A stretch of 49,890 bases of DNA from Lentisphaerota bacterium (lineage in GTDB: Bacteria > Verrucomicrobiota > Lentisphaeria > Victivallales > Victivallaceae): the NCBI GenBank assembly GCA_015061745.1, contig SUWB01000021.1, positions 1-49,890 on the forward strand, read 5' to 3'. Shown here one piece after another: positions 1 through 49,890 of the stretch. Within the stretch, counting starts at the first letter, position 1. Each line of letters starts with the position of its first letter. A program made the translations under genes and the position numbers. The notes beneath the pieces are model-generated. The model saw only the letters and a list, made by a program, of their open reading frames with translations, was not told the origin of the DNA and searched no databases.

Positions 1-112
1 CTTCTTTCAGATTCCACCTCACAATGGACACCCTTGGCTTTCGCTAACAGTTCCTACTGACAAGGCCTGTATCGGACTTTCACCGACGAGTCAATGCGCA
101 TGCCGCGCATAC
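1..112 (-). mobile_element. Group II intron RNA, class C type, 5' part (cut by window edge)
   Basis: Read on the minus strand from 112 downwards, the sequence begins GTATGCGCGGCATGCGCATT and continues with GGTGAAAGTCCGATAC, then GCCAAGGGTGTCC and GAGGTGGAATCTGAAAGAAG. These blocks, in this order and spacing, match the start of domain I of bacterial class C group II introns such as the one from Oceanobacillus iheyensis (GUGUG start, GUGAGAGUCCCGA, CAAGGGUGUCC, AUGGAAUCUGAAGGAAGC). The first base is GUAUG instead of the usual GUGYG. The rest of the ribozyme and any reverse transcriptase ORF would lie beyond position 1. The insertion point is immediately 3' of a terminator T-tract, the usual target of class C introns. 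I recalled the comparison sequence from memory and did not align it by computer. Confidence 0.85.
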
Positions 113-113
113 C

Positions 114-147
114 AAAAAAACCGGAACCCCTTGACGGGATTCCGGTT
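114..147 (-). terminator. Rho-independent terminator of the pilus operon
   Basis: On the minus strand CCGGAATCCC and GGGGTTCCGG form a 10-bp stem (one G-U type mismatch) with a 5-nt loop, followed by seven T residues. It lies 15 bp after the stop codon of the last secretin gene and directly before the group II intron. Confidence 0.9.
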
Positions 148-162
148 GGAATAATGGAAAAA

Positions 163-2628
163 TCAAAGACCGCTGCCGTAACGGGGATAGCCCTGAGGAT
201 AAAGTCCGTCTCCCTGATAACGGGGATAGACAGGAGAACCATCGGGCTTGACCAGTCTGAAAGTTACAAAGACCAACAGATTACGCTTGGAAGATTTGGA
301 ACCTTTGGACTGGAAAAGTCGTCCGATAAAGGGCAAATCACCGAGAACAGGAATCTTGTCGTTGATAGATGAAGTTTCATCGGCCACCACACCGCCGGCA
401 ATAATAGTTTCGCCGTCTTTGGCTGTGATCTGAGTATGGATACCGGGAGTATTCAGAATAGGCATACGATAATAGTTACCGTCTTCCACATTACCTTCTT
501 CGTCAAACTGTCGGGTATCATATTCAGACCAACCGGCAAGAGTTTTGAAGTTGACATTGATTTCAGCGGTAATCAAATTACCGTTGACAAAGGGTTTGAC
601 CTTGAAGTCAACACCCAATTCCGTTTCCTCTTCCAAGTCAGGCTGGGCAGTGGCATAAAAGAAAGCATTATCGCTCTGGGGCACATCAACATCATTCCAC
701 TCTGAATCAGGGAAATGGTGGACTTCGATCATATTGATCGTAGCCTCAGTTCCCTCTTTGACCGTGATCCTGGGAGACATAAGCACGTCAGAACTGTCTG
801 CCTGATCCAAAGCAAACATACTGGCCACCACACGGGTTCCTTTTTCATTCTGCCAGACATAGCTGAGCAGACTGCCCTGCACATCACCGCCGACACGTTC
901 ACCGGCATTGTTGTAGTAACGCAGCAGAGGATTGTTGGCATCCATAATGAAGCTGCGGGTAAGCTTTCCTTCTTTATTTACCCTGGGTTTTGAGGAGTTG
1001 ACGGCCAACTGCCAGTTGAAAGCCAGTTCATCAAGGTCGTTCTGATTGATATCGACCAACTTGACCATCACCTGCACCATAGTTGCATCTTTGGGTTTAT
1101 AGACTTCTTCCAGGATCTCCTGGATCTTCTGATGATTTTCACGGCTGTTGGTCACACTGACACGCCGGGTATCAGGATTGTAGTAGAGCACAGATCCCTT
1201 GGGCAGAATAGATTTACCGCCATTGGAAATAAGCACATTTTTCATATTCTGGGAAATTTCTTCCGGGCTCTTACGTTCATCGGAAGCAGAAATAGTCACA
1301 GGATAGGATCTGAGCATCATATTACTCAGAGTCACATCTTCAGGAGTCAGCACAACGGCATAATCATCTATCTGCATATTCAATTTAGGCTTGGCAGACT
1401 GGCACAGCAGAGTAAGAGCCTCGAGAAGTGTCCGCTCCCGGCTGGAAATCAGAGTCACCTTGGGCTCATCGGCATAGGGATCCTGAGCAGCTTCAGAGTT
1501 GTCGGAGTTGTTTTCATCTTCATTTTCTTCGTCAGCATTCTTCTTCTGGGCAGCTTCCTGTTTTTTCTTACGTTCTTCCAAAAGTTTCTGACGGGCTTCT
1601 TCACGTTTCTTCTGGTCTTCAGCAGACTCGTTACCGGACCGGACATCACCGATATAAATAATATTGACGCCTTTGGATGCAACATTCTGATCCGGGTCAT
1701 TTCTGCGGCTCTGCTCCTGCAGATAATTCACAATAACAGAAATGGGACGGCTGTCAAAAGAGAGACCGGAAATCTTGATGCGTTCCAACTTGGGCTGCAA
1801 TTTGGCAACACGCAAAGTTTCAGGTTTTGCAACAGTTGATGCGACCACATTTCCGGCATCGCCGGTTGCCTCGGGCACAATGGGCAAAGCATATTTCCAC
1901 TCGACCTCAGCAACAGCACGGCGGTGAGTATTGACAAAACGCTGATTTCCCATCTTGCCGATACGGCGGGAAATACCTCTGCGGCCCTGAGTTGCGTCAG
2001 CATTATAGGGATCAATCAAAAGCACTTCATTGTATTTAACAAGAGCGGAAGAATAATCCTTGACGGCAGCCAGGCGGCGGGCCTGTTCAAGCAGAACCTG
2101 AATCTGATAATCCTGAGATTCTTTGTCAGGGATCAGACGGCCGGTGGTAAAAGCAGCCCGTTCTGCAACCATATCGCGCCGCTTTTCATAGAGATAGATA
2201 CGCTTTTGAAGTTCATCAGCCTGTTCGGGACAAAACTTGATGGCTTCCTTACAAATCTTGATAGCTTCATCAAAGTCACTGGCCAGAGCCATCTTGTCAG
2301 ACTTGATAATTGCTTCATTGGCTTTGGCATAATAACAGGCAGCGATTTCTTTCTGGCAGAACTCAATCTTGTCCATAAAGAATTTACTGGGATACTGGCG
2401 GAACAGTTTGATCGCCTCAAGATATTTGTCCCGGGCACCGAAAAAATTACCTTCTTCAAAAAGTTTGTGCCCTTCGCGGACGAGAAAATCTCCGCGATGC
2501 AGACTTTCCTGACGGGAAAGCTGGGCCTGCCGGATCATATCTTTCCCCTCCTGAGTCACAACATCAGCACCAAAGAGGGCACCTGCGGAAATCAGTGCCG
2601 CAGATAACACGATTTGTCTCATATTCAT
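163..2628 (-). CDS. Secretin-family outer membrane pore, second copy (Amuc_1098-like)
   Basis: An 821-residue secreted protein with an N-terminal signal peptide and an AUG start preceded by GGAG. Residues 40-230 are TPR-like and would form a periplasmic scaffold. The N-domain region holds a strongly charged, low-complexity insert (about residues 330-392, rich in K, E, D and N). The C-terminal secretin domain is complete: a VLMSPRITVKEG-type segment, then GETIIAGGVV, and PFIGRLF at 766-772, followed by a membrane-spanning RNLLVFVTFRLV strand and a Tyr/Pro/Gly-rich tail. Family knowledge: secretins form multimeric outer membrane channels for type IV pili and type II secretion. It lies 23 bp after another secretin gene and is last in the operon. 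Whether it forms its own pore or a mixed one with its neighbour cannot be told from sequence. Confidence 0.88.
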   Translation of the reverse strand: MNMRQIVLSAALISAGALFGADVVTQEGKDMIRQAQLSRQESLHRGDFLVREGHKLFEEGNFFGARDKYLEAIKLFRQYPSKFFMDKIEFCQKEIAACYYAKANEAIIKSDKMALASDFDEAIKICKEAIKFCPEQADELQKRIYLYEKRRDMVAERAAFTTGRLIPDKESQDYQIQVLLEQARRLAAVKDYSSALVKYNEVLLIDPYNADATQGRRGISRRIGKMGNQRFVNTHRRAVAEVEWKYALPIVPEATGDAGNVVASTVAKPETLRVAKLQPKLERIKISGLSFDSRPISVIVNYLQEQSRRNDPDQNVASKGVNIIYIGDVRSGNESAEDQKKREEARQKLLEERKKKQEAAQKKNADEENEDENNSDNSEAAQDPYADEPKVTLISSRERTLLEALTLLCQSAKPKLNMQIDDYAVVLTPEDVTLSNMMLRSYPVTISASDERKSPEEISQNMKNVLISNGGKSILPKGSVLYYNPDTRRVSVTNSRENHQKIQEILEEVYKPKDATMVQVMVKLVDINQNDLDELAFNWQLAVNSSKPRVNKEGKLTRSFIMDANNPLLRYYNNAGERVGGDVQGSLLSYVWQNEKGTRVVASMFALDQADSSDVLMSPRITVKEGTEATINMIEVHHFPDSEWNDVDVPQSDNAFFYATAQPDLEEETELGVDFKVKPFVNGNLITAEINVNFKTLAGWSEYDTRQFDEEGNVEDGNYYRMPILNTPGIHTQITAKDGETIIAGGVVADETSSINDKIPVLGDLPFIGRLFQSKGSKSSKRNLLVFVTFRLVKPDGSPVYPRYQGDGLYPQGYPRYGSGL

Positions 2629-2651
2629 AGTAAAAATCTCCGGGATTTCTG

Positions 2652-5213
2652 TTAGCGGTTGAAATCAGGAGCACCCTGATTGTGGCTTTTCACTGCGGAT
2701 CCGTCAGTACCGAGTCGTCTTGCAGTGACGAAAACAAGCATATTTCTGCGCTCAGCCTTTTCAGACTGGGCTTGGAACAATCTGCCGATCAGGGGCAATT
2801 CCCCAAGGAAGGGGAACTTGTCATTCCGGGTCACAGTACGGTTATCGGTAGAACCGCCGATCACCACGGTTTGACCGTCGTACACATCAATGTCGGTCAC
2901 GATTTTACGTTCAGTAATCACCGGTTTCCAAATGGTGAATGAGTGACTCACGGGACGTCCGTTAACATTACCATTGAGAACAAAGGTAAATTCATCATTC
3001 CCGTTGGTGCCGGTTACTTCAAAGTCAAGCTTCAAGTTGATGGCCCCCGTTTCAGTCATTGTGGGAGTAACCTTCATATCAATACCGATTTCCTGTTCAT
3101 CCCCGAACTCAGGCGTGGGCCGCTGAATGGTGTAGGTGGTATCATCGTCACTGGTATCGGTCTCGATTTCGAGGTCAGTCCAGGAATCGGGGAAGTAGTA
3201 ACTCTTGGTCATCTTGGCAGAAGCAGTGATGCCGCTCAAGGCCACAACTTTGGGAGCTGAAACAACTTCAGTACGGGTATTCTGACTGAGAGCATTGATT
3301 GTAAGAGAAATGTTGATGGGAGCCTCAGAACCGAAAGGAGTCTTGCTGCCGAAAAGCATCGGGAAGATGTTAAGATTATTGATAAAGGGCACACTGGAAG
3401 AACCGTCCATAAATCCGGTACGGATGGGGTTCATAGAACCGCGCTCCCCTTTGTCGTTGACCCGGTAATTGGAACCGGGGCCAAACATCCAGCCCTTATT
3501 GGCACCTTCTTTGAGGTTGCCGTTATTGTCCATACCCTTATTCAGGTTGTCCCCCAGAGACCAGTCAAAACCCAGTTCTTCCATATCATTGTCACTGATT
3601 TCGATACACTTGATTTCCACAAGAATCAAGGGAGCCTGCAAAGCATTCTGTTCACGGATCAACTGAGAAATGGCATCCAGATTTTCGAGAGTGCTTTTGA
3701 CGGTCAGAGTATTATTCTGATAGTTCCAGCTGACAAGACTGTCTTCACCGAATTTGATTCCGTGTTTGGCAAGGTATTCTTTAAACATATCGCTGGTCAC
3801 TTCAATATCAGCGATTTCTGTAAGTTTCAATTCTTCATCGGTTGCTTTTTCACGGTCAAGACGTTTGTCCTCATTCTGTTTCCGTTCAGTATTGCCGCCT
3901 TTTTTACGGAAGATACTGTCATTGGTAGAGAGGTCACCGGAACCGCTGCCGCCCTGACCTTCGGAAGAAGTATTGGCGTAAACCATATTTTTGACGTGGG
4001 GCTGAATTTCATACTTGCGGTCATACATCGTCTCAATAGAAGTACCCACCGCAACAGCATCGGGCTCAACCCGGTATTTCACGCCGGACATCAGACTGAT
4101 GTAACGGAGCACATCCCCCACAGAGACATTATTCAAGTCCAAAGTCACTTTACCCAGAGTTGCCGCATCTTCGCGGGTGGTAAAATCCTGGATATCAATA
4201 TCGAAATTTTTGGCCAGAGTGCTCAGACGCTTAATAGCACCGCGGGCATCGGCGTTACGCCAGGTAAACTGAGGCAGAATCGCAGAGTTGAGTTTGTCGT
4301 TCATTGCTTTGCGGCTGTCGCCTTTTTCCTGCACAGTGATCTCTTTGGGTTTTTCGGGAGCTTCAAAGACAGGTTCGATCCACTGCCACTGGGTATAAGC
4401 AGCCTGAAGCTCAAAGTCGGAACGGTGACGATAGTATCCCTTGGTGAAAAATTCACGGTAAATTTGACCGGCCAGTGCAACAGCCTCCAGATTAAAAGGA
4501 TCGCGCAAATAAACCTGTTCGATCTTGTCCAAAGCTTGATCGTAACGTTTGTTTTCAAAGAAGACTTTGGCTTCTCTCATAAGGTTCTGAGCCTCTTTGC
4601 GGACACTGGCAAACTTGGGATTGGCTGCAGCAAGGGAGGATTGGCTCTGAAATTTCATACTGCGTTCAGAATCCAAGCACAGTTTACGCATTGCTTCAGC
4701 TTCATCTTTAAGAACAGGAGAAATCTGAGCTGCCTTACCGGCAATAAGCATTGCTTCAGCCAGCTGTTTTTTCAAAAAGGCATCGTGAGCCTTTTTCAAC
4801 TGATCCTGCCCCCAGGCGAGCCGCAGTCTTGCCACAAGGGCCTCAGCCTCGGCCAACCGGGCTGCAACGACCTCACCTTTTACATATTCAGACTCAAGTT
4901 TAAGTTCATCTCTGACAGCTTCAGCAGTCTGGACACCTTTCTGGAACTGCTGCTCTTTGACAAGACGGATCGCTTCACTCATTTTTGCATCCTGAGCGGC
5001 ATAGCGTTTCTGTATATCCCGCCGATAGCGTGCATCAATGTCGATATCAAACTCTGAGGTAACAGGCCTGACCTGGTCAAGTTTGCTGCCGCGCTGAGCA
5101 GAATTGTTGACAGTCTGCTTGACACCGCCATCAGCAATCGCAGCTGTACACCACAGCAGCGCGACAGCCGCCGTCAACAACCGGAAAGAACGGATTTGAG
5201 CAACTTTACACAT
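2652..5213 (-). CDS. Secretin-family outer membrane pore, first copy (Amuc_1098-like)
   Basis: An 853-residue protein with a signal peptide (hydrophobic LLTAAVALLWCTAAIA). The start ATG lies in the context TATTATG with AAGGAT upstream. Residues 60-290 are helical with TPR-like repeats (FFENKRYDQALDKIEQVYLR). Residues 335-400 look like a secretin N0/STN domain (GKVTLDLNNVSVGDVLRYIS). The C-terminal secretin domain carries VVSAPKVVALSG, GQTVVIGGST and PLIGRLF at 807-813, ending in RRNMLVFVTARRL. It is clearly related in plan to the following gene, but the two differ throughout, so the duplication is old or the two have separate roles. By position it corresponds to Amuc_1098 of Akkermansia, where the secretin also follows the Amuc_1099-like gene. 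Confidence 0.88.
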   Translation of the reverse strand: MCKVAQIRSFRLLTAAVALLWCTAAIADGGVKQTVNNSAQRGSKLDQVRPVTSEFDIDIDARYRRDIQKRYAAQDAKMSEAIRLVKEQQFQKGVQTAEAVRDELKLESEYVKGEVVAARLAEAEALVARLRLAWGQDQLKKAHDAFLKKQLAEAMLIAGKAAQISPVLKDEAEAMRKLCLDSERSMKFQSQSSLAAANPKFASVRKEAQNLMREAKVFFENKRYDQALDKIEQVYLRDPFNLEAVALAGQIYREFFTKGYYRHRSDFELQAAYTQWQWIEPVFEAPEKPKEITVQEKGDSRKAMNDKLNSAILPQFTWRNADARGAIKRLSTLAKNFDIDIQDFTTREDAATLGKVTLDLNNVSVGDVLRYISLMSGVKYRVEPDAVAVGTSIETMYDRKYEIQPHVKNMVYANTSSEGQGGSGSGDLSTNDSIFRKKGGNTERKQNEDKRLDREKATDEELKLTEIADIEVTSDMFKEYLAKHGIKFGEDSLVSWNYQNNTLTVKSTLENLDAISQLIREQNALQAPLILVEIKCIEISDNDMEELGFDWSLGDNLNKGMDNNGNLKEGANKGWMFGPGSNYRVNDKGERGSMNPIRTGFMDGSSSVPFINNLNIFPMLFGSKTPFGSEAPINISLTINALSQNTRTEVVSAPKVVALSGITASAKMTKSYYFPDSWTDLEIETDTSDDDTTYTIQRPTPEFGDEQEIGIDMKVTPTMTETGAINLKLDFEVTGTNGNDEFTFVLNGNVNGRPVSHSFTIWKPVITERKIVTDIDVYDGQTVVIGGSTDNRTVTRNDKFPFLGELPLIGRLFQAQSEKAERRNMLVFVTARRLGTDGSAVKSHNQGAPDFNR

Positions 5214-5265
5214 AATACAATCCTTTTATTTAATTACAGTCAATTACTATATTACACACCATACA

Positions 5266-6603
5266 TCATCGGATATTGCGGGTTCTCACGCCCTTGGCAC
5301 CTGCACTTTTTCCAGACACTCTTTTAACTTGGAGATCCTCAGGAATTTCACTGTGCTGAGTAACGACGATTTTCTTACCATTAATATCTTTTGTTGCATC
5401 GCCCTTAGTAACGTTAGCCCGTGCAAAAAGAGCGGTTTTAGCTTGTTCATTGACTGAAACGAGTGTATAGCGTTCCTTACCGATACGGTTATTGCCCAAT
5501 TCGATGGGATGTCCGACCCGGACGACATAGACGGTACGGCCGTTTTCGTTAAGCCCCTTACCTTCGTGCAGCACCGGAGTACCCACATCTTCAATAATCA
5601 AACGCTTATCATTGGAACGCACCTCTTTTTCAACTGAGAGGACCAATTTATCAGGCTTGATTTTGGCTTCTTTTGAAAGTTCCTGAAGCAAAGTCACTGT
5701 GGACTGATCTTCATATTTGTCCTTACCGACAGGAACCTTTTTGAATGTAGCATCAACGAAACGGTAGACACGGTCTTCGATTCTGATTGTATCACCGATA
5801 TGGTAGTCTTGTGATTCTCCGATGGGATTGTTGCTTTTGTCCCTTTTGATCACGCCGTTTCTGTCAACTTCAAGAATATTGATCTGCAAAAACCACTTTT
5901 TCTTATCGTTGAGATTGTTCTGAGTAGAAACGGATTTGAGTCTCACAGGCAGAGGAACAGAGTCCATCATACCGTAACGCATACGGTACCACAAAGGAGG
6001 ACGGCTGCGCGACACCACAGGATCGGTGTCGTTTTCATACTCAAACAAGTTAGAAAAGCCATCTCTGTCCTTATCAGCGAGCTGGTCGTCAGGATTGTTG
6101 GGATTGAAACCTTTTGAAGTTTCATAGGAGTTGGGCATACCGTCACCGTCAAGGTCGTTTTCAGTGATGATACGGCGACGGTTCTTGGGACGCAGCGGCA
6201 CATTGGCCAACTTGTCAGCACAAGCAGGACACCTGAAGTCATTTCTGAAATAATAACGGGGCACAAAAGCCTTGCAGTGAGGACAGGCCGCAATGCGCAT
6301 AGCAACCACAAGGTCGCTGTATGTTTCAGCTTCACTTGCGTTGGAAAACTTTTCCCGCTGCTGTGATTTCTGCCAATTGCTGACACCCTGCTTCAAAACA
6401 TTGTCAACATTGAGTGAAGGATCACCGGGCTGAAGCGCAGTCACCATATTTTTGGTCAAATCCTTGGGCTTGAAAACCAAGTCTTCGTTTTTGACTTTAC
6501 TGGCCTTATCAGCCACACTCACAACGTAAACCATAATACCGATAAAAAGCACCAGCATTGCGAGCAGGAGCAATTTTTCGTAATGTCGTTTTATAAAGTC
6601 CAA
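5266..6603 (-). CDS. Amuc_1099-like pilus-system protein with zinc ribbon
   Basis: A 445-residue protein with a single N-terminal membrane helix (about 10-31), so anchored in the inner membrane with the rest outside. The start is TTG, supported by AAGGAG eight bases upstream. Residues 107-128 hold two CxxC pairs (CPHC and CPAC), a zinc-ribbon arrangement. Residues 150-163 (DLDGDGMPNSYE) and 178-190 (DKDRDGFSNLFEYE) are Asp-rich loops like thrombospondin type 3 or EF-hand calcium-binding repeats. The rest is beta-rich and unassigned. The place between an Amuc_1100-like gene and a secretin matches Amuc_1099. The membrane-anchored periplasmic role resembles PilP/GspC-type connectors between inner membrane and secretin, which is inference. 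Confidence 0.72.
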   Translation of the reverse strand: MDFIKRHYEKLLLLAMLVLFIGIMVYVVSVADKASKVKNEDLVFKPKDLTKNMVTALQPGDPSLNVDNVLKQGVSNWQKSQQREKFSNASEAETYSDLVVAMRIAACPHCKAFVPRYYFRNDFRCPACADKLANVPLRPKNRRRIITENDLDGDGMPNSYETSKGFNPNNPDDQLADKDRDGFSNLFEYENDTDPVVSRSRPPLWYRMRYGMMDSVPLPVRLKSVSTQNNLNDKKKWFLQINILEVDRNGVIKRDKSNNPIGESQDYHIGDTIRIEDRVYRFVDATFKKVPVGKDKYEDQSTVTLLQELSKEAKIKPDKLVLSVEKEVRSNDKRLIIEDVGTPVLHEGKGLNENGRTVYVVRVGHPIELGNNRIGKERYTLVSVNEQAKTALFARANVTKGDATKDINGKKIVVTQHSEIPEDLQVKRVSGKSAGAKGVRTRNIR

Positions 6604-6622
6604 AATAAAAACTCCTTAAGCT

Positions 6623-8122
6623 TTACTTCAACTGAAACACATCAAAGTCTATAACTGCACGGCAGTTCTTGCTATCTCCGATAAGCACGTCACCATATCC
6701 GGGACGGTCATAGTAGGGCAAATTCTTGATTGCCTCTTCTTCCTGGCGTCTGATTTCTTCAAGTTTTGCAGCATCGACTCTGGAAGTTTCCTCATTCGCC
6801 GCACTTTCCATATTAGCAACACGGCCACGGCCGCGGCCTCTGCCGCGCCGCTGAACGGATTGCTGTTCTTTCTGCGGAGCAACTTCCTGCCCAGCCCCTG
6901 TCAGATTGGTTTTGATACCGGATTGTTCAGCGTGACGACGGAAAATTTCAAATGCACCGTCCTGCTCGGCATAAAGAGCGATCGAACGGATCACATAGAT
7001 TTGATTGACCTTGTACGCAGCATCGAGAGAACGGACAAAGGTCCGGATACCGGCCAGTGTTCCGGAAACACTGATCCGCATACGGAACACCTTGAAAGGA
7101 CCATCCTCCTCACCTGCGACTGCGTTGCGCAGGGCATCGGGATTGGTATTTTTGGGATCCATTGCTCCACGAAGGCAAAGACCGCCGAAAAGGTCGATTT
7201 TATCATCGATTTCTGAAAAAGGAGTTTTGCTGCCGGTAAGCTGGCTGACCAGTTCTGAACTCCAGGGTTTGATCACATTCCTGCCCTTTTCAACATAAAC
7301 GACCTTTTTGGAACACTCCACCATACGCTTGATAACATCGCCGTAAATGTTCCACACCCGGATCACATTGGGGAAATGGTCACGGGGATTGTTGAAAACA
7401 GTAAAAATACTGGTACCGGAGATTTCATTGCCGAATCCGAAAGAAACAGCTGTGACATCGAACTTCACGCCAGTCATCAAATTCACAAGTACATTCTGAT
7501 AATCTTTAATGAATTTCGCCATATTGTCGGGGTTTTCTTCCAAAACACGGGGGATCCCGATATGGGCAAAAAGGACCTCAGGCAGATTTTCCTCGTTGAT
7601 GGGCTCCATCGTCAGGAGTTTGGCTTTGGGCAGGATTTCTTTCACGACCTGATTCCAGTTGGAGAAACGCTGTTCGCGGAAACCCTGATAGTCAAATTTC
7701 TTATTGACGTAGCTTTGACCTTTGCTCCACATTTCCTCAAACTCCCGCTTGAAACGCTCAACAGTAAGAACTTGAACCTTGCCGTCCTCCTTGGGAGGAT
7801 TGGTTTCCTTGAGCTTGCTGATAAACTCTTCAGCAAGTTTCTGCATAGGATGACGGAAATAGACGGCCAGTTTATCAGCTGCGGCGTTGTAAAGAACAGT
7901 ATTTTTCTGGAGTGGTTCTTTGTTGGCCGCTGTCGGAGAAGGATTCTCATTACTGAGCTTACGGACCTCTTCCTTTTTAGCCTGGACTTCAGCGATACAC
8001 TTCGTCATACTCACATATTTTATGAGAGAAAAAACGAGAAGCCCTGTCGCTGCCACGCAGGAAAAGGCAATGACGATTATCAATAAAAGATTGTTGCGGG
8101 TAAAACGATTCACTTTTCTCAC
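6623..8122 (-). CDS. Amuc_1100-like pilus-system protein (PilO/GspM-like plan)
   Basis: A 499-residue protein with one N-terminal membrane helix (about 12-34) followed by a coiled-coil stretch and two alpha/beta regions, the layout of PilO/GspM and of Akkermansia Amuc_1100. The GTG start overlaps the pilM stop (GTGA). A second GTG at 8113 has a better-placed AGGA and would shorten the protein by three residues. Around residue 420-430 there is an Arg-Gly run (RRGRGRGRGR) and then a Glu-rich segment, which the 317-residue Akkermansia protein lacks. Assignment is by fold plan and operon position, since sequence similarity at this level cannot be judged by eye. Amuc_1100 is known as a host-active (TLR2) surface protein, but that activity cannot be carried over to this divergent protein. 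Confidence 0.7.
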   Translation of the reverse strand: MRKVNRFTRNNLLLIIVIAFSCVAATGLLVFSLIKYVSMTKCIAEVQAKKEEVRKLSNENPSPTAANKEPLQKNTVLYNAAADKLAVYFRHPMQKLAEEFISKLKETNPPKEDGKVQVLTVERFKREFEEMWSKGQSYVNKKFDYQGFREQRFSNWNQVVKEILPKAKLLTMEPINEENLPEVLFAHIGIPRVLEENPDNMAKFIKDYQNVLVNLMTGVKFDVTAVSFGFGNEISGTSIFTVFNNPRDHFPNVIRVWNIYGDVIKRMVECSKKVVYVEKGRNVIKPWSSELVSQLTGSKTPFSEIDDKIDLFGGLCLRGAMDPKNTNPDALRNAVAGEEDGPFKVFRMRISVSGTLAGIRTFVRSLDAAYKVNQIYVIRSIALYAEQDGAFEIFRRHAEQSGIKTNLTGAGQEVAPQKEQQSVQRRGRGRGRGRVANMESAANEETSRVDAAKLEEIRRQEEEAIKNLPYYDRPGYGDVLIGDSKNCRAVIDFDVFQLK

Positions 8123-9963
8123 TTCCTGATAGTTTCATTCAATTCAAGTATAACATAAAACCCCGTCAGGTTTTCAGTCTTTTCATTGGTATAAAGGCGG
8201 TAATTCTCTTTGAAAATCTTACTGGTTTTGACACTGTCGAAAAATTTACGCAAATAATCCGTCTCTGCACCTTTTACAGGTTTGAGGGAGTTGGGAGTGG
8301 AAAGCGTGTACCCCTTAAGGATAAGAAATTTGATTTCGCGCTGATCCCGCAACGCGTGACTGACAGCATCAAAAGAACCGGCAGCAACGCCTTCCTCACC
8401 CCCCATTCCGGGGTCAGCAGCAGAAGATGTCAACTTCTTCTTGGGCTCAGGAGGACAGATATCAGAGGGTTCAAGAGAAACAAGCCACATCTGGTCAGGC
8501 ATAATCCTCTGGAGTTCAGCAAGAACCCGGAAGTAGCCCTGCTCAAAATTACCGGAACGACTGTGAAAAACCCGCTTTAAGCTCTCATATCTGTCTTTGG
8601 CAGAATTACATTCATTATTGAGAGCTTTGATTTCTTTGGAAGTCCGTTCGATGCCGGCCACATCCTGCCCGGCCTTATCCCGGCGGCCTTCTTCGCGGTC
8701 AAGGAGCTTGGCCACACCGACACCAAACAGAAGCAGACAAGCCAACAGCACTCCGGCAGAAGCGTAAAAATAAGGTTTCTTGGCATTAAGTTCATACTGT
8801 TTGCGGATAGAACGGGGCAGCAGAGAAATATTGATGGGGCAGCGGGTCACACTCTGCAAAGCGGCACCGATCAGTTCCTGAGACATAGGAGCCACGCTCT
8901 GCAGTTTCTCACGATCCACACTGTTTTCAATGCCCACCGCTCCGAATGTATTGAGGTAAGTCACAGGCAGACGGAGTTTTTCCTGGAAAAATTCACTCAT
9001 ATAGAGCATTGAGGAACTGCCGCCTGACAGGAGCACCTGAGCAAGGGGAGAACCGCCGTGCTGAGCACGCCAGACGTTGACAGAACGGCTGACTTCACCG
9101 TGGAGACGGGTCATAACGTTACGGGCGATCTTGGAAATGGTGGAAGCAAGCTCGGATTCAGGTTCTTCATAAGAACCGCCCAAAGCAACAAATCCGTAAC
9201 GGATCTTCATTTGTTCAGCTTCAGTAAAGGAGATATTGAACTCCTTGGCGATCTGATTGGTGATGGTATCACCGGCAATAGGAATATCACGGATGAAAGC
9301 ACGGTTGTGATCGGCGATCATCAAACTGGTACTGCGGCTGCCGATATTGAGAAGCAGTGTAGGTTCCTCTTCTTTGACCTGCACCCCCATTGCGGCGTTG
9401 AAAACAGCAATGGGAGCGATCTCGACTGAGATGACCTTCATTCCGGAGTCTTCGATCACATCAGTATAAGCTGTAATAAGGTCAGTTTTGACCGCCACAA
9501 ACATTGCTTCATATTCTTCTTTATTCTCAACGATTTCGGCTAAATTGCCGTCTTCCTGGGTTTCGATGCGTTTTTCTTCCCACTGGTGGTGGATCAACTG
9601 GTATCCCCATTCCACATCGTTGATGGCATAAGGAACGGTCTGCCGGGCTTCATATTCAACGATCTTGTCAATGGCTGAACGGCTGCCGTGAATGGGAGGA
9701 AGTTTACTCAAACGCTGAAATGACAATTTAGAAGGCAGCGTGATCCGCACCTGACGGGCTGTAAAGCCGTTTTCTTTGATCATTTCATTATAACAGCGTA
9801 TAAAAGCGACCACCTCAGCAGCCTCGCCATCCTCGGGATTGATGTCGAGTTTGCGGAAATCAAACTTTGTCATACGCAGAGAACCTGCGGAACAGACAAA
9901 CTCTGCTATCTTGAGATTAGTACTGCCGATATCTATCGTCAGAATCATATTATCATTCTGCAT
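8119..9963 (-). CDS. pilM: PilM-PilN fusion, Amuc_1101-like pilus ATPase-fold protein
   Basis: A 614-residue protein in two parts. Residues 1-370 form an actin-like PilM domain: DIGSTNLK near the N-terminus (phosphate 1), NIGSRSTSLMIAD (phosphate 2) and LLSGGSSSML (adenosine site). A membrane helix (about 395-415) follows, then a coiled coil and a PilN/GspL-like periplasmic part with RVLAELQRIMPDQMWL. Standard PilM is about 350 residues and PilN is separate, so here both are one chain, as in GspL. The chain would hold the cytoplasmic ring to the periplasmic Amuc_1100-like protein encoded next, with which it overlaps by 4 bp. No strong ribosome-binding site is seen, and an internal ATG at 9948 (MILTIDIG) is a possible alternative start. 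Confidence 0.85.
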   Translation of the reverse strand: MQNDNMILTIDIGSTNLKIAEFVCSAGSLRMTKFDFRKLDINPEDGEAAEVVAFIRCYNEMIKENGFTARQVRITLPSKLSFQRLSKLPPIHGSRSAIDKIVEYEARQTVPYAINDVEWGYQLIHHQWEEKRIETQEDGNLAEIVENKEEYEAMFVAVKTDLITAYTDVIEDSGMKVISVEIAPIAVFNAAMGVQVKEEEPTLLLNIGSRSTSLMIADHNRAFIRDIPIAGDTITNQIAKEFNISFTEAEQMKIRYGFVALGGSYEEPESELASTISKIARNVMTRLHGEVSRSVNVWRAQHGGSPLAQVLLSGGSSSMLYMSEFFQEKLRLPVTYLNTFGAVGIENSVDREKLQSVAPMSQELIGAALQSVTRCPINISLLPRSIRKQYELNAKKPYFYASAGVLLACLLLFGVGVAKLLDREEGRRDKAGQDVAGIERTSKEIKALNNECNSAKDRYESLKRVFHSRSGNFEQGYFRVLAELQRIMPDQMWLVSLEPSDICPPEPKKKLTSSAADPGMGGEEGVAAGSFDAVSHALRDQREIKFLILKGYTLSTPNSLKPVKGAETDYLRKFFDSVKTSKIFKENYRLYTNEKTENLTGFYVILELNETIRK

Positions 9964-9981
9964 GAGTGAGACCCGATTTCA

Positions 9982-10827
9982 TTATCTTCTGGATTTTTTA
10001 TTCTTCTTACTGTTTCCTGATTTGGAACTGCGTCCCAAATCGGATGCCGACTGCTCCCCGGCGGCAGCGGCCTCAGCCGCTTTGGCAATGGCGTTTTCAT
10101 CCAGAGGAGCAGGGATGAATGCCGGTTTTTCCAAATCAAATTCGTCCACGTCACTCATCCCCCAGGGAGAACGGGCACGGGAAAGAAGAGCACCGTGGAA
10201 AATACTGTTGCCGGGCACTTTACGGACAAGTTCACGGAAGTCCCGGTCAGCCAAACGGCCCTTGAGTCCGTAATAACCTTCGCCGAGAACGCCCCATTTC
10301 TTGTGAAAAAACACCACAGATGCGATAAAATCTGCAGCATCGGCCACACGAATATTCCGGGAATCTGTCCGACGGGGAGGCATAACACGGTCCAGAAGCA
10401 CAGGAGGAAGGTAAACAAAATAACGGTGCTCTTTTCCGTCTGTCTGAATAGTCCAAAAATCAACTTTAGTGGAAAACAAAGCCACAGGCACAGCATTTTT
10501 TTTGCCGCTTTCAAGAGCAACAAGCTGCACTCCGCAGGAAACATCGTCAAGCCAGACTCCTGTCAGGGTACTTTTACCTTTGCTCCGGGTTTCAAAATCG
10601 TACCGGGGAGTGAAAGCGATCTCAACAACTCCCCAGCGACGGTTGTGAAGGTTCAGACTTCCGCGGGATACTGATGAAACAGACCCGGCCTTGAACCGGG
10701 GAGGCTGAAGCATACGGAAGCCGACTTTAACAGAAGTGAACATAGGCCGTCTCATAGAATTGCCACAAAGTGCAACCCCTGAAAACAACAGCGCAGTAAC
10801 GCAAAAATATCTCAGAAAGACTTGCAT
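9982..10827 (-). CDS. Amuc_1102-like exported pilus-locus protein
   Basis: A 281-residue protein with an N-terminal signal peptide (VFLRYFCVTALLFSGVALC), predicted exported. ATG at 10827 was chosen because AGGAG lies five bases upstream. A GTG two codons earlier overlaps that site. The body is beta-rich and the C-terminus is a Lys/Ser/Arg-rich tail after an Ala-rich helix. I recognise no enzyme motif. It is the first of the six pilus genes, directly ahead of pilM and 24 bp behind secG, which mirrors the place of Amuc_1102 next to Amuc_1101. The assignment depends on that context. Confidence 0.6.
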   Translation of the reverse strand: MQVFLRYFCVTALLFSGVALCGNSMRRPMFTSVKVGFRMLQPPRFKAGSVSSVSRGSLNLHNRRWGVVEIAFTPRYDFETRSKGKSTLTGVWLDDVSCGVQLVALESGKKNAVPVALFSTKVDFWTIQTDGKEHRYFVYLPPVLLDRVMPPRRTDSRNIRVADAADFIASVVFFHKKWGVLGEGYYGLKGRLADRDFRELVRKVPGNSIFHGALLSRARSPWGMSDVDEFDLEKPAFIPAPLDENAIAKAAEAAAAGEQSASDLGRSSKSGNSKKNKKSRR

Positions 10828-10850
10828 ATTCACTCCTGTTTATTGATTTT

Positions 10851-11261
10851 TTATTTGGCAGGTGCAGCCTTCTTGGCAGCAGGTGCAGCCTTCTTGGCAG
10901 CAGGTGCAGCCTTCTTGGCAGCAGGTGCAGCCTTCTTGGCGGCAGGTGCAGCCTTCTCAGCTGTATCGGCGGCTTTTTCTGTCAGGAAACTGTCAACTTG
11001 ACTTTCCCCTGCGCCTGAAATCCGCACGCCGCGACCGATCAATGCAGCAAGAAGCAAAGCGATAATAAAGAAAATGGCAGTCAAATAGACAGTTGCTTTA
11101 GTCAGATGACTTCCTGCTTTGCCGCCGAAAACGGATTCGCCGACACCGCCGAAAGCAGCCCCCAATCCACCAGACTTAGCAGGCTGAAGCAGAATGAGAC
11201 CAACCAACAGGATGGCAGCGATCACCACCAGCACATAGAGAAAAACTGTAATTCCGGACAT
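10851..11261 (-). CDS. secG: Preprotein translocase subunit SecG with repeat tail
   Basis: A 136-residue protein with two membrane helices (about 5-25 and 56-77) joined by the SecG loop (LQPAKSGGLGAAFGG and then ESVFGGK). SecG assists SecYE in membrane insertion and export. Ordinary SecG is 70-110 residues. This one continues with an Ala/Lys/Pro tail in which the seven-residue unit KAAPAAK repeats about four times, similar to histone-H1-like or cell-envelope linker tails. It lies between tpiA and the pilus genes. The tpiA-secG pairing is common in bacteria. Confidence 0.93.
   Translation of the reverse strand: MSGITVFLYVLVVIAAILLVGLILLQPAKSGGLGAAFGGVGESVFGGKAGSHLTKATVYLTAIFFIIALLLAALIGRGVRISGAGESQVDSFLTEKAADTAEKAAPAAKKAAPAAKKAAPAAKKAAPAAKKAAPAK
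10861..10956. repeat. 21-bp tandem repeat inside secG
   Basis: Four nearly identical 21-bp units begin at 10861, 10882, 10903 and 10924, with a partial fifth from 10945. Only one base differs in the fourth unit. They encode the seven-residue repeat of the SecG tail. Such near-identity suggests recent expansion by slippage, so copy number may vary between strains. Confidence 0.95.
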
Positions 11262-11306
11262 GAAATACTCCTTTTTGAGTTAAGCAGCCGCGTGCATTGC
11301 ACCGTA

Positions 11307-12071
11307 TCAGCGGCCGATGGCCTCGGTGATCAGCTTGGCAAAGCTGTCAGCCTTGAGAGCAGCACCGCCGATAAGACCGCCGTCGATATCAGCCTGAGCG
11401 ACCAGTTCGCGGGCATTTTCGGGTTTCATACTGCCGCCGTACTGGATACGCAGAGCTCCGGCAACATCGGCACCGAAGATGGCACTGACGGTATCGCGGA
11501 TAAATTTATGGGTTTCTTCAGCCATTTCGGGGGTGGCAGTTTTGCCGGTTCCGATAGCCCAGACGGGTTCATAAGCAACGATAACGTTGGCCATATCAGC
11601 AGCACTGATATCAGCAAAACCTTCTTTGATCTGACGGCCGATCACATCGGCGGTCTTGTTGCCTTCGCGTTCTTCGAGGGTTTCGCCCACGCAGACGATG
11701 ACTTTGAGACCGGCTTTGAGAGCAGCTTTCATACGGGCGTTGACAGTAGCATCGGTTTCACCGAAGTACTGGCGGCGTTCGCTGTGGCCGATAATAACAT
11801 ATTCGACGCCGGTGCTGACCAGCATTTCAGCAGAAATTTCACCGGTGAAGGCACCGCTTTCGGCCCAGTGGACATTCTGAGCACCGACTTTGATGTTGGA
11901 ACCGGCAGCGGCGGCGACAACAGCATTAAGAGTGGTAAAGGGAGGGCAAACAACGATTTCAGCTTCGGTCACATCAGCGACGAGAGCTTTGAGGCTTTCC
12001 ACCAGTTCTTTTCCGGCGGCAGCATCTTTGTTCATCTTCCAGTTTCCGGCGATAATAACTTTTCTTTCCAT
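11307..12071 (-). CDS. tpiA: Triosephosphate isomerase
   Basis: A 254-residue TIM-barrel enzyme interconverting dihydroxyacetone phosphate and glyceraldehyde 3-phosphate in glycolysis. Visible signatures are NWKMN (catalytic Lys 12), GHSERR (catalytic His), AYEPVWAIGTGKTA (catalytic Glu) and YGGS with GLIGGAAL for phosphate binding. The ATG at 12071 is chosen because AAGGAT precedes it by seven bases and the family begins at this point. A longer frame reaching 12116 adds a non-homologous leader. It starts the transcription unit that continues into secG and the pilus genes. Confidence 0.97.
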   Translation of the reverse strand: MERKVIIAGNWKMNKDAAAGKELVESLKALVADVTEAEIVVCPPFTTLNAVVAAAAGSNIKVGAQNVHWAESGAFTGEISAEMLVSTGVEYVIIGHSERRQYFGETDATVNARMKAALKAGLKVIVCVGETLEEREGNKTADVIGRQIKEGFADISAADMANVIVAYEPVWAIGTGKTATPEMAEETHKFIRDTVSAIFGADVAGALRIQYGGSMKPENARELVAQADIDGGLIGGAALKADSFAKLITEAIGR

Positions 12072-12148
12072 AATCTTATCCTTAATTTTGTTAAAAAAAT
12101 CAAAACACTGCAACACCTTAATGGTGTCAATACAGTACTCCGCCTATA

Positions 12149-12177
12149 AAGATAGCATCACTTTGCCAATTTTGCAA
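12149..12177 (-). promoter_or_regulatory. Promoter of tpiA and the pilus operon, with overlapping inverted repeat
   Basis: On the minus strand TTGCAA (12172-12177) is followed after 17 bp by TATCTT (12149-12154), giving a leader of about 70 nt. An inverted repeat ATCACTT (12157-12163) / AAGTGAT (12176-12182) overlaps the -35 box and spacer and could be an operator. Confidence 0.65.
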
Positions 12178-12209
12178 GTGATTTTGTAAATTTATCTTAT
12201 ACTTTCACG

Positions 12210-12623
12210 CTATTTCCTGTTTTTTTTCACTGCTTTCCCCTGCGCGTTAAAAGAACGGCTCCAAAAAATCCCCAATCCGATCCAGCCGTTTGTTCTGTAA
12301 GAAATCGACACATCTTCAAGATCATCGGCATTGAGTTTTTTCAAATTCACCTGCAGCAGCCGCAGGGCGTGTCTTTCATTGATCCGGTGTCTGAAAAATT
12401 TATAATCCCCCCGGTTGGGGCGGGAAGAAGAACCGCTGAACACAGGAACATAATAAAAAAGGTATACACCGTTGTTGACCGCCTCCAGATTCCAGACCAC
12501 CTCAGCACCTGAAGATGATTTTTCTCCGGCAGCCGGAGCACGCCATTTCAATGTGGAAGTAGTACAGCCGGCACAAGTCAGCAACAGGATTCCGGCACAA
12601 AGGAACGATATTCTTTTTTTCAT
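12210..12623 (-). CDS. Small lipoprotein of unknown function
   Basis: A 137-residue protein starting MKKRISFLCAGILLLTCAGC, a clear lipoprotein signal with Cys in the lipobox. The start was chosen at 12623 because it gives this signal and overlaps the stop of the preceding gene by four bases (ATGA), implying translational coupling. The body has no motif that I recognise and resembles a short beta-rich domain. With the partner upstream it may form an envelope lipoprotein pair. Confidence 0.75.
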   Translation of the reverse strand: MKKRISFLCAGILLLTCAGCTTSTLKWRAPAAGEKSSSGAEVVWNLEAVNNGVYLFYYVPVFSGSSSRPNRGDYKFFRHRINERHALRLLQVNLKKLNADDLEDVSISYRTNGWIGLGIFWSRSFNAQGKAVKKNRK

Positions 12624-13195
12624 TTTTTCACCCTGACACTTTCTTTGATAAGAACAGCGATTTCTCCGGCAAGCTGACGCCCGGAACGGATAATACATTT
12701 TTCAAACCCCGCAGCCGCAGCAGCAGGACCGGAAGTTGTCATTTTTTCTTCCAGGTCATAACGTACCTGTCGGCTCTTTTTACCGCAGTGGAGCTGATAA
12801 TCAATGACCATCCTGACCTTGTTTTCCCCGGGAAGAATCTCAAAACGGAGCAGATCCCCCGAAACGGTCACATTATCTTCCTCCTTATTTTTCACCGGCT
12901 CAAAAGAGGCCGCCAGACGGCGTTTCACCAGCTGGGCGGGAGCGGAAGAAAAACGGTTGAATTCATCAAAAAAAACTCTCACTTTGTCATCGCTCCGGGA
13001 AACCATCCGGGTCCCGTTGCCGGTTTTGTCAGAAAAGCTCCGCAGTCCGACACCTGCCTGAACAGGGATCTTTTCGTCAAGAGAACACAAATCATAGTAG
13101 GCAGGTTCAGCATAGACGGGTTCCGGCAGCAGCGAACAGCCGCTGAAAAAAAGAACACCGCTCAGAAAAAACAAAACAAGTAAACGTTGAACCAT
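12620..13195 (-). CDS. Lipoprotein resembling PqiC/ABC-transport auxiliary lipoproteins
   Basis: A 191-residue lipoprotein (signal ending in FFSGC). After the signal it reads PAYYDLCSLD, then a beta strand, then RMVSRSDDKVRVFFDEFNRF with SSAPAQLVKRRL. That order (YDL, a Met/Val-x-R segment, Trp/Phe-rich strand, Pro-x-x-L helix) is the plan of the ABC-type transport auxiliary lipoprotein family (PqiC/YmbA), which bridges MCE transporters to the outer membrane. No MCE gene is present here, so the partner is unknown. The start has AAGGAG and the ATTATGG context. Confidence 0.6.
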   Translation of the reverse strand: MVQRLLVLFFLSGVLFFSGCSLLPEPVYAEPAYYDLCSLDEKIPVQAGVGLRSFSDKTGNGTRMVSRSDDKVRVFFDEFNRFSSAPAQLVKRRLAASFEPVKNKEEDNVTVSGDLLRFEILPGENKVRMVIDYQLHCGKKSRQVRYDLEEKMTTSGPAAAAAGFEKCIIRSGRQLAGEIAVLIKESVRVKK

Positions 13196-13230
13196 AATAA
13201 AACTCCTTGATTTCTGTATTCTGCAAACTG

Positions 13231-14598
13231 TTATCTGGGAATTTTCAATACCTGACCTGCACGGAGAATGGAACGCTCATTCAAACCGTTGCTCTGCATA
13301 AGTGAACGTAATGATACGCCGTATTCCTGGGCGATCGCAGAAAGCGTATCTCCGGAACGGATCGTATAAAGCTCCTCGTTGTCACTCCCCCCGGAAACTG
13401 CCGGAACACCCCTTGTGCTTCGTGCAGCACTGCTGCGCAGCGCATATTCCCGGAGTTGATTGTATCTTTTGGTCAAATCCCCCAATGCCCTGACCAGACG
13501 GGTATTTTCTTTTTTCAGAGCCTCAGTCAGTATGCGCTGCTTTTCCAGAGCATCTGCGGGGGGCACAGGGAGCGATTCACGTTTCAGATCACGCAGTATC
13601 TTGGCTTTGGCCATCTGTTTGTATCTCTGCACAGCTTCAGCATCAGGAGAAGCAGGTGCCAAAGCAAGAAAAGCATTATAGTGGTAAAGAGCCCCCAACG
13701 GATCGTTAAGATCTTCATCGCACAAGGTGGCCAATTTCAAATGGAGCAGAGAAGAATCTGGACGCTTGGCCAGCAGGCGGTTATAAAAACGCAGTGCCAG
13801 CTGAAATTCTCCTTCTGCACGGCAGCGTTCAGCCCGGAACATCAGAGGATGTTTCATCACATCTGAACTCTCGCTGCATCCACTCCCCAAAAGAAACAGA
13901 AACAAAGCAAAAAACAAAGGAACAAGACGATTGAGGACAGCCAAGCCCGCCACTGCGGCACTTTCAAGACGCATAATCCAGTTTCCCAGTTTAAGCGGAC
14001 GCCCTCCTGCGGCAAGAAGCTGAGCTTCTTCCTCTGCGGTAAATCCTCCTTCCGGCCCCACAAACCAGGCACGCACAGCCCCGGGAGCTTCACTTCCGGG
14101 ATCGGCCGGAGTCACTGAACCGTAATAAAGCACAGCACCGGAACGACGGACATCTTCCAAAGCCTCCTCAAGGCTCACTGGCGGATAAAGCTGCGGCAAT
14201 CGGGGATTGCCCGACTGCTTGCACCCCTCACGCAGCAGCAGTTCCCAGCGTTCAGGGTTTTCGCCGGTTGCAACTGAGTGTTCCAGAAGCAGAGGATGCA
14301 AAGCACGGACACCCAATCCCGGCAGCTGAGGCAGCAGAGAATCCAACTTGGCTTTTTTGGGAATGGCGCAGTAAAGATCCAGTTCTATTTCCTGATGAAT
14401 TTCGGGAAGCAGCTCAAGAAAACGCAGCTGTTTTTTGTCCACGACTTCAGCTTCAGCCCTGCCGCCCCGGCCGTCCATCACCAGCACCTTATCCCCGGGA
14501 CGGGCACGAAAAACCTTGAAGAGATGTTCAGCTTCCCGGGGTTCGGGCTGAAAAAGCTCTCCTGTTTTTCCGATGTGAGTATGAAATATTGTCCGCAC
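13231..14598 (-). CDS. rsmE: RsmE 16S rRNA methyltransferase fused in frame to a LysM lipoprotein
   Basis: A 455-residue frame with a GTG start and AAGGT six bases upstream. Residues 1-225 are a complete RsmE (m3U1498 methylation of 16S rRNA): a PUA-like N-domain, then the SPOUT knot with FVGPEGGFTAEE and LGNWIMRLESAAVAGLAVLN. Without any stop the frame runs into a hydrophobic stretch and lipobox, LGSGC at 237-241, followed by TPR-like helices (245-350), a coiled coil (about 345-390) and a C-terminal LysM domain (408-455). A cytoplasmic rRNA enzyme and a lipidated peptidoglycan-binding protein make little sense as one chain. Internal starts at ATG 13974 (M209) or GTG 13953 would each give a 25-33-residue lipoprotein signal, so two products from one frame are likely. 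A sequencing indel is less likely because both halves are intact. Confidence 0.85.
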   Translation of the reverse strand: MRTIFHTHIGKTGELFQPEPREAEHLFKVFRARPGDKVLVMDGRGGRAEAEVVDKKQLRFLELLPEIHQEIELDLYCAIPKKAKLDSLLPQLPGLGVRALHPLLLEHSVATGENPERWELLLREGCKQSGNPRLPQLYPPVSLEEALEDVRRSGAVLYYGSVTPADPGSEAPGAVRAWFVGPEGGFTAEEEAQLLAAGGRPLKLGNWIMRLESAAVAGLAVLNRLVPLFFALFLFLLGSGCSESSDVMKHPLMFRAERCRAEGEFQLALRFYNRLLAKRPDSSLLHLKLATLCDEDLNDPLGALYHYNAFLALAPASPDAEAVQRYKQMAKAKILRDLKRESLPVPPADALEKQRILTEALKKENTRLVRALGDLTKRYNQLREYALRSSAARSTRGVPAVSGGSDNEELYTIRSGDTLSAIAQEYGVSLRSLMQSNGLNERSILRAGQVLKIPR

Positions 14599-14649
14599 GT
14601 CAGACCTTTTACTGAAATATGTGTTTCTTAATATAATTTATATCTTTTT

Positions 14650-16026
14650 TTACGGATTGCAAATCCCGTTTTTCTGACTTCTGATCTTTTCATTGATGGT
14701 ACGTAAAGCAAGCCAAGCTCCGATGACACCTGAAAGAACATCTGCTGCCAGACGGGCCGCAAAAAGACCGTTGAGAGAATGGAAATACCAGGCGATCAGA
14801 GAAAAGGGGATCAAAAAGACCAGAAAACGCATTCCGTTAAGCATTGCCGCCGCAGCAGGCCGACCGCAGCCGGTATAGGAAAATCCGGAAAAACGGTGAA
14901 CTTCCACCCCCGCAAGTCCCCAGACGGAAATCATAATGCACCGGGCCATAACATTCTGGGCTTCAGGAGAATTGCAAAAATGAGGAGCAATCGCCCGCGC
15001 CAGCAGAGCAAAGAGCACCGCACTGCCCACAAGAAATACCAGAGCAAAGCGGAACGCAAAAAGCAATCCTTCCTTAATCCGGTCAAACCGGCGGGCACCG
15101 TAGTTCTGAGCAATAAAGGGTGTCAGGGTCATTCCAAGAGACATAGGAACCACAAATGCTATGGTTTCCAGCCGTCCGGCGGCGGTGCATCCGGCCATAG
15201 CGGCAGTACCGAATGAAGCTGTCAGCTTGGTAATGACGGTCATTCCCACAGGCATCATCAACATTCCCAGAGAAGCGGGGATCGCATAACGCATCGTCAC
15301 GATCCAGTAGTTGCGTAATTCAGGCACAGGGATCTTGCGGAACCTGATAAGGCGGTGTTTTTTCCAGAGGACATACATCGAAATGCTCCCCCCTGTGGCC
15401 TGAGCAAAAATCGTAGCAAGTGCCGCTCCCTTGATCCCCAGTGCCGGAAAAATCCCCCAGCCGAAAATAAACAGAGGATCCAGAATGGCATTGATAATCA
15501 TTCCCGTCATCATCAATGCACTTGCAATCTTATTGTCCCCCACTGAAATAAGCAAACTGTGTCCTGCCATAGCAATGGACGCTGTGGCACAGCCGAAATA
15601 CCATATATCCATATATTCGATGACCAGGTCAAGGACTTCGCCCTGAGCACCGAAAGAGCTGAAAACCCCTTTGACGCATCCCATTCCGACAATGGCGGTC
15701 AATATGGAAAAAAACAGGATCAGCAGCACCCCTGAGGTACTTCCCTTGGCGGCACGTTCAAGTTTGTTCCCCCCCAAAGCCTGAGCTGTGGGAGCACTGA
15801 CACCGATGCCGAGACCGTGAAAAAAACAGCCGATCAGCATTACCACAGGCAATGTGAATCCCATTGCCGCCATAGGAGCATCAGCGGCGGTTTTGCCGAC
15901 AAGACGTCCTACAAAGTAGGCATCGACAAGATTGTACCCTGAAAGAGCGAGAGTGGCGGGAATCATCGCCAGAGCGGTTTTTATCATTCCCCTGGCAATG
16001 GGGCCCTGCGTGTAGACTGCGGCCAT
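14650..16026 (-). CDS. MATE-family multidrug/metabolite exporter
   Basis: A 458-residue membrane protein with about twelve hydrophobic helices in two similar halves, typical MATE length and plan (NLVDAYFVGRLVG in helix 1-2, NAILDPLFIFGWG in helix 5-6, PFIAQNYGA in the second half). MATE carriers export drugs or cationic metabolites with H+ or Na+. Substrate cannot be read from sequence. The start has AGGAA and the TATTATGG context. It lies 12 bp after the SpoU methyltransferase gene and 51 bp before rsmE. Confidence 0.93.
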   Translation of the reverse strand: MAAVYTQGPIARGMIKTALAMIPATLALSGYNLVDAYFVGRLVGKTAADAPMAAMGFTLPVVMLIGCFFHGLGIGVSAPTAQALGGNKLERAAKGSTSGVLLILFFSILTAIVGMGCVKGVFSSFGAQGEVLDLVIEYMDIWYFGCATASIAMAGHSLLISVGDNKIASALMMTGMIINAILDPLFIFGWGIFPALGIKGAALATIFAQATGGSISMYVLWKKHRLIRFRKIPVPELRNYWIVTMRYAIPASLGMLMMPVGMTVITKLTASFGTAAMAGCTAAGRLETIAFVVPMSLGMTLTPFIAQNYGARRFDRIKEGLLFAFRFALVFLVGSAVLFALLARAIAPHFCNSPEAQNVMARCIMISVWGLAGVEVHRFSGFSYTGCGRPAAAAMLNGMRFLVFLIPFSLIAWYFHSLNGLFAARLAADVLSGVIGAWLALRTINEKIRSQKNGICNP

Positions 16027-16038
16027 AATAGTTCCTGA

Positions 16039-16800
16039 TTATTGTTTTTGCCCGAGCCGTCTGACATACTCAAATATGAGAACAGTTGCAGCTTGGGCGG
16101 CGTTGATGGATTCATAATTTCCCGGCATAGGGATATTGATGCTCTGGGCTCTTTCGACGTGAGATCCGGAAGGTTCTCCGCCGATAATGACCACGCTGCG
16201 GTCATAAAGTCCCGGGGCGGTAAAACAGCTTTCGCCGCCGTGAGGATCAGCATAAAAGAAAGTACCGTATCCTTTTTCAGCGGCCGTACTCAGCAACTCA
16301 TCAAGAGAAGCAAACCCCCTGAGCGAAAGTCCGAACTGCGCCCCCATTCCGGAACGGACAGCTTTGTCGCTCCAGGGATCAACAGTTCCGGCGGAGTACC
16401 ACAATTCTCTGACCCCGGCGGCACGGCAGCTGCGGGCGATAGTTCCGAAATTCCCGGGATCACCGATGCCGTCAAGGGCAAAGATAAAGTCCCCGGCAAC
16501 ATCTTCCGGAGCAACGGGGACCTCTGCCACAGCGATGATTCCCTGAGGCGAGACGGTTCCTGAAATATCGTTGAAAAGATGTTCCGGAAGTTCCCGGAGT
16601 TTTTGGGGATCAAAGGAAATCTGCCCCAAACCTTTTTCCGTACCGACACAAAAGAGGACATTTTCAGGGAAAAATTCCAGCAGTTCCCTTACTGCCCGGA
16701 CGCCTTCACAGCGGCAGCAGGAACTTTTACGCCTGCCCTGCCGGGTGCCGAGGGCACGGAGCAAAGCTGTCTCACGTTTGCTGGGAGCAGGATATCCCAT
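16039..16800 (-). CDS. SpoU/TrmH-family RNA 2'-O-methyltransferase
   Basis: A 253-residue protein with a short substrate-binding N-domain and a SPOUT knot domain. Motif 1 is LDGIGDPGNFGTIARSCRAAG, shown here only in part as GDPGNFGTIAR. Motif 2 is IIGGEPSG, and motif 3 is NIPMPGNYESINAAQAATV. These are the three SpoU signatures. It probably methylates a ribose in 23S rRNA or tRNA, but the target is not decided by sequence. Start 16800 is supported by AGGAGG; a frame opening at 16848 adds 16 residues without a site. Confidence 0.93.
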   Translation of the reverse strand: MGYPAPSKRETALLRALGTRQGRRKSSCCRCEGVRAVRELLEFFPENVLFCVGTEKGLGQISFDPQKLRELPEHLFNDISGTVSPQGIIAVAEVPVAPEDVAGDFIFALDGIGDPGNFGTIARSCRAAGVRELWYSAGTVDPWSDKAVRSGMGAQFGLSLRGFASLDELLSTAAEKGYGTFFYADPHGGESCFTAPGLYDRSVVIIGGEPSGSHVERAQSINIPMPGNYESINAAQAATVLIFEYVRRLGQKQ

Positions 16801-16841
16801 AATAAAAATCCTCCTGAAAAGTTGGTACAATAAAGCAGAAA

Positions 16842-16871
16842 AGGGCACGGGAAAAAAATTTCCCTGTTGCC
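16842..16871 (-). terminator. Possible terminator hairpin between TPR and SpoU genes
   Basis: Minus-strand GGGC/GCCC plus inner AGGGAAA/TTTCCC arms form a hairpin followed by TTTTCTG. The T-tract is short (four), so termination is plausible but not certain. Confidence 0.5.
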
Positions 16872-16880
16872 CGTTTCACA

Positions 16881-16960
16881 ATGCCGGAAAGCGTCCCTTT
16901 TTCAACGACGCTCCGGCACTTGAAACTCCCCTCTCTGCCATCTTCGGCACTGAAGGGAGA
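16881..16960 (-). other. Two further stem-loops in the same intergenic stretch
   Basis: Besides the hairpin at 16842-16871, the 177 bp between the TPR protein and the SpoU methyltransferase contain TGCCGGA...TCCGGCA with an inner AGCGTC/GACGCT stem (16881-16917) and CTCCC/GGGAG arms (16924-16957). Three hairpins in 120 bp could be stacked terminators, a processed leader or a small RNA. No known RNA family is recognised. Confidence 0.4.
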
Positions 16961-16977
16961 ATCTAATTCCCCGGTTC

Positions 16978-17676
16978 TTACTTGGCCTTAGGGGTCTTGG
17001 CTTTGGGTTTGGGTCCCAGTTCGCCGTTTTCCAGGGCCAGCTGCATCGCCTTGACCACAGCAAGATACTGAGCAGCACTCTGAGTATCTCCGGCCAATTT
17101 TGCACCCTTAGCCAGAACAGCTGCGGCACCGTTGGGATCAGCAGGAGCCAGCAAGCGGGCGGCGGCGGCACAAGCCTGAAGCCGGACAGCGTTGCTGAAA
17201 CTGACATTACCGGCAGTTTTGACAAAAGCAGCGGCAGCCTCTTTGTTTTTTCCGGTAAGTTCAAGGATCAGACCTTCGTTAATGGCGGCAGTTCCTTTGA
17301 CAGCGGCATCGGCTTCAGGATCAGCGGCAACCAACTTGAGCTGAGCAAGAGCTTCTTTGTACTTTTTGGCATCCACATAGAGCTGGATCAACCGCTGCCG
17401 GGCTGCGAGAGCACCCTTTTTGCCTTTATTCTGAGCGAGGGCTTTTTCAAGAGCAGGAGCATCAGCTGCATCGGCAAAAGCGTAAGCTGCCTGACGGGCG
17501 GAACGGTTGCTCATTCCCCAAACGGCAAAAGCCAGGGCGATCACAAAAGCCAGAACCACGCCGATAACAGCGATCTTCTTCCAGTTTTCTGCGAAAAGCA
17601 TTTCAAAACGTTCTCTTTCAGAAAAGAGGGCGGAAGACATTTCAGCGTTCATCTGCTGAGTTTGTTTCTTGTCCAT
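16978..17676 (-). CDS. Membrane-anchored TPR protein (YfgM-like)
   Basis: A 232-residue protein: a polar N-terminus, one membrane helix (about 33-55), then TPR-like helical pairs (KKYKEALAQLKLVAADP and KNKEAAAAFVKTAG) and an Ala/Lys/Pro C-terminus. The plan matches YfgM and similar periplasmic TPR proteins that work with the Sec translocon or chaperones, but the similarity is by architecture only. Start 17676 has AAGGAA and the TATTATGG context. A longer frame would overlap the preceding purH gene by 62 bp and was rejected. Confidence 0.7.
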   Translation of the reverse strand: MDKKQTQQMNAEMSSALFSERERFEMLFAENWKKIAVIGVVLAFVIALAFAVWGMSNRSARQAAYAFADAADAPALEKALAQNKGKKGALAARQRLIQLYVDAKKYKEALAQLKLVAADPEADAAVKGTAAINEGLILELTGKNKEAAAAFVKTAGNVSFSNAVRLQACAAAARLLAPADPNGAAAVLAKGAKLAGDTQSAAQYLAVVKAMQLALENGELGPKPKAKTPKAK

Positions 17677-17704
17677 AATAGAGAGATTCCTTTCAAGTTG
17701 AGGA

Positions 17705-18823
17705 TCAGTGGTGAGAGAAGATCCGCTCGGGAGCGTGGAAAAGAGCCACGCCCAATTCGTTGGCACGCTTGATCACATCGGCATCCCGGAGAGAACCTGC
17801 AGGAGCGATGATGGCTTTGATTCCGGCAGCGGCGGCGGTTTCGACACCGTCTTCAAAGGGGAAGAATCCGTCGCTGGACATTACAGAACCCTCAAGGGTA
17901 CCGGTGCCGGTGTATTTCTGACGGAATTTGGCAATAGCCTGTTCGATAGCACCCACACGGTCCTGCTCACCGGTTCCCACGGACAGGGTCTGACCGTTCT
18001 GAGCGATGACCACGCCGTTGGAACGGACGCTCAAGTTGACATACCAGGAAAAGAGCAGATCGATTTTCTGCTGTTCAGTGGCTTCAACCGTGGAAATCTG
18101 ATGACCGCAGCGGGTATTTTCGCCTTCAGCAGGTTTAAGGTCGGCGATAGACCTCAGAGCTGTGGTGAGGGGGGCTGCGATGATAACAGTCCCGTCAGCA
18201 AGGACCTTGCAGGTCTGATGGATTGCTGAAGTTTCACCGGTGTAACGGGGCAGAGACTTCAGATCGCCGCATTTCAGGATACGGACGTGCTTGTTGAGTT
18301 TGAATCTTTCGCCGTCGTTGAAAACAGCCAGAGCTTCAGGAGTGAAAGCAGGAGCGACCACACATTCCACAAAGGTGCTCATAATTTCTTCTGCGGTGGC
18401 GGCATCGACTTCAACGTTGAAAGCGATCACACTGCCGAAAGCAGCACGGGCATCAGCATCACGGCCTTTGATGTAAACGCTTTTCAAATCTTCCCCGGGC
18501 AGAGCCACAGCGGCACCGGAAGGATTGACGTGTTTCATAACGCCGCAGGCGGGGCAGTCAAAGAATTTGACGATATTGAGAGCTCCGGAAATATCTTCGA
18601 GGTTGGTCTGGGAAAGACCGTTTTTCCCGTTCTTGAGCACCTCCATACCGCCGATGACGCCGATTTCGTCAACGGGGCGGTAGCTGGCGGCGGGCTGGTG
18701 GGGGTTGGTACCGTAACGCAGATCGTCGATCTTGACATAACGGCGGCCGTTGATTTCCATCTCAGCGGGGAAATCCCCCACGTTGCGGGAAAGGTAACTG
18801 GAACGTGAAAGTGCTTCAGCCAT
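17705..18823 (-). CDS. purH: AICAR transformylase, monofunctional (PurH C-domain only)
   Basis: A 372-residue protein corresponding to the C-terminal domain of PurH, which formylates AICAR to FAICAR in the ninth step of purine synthesis. Seen are LRYGTNPHQPAA, KHVNPSG (catalytic Lys-His), AFGSVIAFN, and a SDGFFPFEDGVE segment. The N-terminal IMP cyclohydrolase domain (about 200 residues) is absent, yet the start at 18823 has GGAG and its own promoter, so this is a standalone enzyme, not a remnant. The cyclohydrolase must be encoded elsewhere. Confidence 0.92.
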   Translation of the reverse strand: MAEALSRSSYLSRNVGDFPAEMEINGRRYVKIDDLRYGTNPHQPAASYRPVDEIGVIGGMEVLKNGKNGLSQTNLEDISGALNIVKFFDCPACGVMKHVNPSGAAVALPGEDLKSVYIKGRDADARAAFGSVIAFNVEVDAATAEEIMSTFVECVVAPAFTPEALAVFNDGERFKLNKHVRILKCGDLKSLPRYTGETSAIHQTCKVLADGTVIIAAPLTTALRSIADLKPAEGENTRCGHQISTVEATEQQKIDLLFSWYVNLSVRSNGVVIAQNGQTLSVGTGEQDRVGAIEQAIAKFRQKYTGTGTLEGSVMSSDGFFPFEDGVETAAAAGIKAIIAPAGSLRDADVIKRANELGVALFHAPERIFSHH

Positions 18824-18901
18824 AATAAAACTCCATACATTTGAAAGTAGATGAACCTTCCGCCTCAAGGGCATCAAGTTCTGTTTTTATTGCATCGTAA
18901 T

Positions 18902-18930
18902 AATATACACATTAAAGGGAAAAATTGCAA
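18902..18930 (-). promoter_or_regulatory. Promoter of purH
   Basis: Minus-strand TTGCAA (18925-18930), 17 bp, TATATT (18902-18907), about 80 bp ahead of the start codon. The 280-bp gap between purH and the divergent oxidoreductase gene holds this promoter and the plus-strand one at 19013. Nothing else is evident there. Confidence 0.7.
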
Positions 18931-19012
18931 ATTTTTTTCATTTCCCCGCCGCCGAAAAGGTGAAAATTTCTTTAATTTACCGGCAGACCCCGCTTTTTAA
19001 GGCTGTTTTGAC

Positions 19013-19041
19013 TTGCATAAAACGTCTTAATGATTTATATT
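19013..19041 (+). promoter_or_regulatory. Promoter of the Gfo/Idh/MocA oxidoreductase gene
   Basis: TTGCAT (19013-19018), 17 bp, TATATT (19036-19041). The start codon is 62 bp downstream. Confidence 0.65.
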
Positions 19042-19103
19042 ACTAAAGAGAAACATTATCCTGTTTACAATACCACCAACATAATTTTATGAAAGGTTGA
19101 AAA

Positions 19104-20267
19104 ATGGAAACTTTGAAAGTCGGTCTTATCGCCACTGGCGGCCGGGGAGTTCACGGATATGACCTCCACCGCCCCGAAAAAGGTGTTGAAATCGTTGCCG
19201 GATGCGATATCGCTCAGGCAGCTCTTGACAAATTTACCGAAAAATTCCCTGAAGCTCAGGTTTTCACCGACTACCGCGACCTGCTTAAAGTCGAATCCAT
19301 CGGAGCCGTCCACATCGCAACTCCTGATTATCTCCACGAAGAAATGGCCATCGCCGCTCTTGAAGCCGGCAAAGCCGTTTATCTTGAAAAGCCTATGGCC
19401 ATCACCATTGAAGGCTGTGACCGTATTCTTGAAACCGCCTACCGTACCGGCAGCAAACTTTTCATCGGTCACAATATGCGCCACTTCCCCGTGGTGCTCA
19501 AGATGAAAGAGATCATCGACTCCGGTCTGATCGGTGAACTTCAGGTGGGCTGGTGCCGTCACTTTGTCTGCTACGGCGGCGATGCCTATTTCCGCGACTG
19601 GCACTCTGAACAGCGTTATTCCAACGGTCTGCTGCTTCAGAAGGGTGCTCACGACATCGACGTGATGCACTGGCTTATGGGCAGCTACACCAAGAGCGTT
19701 GTGGGTATGGGTATGCTTTCTGTGTACAACCGCTGCGGCCGCCGTTCCCCCGACACTCCCGGATGCGCCAAGTGGGACAACAAACAGTATCCGCCCCTGA
19801 CTCAGACCGGATTTTCTCCCATTATCGACGTGGAAGACCACAGTATGGTGATGATGCAGCTCGAAAACGGTGCTCAGATGACCTATATGCAGTGTCATTA
19901 CACTCCCGACTCAGAACGCAATTACACCTTTATCGGTACCAAGGGCCGTATTGAAAATATCGGCGACTACGGCAACTGCGAAGTCCACGTCTGGACTCAG
20001 CGCGGTCCCCGTTCCACCCCGGACATCATCTACAAACTCAAGCCTGTTGAAGGCGGTCACGGCGGTGCCGACACCCCCATTCTCGACAACTTCCTCGACT
20101 TTGTCCGTTTCGGAGCCAAGACCAACACCTCTCCCATCGCCGCCCGTCAGTCTGTGGCAGCAGGCGTTCTGGGACACTATTCAATGCGTAACGGCAACAA
20201 CCGTCAGGATGTGCCCCCCTTGCGTCCCGAACTCGTTGCATACTTTGAAAACAATCAGGTCAAATAA
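19104..20267 (+). CDS. Gfo/Idh/MocA-family sugar oxidoreductase
   Basis: A 387-residue NAD(P)-dependent dehydrogenase. The N-terminal Rossmann fold shows GLIATGGRGVHG and DYLHEEMAIAALEAGKAVYLEKP, where EKP is the family catalytic Lys motif. The C-terminal alpha/beta domain carries GAHDIDVMHWLMG with the His/Asp active-site pair. There is no signal peptide or Tat motif, so it acts in the cytoplasm. Substrates of this family are sugars, inositols or sugar acids. The next gene begins 2 bp after the stop, so both are one unit. Confidence 0.93.
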   Translation: METLKVGLIATGGRGVHGYDLHRPEKGVEIVAGCDIAQAALDKFTEKFPEAQVFTDYRDLLKVESIGAVHIATPDYLHEEMAIAALEAGKAVYLEKPMAITIEGCDRILETAYRTGSKLFIGHNMRHFPVVLKMKEIIDSGLIGELQVGWCRHFVCYGGDAYFRDWHSEQRYSNGLLLQKGAHDIDVMHWLMGSYTKSVVGMGMLSVYNRCGRRSPDTPGCAKWDNKQYPPLTQTGFSPIIDVEDHSMVMMQLENGAQMTYMQCHYTPDSERNYTFIGTKGRIENIGDYGNCEVHVWTQRGPRSTPDIIYKLKPVEGGHGGADTPILDNFLDFVRFGAKTNTSPIAARQSVAAGVLGHYSMRNGNNRQDVPPLRPELVAYFENNQVK

Positions 20268-20269
20268 TT

Positions 20270-21124
20270 ATGAACGAAACAAGTTACGCCGAACTCAAAA
20301 AGTACAAAGACCAGTACAATGTGGACTATTCCATCGGAGATTTGACTCCTACTGTCTGTGAGATCAACAACTGGCCTGTTCCCGCCCAGTGCGGCGGAAC
20401 GCCCATTCCGGTGATCGTTGACCACGCCCAGCGTCTTTTTGACGGCGAAGGAAAAAACGAAAAGACATTTATCTACTGTCCTGACGCAGTGGGAGATATC
20501 CACAGACAGCACTATCCTGAACTGCTTGCACGGGTTGAAAAAGTGGCCGGTATCCGTCTGCTTTCCAGCGGTGTGATGCCCAGCGTGACCCCGGTCTGCT
20601 TCGGAACTATTTTTTCAGGAGCCTCTCCTGAAGTCCACGGGATCAGACAGTACGCAAAGCCTGTTCTTGAGGTCGAAACCCTCTTTGACAGCGTTGCCAA
20701 AGCAGGCAAAAAAGCAGCGATTATTTCCATCAACACCTGCAGTATTGATATGATCTTCCGCAAACGGAATGTGGATTACTATTCACTGAATACCGATGCC
20801 CGCTGCCGTGAAGTTGCTGAAATGCTGCTGCGTAACGATGATTATGATATGATCGTCTGTTACAGCACTGAATACGATTCTCTGTCCCACAAAACAGGAT
20901 GCGATTCAGCAACCTCCCTGACTGCATTGAAAAACTGTGTTCAGTACTTTGAAGACTTTGCCCGGCTGACCGATGAAATCTGGGGCAAATACAACCGTGT
21001 ATTGATCTGGGCTCCCGATCACGGAAATCATCCGGTTTCCGAAACATCAGGGACTCACGGAACCAATACTCCGGAAGATATGCTGGTCAACCATTTCTAC
21101 CGGATCACCCCCGGAAAAAAATAA
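20270..21124 (+). CDS. Alkaline-phosphatase-superfamily phosphodiesterase-like protein
   Basis: A 284-residue soluble protein. It shows the superfamily features in order: a metal Asp in YCPDAVGD, a possible nucleophile region SVTPVCFGTIFSG followed by ASPEVHGI, a central ISINTCSIDMIF strand, and metal ligands in YSTEYDSLSHK and APDHGNH. This is the core of nucleotide pyrophosphatase/phosphodiesterase and phosphonoacetate hydrolase enzymes, without large insertions. The substrate is unknown. Pairing with the oxidoreductase suggests a phosphorylated or sulfated sugar, which is inference. Confidence 0.78.
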   Translation: MNETSYAELKKYKDQYNVDYSIGDLTPTVCEINNWPVPAQCGGTPIPVIVDHAQRLFDGEGKNEKTFIYCPDAVGDIHRQHYPELLARVEKVAGIRLLSSGVMPSVTPVCFGTIFSGASPEVHGIRQYAKPVLEVETLFDSVAKAGKKAAIISINTCSIDMIFRKRNVDYYSLNTDARCREVAEMLLRNDDYDMIVCYSTEYDSLSHKTGCDSATSLTALKNCVQYFEDFARLTDEIWGKYNRVLIWAPDHGNHPVSETSGTHGTNTPEDMLVNHFYRITPGKK

Positions 21125-21156
21125 GTTTTCTCAACGGGAAACTCAACAAAAAATAG

Positions 21157-21200
21157 GGCTGCCGCAAACCTCAAAAAGGTGAGCAGCAGCCAGATTTTTT
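21157..21200. terminator. Bidirectional terminator between convergent genes
   Basis: GGCTGC (21157-21162) pairs with GCAGCC (21186-21191) around an inner ACCTC/GGTGA stem. T-rich runs follow on both strands (ATTTTTT on plus, CTATTTTTTG on minus), serving the phosphatase-like gene and the convergent araC-type gene. Confidence 0.8.
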
Positions 21201-21205
21201 ATCTC

Positions 21206-21994
21206 TTAGAAAGAACTGGGAGAATGGCCGAACTCTGCAAGAAAAACAGTGGCAAAATATTCCTGAGAAGAAAATCCGCAGCTGAAGGCGATCTCTTTGA
21301 TTGTGTAGCAGTGTTGTGAAAGCATTTCCACCGCTTTGCGGAGACGGCATCCCTTCAAATAAGCCGAAGGAGAAATGCGAAATGCTTTTTTGAATTCCCT
21401 GCACAGAGTCACGCGGTGGACCGTCAGCAGTTCCGCAAGGCGATTCACATTAAAAGCAGGGTCAGTAAACTCCCGTTCTATCAGTTCTCTGGCTTCGCGG
21501 GCGATATTTTTTTCCTGCCCTTCTCTGTGCAGGGGGGCAGAGGCTATCCGGAAAAGTACCTGAAAGGCGATCCCCATTATTTCAAGACGCCGTTCCGGAG
21601 TCAGATGACGGAGTCCGGCAATGATTTGCCTGAAAAGTTCATCGGGAGCCGGACCGCAAAACTTTTTACCCGGTGTCAGTTTCAATATTTGCTCCAGTAT
21701 CGGCATCCCTTCACCTTCAAAAGCCAGCCAGTAATAATGAAACCCCTCATCCCCGGGGTAGAAATCGTGCCAGGATTTGCAAGGCATATACCACACATCA
21801 CCCGGCTGGATCTTGCAATATTTATTTGCGTTCTTGAAATATCCGCTGCCTTCCACGCACCAGTAAAAGTTGGCATAGTCGATCATCCGTACTCTTTCCC
21901 GATGCGAATTATCGACACAGCAGTGACCGCAACTGCGTACAAAGAGAAGACTATCCCGCTGAGGGGAATAGGCAGTGACCCAAAACTTTTTCAT
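21206..21994 (-). CDS. AraC-family transcription regulator
   Basis: A 262-residue protein. Residues 1-130 are a cupin-like sensor domain (GDVWYMPCKSWHDFYPG), residues 165-262 a double helix-turn-helix (NVNRLAELLTVHRVTLCREFKKAF, shown in part as RLAELLTVHRVTL, and IKEIAFSCGFSSQEYFATVF). Members usually bind a sugar and activate nearby glycan-use genes. It faces a GH2 gene across a 258-bp control region with promoters both ways, so that gene is the probable target. Confidence 0.92.
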   Translation of the reverse strand: MKKFWVTAYSPQRDSLLFVRSCGHCCVDNSHRERVRMIDYANFYWCVEGSGYFKNANKYCKIQPGDVWYMPCKSWHDFYPGDEGFHYYWLAFEGEGMPILEQILKLTPGKKFCGPAPDELFRQIIAGLRHLTPERRLEIMGIAFQVLFRIASAPLHREGQEKNIAREARELIEREFTDPAFNVNRLAELLTVHRVTLCREFKKAFRISPSAYLKGCRLRKAVEMLSQHCYTIKEIAFSCGFSSQEYFATVFLAEFGHSPSSF

Positions 21995-22019
21995 ATTTGT
22001 TCCTCAATTGCTTTAACTC

Positions 22020-22047
22020 AATATACACAGCCTTGAGAAAATTGCAA
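22020..22047 (-). promoter_or_regulatory. Promoter of the AraC-family gene
   Basis: Minus-strand TTGCAA (22042-22047), 16 bp, TATATT (22020-22025). The 12-bp block ATTGCAAATCAT at 22041 recurs at 22101, exactly 60 bp away; both copies include the -35 box of opposing promoters. Confidence 0.65.
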
Positions 22048-22101
22048 ATCATATTGTTTCAAAACCTGATGCGCAGGCTACAATATTGAAGAATACAGCC
22101 A

Positions 22102-22129
22102 TTGCAAATCATCTTTTTTTATGTATATT
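22102..22129 (+). promoter_or_regulatory. Promoter of the GH2 gene
   Basis: TTGCAA (22102-22107), 16 bp, TATATT (22124-22129). Confidence 0.65.
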
Positions 22130-22252
22130 ATTCATAAATAATCATTTTCATCCCCTCCACCATTTGGGCGATCCAAGTGAACAGTTGAAAAGGTGAACAA
22201 GGAGCTCCCCGGTTGGAACAAGCTGAAACAAAAGGAGTTTGACAGTAGTTTT

Positions 22253-23902
22253 ATGAATATATTGAACCTTGACGGTGTTTGGGATTTTACCTTTGCCCCC
22301 CAGGAGCAGAGCCTGCCCGACTCTCTGCCTCACCTGGAATGGGAAAGTGCGTTGAGTGTCCCCGGATGTTTTGATGTGAGTGCCCCTTTTTTCGGCAAGC
22401 GGGGAGTCGGTTATTACCGCTGTACAGTCAGAACCGGTGGACTCATCCGTCTTTCCATTGACGGTCTGGGAGTTGCCGGAAAAGTTTTCTGGGACGGGAA
22501 AACGATCGGTGAGTGTCCTTACGCTTATATGCCGGAAAAGTTTACTTTCAATGCCGGAGAAACAGGGGAACATCAGTTGGTCATTGCCGTGTGCAATCAC
22601 TTCAATAAAGTCTTTTTCCCTTACTTTGATTTTTATGCCTACGGCGGTATTTTCGGCAGTGTCAGGATCGAAGAACTCCCCGGTTACGCCATTGATCTTT
22701 TACAAGTCACTACTCTTGATTATTCAACAGGCAGAGTGCGTGCTGCTGTTACTGCGGACAGATTTTTCCGCGCCCCCCGGAAAATCACCTTTGAAATAGA
22801 CGGTAAAGAAATTCTGACCTCAGAATTTGCCGGGAAAAAAAATGTGTATGAATTCAATGTTCCTGAATTCAAACTCTGGTCTCCGGAAACGCCTGCTCTC
22901 CACCGTCTCCGGGTGATTCTGGGGGCTTATGAAGAATCCTGCAATATCGGGATCCGCACCATTGAGGCCCGGGGACCCCAACTTTTTCTCAACGGCCGGA
23001 AACTTCGTCTGATAGGCTACAACCGTCACGACAGTCATCCTCAATTCGGGGCTGCTGTCCCTCCGTCTCTTATGGCGGCTGACCTTCAGATGATAAAAAA
23101 TCAGGGCTGCAATTTTTTGCGGGGCAGTCACTACCCCCAACGGGAAACATTCCTCGAACTTTGCGATAAACTCGGAATCCTTTTCTGGGAAGAAACCCTG
23201 GGGTGGGACGTACGGGATGAAGAACTTTTCAAACCTGAATTTCTTTTCAAACAGAAAGATCAGGCCCGAAAACTTGTCCGGAGCCACTGCAATCACCCTG
23301 CCATTATCATCTGGGGCTTTATGAACGAAACTTTAAGTGAGGAAAAGCGGTGCCGGAAAATCATTCAAAAGGTTTATGACACTTATAAAGCCAATGATTC
23401 CAGCCGCCTTGTGACTTACGCTTCCAACCGATATGAAAAAGATATCTGTATGGATATTGTGGATATCGTGGCAATGAATCCTTATCCCGGCTGGGGAAGT
23501 ATGAACTTTGATGAGGTTTACAGTCTGCACCGTATCCGTCCCAGACTTGATGAAATCTGTAAAGCGGTCCCCGCAGATAAACCCTATATGATCAGTGAAA
23601 TAGGAGCTTCAGCCATTTACGGCCACCGTGATCCTTACCGGGTCCGGTGGAGTGAAGAATATCAGGCAGAACTGGTTACGGAAGTTTGTAATGTGGTCTT
23701 GCGTGATCCCCGTTACTGCGGTCTGGCTTTCTGGCATTTCTGTGATGCCAAAAGTTATCTCAACGGCGGCAGAGTCAAAGGGATCAACGACAAAGGGATC
23801 CTCAACGAGTACCGTCAGCCCAAACTGGCGTGGCAGGCAATAACAAAAGCCATTTCTGAAATCGGCATTGCCGACCCCCAAGAGAGAAAAAATGACCTTT
23901 AA
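22253..23902 (+). CDS. Glycoside hydrolase family 2 (beta-glucuronidase/galactosidase type)
   Basis: A 549-residue enzyme with the GH2 order: jelly-roll sugar-binding domain (NLDGVWDFTF to FGSVRIEELPGY), Ig-like domain (about 145-240), then a TIM barrel with NFLRGSHYPQ, acid/base Glu 359 in WGFMNETL and nucleophile Glu 449 in MISEIGAS. It has no signal peptide, so it should cleave imported oligosaccharides. The length fits beta-glucuronidase-like enzymes, not the 1000-residue LacZ type. ATG 22253 begins at the usual GH2 start with AGGAG 15 bases upstream. A GTG at 22193 would add 20 residues and is possible. Confidence 0.92.
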   Translation: MNILNLDGVWDFTFAPQEQSLPDSLPHLEWESALSVPGCFDVSAPFFGKRGVGYYRCTVRTGGLIRLSIDGLGVAGKVFWDGKTIGECPYAYMPEKFTFNAGETGEHQLVIAVCNHFNKVFFPYFDFYAYGGIFGSVRIEELPGYAIDLLQVTTLDYSTGRVRAAVTADRFFRAPRKITFEIDGKEILTSEFAGKKNVYEFNVPEFKLWSPETPALHRLRVILGAYEESCNIGIRTIEARGPQLFLNGRKLRLIGYNRHDSHPQFGAAVPPSLMAADLQMIKNQGCNFLRGSHYPQRETFLELCDKLGILFWEETLGWDVRDEELFKPEFLFKQKDQARKLVRSHCNHPAIIIWGFMNETLSEEKRCRKIIQKVYDTYKANDSSRLVTYASNRYEKDICMDIVDIVAMNPYPGWGSMNFDEVYSLHRIRPRLDEICKAVPADKPYMISEIGASAIYGHRDPYRVRWSEEYQAELVTEVCNVVLRDPRYCGLAFWHFCDAKSYLNGGRVKGINDKGILNEYRQPKLAWQAITKAISEIGIADPQERKNDL

Positions 23903-24030
23903 TTGCTGATTTTGCTGTTCCTGACAGCCCGGTCAATGGAACTCTGTCAACACTGACAGTGCGTACAGGAGTTATTGATTTCGTTCTTTAGAAAAACAAG
24001 TAAGAAATCCAGAAAAAAGGAGACCTGTTT

Positions 24031-25317
24031 ATGAAACAAGAAAAAATTTTCACCTTGATAGAACTTCTGGTTACTGTTGCACAACAGAACTGTCTTTTAA
24101 AATCAAAAAGCAACACATCCTTACGCCCGGCAGGGCGCACTTCACGTTTGCCGCAGGCAAACTCTTCGCACCTTCACATCTTCACTCAATCAGCGTTCAG
24201 GTTGATTGAACTTCTTGTGAGTACTACTTGTCAAATAGGTGTTTTGCCGTTGTATCTCTTCAAAAAAACAATCAGAAAAATGCCTTATAATGCTTGCAAA
24301 GCAAGTGCTTCATACACCAACGGTGTGCTTCATATTTGCCGAAGGCAAATGCTTCATACGGTGAAACCGTGCTTCACTCAATCAGCGTTCACGCTGATTG
24401 AACTATTGGTAAGCAAAACTTGTCAAATATGTGTTTATACTTTGCGAAAAATTGCCTCTTGCCTTAATATTTGCCATTGCAATCCTGCCAAATGCGGGAT
24501 TGTCGGTTTTGCAAATGCAAAAACGGCAATCCACCAAAAGTTTTTGGCAAGGATGGATGGGGCCCGGGGAAGGAAGGGAGAACCTTTTTTCAAAAAGGGT
24601 TCCCTTCCTTCCCCGGCTCCTTTCACCTTGATAGAACTTCTTGTCGTTATTGCGATCATCGCTATTCTGGCGGCTATGCTTTTGCCCGCTTTGCAGCAGG
24701 CACGGGATCGGGCCAAAGGTATAGGGTGCATCAACAATCAAAAGCAGATAGGTGTGGCATTTCAGCAGTACAGCGGCGATAACAAGGACTATCTGCCCTA
24801 TTATAACGGAGCCAAAGAATATCGGGCAGAACGCTGGTTTCGCACCTGTGCCCCGTATTTGGGGATCGCTCTTACATCACCTTTCCCCAAGTTGTACCGG
24901 TGCGGGAGTGACAATAATACCGCCCGGGCCAAATATCTTTCTTATGCCCTCGACAATATCTATTTTTCTCCCAGCTATGTTGTCAATCAGGAAAATGGTT
25001 TCCGCAGGGACAAAGATCCTGCCACTGATACCTGGGTGCGGGCCAGAAAAATCAACAAACTTGCCTCTGTTACAAGATATGTCACTCTGGCTGACGGCGG
25101 CGTTGCTCCGGGAGCAAATTACTTCAACTGGGATAATGAAAAGGAAAATCTTGTTCTCGGCATTGTTCAGCATACAGGAAAAGGCAACTATACCCACGCC
25201 GACGGACACGTTTCAACGATGCAGATCCCTCTTGCGGCTCAACTGACCAAAGATAAGAGTTACGCCATTTATTTCTTTCCCGATGGTATAAAATTTGAAA
25301 CAGGCCCCATTTTCTGA
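24031..25317 (+). CDS. Pseudopilin with H-X9-DG signature and four prepilin motifs
   Basis: A 428-residue frame starting at ATG 24031 with AAGGAG upstream. A normal type II/IV pseudopilin begins at residue 198: FTLIELLV, then [20 protein letters not shown], the methylation site and long helix, followed by a globular domain ending with an H-X9-DG box ([14 protein letters not shown]), typical of Lentisphaerae and Planctomycetes. In front of it, in the same frame, FTLIELLV or a variant appears at residues 7, 56 and 120, none followed by a hydrophobic helix. The segments between are Cys-rich and unlike any protein, matching hairpin-rich DNA. Leader peptidase should use a motif joined to the full helix, so only the fourth looks functional. 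The first 197 residues may therefore be a long leader or an insertion tolerated in frame. Confidence 0.85.
24124..24401 (+). repeat. Array of small hairpins with GCTTCA spacers
   Basis: Two groups of short perfect palindromes. First group: CGCCC/GGGCG (24124-24137 region) and GTTTGCC-gca-GGCAAAC (24146-24162). Second group: CTTGC-aaa-GCAAG (24293), ACACC-aac-GGTGT (24314), ATTTGCC-gaa-GGCAAAT (24334) and ACGGT-gaa-ACCGT (24358), separated by GCTTCAT-like heptamers. A final 11-bp stem, TCAATCAGCGT/ACGCTGATTGA (24378-24401), has its right arm inside the third prepilin motif. Loops are three bases and stems differ in sequence, so this is repeated structure, not repeated sequence. Confidence 0.85.
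24564..24616 (+). repeat. Long perfect-type hairpin just before the functional prepilin motif
   Basis: CCGGGGAAGGAAGGGA and its complement TCCCTTCCTTCCCCGG flank a further pairing AGAACC/GGTT and A/T-rich centre. It ends six bases before the fourth motif (24622) and is translated as [16 protein letters not shown]. In mRNA it would be a strong barrier or a site hiding the region near a downstream start. Confidence 0.85.
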
Positions 25318-25350
25318 AGCTGGCTGCACATCTGATAGGAGATATTGAAA

Positions 25351-27678
25351 ATGAAAAAATTTTTGCTTTTAACTTTTATTCTTTTTTCTGCAATAAGTGC
25401 AAGTGCTGCGTACCTGCGGTTCAAGGACGCTGAGATCGTTCTGCCGGAAAAACCTTTTGCGACGGCTGTTATTGCCGCTCAAGAACTCCAATATCACCTG
25501 AGAAAGATGACCGGCGGCACTTTCCCCATTGTAAAAAAACGGACTTCCCGATATGCTTCGGCTGTCTATGTGGGGGATCAACCGGAGGCACAGAAGGCTG
25601 ATCTTTTGATCAAAAATCTGAAACAGGACGGTTTCCTGAGAGCTGTCAAAGGCAATGATCTTTACATTCTGGGTGATGATGACCGGAAATACAAAAAAGG
25701 CGATATCGTTACTTTTTACTTTGAAACCAGACACCGGGGAACGCTTCACGGAGTCTATGACTTTCTGGAAGAAACCGGTGTCCGCTGGGCGGCTCCCGGC
25801 AAGGGGTATGAATATATCCCCAGAGTAAAAGAGATTGTCGTTTCCAAAAAGTTCAAAAGCGATGCTCCTGTCTTTTCTCAGCGTAATATGACCAGGATCA
25901 ACAGCTTTCATAAATATAAAGACGCCGCATCTTACACGATGAAACGGCAGGAAGCCGTCTTGTGGGCATTGCGTATGAGGGCCAGCTGCATACGGGGGAT
26001 CGGAGACGGCAGTCATACTGAACTGATGCTGAAACTGGATCAAATCTGGTATAAAAAATACCCCGAAAGATTCCAGTTGATGAAAAACAAAGAACGTTGT
26101 CCCCGATATACTTGCTGGAGTGATCCGGCTGTGCGGGAAATATGGCTGAAAGCCGCTGATGCTTATTTCTCAGGGAAGAAACCTGCCGATGCCGGTCTGC
26201 CTCACATCAAAAGCTGGCACGGGTGGAATGTTAAAGAGGAATTTCTTATCAATGCAATGGATCACGGTACAAAAAATGACGGCAGATGCCGTTGTAACAG
26301 ATGTAACGACTTCAGAAAAAAACATCCCTGTCTGGATGATACAGAACTTTACTGGCAGCTGATCGCCTATGTGGCAAAGGAAATCGAAAAGAAACATCCG
26401 GGAAAATACATTGCAGCTTTAGTCTATCCCCCTATGACCCGTTTCCCCAAAACTGTAAAACTCCCCGGAAATATCCGGGTGAGGATCTGTCAGGGGGGGA
26501 TCAAAGATATGCTGCTTCCCAATGTATTGAAAGATGATCTTGAACAGATCCGTCTCTGGAGAGATCAGGTGGGATACGACAACGTCTGTCTGGGCATTTA
26601 TGTGTGTGAAAACTTTGCCGGCCGTCTGCCTGCGGTCCCTGAAAATTATCCCCGGCTTGCAGCAGATTATTTCCGGACGATGGCCGGAAAATGTACAGGA
26701 GCCCGGATCGCCTACACCGGGCCCACCCATACGGAGCGTGTTCTCGATATGTATGTCCAATCCAAACTGCTCTGGAACCCCCATCAGGATGTGGAATCTA
26801 TCATCAAAGACCACTGCCGGGTGATGTATGGTCCTGCCGCAGATGTGATGATGAAGATCTATGACCGTTTTGAAAAGAATTTCCGCACCTATTATCCGGC
26901 CGTAACCCCCAATGTCCCCCGTCCCCGGGAAATCGGCATCGACCGGGATGTAAAGAAGAACCGCATCCACGCCTGGACAAAGGTTTATACCGAAAAAGAA
27001 ATGGCGTATATCAACGATCTTTTGGAGCAGGCTGAAAAAATCGCTGCACAGCAGCAACCCTACGCTCAACGGCTTAAAGTATTCCGCACCTGGATTTATG
27101 AGATTATGAAAGCCGAAAGAAAAGAGGTGGTCAATATTCAGGCCAACACCCTTCAACTCCTGCTCCGGCGCAACCGCTGGTCCGATTGGCAGCGACTTCA
27201 TCCTATGGATCATTATGACAAAAACGCCGCCGGTACAAAGTTCAGAATGAAACACAACGGCAAAGAACTGCTTTTGCAGATCATTGCAGATGAACCGGAA
27301 ATGAAAAAGGTCAAGTTCGATCCCGGTGCTCCGGATAGTTCTCTCTGGAAGGATGACTCCATTGAACTTTTTTTAGAGGAAAACGGAAAAGTCCGTCATC
27401 TCGTATTTTCTGCTTCCGGCAGATACAGCAGCCGCACCGTACCGGAAAATAAATGGACTGTTTTCCCCGGTGTGACGCATACGGTCAGAAATCATACCCG
27501 TGCCCGGCGGTTGGAGATCACGCTTCCCCTGACACCTGCAATACACAAAAGTTTCCGCTTCAATGTGACACGTTCAAGAAAATTGACCGACAGGACCCGG
27601 GAAAGTTCCACCTGGTCAGAGAATGCAAAGCGGAGTTGGACTGATCCCAGGGGATATGCGGCAATCGTAATAAAATAG
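25351..27678 (+). CDS. Secreted DUF4838-type protein with CBM9-like C-terminus
   Basis: A 775-residue protein with a signal peptide (KFLLLTFILFSAISASA). ATG 25351 has AGGAG nine bases upstream; a TTG two codons earlier is less likely. Residues 20-160 resemble the N-domain of alpha-glucuronidases (AAQELQYHLRKMTGG, then GTLHGVYDFLEETGVRWAAPG). Residues 180-520 match the DUF4838 barrel, including a CxCxxC element (RCRCNRC near 312-318). Residues about 625-775 look like a family 9 carbohydrate-binding module (SLWKDDSIELFLE, then RLEITLPL). The family is probably glycan-active, but no catalytic residues are established. It follows the pseudopilin gene after a 33-bp gap. Confidence 0.82.
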   Translation: MKKFLLLTFILFSAISASAAYLRFKDAEIVLPEKPFATAVIAAQELQYHLRKMTGGTFPIVKKRTSRYASAVYVGDQPEAQKADLLIKNLKQDGFLRAVKGNDLYILGDDDRKYKKGDIVTFYFETRHRGTLHGVYDFLEETGVRWAAPGKGYEYIPRVKEIVVSKKFKSDAPVFSQRNMTRINSFHKYKDAASYTMKRQEAVLWALRMRASCIRGIGDGSHTELMLKLDQIWYKKYPERFQLMKNKERCPRYTCWSDPAVREIWLKAADAYFSGKKPADAGLPHIKSWHGWNVKEEFLINAMDHGTKNDGRCRCNRCNDFRKKHPCLDDTELYWQLIAYVAKEIEKKHPGKYIAALVYPPMTRFPKTVKLPGNIRVRICQGGIKDMLLPNVLKDDLEQIRLWRDQVGYDNVCLGIYVCENFAGRLPAVPENYPRLAADYFRTMAGKCTGARIAYTGPTHTERVLDMYVQSKLLWNPHQDVESIIKDHCRVMYGPAADVMMKIYDRFEKNFRTYYPAVTPNVPRPREIGIDRDVKKNRIHAWTKVYTEKEMAYINDLLEQAEKIAAQQQPYAQRLKVFRTWIYEIMKAERKEVVNIQANTLQLLLRRNRWSDWQRLHPMDHYDKNAAGTKFRMKHNGKELLLQIIADEPEMKKVKFDPGAPDSSLWKDDSIELFLEENGKVRHLVFSASGRYSSRTVPENKWTVFPGVTHTVRNHTRARRLEITLPLTPAIHKSFRFNVTRSRKLTDRTRESSTWSENAKRSWTDPRGYAAIVIK

Positions 27679-27836
27679 TTCTGTCCCCTATGAAGGTTCG
27701 GTAAAAAGAACGAAAAAGGAGTCGAGGCGTGAGAGAAGCCCTTTCCGGAGCTGATTCACCGGCAGAATGCCCGATCAGCCTTTGCCTGGATCTCTGCTGA
27801 AATCCAAAGCCCCGCCTCAGCTCTTTTCACCACTCT
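27679..27836. other. Convergent intergenic region, no gene
   Basis: It separates the convergent DUF4838 and GcvT-like genes. It holds GCTGAT/ATCAGC arms (27750-27780 region) inside wider GAGGCG/CGCCTC arms, but no T-tract typical of a terminator. No tRNA or riboswitch is recognised. Confidence 0.4.
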
Positions 27837-28802
27837 TTATTTAACAACACCGGTGATTTGGACGCCGGTGGCGTCGCAGTGAAGTTCTGTGCCGTTTTCG
27901 GGGGTCCCTGCGGGGAAAAACGCCAGAGCACCGGCGTTGCCCCAGGTGGGGCAATAGGCTCCGGTGGTGACTGTACCGATTTCAGTGTCATCTTTGAAAA
28001 GTTTGACACCGGCAAAGGGGGCACGGCGGCCCGTAAATGAAATTTGAGCCAGGTTGGAAAAAATTTCTTCTGCCTTACCCGGAATAAAAATTTCAGGAGC
28101 GCCGGGAACTCCGGCCTCGATCCGCAAAGACTCCTGAGCGGCAACTCCTGCGGGCCAGGGGATCTCCGTATCCAGAAGCAGATCCCAGATCTGGTCGCTG
28201 CACTCGGCGTTGAAATTGATTTCAAATCCTTCTTCACCGAAAAGGTCTGAAAAGCTCACGATTGTTCTGAGGCCGTCCAGTTCAAGAATTTTTGTTTCTC
28301 CGGGGGCGGGGAGTTCTTCCTGTCTGACACCGGACATCTCAAGGACTTTGCGGCTTTCCGGTCCGCTGATACCGATACATCCCAGATATTCAGAAAGAGA
28401 GGTGTATTCAACTTTTTCCGCATTAAAAAGTTCTTCTGCCCTGGCCGTACACTGAAAAGGAACGGTGATGAAAAGATCATCCTGAGCCATAAGAGAAACG
28501 GTACAGGGAGCCGCAGCTTTTCCCTGAGGATCCACAAAAAAATCTCTGCGGCAGCTGCCCGGGAGCAAAGGATTTTTATTGCAAAGAAGCCGGATAACAG
28601 CTTCAGCAGCTCCGGGGAAGGCGATCCGGTATCTTCCGTCTGCACAGAAATCAAACAAGGCCGCCTTATTGCGGCAGTATTCGTGTTCATCTGCGGCCCC
28701 TTCAGAAAAATTCAAAGGCAGATTCCATCCGGAACGGGGAACCATTTTAGCCCCCATTTCCAGATGAAATTCCCGCAGAGGAGTGTTTTTGAGTTCAGCC
28801 AT
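27837..28802 (-). CDS. GcvT-family (aminomethyltransferase-like) folate-binding protein
   Basis: A 321-residue protein with the GcvT opening LKNTPLREFHLEMGAKMVPRSGW (in part MGAKMVPRSGW) and EHEYCRNKAALFDF, a central SLSEYLGCIGISGPESRKVL and FSDLFGEEGFEI, and a C-terminal barrel with TGRRAPFAGVKLF and GTVTTGAYCPT. True GcvT is about 360 residues and moves a methylene group to tetrahydrofolate in the glycine cleavage system. This copy is shorter, and gcvH and gcvP are not nearby, so it may be GcvT in a scattered system or a YgfZ-like relative. It starts 2 bp after rpe ends. Confidence 0.75.
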   Translation of the reverse strand: MAELKNTPLREFHLEMGAKMVPRSGWNLPLNFSEGAADEHEYCRNKAALFDFCADGRYRIAFPGAAEAVIRLLCNKNPLLPGSCRRDFFVDPQGKAAAPCTVSLMAQDDLFITVPFQCTARAEELFNAEKVEYTSLSEYLGCIGISGPESRKVLEMSGVRQEELPAPGETKILELDGLRTIVSFSDLFGEEGFEINFNAECSDQIWDLLLDTEIPWPAGVAAQESLRIEAGVPGAPEIFIPGKAEEIFSNLAQISFTGRRAPFAGVKLFKDDTEIGTVTTGAYCPTWGNAGALAFFPAGTPENGTELHCDATGVQITGVVK

Positions 28803-28804
28803 TT

Positions 28805-29509
28805 TTACTGCACTTTTGAACCGAAAAGCTCTTTGGCACTTTTCAGCCGTGCCACGGCGGTGGCCATACCTTCAGGATGACGGAACACAGCAGTTCCCGC
28901 CACCATAATGTCAGCACCGTATGCGGCACACTCTTTAACAGTGTTTTCATCCACACCGCCGTCCACCTGCAATCTGACATCAAGTCCTCTGCGGTCGATT
29001 TCCTTGCGGAACGCAGCCACTTTGGGCATCTGATGAGCCATAAAGCTCTGACCGCCGAAACCGGGTTCAACGGTCATCACCAGCACCATATCGATCTTGT
29101 CCAGATAGGGGAATACCGCTTCAGCAGGGGTGGCAGGTTTCATAGAAATACCCACCTGTGCGCCCAAACCGTGAATGGCGGCAATGGTAGCGTCAATATC
29201 GTCGGCACATTCGATGTGGAAGGTTTCCAGATCGGCTCCTGCTTCACGGAACATCCGGGCATAACGCAAAGGATGTTCGATCATCAAGTGCACATCAAAG
29301 AAAAGAGAAGAATTCTTACGCAAAGGCTTGATTACAGGAGCACCGAAAGAGATATTGGGCACCAGAGCCCCGTCCATCACGTCCAAATGGAGCATTTCCG
29401 CTCCGGCGGCGGTCACTTCAGCGATCTGCTCGTTGAGTTTTCCGAAATCGGCGGCGAGAAGGGAGGGGGAAACAAGGATCTCACCTTTGGGAAAATCTGA
29501 AAGTTTCAT
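28805..29509 (-). CDS. rpe: Ribulose-phosphate 3-epimerase
   Basis: A 234-residue TIM-barrel enzyme of the pentose phosphate pathway. Seen: VSPSLLAADFGKL, HLDVMDGALVPNISFG (metal His and catalytic Asp), FDVHLMIEHP, VLVMTVEPGFGGQSF and LQVDGGVDENT. All catalytic Asp and His positions are present. ATG 29509 has GGAG upstream. A longer frame to 29557 lacks support. Epimerase and the RpiB-GlyA fusion two genes upstream together cover two non-oxidative pentose phosphate steps. Confidence 0.96.
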   Translation of the reverse strand: MKLSDFPKGEILVSPSLLAADFGKLNEQIAEVTAAGAEMLHLDVMDGALVPNISFGAPVIKPLRKNSSLFFDVHLMIEHPLRYARMFREAGADLETFHIECADDIDATIAAIHGLGAQVGISMKPATPAEAVFPYLDKIDMVLVMTVEPGFGGQSFMAHQMPKVAAFRKEIDRRGLDVRLQVDGGVDENTVKECAAYGADIMVAGTAVFRHPEGMATAVARLKSAKELFGSKVQ

Positions 29510-29593
29510 TGTCTTTAATTCTCCAAAAAAAGCCGATCGCTTGGGGTAAACAGGCAATCGGCTGTGTTGTAAAACAAACTGCAGAAAAATCTA

Positions 29594-30829
29594 TCAACCG
29601 ATCTTATCAAAGCCGGTGAAAGGCCGCAGCACTTCGGGGATCTCAATGGATCCGTCTTTCTGCTGATAGTTTTCCATAATGGCAATGATCAGACGGTCAG
29701 TAGCCGCAGTCGCACTGATCGTATGAACAAAGTCACGTTCATCGCCCTGCTTGTACCGGATATTCAACCGGCGGCTCTGGAAACTGGTCAAGTTGGTATT
29801 GCTGGTCACTTCACGGTAGGTCTTAAAGGTGGGATACCAGGCTTCAATATCATACTTCTTGTATCCGGGAGCTCCCAGGTCGCCTACGCAGACGTTGACA
29901 ACGTGATAGGGAATGTTGAGGGACTTCAGCAGATCTTCCTCATTCTGGAGACAGAAGTCGTGATACTTGGGGGAGTCCTCAGGTTTGCAGAAAACGATCT
30001 GTTCGACCTTGTGGAACTGGTGCACACGGAAAATACCTCTGGAAGCCTTGCCGTAACTGCCGGATTCAGTCCGGAAGCAGGGGGTGAAAGCGGTGTAGCA
30101 CAAAGGCAGTTTTTCACCGTCCAGCACATCGTCAGCGTGATAGCCGACGAGGGTCTGTTCACTGGTACCGATAAGGGCGAGATCTTCGCCTTCCAGATTG
30201 TAGGTCTGATCGGCAAAGAAGGGCAGATATCCGGTTCCGTACAGAGTACGTTCTTTGGCGACACAGGGGGTCATAAACATTGTGAAACCGCGTTTCACAA
30301 GGAACTGCTGCACATAGAAATACAAAGCCTGTGCCAGCATAGCTCCTTTGCCTTTCCAGTAATAGAAACCGGTTCCGGCAACTTTAGCTCCCCGGGCGAT
30401 ATCCAGAATATCGTGCATTTCGCCCAATTCCTGATGGTCACGCACAGGGAAGTCAAATTCCCGGATCGTTCCCACCTTACGCAGTTCCACATTGCCGGTA
30501 TCATCGGAGCCGTCGGGCACATCGGGAGCCAGCAAGTTGGGGATACGGGTCAGGACGGCCATCATCTTTTTGTTGATGCCTTCCATAGCGGTTTCTTTGG
30601 AATTGAGGGTCAGTTTGATCTTTTTGACCTCTTCACGGGCGGCGGGATCAGAAGCACATTCTTTGCTCAGCTTGTTGCGGCGGGCACGGAGTTCTTCCAC
30701 CTCGCGGTCAAGAGCACGATAGTCAGCATCAAGAGCCAGCAGACCGTCAATGTCAAGGGGGAATCCCCGACGCTGACAGTTTGCCTTGATCATTTCGGCA
30801 TTTTCACGGATAAGTTTAAGATCCAGCAT
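29594..30829 (-). CDS. serS: Seryl-tRNA synthetase
   Basis: A 411-residue class II synthetase. The N-terminal long coiled-coil arm (about 25-105) binds the tRNA-Ser variable arm. The catalytic domain shows motif 2 as CFRTESGSYGKASRGIFRVHQF (in part FRTESGSYGKASRG), the ATP region QFHKVEQI, and motif 3 with TDRLIIAIMENYQQKDGSI and PEVLRPF. Where most SerRS read NGSGLAVGR before motif 3, this one reads SATAATDR, keeping the Arg. The length is normal. It is placed between rpe and the RpiB-GlyA fusion. Confidence 0.95.
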   Translation of the reverse strand: MLDLKLIRENAEMIKANCQRRGFPLDIDGLLALDADYRALDREVEELRARRNKLSKECASDPAAREEVKKIKLTLNSKETAMEGINKKMMAVLTRIPNLLAPDVPDGSDDTGNVELRKVGTIREFDFPVRDHQELGEMHDILDIARGAKVAGTGFYYWKGKGAMLAQALYFYVQQFLVKRGFTMFMTPCVAKERTLYGTGYLPFFADQTYNLEGEDLALIGTSEQTLVGYHADDVLDGEKLPLCYTAFTPCFRTESGSYGKASRGIFRVHQFHKVEQIVFCKPEDSPKYHDFCLQNEEDLLKSLNIPYHVVNVCVGDLGAPGYKKYDIEAWYPTFKTYREVTSNTNLTSFQSRRLNIRYKQGDERDFVHTISATAATDRLIIAIMENYQQKDGSIEIPEVLRPFTGFDKIG

Positions 30830-30849
30830 TTGAACAAAAATTCCTTACA

Positions 30850-32568
30850 TTATTTGAACTGGGGCATAGGGAATGCCGCCATAAAGTTTTTGACTTCTTC
30901 GCCCAGAGCTTTGAGGGCAGCTTCGTCCTCACGCAGAGCCACGCCGCGTTCGATGAAGTCAGCCACATTGACCATTTCAGCTTCCTTGAGACCGCGGGTG
31001 GTGATAGCGGGGGTACCGATACGGATACCGCTGGTGACAAAGGGCTTTTCAGGGTCAAAGGGGATCATATTCTTGTTGACGGTGATGCGGGCAAGGTCAA
31101 GGGCATTGGCCACAGCCTTACCGGTAGCCTGCTTGGGACGCAGGTCGATCAGCATCAGGTGGTTGTCAGTACCGCCGGAAACGATACGGAATCCGCGTTT
31201 GGCAAGTTCATCAGCCAGTTTTGCGGCATTGAGTTTGACCTGCTGCTGATAGGCTTTGAACTCAGGCTGCAGAGCTTCAAGGAAGCAGACAGCCTTGGCA
31301 GCGATAACGTGTTCCAGAGGTCCGCCCTGAAGTCCGGGGAAGACAGCGGAATTGATAGCCTTGAGGTACTGTTCCTTGCAGAGGATCAGACCGCCGCGGG
31401 GACCGCGGAGAGTTTTGTGGGTGGTGGTGGTGACCACGTCGCAGTAGGGAACGGGGTTGGGGTGGACACCGGCGGCGACGAGACCTGCGATGTGAGCCAT
31501 ATCAACAAAGAGGATAGCACCCACTTTGTCAGCGATTTCACGCAGACGGGCAAAGTCGATGACTCTGGGATAGGCACTGGCACCGGCAAGGATCATACGG
31601 GGTTTGTTTTCCACGGCGAGTTTTTCGATTTCGTCGTAGTCGATCATCTCGGTTTCACGTGAAACGCCGTAGGGGATCATATTGTAAAGTTTGCCTGAGA
31701 AGTTCAGGGGATGACCGTGGGTCAGGTGGCCGCCGTGATCGAGGCTCATAGCAAGGACAGTATCTCCGGGCTGGCAGAGAGCGGTGTAGATGGCCTGGTT
31801 GGCACCGGAACCGGAGTGGGGCTGAACGTTGGCAGCTTCGGCACCGAAAAGTTCTTTGGCGCGTTCAATGGCGAGAGTTTCCACCTGGTCAACAAATTCG
31901 CATCCGTTGTAGTAGCGTTTGCCGGAGTAGCCTTCGGCGTATTTGTTGGTGAGGACGGAACCCTGAGCGGCACGGACGGCGCAGCTGGCAAAGTTTTCGC
32001 TGGCGATCAGTTCGATACCGTCATTCTGACGGGCATTTTCCCGGTCGATAGCGGCAGCGATCTCGGGGTCGGTGGCCCGGAGAGGAGCGATTTCATCATT
32101 GGTGGCTGTTTCCAGCTTGTTCAGCCGGCGGGCGTGACGCTCATCACCGGAAAAAGGAGTGGAAAAGAAGGCGTCGATGATCTTGCTGATCTCATCATTG
32201 TCGCAGGCATCACCGGGGAGCACCAGACAGTTGGCAGCATTGTGTTCCCGTCCTTTAGCGGCGAGTTCGGGGGTTCCTGCGACCACAGCACGGACGCCGT
32301 GGAAACGGTTGGCGACCATAGCCATACCGAAACCGGTGCGGCAGATCAGGACGAGAGAGTCAATGACACCGCAGCTGAGAGCCTTGGCAGCGGGAGCACT
32401 GAAATCCGGATAGTCATCTGCGGGATTGGCGGCAACGGGTCCGAAGTCGATCACCTGATGGCCGAGACCTTCAAGCAGCTGCACCAGTTTTGCCTTGGCG
32501 GCAAATCCGGCGTGATCGGTACCGACGCCGATGGTCAGTTTTTTTCCGACGATTTCTTTGATACTCAT
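30850..32568 (-). CDS. glyA: Fusion of ribose-5-phosphate isomerase B and serine hydroxymethyltransferase
   Basis: A 572-residue frame. Residues 10-150 are RpiB/LacB-like: GTDHAGF (Asp 18, His 19), [18 protein letters not shown] and [12 protein letters not shown]. The usual active-site loop CGTGIG is CRTGFG here (Cys 76 kept). Residues from about 163 form complete Gly[42 protein letters not shown], and PLP Lys 385 in [14 protein letters not shown]. GlyA converts serine and tetrahydrofolate to glycine and methylene-tetrahydrofolate. In Bacillus the genes ywlE (phosphatase), ywlF (rpiB) and glyA are neighbours in this order. Here the last two are one chain, with the phosphatase gene 3 bp ahead. 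Confidence 0.95.
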
Positions 32569-32571
32569 TCT

Positions 32572-33024
32572 TTATTCTCCTTGAGTTGGGTTATATGAAT
32601 CTGTTAAGAGTTGTTTCAGAAATGGACGCATAAAGTCAAAGACTTTGCGGTAATCCTCAACGCTGCCGCCGGCGGGGTCGGGCACATCTTCACCGGGGAC
32701 AAGTGTGCGTACACGCTCTCTTGCTTCAGGAGCGATATGACGCATCAAAGCGGCGTGGGTCCGGGTCATTCCCACCAGCAAATCGTACTGAGCGGCCCGT
32801 TTGGGGGTGAAAGCAGTTGAAGTAAAATTGGAACTGTCGATTCCCTGCTCGTTCATAACCGCTGCGGCGGCACGGGAAAGAGGAACACCATCGTCAGCAT
32901 AGATTCCGGCTGAAAACGCCTGGACGGTATGTTTTGTTTTCCGGGCGAGATGATTGAAATAGAGTTCAGCCATAGGACTGCGGCAGCTGTTGGCGGTGCA
33001 TACAAAAAGTATCTTCACGGTCAC
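32572..33024 (-). CDS. Low-molecular-weight phosphatase (tyrosine or arginine phosphatase)
   Basis: A 150-residue protein with the family P-loop CTANSCRSPMAE near the N-terminus (nucleophile Cys, Arg in CxxxxCRS) and the C-terminal VPDPAGGSVEDYRKVFD loop, whose Asp is the acid catalyst. In tyrosine phosphatases the loop reads CxxNICRS; in the Bacillus protein arginine phosphatase YwlE it reads CTGNTCRS. Here the deciding position is Ser. The GTG start at 33024 overlaps the GNAT stop (GTGA). GTG 33018 is an alternative two codons later. Confidence 0.9.
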   Translation of the reverse strand: MTVKILFVCTANSCRSPMAELYFNHLARKTKHTVQAFSAGIYADDGVPLSRAAAAVMNEQGIDSSNFTSTAFTPKRAAQYDLLVGMTRTHAALMRHIAPEARERVRTLVPGEDVPDPAGGSVEDYRKVFDFMRPFLKQLLTDSYNPTQGE

Positions 33025-33446
33025 AACGCCTCCCCTCCCAGCCACAAGGTGTGTCCGGGAGCACATTTAAGTCCGCATCCGGCATAGAATTTTTCTGTTC
33101 CGGGGACTCCTACAAGGCCGATCCACTCGATTTTTCTTTTTTTGAGTTCAGCGACAAGAGCCTGAGTCACCATTGTGCCCACCCCCTGACGGCGGAAGGC
33201 TCCGGCGGTCATAATATCCTGAATGTAGGCATCTGAGACACCGTCAGAGATTGCTCGGCCCACACCGGCGAGCTGTCCGTCAGACGTAAAAGCCCCCGCC
33301 ACTGCAAAGGAGTTGGCGAAGGCATTTCCGGGGAAAGCGGGGTCGGTATTTTCATCGATCCAGCGGTTTTCAAGATACAATTCACGCGCCGCCTGAATAA
33401 ATCCGGGCGTAAACTGATCTATGATCCTGACTTGAAACTCCGCCAT
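33021..33446 (-). CDS. GNAT-family N-acetyltransferase
   Basis: A 141-residue cytoplasmic enzyme. The acetyl-CoA site is visible as IQDIMTAGAFRRQGVGTMVTQALV, in part AFRRQGVGTMV (motif A, R/Q-x-x-G-x-G). The C-terminus reads FYAGCGL. The substrate is unknown; small-molecule or ribosomal-protein acetylation are both possible. It begins in the ATTATGG context and is translationally coupled to the phosphatase gene. Confidence 0.9.
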   Translation of the reverse strand: MAEFQVRIIDQFTPGFIQAARELYLENRWIDENTDPAFPGNAFANSFAVAGAFTSDGQLAGVGRAISDGVSDAYIQDIMTAGAFRRQGVGTMVTQALVAELKKRKIEWIGLVGVPGTEKFYAGCGLKCAPGHTLWLGGEAL

Positions 33447-33473
33447 AATGAAAAACCTCTTTCAAAAAGTGTA

Positions 33474-34724
33474 TTACATCCGTTCCACCACTGCTTTGGC
33501 AAAGGCGGAACAGCTGACCTCAGTTGCGCCTTCGGTCAGACGGGCAAGGTCATAGGTCATAATCTTGTCTGAAATAGCTCCTTCAAGTCCTTTGATGACC
33601 AGATCAGCGGCCTCATCCCAGCCCAGGTGACGCAGCAGCATCTCTCCGGACAGAGCGAGAGAACCGGGATTCACCTTGTCCATTCCGGTATATTTGGGAG
33701 CGGTGCCGTGGGTGGCTTCAAAAATGGCGTGTCCGGTGATGTAGTTGATATTGGCTCCGGGAGCGATACCGATACCGCCCACACAGGCAGCGAGAGCATC
33801 TGAAACATAGTCGCCGTTCAAATTCAAAGTGGCGATGACATCGTATTCTGCGGGACGGGTGAGGATCTGCTGCAAAAAGGCATCGCAGATGCAGTCTTTC
33901 ACCAGAATCTTGCCTTCGGGAGCAACGCCGTTGCAATCGTCGTAAGCAACGGCCGCATCGGCATATTCCCGTTTAACAAGTTCATAGCCCCAATTTTTAA
34001 AACCGCCCTCAGTGAACTTCATAATGTTACCCTTGTGGACAAAAGTCACACTCTTGCGTTTGTTTTTGATGGCATACTCCATAGCGGCACGGATGAGACG
34101 TTCACTGCCTTCCACAGAGACGGGCTTGATGCCGATACTGGAAGTTTCGGGGAAACGGATTTTTTTGACGCCCATTTCATCCTGCAGGAATTTGATGACC
34201 TTCTGAGCTTCAGGAGTACCGGAAAGCCATTCGATACCGGCGTAAATATCTTCGGTGTTTTCACGGAAGACCACCATATCGGTCTTTTCAGGAGCTTTCA
34301 CAGGTGAAGGAACTCCCTTGAAATAACGCACCGGACGGACACAGGCATAAAGATCGAGCTGCTGCCGCAGAGCCACATTCAGAGAACGGAATCCGCCGCC
34401 GATGGGGGTGGTCAGAGGACCTTTGATGGCGATGAGATATTCAGAAACAGCTTCCACAGTTTCTTCAGGAAGCCAGACGGGTTTGCCGTAAACAGCGTTG
34501 GCTTTTTCACCGGCGTAAAGTTCCATCCAGGCGATCTGCCGTTTACCGTTGTATGCTTTGGCAACGGCAGAGTTCCAGATGTGCATAGAAGCAGCAGTAA
34601 TATCAGGGCCGATACCGTCTCCCTCGATGAATCCCACAATGGGAGTGTCGGAAACCTGCAGCTTCCCCTTGCTGTCAATGGTAATCTTATCCCCTGCGGG
34701 TACTTTAATCTTATCGTAGGCCAT
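33474..34724 (-). CDS. icd: NADP-dependent isocitrate dehydrogenase
   Basis: A 416-residue enzyme of the E. coli Icd type, the same length. Seen: [38 protein letters not shown] (in part [19 protein letters not shown], with the phosphorylatable Ser of E. coli), [24 protein letters not shown], and [16 protein letters not shown]. The Lys-Tyr in the last motif marks NADP preference. It supplies 2-oxoglutarate and NADPH. ATG 34724 is preferred over a start four codons upstream because of GGTGA and the ATTATGG context. Confidence 0.97.
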
Positions 34725-34768
34725 AATCCAAGTCACCTTTCTTCTGAAACAAAAATATTATTTTATAT

Positions 34769-34797
34769 AATATACCACCGAAAAGCCTTTTCTTCAA
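34769..34797 (-). promoter_or_regulatory. Promoter of icd
   Basis: Minus-strand TTGAAG (34792-34797), 17 bp, TATATT (34769-34774), about 45 bp before the icd start codon. It drives icd and probably the GNAT, phosphatase and RpiB-GlyA genes behind it. Confidence 0.65.
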
Positions 34798-34870
34798 GGG
34801 GAAATAGAGAAAAAAGCCGTACGCCGGGAAAGATATTTTCAGCCGGGACGATTCTCCGGGATCCGGGGAT

Positions 34871-34915
34871 AAAAAACAGCAGCCGGGAAGAATTTTCCGT
34901 TCTTTCCGGCTGCTG
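34871..34915 (-). terminator. Rho-independent terminator after the second DUF4838 gene
   Basis: Minus-strand CAGCAGCCGG/CCGGCTGCTG with inner AAGAA/TTCTT form a stem of about 16 bp with a 7-nt loop, followed by six T residues. It is 21 bp after the stop codon and ahead of the icd promoter. Confidence 0.92.
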
Positions 34916-34935
34916 CGGCAAGGGAACTCAAAACG

Positions 34936-37431
34936 TCAGTTGAGTTTTTCCAGTTTCAATCCCCAAAGTCTGCTCCAGGTTCCCGGTTTGGTATTGGGAG
35001 AAGCGATGAGCAGAGCGTACCAGTTGTCACTGGGGACAACGATCATCCTTGAGAATTTGACCACCCCGGCTGCCTTGTGGCAGTTGAAACTGACAAATTC
35101 CGGCGTACGGAAACGCAGTTTGCGGACTTCCGGAACGGTCTTGAGATCCTTTGAATCGGGGCTCTCATAGAAGGAAAAACGCAGCAAATTGTTGGGACGG
35201 CAGAAAAATGAGAAACGGTAAGCCCCTTTGGTGAGCTTGACATACTGCCGGATCTCAGGATATTTCCCCTGACCGATAGCCAGATGATTGTAAGCAGCCT
35301 TGGAAGGAACGATCCTCCACAAACTTTTGTATTCATCAGACTGCACCTGGCCGACCTGTTCATAAAAGAACCAATCTTCCAGCTGGGGGTGAGCTCCCAA
35401 AACAGCGGGATTGCCGGGTTTGAACTTCTTGAAATTGCTGTTGCGGAGATAGTTTTTGACAGCTTTACCGGTCATCTTGCTGATGACAGAAGCGATCTCA
35501 ACCATTTCAGGATATTTGGCCTGAGCCTTGTTCCAGTAGTCCACACGGGCTTTGCGTTTCATTCCTTTACAGAAGGCTTTGGCGTGATTTTCCAGAGCAA
35601 GCAATGTGGATTCAAGGACATAACCTGTGACCACGTCCCGGTAGTTGTGGTAAATGGTGTTGACATTTTTCCTGTTTTTGTGCATATAACGGTAAACGCC
35701 CAGATTATCCTTACTGACGATATTTTTCCACATCGTGTCGAATTTGTTATCCAGTTCGACACATTTTTTGCGGAGTGCATTGATTTCATCAAGAGAAAGT
35801 TTCTCTGAACGCAATCTCTGAGATATCAGATAACGGTCAGCCAGACATCTGGTGTATTCAAAGTGGTTGACAACATCCTGAAGGCGTTTTTTCTGCACGT
35901 CGGTTTTGGGGGCAGCGGCGGCCTTTTTCAAAGCCTCAGCCATCTTGACCGTATCTCCCTGACGGAGTCCTTCAAAGCGGTCGATACTGTAAGTGAAGGG
36001 GCCGTTGGCACTCCTTTTCTGACTGGCGGCAAGGCCTCTTTCATAGACCGTTTCCCACACATCGTAGTAGGCTTTGACGTGGGAAGCAGCAGCCTTGCCG
36101 AAGGCTTTGGTGCAGTATTCCATCATCGCCTTGTCCACATCGTAATTCACATCCCAGAGCAGTCTGCCCAGAATATACTGCTTGGGACCGTTGGCGGCGT
36201 GGATCGTATAGACTTCACCGAAGTACTCACTCAGGCCCAGTTTATGCAGACGGCGGAGTTTGGCAGCAAGAGTTCTGGGGAAGTGACGCACCAGAGGATA
36301 GGAACGGTCAAGATGGTGATCCCAGAGCCCCATACGTTTGAGTCCCTGTCTGGAAAATCCTGCAAAGTCCGCCCGGTTCGTTCCCATACCGATGATTCCG
36401 GGGTGGATCTTGATCGCAGGCACATTCAAGGTGCAGTCGGAGTAAAGCAGAATAATGATCTTGGCTTCAGGATTGACTTTTCTTGCCTGATCGAGAATCT
36501 TGCCGTAGAAATAGAAATAACGGTCTGAATAATTGTCTTTAGCGGCAGGTTTGGGCACTCCGGGAGCGTTGCAGAGCTGGCATTCGCAATGTCTTCCGCC
36601 GCCGTCGTTGACGGCAAGGCTGACGCCGTCGGCATCATCTTTTCCATAATTTTTGAGGATATGGTCAACGAGGATCTTCTGAACCTCAGGATTGCCCATA
36701 CAGGGCTGCCAGTCCACCCGCTGTTTCCGGGGATTGTTGAAACGTTTGCCCCGGATGAGGGGATAGTATTCAGGGTGTTTTTTTCCGTATTTTTTGGGAT
36801 CAAGGATCCGGCCCAGAGCGTGCCAGGCGATATTGCGGCCGCTTTCGCCCATATACATCCGCTGGATCTCTTTATTGATCGCACTGTTCATCGTCCAGCG
36901 GCGGGTATGGAAAGAGGGGCTTTCGGTGACGGAAATCTTTTGGGGCATCTGCCATTTTTCACCGTTTTCAGGGTAGACATATCCGTAATCGGTCAGACCG
37001 ACGATATCAAATCCTACAAATTCCCGGAGGAACCAGTTGGCAGGGAAGTAGTATCCCCAGGCGTCCCGGGACATAAGGAGACAGACATTCTTTTTGCCCT
37101 TGACAGTTACGGGGTAACGGATAATAAAACTGTCTTTGGGTTTTCCGGCAAGGATCTTGGCATATTCGCCGCCGAGGGCTCCTTCACGGGTCATAAGGAA
37201 AATGGTCTTTGCATTGGCCTTTTCAAAAGGAACGAACTCCACCTTGCGTTTCAGACTTTCTGAAAGACGTTTGGCAAAGAGGGTTCCAAAGGTCTCGGGG
37301 GCCATACTCGGTCTGCGCTTGGGTTCCCCGGGGCCGGGAAGAAATGTAACCTGAAATTCCGGTACTGCAGCCTGCAGAGCGACACTGCAGAACAAAAGCA
37401 GTATCCCCCCAAAAGCGAAAATCTTTTTCAT
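34936..37431 (-). CDS. Secreted DUF4838-type protein, second paralogue
   Basis: An 831-residue protein with signal peptide (FGGILLLFCSVALQA) and AAGGAG before the start. It shares its plan with the protein at 25351: an alpha-glucuronidase-like N-domain (AWGYYFPANWFLREFVGFDI), a barrel with DGVSLAVNDGGGRHCECQLC and IHPGIIGMGTNRADF, then helical segments (about 470-640). The CxCxxC motif (CECQLC) lines up with CRCNRC of the paralogue. In place of the CBM9-like module it has a different beta-rich C-terminal domain (about 690-831). It is probably a glycan-active extracellular protein, but the reaction is unknown. It lies 31 bp after pcnB, without a clear promoter of its own. Confidence 0.8.
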   Translation of the reverse strand: MKKIFAFGGILLLFCSVALQAAVPEFQVTFLPGPGEPKRRPSMAPETFGTLFAKRLSESLKRKVEFVPFEKANAKTIFLMTREGALGGEYAKILAGKPKDSFIIRYPVTVKGKKNVCLLMSRDAWGYYFPANWFLREFVGFDIVGLTDYGYVYPENGEKWQMPQKISVTESPSFHTRRWTMNSAINKEIQRMYMGESGRNIAWHALGRILDPKKYGKKHPEYYPLIRGKRFNNPRKQRVDWQPCMGNPEVQKILVDHILKNYGKDDADGVSLAVNDGGGRHCECQLCNAPGVPKPAAKDNYSDRYFYFYGKILDQARKVNPEAKIIILLYSDCTLNVPAIKIHPGIIGMGTNRADFAGFSRQGLKRMGLWDHHLDRSYPLVRHFPRTLAAKLRRLHKLGLSEYFGEVYTIHAANGPKQYILGRLLWDVNYDVDKAMMEYCTKAFGKAAASHVKAYYDVWETVYERGLAASQKRSANGPFTYSIDRFEGLRQGDTVKMAEALKKAAAAPKTDVQKKRLQDVVNHFEYTRCLADRYLISQRLRSEKLSLDEINALRKKCVELDNKFDTMWKNIVSKDNLGVYRYMHKNRKNVNTIYHNYRDVVTGYVLESTLLALENHAKAFCKGMKRKARVDYWNKAQAKYPEMVEIASVISKMTGKAVKNYLRNSNFKKFKPGNPAVLGAHPQLEDWFFYEQVGQVQSDEYKSLWRIVPSKAAYNHLAIGQGKYPEIRQYVKLTKGAYRFSFFCRPNNLLRFSFYESPDSKDLKTVPEVRKLRFRTPEFVSFNCHKAAGVVKFSRMIVVPSDNWYALLIASPNTKPGTWSRLWGLKLEKLN

Positions 37432-37462
37432 TGAATAAATCTCCTTATCTGATAATATTTTT

Positions 37463-38722
37463 TTACTGTTGAATATCAGATTGTTCCTGTTTAGGTTTTC
37501 TGTTTTTTCTGCGTCGGGGCTTTTTGCCGGGACGGTGATCTTCTTTGGATTTCGCCGTTTGAGGCAGCGGCCACTCTCTGTCAGTTTTTTCAGGATCGCC
37601 CCCGTCCACAGCGGTGCGGATGATTTTCAATTCCCGTGAATTGGGGTAAGAACGGGAAGTATACAATTCTCTGGGGCATTGTCCTTTATCAAAGATCACC
37701 TGCTGGGCGAGCACCCTTTCTGCTGAAAGGGTCAGACGGATCATCATATGCTGCGGCAGAAAGATTTTCTCAAGCACCTGATTAATGGCTGACCCGCTTT
37801 TTTTAGCAGGGATAGGCTCTCCGGGAGCCACGTTCAATAATTCTTCAACAAAGGGAAGTGCCGTACAAGCCATCGCCAGAGAAACACTGTTGCGGTAACG
37901 TCCTTCATCCAGACGGCAATTCCGTTCATAAAGCAGCGCAAGAGCCCGTTCCATAGGGGGAGTTCCCCAGGCCTTATAGAGCTCAGGCAAAAAATATTCC
38001 AGCAAGCCGTAATCGTGAAAGGCTCTCAAATGGCGGTCGGCATAGCTTGAGCCGAAAATCTTTTCAAGTTCCAATGCCAAACGTGAAGATGAAGCGTGTT
38101 TCAACAGCTCAAGGGAAGCAAAAAGGGCGTTTTCAGTTTTGGAGTCCAGCGTAAAGTCAAACTGTCCCACAAGTTTCAAAGCTCTGAGCATACGCACAGG
38201 GTCTTCTTCAAAACGCAAGGCAGGTTCTCCGATTGCCCGGACGGTTTTGGATTTGATATCCTCAAGCCCCATTCCGGTATGGTCATAAAGTTCCTCCCGC
38301 ACCGGGTCGTAAAAAAGAGCGTTGACGGTAAAATCCCGCCGCCAGGCATCTTCGACGGCAGTTCCCCAGGAGTTGTCTGAAACAATGAGATTTTCAGGCA
38401 GTTCCTCCTCGTTGGCAAGGGTTCTTTCGTTGTGTCCGGCTTCCACAGGAGCTTTGCGGAAAGTACTGACTTCAAAAAGTTCTCCTTTCCAGGTCACGTG
38501 AGTAAGACGGAACCGTTTACCGATGATCCGGGCATTGCGGCGGCCGAAAACCTGCCGCACCTCCTCCGGTGTGGCGGAACAGCCGATATCAAAATCTTTC
38601 GGGGGACGTTCCAGCAGCAGATCTCTTATGGCACCGCCCACAATATAGGCTTCAAAGCCGGCTTCCTGCAAGGTGGAAACCACATATCTGGCAGTAGAAG
38701 AAATAGGAAGTTTTATCTTCAT
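37463..38722 (-). CDS. pcnB: Poly(A) polymerase / CCA-type nucleotidyltransferase (PcnB-like)
   Basis: A 419-residue class II nucleotidyltransferase. The catalytic site is YIVGGAIRDLLLERPPKDFDIG (in part GGAIRDLLL and DFDIG). The next motif GTAVEDAWRRDFTVNALFYD matches the poly(A) polymerase form, as does the Lys/Arg-rich tail (about 395-412), which in PcnB binds RNA. It adds 3' poly(A) tails that start RNA decay. CCA-adding activity cannot be excluded, since the two types are hard to separate by sequence and no other CCA enzyme is in view. Confidence 0.85.
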   Translation of the reverse strand: MKIKLPISSTARYVVSTLQEAGFEAYIVGGAIRDLLLERPPKDFDIGCSATPEEVRQVFGRRNARIIGKRFRLTHVTWKGELFEVSTFRKAPVEAGHNERTLANEEELPENLIVSDNSWGTAVEDAWRRDFTVNALFYDPVREELYDHTGMGLEDIKSKTVRAIGEPALRFEEDPVRMLRALKLVGQFDFTLDSKTENALFASLELLKHASSSRLALELEKIFGSSYADRHLRAFHDYGLLEYFLPELYKAWGTPPMERALALLYERNCRLDEGRYRNSVSLAMACTALPFVEELLNVAPGEPIPAKKSGSAINQVLEKIFLPQHMMIRLTLSAERVLAQQVIFDKGQCPRELYTSRSYPNSRELKIIRTAVDGGDPEKTDREWPLPQTAKSKEDHRPGKKPRRRKNRKPKQEQSDIQQ

Positions 38723-38747
38723 TATCGTTTATTTTATCCTCAAAAAA

Positions 38748-40400
38748 TCAGAACTTCCGCTGAATGACCGTATCAACGCACTCAAGTTCCGGATCAAGGA
38801 AGGGATAGTCTGCATTGTAGTGCAGTCCCCGGCTTTCGTGCCGCAGAAGCGAACAGTCGATAATGAGTTCCGCAACGGTGGCGATGTTGCGTAATTCGAT
38901 CAAATCAGCAGTAACGGTGAAGTCCCAGTAGTATTTTTCAATCTCTTTGCAAATAAGTTTGATCCGGTTTTTCGCCCGTTCCAGACGCTTGTTGGTCCGG
39001 TAAATGCCCACATAATCCCACATAAAATGGCGGATCTCGTCCCAGTTATGGGCAATGACGACCTGTTCATCGGAGTCGGTGGCATTGCCGCTGCGCCAGT
39101 TGAGGGAAGCGGCGGCACTGGGATGGTTGAGCTTGAAACGGTCAAAGTTTTCATTGATGCTCCTGGCGGCAAAACGGGAAACCACCAGAGCTTCAAGCAA
39201 ACTGTTTGAGGCAAGCCGGTTGGCTCCGTGCAGTCCGGTACAGGCGGTTTCGCCCACAGCGTACAACCCTTCGATGCTTGAAGCACCGTCAATGCCGGTT
39301 TTGATACCGCCGCACATAAAGTGAGCAGCAGGCACCACCGGGATCAGATCGGTGGCCATATTGACTCCTGCTTCGAGGCATTTGGCAAAAATATTGGGGA
39401 AGCGGCGTTTCAGTTCCTCTTCGCTGTGCATACGGATATCCAGATAGACACATTCCTCGCCGGTGCGTTTCATTTCAGAGTCGATGGCCCGTGCGACCAC
39501 ATCCCGGGGGGCAAGACTTTTCATCGGATGATATTTGTGCATAAATTCAACCGGTTCGGAATCCTTGTTTTCCCGGCACTTGAGGATGGCTCCTTCGCCT
39601 CTGAGGGCTTCGCTGATGAGGAAGGAACGGATCGTGGGGTGATGCAGGATCGTGGGATGGAACTGTACAAATTCCATATTGGCGATCTCAGCCCCCGCCC
39701 GGTAAGCCATTGCGATACCTGAACCGCAAGCCACATCGGGATTGCTGGTATAAAGATAAACCTTTCCCGTACCGCCGCAGGCGATCACAGTGGCAGGAGC
39801 AAGGAAGGTGATGACCCGGTTGCTTTTGATATCCAGCACATAAGCTCCGAAACAGCGGTTGGGGGCACTTTTGTCATACCCCCGGCTGACCACAAGGTCA
39901 ACGGCGATATGATTTTCAAGAACGGTGATATTGGGCATTTCCCTGACGGCGGCGACCATCACTCTTTCAAGTTCAGCACCGGTGATATCTCCGGCGTGGA
40001 GCACCCGGCGTTTGTGGTGTCCTCCTTCACGGCCCAGGTCGAATTCGCTTCTTGCGTCGGTATATCCCAGGTCGCCCCGGGTGGTAAATTTCGCGCCCAG
40101 TTCGATCAGTTCGGCGATCGCGGCGGGACCTTCCTCGACAATGGCACGGACCACATCTTCTTTGCAGAGTCCCGCTCCGGCGGCAAGGGTATCCTGAACG
40201 TGCTCATCAAAGGTATCGAGCCGGTCCATAACACAGGCGACACCGCCTTGAGCCAGACGGCTGTTGCATTCGTCGATTTCCCGTTTGGTGATGACCACCA
40301 CACTGCGGCCGGATCTTGCCAGATGCAGAGCACTGGAAAGTCCTGCCAGACCGCTGCCGATCACGATATGATCGTAATTTCTGATTTCACTGATTTCCAT
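38748..40400 (-). CDS. nadB: L-aspartate oxidase
   Basis: A 550-residue flavoenzyme that oxidises aspartate to iminoaspartate, the first step of de novo NAD synthesis. The FAD fold begins IVIGSGLAGLSSALHLA, and the succinate dehydrogenase-like active region is seen in SRLAQGGVA, HKRRVLHAGDITGAEL (in part RRVLHAGDITG), MEFVQFHPT and HFMCGGIKT with GLYAVGE. Length is normal. nadA and nadC are not in the window. It is divergent from lnt across a control region with a 27-bp palindrome. Confidence 0.96.
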   Translation of the reverse strand: MEISEIRNYDHIVIGSGLAGLSSALHLARSGRSVVVITKREIDECNSRLAQGGVACVMDRLDTFDEHVQDTLAAGAGLCKEDVVRAIVEEGPAAIAELIELGAKFTTRGDLGYTDARSEFDLGREGGHHKRRVLHAGDITGAELERVMVAAVREMPNITVLENHIAVDLVVSRGYDKSAPNRCFGAYVLDIKSNRVITFLAPATVIACGGTGKVYLYTSNPDVACGSGIAMAYRAGAEIANMEFVQFHPTILHHPTIRSFLISEALRGEGAILKCRENKDSEPVEFMHKYHPMKSLAPRDVVARAIDSEMKRTGEECVYLDIRMHSEEELKRRFPNIFAKCLEAGVNMATDLIPVVPAAHFMCGGIKTGIDGASSIEGLYAVGETACTGLHGANRLASNSLLEALVVSRFAARSINENFDRFKLNHPSAAASLNWRSGNATDSDEQVVIAHNWDEIRHFMWDYVGIYRTNKRLERAKNRIKLICKEIEKYYWDFTVTADLIELRNIATVAELIIDCSLLRHESRGLHYNADYPFLDPELECVDTVIQRKF

Positions 40401-40456
40401 AGTTTAATAAATCCCTGAAATTTTCAATCTTTTTACGAGAAAATTTCCTTTTCAGG

Positions 40457-40485
40457 TTGCAGAAAAAATGTTCACGGTGTAATTT
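40457..40485 (+). promoter_or_regulatory. Promoter of lnt
   Basis: TTGCAG (40457-40462), 17 bp, TAATTT (40480-40485). The -10 box lies inside a large palindrome. Confidence 0.6.
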
Positions 40486-40496
40486 ACAACGTGAAC
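40470..40496. promoter_or_regulatory. 27-bp palindromic operator between nadB and lnt
   Basis: Arms GTTCACG (40470) and CGTGAAC (40490), then inner TGTAA/TTACA around a single central T; 12 of 13 pairs match. It covers the -10 region of the lnt promoter, as a repressor site would. It is not a terminator for a known gene, as neither flanking gene reads into it. The regulator is unknown. It could control lnt, nadB or both. Confidence 0.65.
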
Positions 40497-40527
40497 ACTC
40501 TTTTTTCAAACATAAGGAGCAATTATT

Positions 40528-42273
40528 TTGAAGAGTTTTTCAAACAAAGGGGCATCTGCTGCTCCTCAAAACATATCAGACCCTTTTGCACCGGCAGATG
40601 AAAAGGAACTGCTGAAAAAGAAAACACCTCTGTGGTTATGCCTTCTTTTCAGCTTTTCAGGCGGAGTCCTTTTTGCCTGTGCCCTGCCGCCCTTTAATTT
40701 GTATCTGGCAGCATTTGCGGCACTGGCTCCCCTGGTCTGGTGTTCGGCACGCCTTGATTGGAAACGTTCAGCTTTATGCGGCTGGATCTGGGGGCTGGGC
40801 TGGGCTCTTTTCGCCTTTCAGTTTTTGCGTGAGATAGAATGGCCTGTCCCTTATCTGCTGGCTCCAGTTCTCGCCATTTGGCCGGCGGTTTCAGGAGCGA
40901 TCATTTCCGCCGGGGGTAAAAATCTCCTTATGCCGGGAGCTGTGCAAGCTGAAGAATATGAAACGCGTAAAAACTATTTTTCTGAACGGCTCCCCTGGTA
41001 CCGGACACTTCTTTTCATTCTCTGGGCGGCAGTGGTTTATACTCTCATTGAATGGACGAGATCACGGCTTTTCACCTGGAACGACCTTTCCGTTACCCAG
41101 TGGCGGAATCTGCCTTTCATCCAGTTGTGTTCCGTAACAGGCTCCTACGGCGTCCTCTTTCTGACCGCCCTGGGGGGAGCGGCCCTCGGAGCGATCACCC
41201 TCAGAAAAGGGAAATACTGTGCTTTGGGAATTTTTATTCTGCTTTTCCTCAACTGGGGCTGGGGAGCTTACCGTATGAAAAACTTTCCTTATGTTTCCGA
41301 CGGGGTTTGGACTCCGGCATTGATCCAGGGCAATTTGTCACAAAGGCGGCACCCCGGGGAAAAAGAGTTCCGGGAAGCACTGCAGACATATATTTCCCTG
41401 AGTACCCTTGCGGCAAAAGAAAAGCCTGATGTGATTATCTGGCCCGAAAGTGCGGTCCCTATGCCCCTGCGTTCCTCTCACCCCTGGGGACAGGAATATG
41501 CAAGAGAACTGGGGTTGCTGCTTTTGAACTGCAAAGTTCCTATGCTGATCGGCACATTGGACTTCGCCTACCCCAAACCGGGGGAAGTGGAATACGGCTC
41601 TACCAACAGTGCACTTTACCTTGATGCAGAGGGCCGTTTGAGGTACAAATATGACAAGATACACAGAGTGCCTTTCGGGGAGTACATTCCTTTCCGCAAA
41701 TATCTGCCTGAGTTTCTGATCCGGATTGCGGATATGGGCCGGGATCTCACAAGCGGTGTCAACAGAACGCCCCTGGAACTTCCGGGGCAGCTGAAAGTCA
41801 GCATTGCCGTCTGCTATGAAGGAGTTTTCGGCTACCTGACAAGAGATTTCGCCCGGCGGGGGGCAAAGGTGCTGACCGTCCTTTCAAACGATGCCTGGTA
41901 CCCCCGGAGCAGCGAACCGGAACAACATCTGGCCAACGCGGTTATGCGGGCAGTGGAAACGGGACTGCCTATGGTCCGCTGCGGCAATAACGGCGGTTCC
42001 GGGATCGTTTTGCCCGACGGAACTCTTACGGGTTTTCTCGATGTCCCAAACCAAAAAGGAAGAGTTGAGATCAAACGGGGACAGGCCTGGGGCAAAGTGA
42101 AAGTTCCCTATAAAAATGATCCTGTAATGACCTTTTACGTCAAATACGGCGAATGGTTCATCGCATTGCTGCTGCTGGCGGCCGGAGTGCTGCTGTTCGT
42201 GTCGTTTTACGAAAGAATCGTTTACTGTAAAAAAATCCCCAGAAGCAACCGCTTCATCGACTGGGGAAGATGA
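40528..42273 (+). CDS. lnt: Apolipoprotein N-acyltransferase
   Basis: A 581-residue inner membrane enzyme that adds the third acyl chain to lipoproteins. A TTG start is supported by AAGGAG nine bases upstream. About seven N-terminal membrane helices (38-240) precede a periplasmic nitrilase-like domain with the catalytic triad Glu 307 (WPESAVP), Lys 377 (KYDKIHRVPFGE) and Cys 429 (IAVCYEG), then a C-terminal helix. The domain order and triad are complete. The polar N-terminus (30 residues) is a slight extension. Several lipoproteins in the window would be its substrates. Confidence 0.96.
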   Translation: MKSFSNKGASAAPQNISDPFAPADEKELLKKKTPLWLCLLFSFSGGVLFACALPPFNLYLAAFAALAPLVWCSARLDWKRSALCGWIWGLGWALFAFQFLREIEWPVPYLLAPVLAIWPAVSGAIISAGGKNLLMPGAVQAEEYETRKNYFSERLPWYRTLLFILWAAVVYTLIEWTRSRLFTWNDLSVTQWRNLPFIQLCSVTGSYGVLFLTALGGAALGAITLRKGKYCALGIFILLFLNWGWGAYRMKNFPYVSDGVWTPALIQGNLSQRRHPGEKEFREALQTYISLSTLAAKEKPDVIIWPESAVPMPLRSSHPWGQEYARELGLLLLNCKVPMLIGTLDFAYPKPGEVEYGSTNSALYLDAEGRLRYKYDKIHRVPFGEYIPFRKYLPEFLIRIADMGRDLTSGVNRTPLELPGQLKVSIAVCYEGVFGYLTRDFARRGAKVLTVLSNDAWYPRSSEPEQHLANAVMRAVETGLPMVRCGNNGGSGIVLPDGTLTGFLDVPNQKGRVEIKRGQAWGKVKVPYKNDPVMTFYVKYGEWFIALLLLAAGVLLFVSFYERIVYCKKIPRSNRFIDWGR

Positions 42274-42296
42274 AATATTGAAGGGATAACAAAAAA

Positions 42297-43415
42297 ATGC
42301 TTGAAATCACCAATTTGCGTGACGGAGCAATTCTCAACCGGTATAACGGCACAGAAACCGCAGAATATCTTGAAATCAAAGTTGAAGGCCTCGCCGATCC
42401 TCAGGCGGAAGTGACTGTCAACGGTGTTCCCGCCCGCAGATGCGACCGGCACTTTTCCGCCCTTGTACGCTTAACTGAGCGTGTCAATAAGATCACTGCG
42501 GCTGCCGATGATTACTATGGTGAAAAGAGTCTCACCATTACCGTTCTGTGGGATAAAAATTCTTTCAAACGCTGTCACTTTTTCTTTGATGACTGCTGTT
42601 TCTTTCTCCGTGACATCACCCGGCTCAAACCGGATTCCATTTTTGACACGATGTTTCTGAGCCGTTTGAAACAGATCCACGAAAAATACAACTCTAAATT
42701 TCTGCTGAATCTTTTTTTCTCCGATGACCACCACAAAGATTTCACCCTGGCGGATGTTCCTGATTGCTATAAAGGGGAGTTTCAAGCCAATAAAGAGTGG
42801 CTTCAGCTTTCGTTCCACGCCAGAAGTGAATTCCCCGACCGTCCCTATCAGCACGCTGACAGCATAAAATTGGCAGCCGACTTTGATGAAGTCTATAATG
42901 AAGTCTGCCGCTTTGCGGGCCCTGAATGTTTTTCTGCACCTTTTGGGGTACACTGGGGAATGACCAATCCTGAGAACTTCAAATTCTTCAAAGAGCGGGG
43001 GATCAGAGCTCTTTCAGGCGTATTCATCAACAGTGTGGTCAGTGTCACTGAAAAAGCTCACTCTGTCGCCGTCACAGATTTGGGATATCACTACGAACAG
43101 GATATGGTACACTACCTGTGCGATTCCGGCCCTGTTATGTATGACAGAAAATATGATATTACCATCGGAACAAGCGTGCTCTGCTGTAATTTCGATGATA
43201 TCCCGACTCTGCAAAAGAAATTTGCTGCCCTTCCCCCAACGCAGGATATCGTCAATCTGATGACCCACGAACAGTACAGCTACCCGGACTACTTCAACTA
43301 TATTCCCGATCATCTCGACCGGGTGGAAGAAGCCTGCCGTCTGGCTGCGGAATACGGATGTACTCCCGCCTGGTTTTCAAAAGGGCTCTGGGGCAACGAA
43401 AGCTGGAACAGGTAA
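42297..43415 (+). CDS. NodB-like (polysaccharide deacetylase-fold) protein, tandem copy 1
   Basis: A 372-residue protein without signal peptide. Residues 1-85 form an Ig-like domain (VTVNGVPARR, VNKITAAADDYYGE) of the glucodextranase-B type. The rest has features of the NodB deacetylase barrel: FFFDD at 95-99, LSFHARSEFPD with His 174, HW at 219-220 and MTHEQYSYPDYF with His 324. The classical HxxxH metal pair is reduced to one His, so the catalytic mechanism may differ. Similar proteins are, from memory, common in Clostridia but without known function. It starts 23 bp after lnt and is followed by two paralogues. Confidence 0.7.
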   Translation: MLEITNLRDGAILNRYNGTETAEYLEIKVEGLADPQAEVTVNGVPARRCDRHFSALVRLTERVNKITAAADDYYGEKSLTITVLWDKNSFKRCHFFFDDCCFFLRDITRLKPDSIFDTMFLSRLKQIHEKYNSKFLLNLFFSDDHHKDFTLADVPDCYKGEFQANKEWLQLSFHARSEFPDRPYQHADSIKLAADFDEVYNEVCRFAGPECFSAPFGVHWGMTNPENFKFFKERGIRALSGVFINSVVSVTEKAHSVAVTDLGYHYEQDMVHYLCDSGPVMYDRKYDITIGTSVLCCNFDDIPTLQKKFAALPPTQDIVNLMTHEQYSYPDYFNYIPDHLDRVEEACRLAAEYGCTPAWFSKGLWGNESWNR

Positions 43416-43433
43416 AAATATAAGGAGAAAAAA

Positions 43434-44552
43434 ATGCTTGAAATCACCAATTTGCGGGACGGAGCTGTCCTAAACCGGTACAACGGCACAGAAACAAAAG
43501 AGTATCTTGAAATAAAAATCGAGGGCCTCGCCGATCCTCAGGCCGCTGTTACCGTCAACGGTGTTCCTGCTCTCAGATGCGACCGGCACTTTTCCGCCGT
43601 TGTACGCTTAACTGACCGGGTCAATAAGATCACTGCTGCTGCCGATGATTACTATGGTGAAAAGAGTCTCACCATTACCGTTTTGTGGGATAAAAACTCT
43701 TTCAAACGCTGTCACTTTTTCTTTGATGACTGCTGTTTCTTTCTCCGTGACATCACCCGGCTCAAACCGGCTTCCATCTTTGACACGATGTTCCTCGGAC
43801 GGCTGAAACAGATCCACGAAAAATACAACTCAAAATTTCTGCTGAATCTTTTTTTCACCGATGACCACCACAAGGATTTCACCCTGGCGGATGTTCCTGA
43901 TTGCTATAAAGGGGAGTTTCAAGCCAATAAAGAGTGGCTGCAATTGTCTTTTCACGCCAGAAGTGAATTTCCCGACCGGCCCTATCAGCACGCCGACAGT
44001 GAAAAACTTGCTGCTGACTTCGATGAGGTTTACAATGAAGTCTGCCGTTTTGCGGGCCCTGAATGTTTCACGCCTCCTTTGGTTCTTCACTGGGCGATGA
44101 CCAATCCGGAAAACTTCCACGTGCTCAAGGAACGGGGAACCGGTTGTCTCTCAGGGGGGTATCTCGGATGCGTTGTCAGCGTTTCAGAAAAAGCTCATTC
44201 TGTCGCCGTCGCCGATGTGGGATATTTCTACGAACAGGATGTGGCACACTATCTGTGCGATTCCGGCCCTGTTATGTATGACAGAAAATATGACATTGTC
44301 CTCGGCACCGGTATGGTCTGCTGCAATTACGACGATATTCCGACCCTGCAAAAGAAATTTGCCGTCCTTCCCCCCACACAGGATATCGTCAGTCTGATGA
44401 CCCACGAACAGTACAGTTACCCGGACTACTTCAACTATATTCCCGATCATCTCGACCGGGTGGAAGAAGCCTGCCGTCTGGCAGCAGAATACGGCTGTAC
44501 CCCTGCCTGGTTTTCAAAAGGGATCTGGGGCAACGAAAGCTGGAACGAATAA
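43434..44552 (+). CDS. NodB-like protein, tandem copy 2
   Basis: A 372-residue paralogue of the gene before it, 18 bp downstream with AAGGAG. The first 210 and the last 80 residues are nearly identical to copy 1, including FDD, FHARSEFPD and MTHEQY. Most differences fall in residues 211-295: FTPPLVLHWAMTNPENFHVL here, against FSAPFGVHWGMTNPENFKFF. This middle part carries the loops around the predicted active site. The near-identity of the flanks points to a recent duplication or gene conversion. Confidence 0.72.
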   Translation: MLEITNLRDGAVLNRYNGTETKEYLEIKIEGLADPQAAVTVNGVPALRCDRHFSAVVRLTDRVNKITAAADDYYGEKSLTITVLWDKNSFKRCHFFFDDCCFFLRDITRLKPASIFDTMFLGRLKQIHEKYNSKFLLNLFFTDDHHKDFTLADVPDCYKGEFQANKEWLQLSFHARSEFPDRPYQHADSEKLAADFDEVYNEVCRFAGPECFTPPLVLHWAMTNPENFHVLKERGTGCLSGGYLGCVVSVSEKAHSVAVADVGYFYEQDVAHYLCDSGPVMYDRKYDIVLGTGMVCCNYDDIPTLQKKFAVLPPTQDIVSLMTHEQYSYPDYFNYIPDHLDRVEEACRLAAEYGCTPAWFSKGIWGNESWNE

Positions 44553-44583
44553 CAATATAACTCAAACAAAGGAGAAATGAATA

Positions 44584-45702
44584 ATGCTTGAAATCACCAA
44601 TTTGCGTGACGGGGCCATATTGAACCGTCATCACGGGATCGAAACTGAAAACTATCTTGAAATCAAGATCGAAGGTCTTGCCGCTCCGCAGGCTGAAGTA
44701 ACTGTCAACGGTGAAGCTGTCCTCCGGTACGACCGGCAGTTTTTTGCCACCGTCCGTTTGACTCAGCGTATCAACAAGATCACCGCAGTCGCTTCTGACT
44801 ACTTCGGTGAAAGAACCCTTACTCTGACTGTTATGTGGGACAAAAAATCCTACCGCCGCTGTCACTTTTTCTTTGACGACTGCTGCTTCTTCCTGCGCTG
44901 GATCGCTCAGAACAAGCCCCAATCCATTTTTGATGAAATGTTCCTGGGACGGCTGAAACAGATCCACGAAAAATACAATTCCAAATTTCTCCTGAACCTC
45001 TTTTATCAGGATGACCACCACAAGGATTTCTGTCTGAAGGACTTTCCTGAGGATTATAAAGAGGAATTTCAAGCCAATAAAGATTGGCTGCGCCTGTCAT
45101 TCCACGCTTACAGCGAATTCCCCGACCGTCCCTATCAGCATACTGATTCCGTCAAACTGGCGGAAGACTACGATCTGATCTACAACGAAGTGTGCCGCTT
45201 TGCCGGTCCTGAGTGCTTTATGGCTCCGATGGTGATCCACTGGGCGATGACCAACCCTGAAAACTTCCGGGCCCTTCAGGAACGGGGCACAAGATGTCTC
45301 ACCGGGGCCTATATGGGCAGCATCGTCAGCGTCAAAGAAAAAGCCCATTCCGTCTCTGTCACCGACATCGGCTACCATTATGAGCAGGATGTGACTCATT
45401 ACCTCACTAAAGCCGCCGGTATGATGTATGACCGGAAATATGATATCATCATCGGCACCAATATACTCTGCTGCAACTACACTGACATTGAAGGGATCCG
45501 CAAGAGATTTGCCAACTTGAAACCCGAACGGGATGTCATCGGTCTGATGACTCACGAACAGTACAGCTTCCCGGACTACTTCAATTACATCCCAAATCAC
45601 CTGGACCGTGTGGAAGAAGCCTGCCGTCTGGCAGCAGAATACGGCTGCGAACCTGCCTGGTTTGCCGAAGGTATCTGGGGAAATATGGCCTGGGAAAAGT
45701 AA
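44584..45702 (+). CDS. NodB-like protein, tandem copy 3
   Basis: A 372-residue paralogue, more divergent than copies 1 and 2 along its whole length (for example FFLRWIAQNKPQSIFDEMF where the others have FFLRDITRLKP). It keeps FDD, LSFHAYSEFPD, HWAMTNPENF and MTHEQYSFPDYF. The gap to copy 2 is 31 bp with AAAGGAG. It ends the lnt transcription unit at a strong terminator. Identical length in all three copies suggests selection on each. Confidence 0.72.
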   Translation: MLEITNLRDGAILNRHHGIETENYLEIKIEGLAAPQAEVTVNGEAVLRYDRQFFATVRLTQRINKITAVASDYFGERTLTLTVMWDKKSYRRCHFFFDDCCFFLRWIAQNKPQSIFDEMFLGRLKQIHEKYNSKFLLNLFYQDDHHKDFCLKDFPEDYKEEFQANKDWLRLSFHAYSEFPDRPYQHTDSVKLAEDYDLIYNEVCRFAGPECFMAPMVIHWAMTNPENFRALQERGTRCLTGAYMGSIVSVKEKAHSVSVTDIGYHYEQDVTHYLTKAAGMMYDRKYDIIIGTNILCCNYTDIEGIRKRFANLKPERDVIGLMTHEQYSFPDYFNYIPNHLDRVEEACRLAAEYGCEPAWFAEGIWGNMAWEK

Positions 45703-45722
45703 ACTCTGTATTCCCCCCCAAA

Positions 45723-45755
45723 ATCCCCCGGCAGACTCAGGCCGGGGGATTTTTT
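45723..45755 (+). terminator. Rho-independent terminator of the lnt/NodB-like unit
   Basis: CCCCCGGC/GCCGGGGG (extended by AAT/ATT) with an 8-9-nt loop and six T residues, 20 bp after the last stop. Confidence 0.93.
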
Positions 45756-45779
45756 ATATCCGGAAAATATATGTTCTTT

Positions 45780-47159
45780 TCACTCTTGGAGCCCTGGGGC
45801 ACGGTAATCTTTGAATGTAAGGATCATCTGGGCGATAAAAGGCACTCCTGCCAGAAAAGCCGCAGCGGGAGCAATCCAGAAGTGATAATCAAAGATATGG
45901 GGTTTTCCTTTGACGTTGAAAAGGCTGAAAGGCGACACAAATATATCGTAAGCCTGCGTGTTCTTTTCGAGACTCAGCAGCATCGGCATACACCCCAGCA
46001 TTATGAAAACGATAATGAACAAAACCCAACCGGGGATCTGGGGAATCGCCCGGTGCAGAATAATGGCAAGTTCACTGTACAGCAAAGCGTATGCCCCCAC
46101 TCCGAAGGCAAGCATAATCAAACTTTTTGAATAAAAACACCCCAAAACCGCCATCGTCCCACCGAAAACCGCCAGCAGCAGCAGCCCCAGTATCACACCG
46201 CCGGTGCGGTTGCTGGAAAGGAGATAGTGGCATATTCTGCCTATAATATTCCGGGGCACCCGGGCCAGAACTCTGCCTCCGGGCTCATCCCGGTCACAGC
46301 AGTTCAGCAAAGCAAGAATCCCGAATATCCCCAGCGGGAAACAGCAGATCACCATCTGCACATCCTGACTGAATTTTTTTGCCCAGGGAATCACCCCCAG
46401 CACCGGGATCATCAGAATAACAAGCAGCAGCCGTAAAACAAACATTCTGTTGGCAAAGGGGGGCGTAATAAGTTCCACCGTAGCGGCAAAGAGAACGAGA
46501 AACATAACTGCCCCTCCCCCTTGCAAAAGCCAGAAAATATCCCATTTTGCTTTTGTTTCAAACAAAGAAGCGATCGCGACCCCCACCAGAAAAGACACAA
46601 TCTGAAAACAAAAGTAAACAAAAATCGCCTGTGCCCATTTTTTCCCCAGAGCACCGCAAAAAAGTGCCGCCTGAATAACGATCAGCATCGGCACGATACC
46701 GATACCGAAGATAGAAAGGATATCCCCGGGGGTGACATTACGGAAAAAATAGGCCGCCGTCATAAAAGGCAGACACAAAGCCGCCACAAGCACCCAAATC
46801 ACAAGGGTGCTGGCAAGTTTTCCTGCGACGATCTGAAAAGGAGTCAGCAAGGTGATATTGCTGAAATCCAGCTCTTTGGAACTTCTTTCTGTGCAGAATC
46901 TCTGCATTGCCCCCCAGGCACAAATACCGAACACGCACACATACATAAGAGCAGTGTCAATGCCGATAAAGATTTTTCCTGCATCACTTCCGTTTTTCCA
47001 ATCGTCAAAAGTGAGATTAAAAATAAACAACAGCAGCAGCTGCAATCCCAGCAATCCCCCCACCAGAGATAAGAAAAGTTTATTGTGGAAAAATTGCCGT
47101 ACCTCTTTGACCAGCACCGGATTCAGCCAGTCAGTATTGACAGAAGAAAGATTTTTCAT
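45780..47159 (-). CDS. ABC transporter permease
   Basis: A 459-residue membrane protein with about twelve hydrophobic helices and the cytoplasmic start NPVLVKEVRQFFHNKLF typical of ABC-2 permeases. Helices near residues 60-100, 130-200 and 240-330 surround CSERSSKE-like and PFQIVAGKLASTLVIW segments. It pairs with the ATPase whose gene ends 3 bp upstream. The substrate is unknown. ATG 47159 has AAAGGTG upstream; a 44-residue longer frame overlaps the ATPase gene and was rejected. Confidence 0.85.
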   Translation of the reverse strand: MKNLSSVNTDWLNPVLVKEVRQFFHNKLFLSLVGGLLGLQLLLLFIFNLTFDDWKNGSDAGKIFIGIDTALMYVCVFGICAWGAMQRFCTERSSKELDFSNITLLTPFQIVAGKLASTLVIWVLVAALCLPFMTAAYFFRNVTPGDILSIFGIGIVPMLIVIQAALFCGALGKKWAQAIFVYFCFQIVSFLVGVAIASLFETKAKWDIFWLLQGGGAVMFLVLFAATVELITPPFANRMFVLRLLLVILMIPVLGVIPWAKKFSQDVQMVICCFPLGIFGILALLNCCDRDEPGGRVLARVPRNIIGRICHYLLSSNRTGGVILGLLLLAVFGGTMAVLGCFYSKSLIMLAFGVGAYALLYSELAIILHRAIPQIPGWVLFIIVFIMLGCMPMLLSLEKNTQAYDIFVSPFSLFNVKGKPHIFDYHFWIAPAAAFLAGVPFIAQMILTFKDYRAPGLQE

Positions 47160-47161
47160 TT

Positions 47162-48118
47162 TTATTGCACCTTTCCGGCGGTTATACGCATAAAGAGTTC
47201 CTCCAGACTCAGCTCCTCTTTTCTGAATCCTGTAATGGGCAGACCGGCGTTGAAAAGGTCTGCCATAAGGGGCGTCAGATTCCTTTCCCATTCCTGCAAG
47301 GTGAAGTGGAGTCTGCCGTCGGGCATTTCTCCCACTTCAGTGACGGCGGGGTGTTCAAGGAGTTTCAGTTTCAGTTTTTCAGGTTCTGCGGCACATTCGA
47401 TGATGACGGTGCCGGATTTTTTTTCCTGCAAGGATTCTTCCTGCCGGACTTCCCGGCTCATTTCCTGCAGCGACCCTGCTGAAAGGAGTTTGCCCTGTTC
47501 GATAATGACTGCTCCGTTGCAGATATCCTGAAGTTCTGAGAGGATATGACTGCTCAAAAGAATGGCTTTCTTTTGTCCGGCAAGGATTTTAAGCAGATTC
47601 CGCAACTCAAGCCGTGCTCTGGGATCAAGTCCTGCCGCAGGTTCATCCATAATAAGCACCTGGGGATCGTGGATCAGTGCCCGGGCAAGGCTCACACGCT
47701 GCTTCATTCCTTTTGAAAGAACATTCAAAGGCTTGTTTCTCATTTCTCCCAAGTCGGTGAATTCTTCCACTGAACGCAAACGCTGTGTCCGGACTTTGCC
47801 TTTCAGATTGAATCCCCTTGCCACAAAGTCAAGGTATTCCCACACCAGCACATCTTTGTAATCCGGCAGCGAGTCCGGCATATAGCCCACGACCTTGCGG
47901 ACTTCCTCAGGATAGAGCACCGCTGAAATGCCGTCGTAAAAGATATCTCCGGAAGTGGGCATATCAAGAGTGCTCATCATCCGGATCGTTGTGGTTTTTC
48001 CGGCTCCGTTGGGGCCGATGAATCCGAAAATATCTCCCGAGCGGAAAGAAAATGTAACGTTGTCAACGGCGGTGGCCGTACCGAAAACACGGGTCAGATT
48101 TTGAACTTTTATTTCCAT
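47162..48118 (-). CDS. ABC transporter ATP-binding protein
   Basis: A 318-residue ATPase. Walker A is GPNGAGKTT, the signature is VLSKGMKQRVSLARAL, Walker B is VLIMDEPAAGLDPRA, and the H-loop is LLSSHILSE. A C-terminal extension of about 100 residues follows the core. The type (ABC-2, CcmA/GldA-like) exports polymers, peptides or lipids. The ATG at 48118 has GGTGGAA upstream; a GTG four codons earlier is possible. The gene follows the membrane protein gene with a gap of 2 bp. Confidence 0.94.
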   Translation of the reverse strand: MEIKVQNLTRVFGTATAVDNVTFSFRSGDIFGFIGPNGAGKTTTIRMMSTLDMPTSGDIFYDGISAVLYPEEVRKVVGYMPDSLPDYKDVLVWEYLDFVARGFNLKGKVRTQRLRSVEEFTDLGEMRNKPLNVLSKGMKQRVSLARALIHDPQVLIMDEPAAGLDPRARLELRNLLKILAGQKKAILLSSHILSELQDICNGAVIIEQGKLLSAGSLQEMSREVRQEESLQEKKSGTVIIECAAEPEKLKLKLLEHPAVTEVGEMPDGRLHFTLQEWERNLTPLMADLFNAGLPITGFRKEELSLEELFMRITAGKVQ

Positions 48119-48120
48119 TT

Positions 48121-49740
48121 TTATTTCCACCGTCCGTTAATGGTTTGTGAAAATTCCCTCTGCTGAGCCCTTACCCCGGGTTTGAGATAGAAAGGTTCAG
48201 AAGTGTGTGCAACATAGCAGTTTTTTGCCAGATGTCCGGCTTTTTCAGGCAGAGTACGGACAGGCTGCAGGAGAGCCCTTGCCCCTGCGGCAAGAGGAGC
48301 GGTCAGTTTGAAAAAAGCTCCTTTGCTGTCAGAAACAAACAAAGAATCCAGTTTCACCCCCAGTCCGTTGACAACTTCAATGCCCCCGTTTTTTTCGGTG
48401 ACGGCAAGTTTTTCGCTGCAATACCCTGAACGGCGTATCTTGTAACGCAGCACCATACGGGTCTTGAGCAGAGCGGGAGCGAAAATGTATTCCCTGTCTG
48501 CAACACCCTGCACCTTGCCCGGATTTTCAAATTCAAGCAAGTCATCGCTGTTGAAGCGGAATTCCCCCACCGACCGGGGCGAATAAAGGGAAAATCCCCC
48601 GGCAGCAGCAATCAAACCTGTCCTCTGGTCAAGAAAAGTTTTGACCACTCCCTTGCTTTTTGCGTCAAAACCTTCTTTCACAAAGACACAAGTAATGACA
48701 GCTCCTGTAAAAAAGAGCGATAACAAGGGGATCGTCACCAGAGACCAGAGGGCCCGGTCATACTTTTTAAGCCAACAATAGTTGACAGGGCCTATAATGG
48801 CTACAAAACAGCACATTATGGCGGTCAGCATCCCCAGCGGAATTGGAGGAACGGGCAGTGACGGAGCGGAAACACTGCTTTTCCGGAAAGGAACAGAATT
48901 CAGATAGTGCAGAACTTCTGATTCCTGCCATTTTATATTGCGGTATGCGCTGTCCCATTTGCTGCGTTTGCCGGCGGAGTGCTTTTTGTTGACAAACTCT
49001 TTCCACTTGGGGTTGCTGTCAACAGCCTGTGAACGCAGCACCACCCATTCGCCGAAGCCGATATTTTCCACAAATGGTTTTCCTTTTCTTTCAACGCCCG
49101 CATATTCCGGCCAGGGGGCGTTCCCCATAACAAGGACAATGATCCGGCCTCCCCGGGCAGCGGCAAGGCGCAGAGCCTCTTTAACTTTTTGGGGGAGCTC
49201 ATCGGTGGAATCAAGAACGATGGTTCCGGGATTACTGTACGCTCTGCTGTCTGCGGGCCACTCTTTCACCGGCATAGGAGCCTTTTGAAAGAGGTGAAAG
49301 AGGTATTCAAATACATCAGGTCTGAAAGCAGGCGAAGCAACACCGTTGCTGTTGTTGTAACTGAAACTTCCGGATGTGGAAACGATCACACCGCTCTCAG
49401 AGACAGCCTTAAAGTCCATAATAGAAAAATAACGGCCTACCTGAGGAGCTGTCAGGGAAATTTCACTGGTCGAAAGTCCCGGCAGATATACTTTTCTGCT
49501 CAGCTGCAGATTATGGGGATCTCTGTAACGTTCGCCATTCAATATGATCTCAAGGGGCAGCGTTTGGGCCGTACGATTGGTACAGCGGAATCTTGCAAAA
49601 ACGTTCCCCTCACCGCAACGGCCGGTTCCCAGATGGGGCAGAAGTGTCACTTTGATATGGGCGTTTTGTGCTTCAAGTGCTTTCCCTTCGCAAATCCCCC
49701 ATATACAGAATCCTGTCAACAGTAAAAACAGTTTTTTCAT
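48121..49740 (-). CDS. Secreted/membrane protein of the ABC module with GPVNY motif
   Basis: A 539-residue protein with signal peptide (KLFLLLTGFCIWGICEG). The first 290 residues lie outside the membrane: beta-rich, then an alpha/beta part around TIVLDSTDELPQ and GGRIIVLVMGN. Two membrane helices (about 300-365) flank IIGPVNYCWLKKYDRALW. The GPVNY-x-x-L-K motif is known to me from proteins beside ABC exporters and DUF4350-type genes. The last 150 residues are again outside. Its role is unknown; it may be a substrate-handling partner of the ATPase and permease. The start has AAGGAG. Confidence 0.7.
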   Translation of the reverse strand: MKKLFLLLTGFCIWGICEGKALEAQNAHIKVTLLPHLGTGRCGEGNVFARFRCTNRTAQTLPLEIILNGERYRDPHNLQLSRKVYLPGLSTSEISLTAPQVGRYFSIMDFKAVSESGVIVSTSGSFSYNNSNGVASPAFRPDVFEYLFHLFQKAPMPVKEWPADSRAYSNPGTIVLDSTDELPQKVKEALRLAAARGGRIIVLVMGNAPWPEYAGVERKGKPFVENIGFGEWVVLRSQAVDSNPKWKEFVNKKHSAGKRSKWDSAYRNIKWQESEVLHYLNSVPFRKSSVSAPSLPVPPIPLGMLTAIMCCFVAIIGPVNYCWLKKYDRALWSLVTIPLLSLFFTGAVITCVFVKEGFDAKSKGVVKTFLDQRTGLIAAAGGFSLYSPRSVGEFRFNSDDLLEFENPGKVQGVADREYIFAPALLKTRMVLRYKIRRSGYCSEKLAVTEKNGGIEVVNGLGVKLDSLFVSDSKGAFFKLTAPLAAGARALLQPVRTLPEKAGHLAKNCYVAHTSEPFYLKPGVRAQQREFSQTINGRWK

Positions 49741-49890
49741 TTTTTACTCCTTATCAAAAGCCAGTTAGTGTCAAAATTCTTTAACACACATTCCTTTAAT
49801 TATTTGATAATCAATACATTAATTGCAAAAACTGCAATTTCCTTATATTTTTTTCTAAAAAAGGGTGACAAAAGAGCCACTTTGTTGTAA
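49741..49890. other. Upstream region of the ABC module
   Basis: An AT-rich stretch with TTGCAA at 49823 and TATATT at 49844 on the plus strand, separated by only 15 bp. This suggests a weak promoter for a gene outside the window. On the minus strand I find no good -10 box for the ABC module. Confidence 0.35.

Follow-up and report, generated by a model that had tools for sequence, protein, structure and literature searches.

Stacked in-frame cassettes at the prepilin codons of Lentisphaeria pseudopilin genes, probably spread as non-autonomous mobile elements

The window (the whole stretch of DNA that was analysed, 49,890 nucleotides) is contig C15 of the Lentisphaerota genome G000 (3.10 Mb, 75 contigs). 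It contains a pseudopilin gene in which three stacked cassettes (147, 192 and 234 bp) separate the start codon from the hydrophobic helix. The full host protein scores 38.6 bits for PF07963 and 24.0 bits for PF07596, both above cut-off, and PF07963 reaches 21.1 against a cut-off of 21.2 when the protein is scored from the last motif onward. The features of the locus are as follows.

24031..25317, + strand: pseudopilin gene with N_methyl (PF07963) and DUF1559/SBP_bac_10 (PF07596) domains, 428 aa including the inserts
24017..24022, + strand: AAGGAG, a Shine-Dalgarno-like site read from the sequence, 8 nt 5' of the ATG at 24031
24049..24071, + strand: motif 1, FTLIELLV codons through GT, the gene's own copy in our model (5' copies elsewhere are gene-specific)
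24072..24218, + strand: cassette of type B, 147 bp, whose 3' end is its own motif copy FRLIELLV (24196-24218)
24186..24209, + strand: inverted arms at the end of cassette B, imperfect here, with the motif codons as 3' arm
24219..24410, + strand: cassette of type D, 192 bp, an array of small hairpins spaced by GCTTCATA, with its own motif copy (24388-24410) at the end
24302..24379, - strand: array of hairpins within cassette D, with a weak resemblance to Rfam Gut-1 RNA (23.2 bits against a gathering score of 50)
24378..24401, + strand: terminal hairpin of cassette D, TCAATCAGCG-TTCA-CGCTGATTGA, its 3' arm within the motif codons
24411..24644, + strand: cassette of type A, 234 bp, with its own motif copy (24622-24644) at the end
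24548..24634 (approximate), + strand: long terminal hairpin of cassette A in the MFE and centroid structures, its 3' arm entering the TTCACCTTG motif codons
24645..25317, + strand: host gene again, from the wobble of the last Val codon according to boundary comparisons, with helix and mature pseudopilin

The first-pass annotation had seen FTLIELLV codons at four starts (24049, 24196, 24388 and 24622); all four starts were recovered, while the second motif reads FRLIELLV (AGG). The spacings of 147, 192 and 234 bp, all divisible by three and all in one 428-aa frame, were found as described, and so were the exact 21-bp repeat at both ends (24048 and 24621), the Cys-rich translation of the insert and the hydrophobic helix (VIAIIAIL) that follows the last motif only. 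The 65-bp inner repeat is present (24180-24244 and 24372-24436), but its copies are 85% identical and thus inexact. Besides, CTTCACTCAATCAGCGTTCA (20 nt) occurs 2 times in the window against 0.02 expected from shuffles, and the insert folds 8 SD better than its shuffles. What had been taken for a single cassette with inner motif copies turned out to be three stacked cassettes of different kinds. Of the motif copies assigned to both cassette ends, the 3' one is indeed borne by the cassette, while the 5' one is the host gene's; the right end of the first motif (24049..24071) could have been exchanged.

The region 24030-24660 of the window has at least 91 matches in its own genome, with 40 of 110 candidates scored and the second strand of a palindrome included in the count. 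A degenerate pattern of the FTLIELLV codons finds 155 sites in G000 (0 for the reversed control), and PF07963 has 136 matches there. Among the G000 loci fetched, we counted 97 distinct pseudopilin genes with the helix, in line with the many such genes that had been supposed. One motif is contained in 47 of them, two in 37, three in 12 and four in one, that is, 50 of the 97 have two to four FTLIELLV motifs, in a set chosen as ORFs with the motif pattern and hence biased. Searched by DNA BLAST, cassette DNA lies 5' of the helix in 61 G000 genes, while 27 of the 97, all single-motif (27 of 47), are free of any trace of a cassette, of a short hairpin prefix or of a cut start. A tandem set of paralogs in G000 includes an empty motif with a hairpin prefix as well as filled motifs.

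G000 has 64 cassettes between recognised motifs (A 37, BC 16, D 7, E 4). Loci from other genomes hold 65, a set that is biased because many of these loci were chosen for matching. The types vary in sequence, and their length from motif start to motif start ranges from 108 to 264 bp. When a recognised 5' motif is not demanded, type A amounts to 47 in G000, a census again biased to ORFs with the motif pattern and leaving out one false regex match (the L009 leader); 39 of these have the standard full form and the remaining 8 are shortened, rearranged or cut at contig ends. A query free of FTLIELLV gave 137 confirmed loci, and 77 of the 80 listed were parsed (all but L228, L273 and L274): the motif lies directly 3' of the cassette in 62 (61 by the strict pattern, plus L270) and the contig ends there in 15. 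The cassettes thus occur beside FTLIELLV codons in G000 and in its relatives, as had been predicted for a mobile cassette that lands at these codons and keeps the frame. Outside pseudopilin motifs we found only two hairpin arrays (L139 and L142) and one candidate hairpin match (L120, genome G048), and of 31 pattern matches in viral contigs 0 were confirmed.

With a 24-aa query of the shared cassette start, matches were obtained in 30 of the 197 genomes of the class, spanning 8 genera, two families and one order, and were most numerous in G000 and G013 (43 each). Matches to type A longer than 180 nt among 100 relatives were found in G012 only, as two contig-end pieces, with at most 7 candidates scored per genome. 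In a named collection, the records that bear cassettes are MAGs of Lentisphaeria (Lentisphaerae), and many carry a sheep, roe deer or yak gut label.

Several side observations belong here. L139 (G000:C37:480-1020) and L142 (G000:C26:28060-28400) are arrays of small hairpins with GCTTCATA/ATGAAGC spacers, like cassette D, and both lie directly 3' of tRNA genes. The array on C37 is upstream of a 23S_rRNA_IVP (PF05635) ORF, and the L139 array scores about 30-32 bits against Rfam Gut-1 RNA (gathering score 50). Near-identical tandem 147-bp cassettes are located beside an assembly gap (N) at L073 (G000:C19:39290-39743). The genomes are MAGs with contigs frequently broken within cassettes, and contigs of G000 and G012 often start or end there (e.g. 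L022, L098, L102, L103, L106, L114, L145), so the repeats seem to break assemblies and the true copy numbers are probably higher.

To compare occupancy between relatives, we took the 16 G000 genes with a match of at least 350 bp in the loci fetched from G012 and G013, which represent part of the pseudopilins of those genomes. There are 15 reciprocal best pairs with G012 or G013, and the cassette content differs in 12. Representative genes are listed below.

L009: type A in G000, none in the G012 ortholog (76% identity over 1.5 kb)
L039: two B cassettes in G000, none in the ortholog
L102 (cut by the contig start): ends in A, none in the ortholog
L021: A in G000, C in the ortholog
L045: short prefix in G000, two C in the ortholog
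Window gene: B, D and A in G000, D alone in G013
L083: empty in both genomes
L004: type A common to both genomes
L079: paired from flanking sequence only

The relatives lacking the insert with which the first-pass annotation had proposed a comparison are therefore at hand, as empty or differently filled sites, and neither of the two outcomes that it had named as contrary to a mobile cassette was observed. At L004, which is 96% identical between G000 (C71) and G012 (C133 and C12, two contig ends), a 177-bp C cassette is present in G000 only, where it follows the host motif and precedes the type A that both genomes have. The other G000/G012 pseudopilin pairs compared are about 67-76% identical, against about 96% at L004, which suggests that this locus may have been transferred recently with its type A cassette on board. 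At the level of sequence, then, orthologs differ in occupancy while the gene stays in frame, the last motif remains intact and host sequence resumes immediately after it.

Each cassette starts directly behind the FTLIELL codons of its host gene, and its end is formed by a copy of these codons that it carries itself, so that the upstream motif is gene-specific, the downstream motif is linked to the cassette, and host sequence begins from the last Val wobble. In aligned copies, type A mostly starts with (A/G)AGCAAAACTTGTCAAAT, and its 3' motif is mostly TTCACCTTGAT(A/C)GAACTTCT(T/G)GT, beyond which the codons of the host vary as much as those of free genes. The wobble entropy of aligned type A is about 0.8-1.6 bits in the 5' motif, whereas in the 3' motif it is near 0 in the left half and 0-1.0 in the right half, and then becomes high again. 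We compared 97 cassettes whose nearest cassette relative reaches at least 90% identity, likewise drawn from ORFs with the motif pattern and biased in that way. Their 3' motif matches the one of this relative in 0.92 of cases at wobble 11 (0.64 for random pairs) and in 0.85 at wobble 20 (0.68), while from position 23 through the next 66 nt the agreement is about that of random pairs. Agreement at 11 and 20 but not from 23 places the return of host sequence at about the last Val wobble. The shuffling of N-termini that the first-pass annotation had thought possible is thus not what the cassettes bring about: a long leader is added, the part with motif and helix is kept, and host sequence resumes directly.

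The same comparison bears on the idea that spread occurred solely by duplication of pseudopilin genes that already carried cassettes, followed by divergence. Pseudopilins are numerous, some stand in tandem, and the near-identical tandem cassettes of L073 could be read in this way; nevertheless the downstream host sequences of the nearest cassette relatives are no more alike than those of random pairs, and 5' motifs and leaders differ. Agreement that ends at position 23 argues against gene duplication as the route of spread, so we rejected it as very improbable.

Landing is specific, as far as the sequences tell, and the motif stands at the cassette 3' end. Position 17 has no excess agreement with the nearest cassette relative and the right ends of the 5' and 3' copies are weakly alike, indicating that the exact junction may vary. 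Tested position by position for a target-site duplication (in a set with 63 own genes), no single position was significant. Joint tests of the 5' against the 3' copies gave a weak correlation (p=0.0025 pooled over genomes), and the likeness at the right end, when split, had p=0.07 (own single cassettes), 0.008 (own cassettes) and 0.02, for which reason we do not claim a strict absence of target duplication. Host motifs with a cassette are slightly nearer to the motif of that cassette (A, p=0.09; BC, p=0.03). These signals of guidance by homology are weak, and the 3' boundary is sharper than free homologous exchange predicts, which favours a specific cut. Typical MITEs have terminal inverted repeats and a target site duplication; the cassette ends in the printed examples are not mutual inverted repeats.

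A perfect stem of at least 7 bp with its 3' arm inside the motif codons was found at 118 of 354 motif sites. In the common stem TCAATCAGCG/CGCTGATTGA, one pair is A-T in 90 cases, changed on both sides in 15, broken in 7 and of another kind in 6. The hairpin of type A is longer and imperfect but follows the same plan, and the short hairpin of F type (pattern with at most 2 mismatches) lies directly 5' of a motif at 9 of 9 distinct G000 sites. From the hairpin foot to the junction the distance depends on the type (about 9, 14 or 17 nt). That cassettes of different types have this plan in common suggests a role of the hairpin in movement or in the RNA. Many Rfam matches to microRNA families were dismissed; they fall short of the gathering scores and arise from a single long hairpin.

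If the RNA were what matters, the cassettes might be kept as regulatory hairpins or attenuators of pilin expression, with mobility incidental. We consider this improbable. The hairpins are strong, and the 15 two-sided changes in one pair of the terminal hairpin, beside 90 A-T and 7 broken, look like covariation, which may be inherited with cassette subfamilies instead. Sequences differ widely between types, 27 of the 97 own genes do without any trace, and cassette content differs freely between orthologs.

If movement is what matters, a trans-acting single-strand transposase of the IS200/IS605 or REP-RAYT type could insert cassettes 3' of a target motif, the cassette 3' end being a similar cleavage motif beside a hairpin. 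Such a mechanism is unlikely, although it would fit the insertion 3' of the motif, the motif again at the 3' end of the element, the terminal hairpin, the sharp 3' boundary and the lack of a clear target duplication. Against it, the Y1 transposase is represented by two C-terminal fragments in G000 (a 91.6% complete MAG) and by none in G012, a weak piece of evidence as MAGs are incomplete, and its presence in the genus does not track cassette number. Moreover, the spacing between hairpin foot and junction depends on the cassette type, whereas the subterminal hairpins of such elements stand at a fixed distance from the cleavage sites, and the wobble bases of the target vary widely at the landing sites.

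The reading frame was examined on the DNA BLAST sets, the only ones in which cassettes were found irrespective of frame. Counted by distinct gene (loci to L278, without L113 and L129, which repeat the window), an open frame leads through the cassettes to the helix in 60 of the 61 own genes and in 91 of the 91 from other genomes; of these open genes, 5 own and 15 other are cut at the start of the stretch. The sole exception, L073, adjoins the assembly gap and its frame is unsure. Besides, 58 own and 35 other BLAST-found stretches are not followed by a helix; 9 own and 30 other of these are within 130 nt of the end of the stretch. Among the remaining 49 own ones, 2 are L139 and the other 47 were taken for the type-A palindrome met on its second strand. 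The remaining 5 from other genomes comprise L114, L117 and L144, read as that second strand too, L246, which enters another repeat near its end, and L120 (G048). At L202, at a contig end, a stop lies just 3' of the restored motif. L115, L116 and L118 were considered as broken genes and rejected; they are cut by the ends of stretches.

Variants within cassettes are nonsynonymous and synonymous in 300 and 109 cases, where 290 and 107 are expected. No real stop occurs where 17 are expected, in a variant set drawn from ORFs with the motif pattern, a selection that itself excludes stops, forces multiples of three and favours intact last motifs; the 5 variants scored as stop are an artefact of changing the consensus one position at a time. 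The 17 different spacings (108 to 264), also from a set found as ORFs, are all multiples of three. In L082 one stretch is in another frame and the whole remains open, the words of the other frame matching an ORF. A start codon with a Shine-Dalgarno-like site precedes the first motif in 42 of 49 multi-motif and 35 of 39 single-motif genes. Among multi-motif genes, all 50 own ones and 60 of 61 from other genomes have an intact last motif, and the first is intact in 41 of 50 and 58 of 61, under a search pattern that favours intact motifs and most of all the last. We considered and rejected a translation start inside the cassette, at the type-A ATG (ARMDG); this ATG is lost in L066 and there is none near the printed BC ends.

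Open frames, neutrality of the amino acids and absent stops together indicate that the cassettes seem to be read through while their content is immaterial. Such variation is what is expected of sequence that ribosomes would pass and that is then discarded or ignored. One match to an A24 prepilin peptidase was found in G000. Prepilin peptidase substrates usually have Gly at -1. In G000, Gly precedes the last motif in 4 of the 47 single-motif genes and in none of the 50 multi-motif ones, and the window gene has Pro. Since most of these genes have another residue at this place, cleavage of the leader is unsure and the insert may stay as a cytoplasmic tail.

Excision between two motif copies would give back a normal gene, so the insert might be spliced out of the RNA or the protein as a mini-intron or intein. 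We regard this as scarcely credible: the frame is kept and stops are avoided, which RNA splicing makes unnecessary, no intron family was among the matches of the Rfam search, and inteins are longer than these cassettes. A group II intron or retroelement was rejected as well, as there is no intron match and no reverse transcriptase (PF00078) match in G000, G012 or G013.

Our preferred reading, to which we give a probability of roughly 70%, is that these are non-autonomous, motif-guided mobile cassettes that spread among the about 100 paralogous pseudopilin genes of these Lentisphaeria and are tolerated in pilin leaders. A new copy would enter just 3' of FTLIELL(GT) codons, and its 3' end would bring these codons again, with a hairpin in front that uses part of them as its 3' arm; because a fresh copy of the codons is carried along, the gene would stay readable. 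Ribosomes would then translate the insert into a longer leader, lying on the cytoplasmic face of the membrane helix, and the leader would be removed by prepilin peptidase or left dangling. Cut off or dangling, the insert would be under hardly any selection other than that against stops and frameshifts. With less confidence, we infer that the motif itself may guide the copying, by strand annealing or template switching between paralogs with the aid of the hairpin, which would need no dedicated recombinase; of the two kinds of enzyme looked for, Y1 transposase was seen as fragments only and reverse transcriptase not at all, and a dedicated enzyme is less likely than guidance by the motif.

The closest known kind are Rickettsia palindromic elements, which are described as short palindromic repeats of about 150 bp lying in frame within bacterial protein genes (PMC10969869). 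The cassettes are likewise short, multicopy and palindromic, in frame inside genes. The Rickettsia elements are in unrelated genes, whereas the cassettes keep to a single gene family, in which they occupy and rebuild one codon motif; amino-acid neutrality with stop avoidance is reported here for the cassettes. Palindromic repeats in coding sequence, with horizontal distribution, have also been described (PMC2996958). The cassettes are similar to them in being palindromic repeats inside coding sequence, but those repeats, which go by the name of PARCEL, build repeat proteins, while the cassettes form a leader and have a fixed landing site.

IS200/IS605 and REP/RAYT elements have a hairpin near the end and insert 3' of a motif with no target duplication. 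The cassettes share with them the target motif in the 5' flank and a like motif at the 3' end, with the reservation of the weak 5'/3' likeness; they differ in that no intact transposase was found in G000 or G012, the hairpin distance is variable, and the landing site is a codon motif with variable wobbles. Integron cassettes are stackable too, and their 3' end has a hairpin-forming recombination site. Here, in contrast, there are no cassette genes, some 60 scattered genes are involved instead of one array, and the GTTRRRY core is absent at the junctions in the printed examples. Inteins and introns in conserved codons are selfish DNA hidden at a conserved functional motif; the cassettes seem to be read through, and thus hidden by position instead of by splicing.

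In the open-access literature, we found no account of repeats tied to one codon motif that they rebuild. In-frame palindromic repeats are already known from Rickettsia, and there is a fair chance that these cassettes are a new class. A bolder and tentative version, with the odds moderately against it, is a new class of mobile element that would parasitise a protein-sorting leader: it would pair degenerately with the prepilin codons, regenerate them at its 3' end by the motif-containing hairpin, stack repeatedly and spread through the paralog family by an undescribed system, leader processing serving as removal at the protein level.

In conclusion, selfish DNA within genes normally does harm if splicing does not remove it, and these cassettes seem to have a third way, which is to land before the motif that defines the start of the working protein and to rebuild that motif, in what is apparently the dispensable front end of the protein. 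This would account for the long Cys-rich leaders of Lentisphaeria pilin-like proteins, whose annotated N-termini are not to be trusted. With some 60 cassette-bearing genes in one genome, the family is a natural test bed for the motif-guided spread of DNA.
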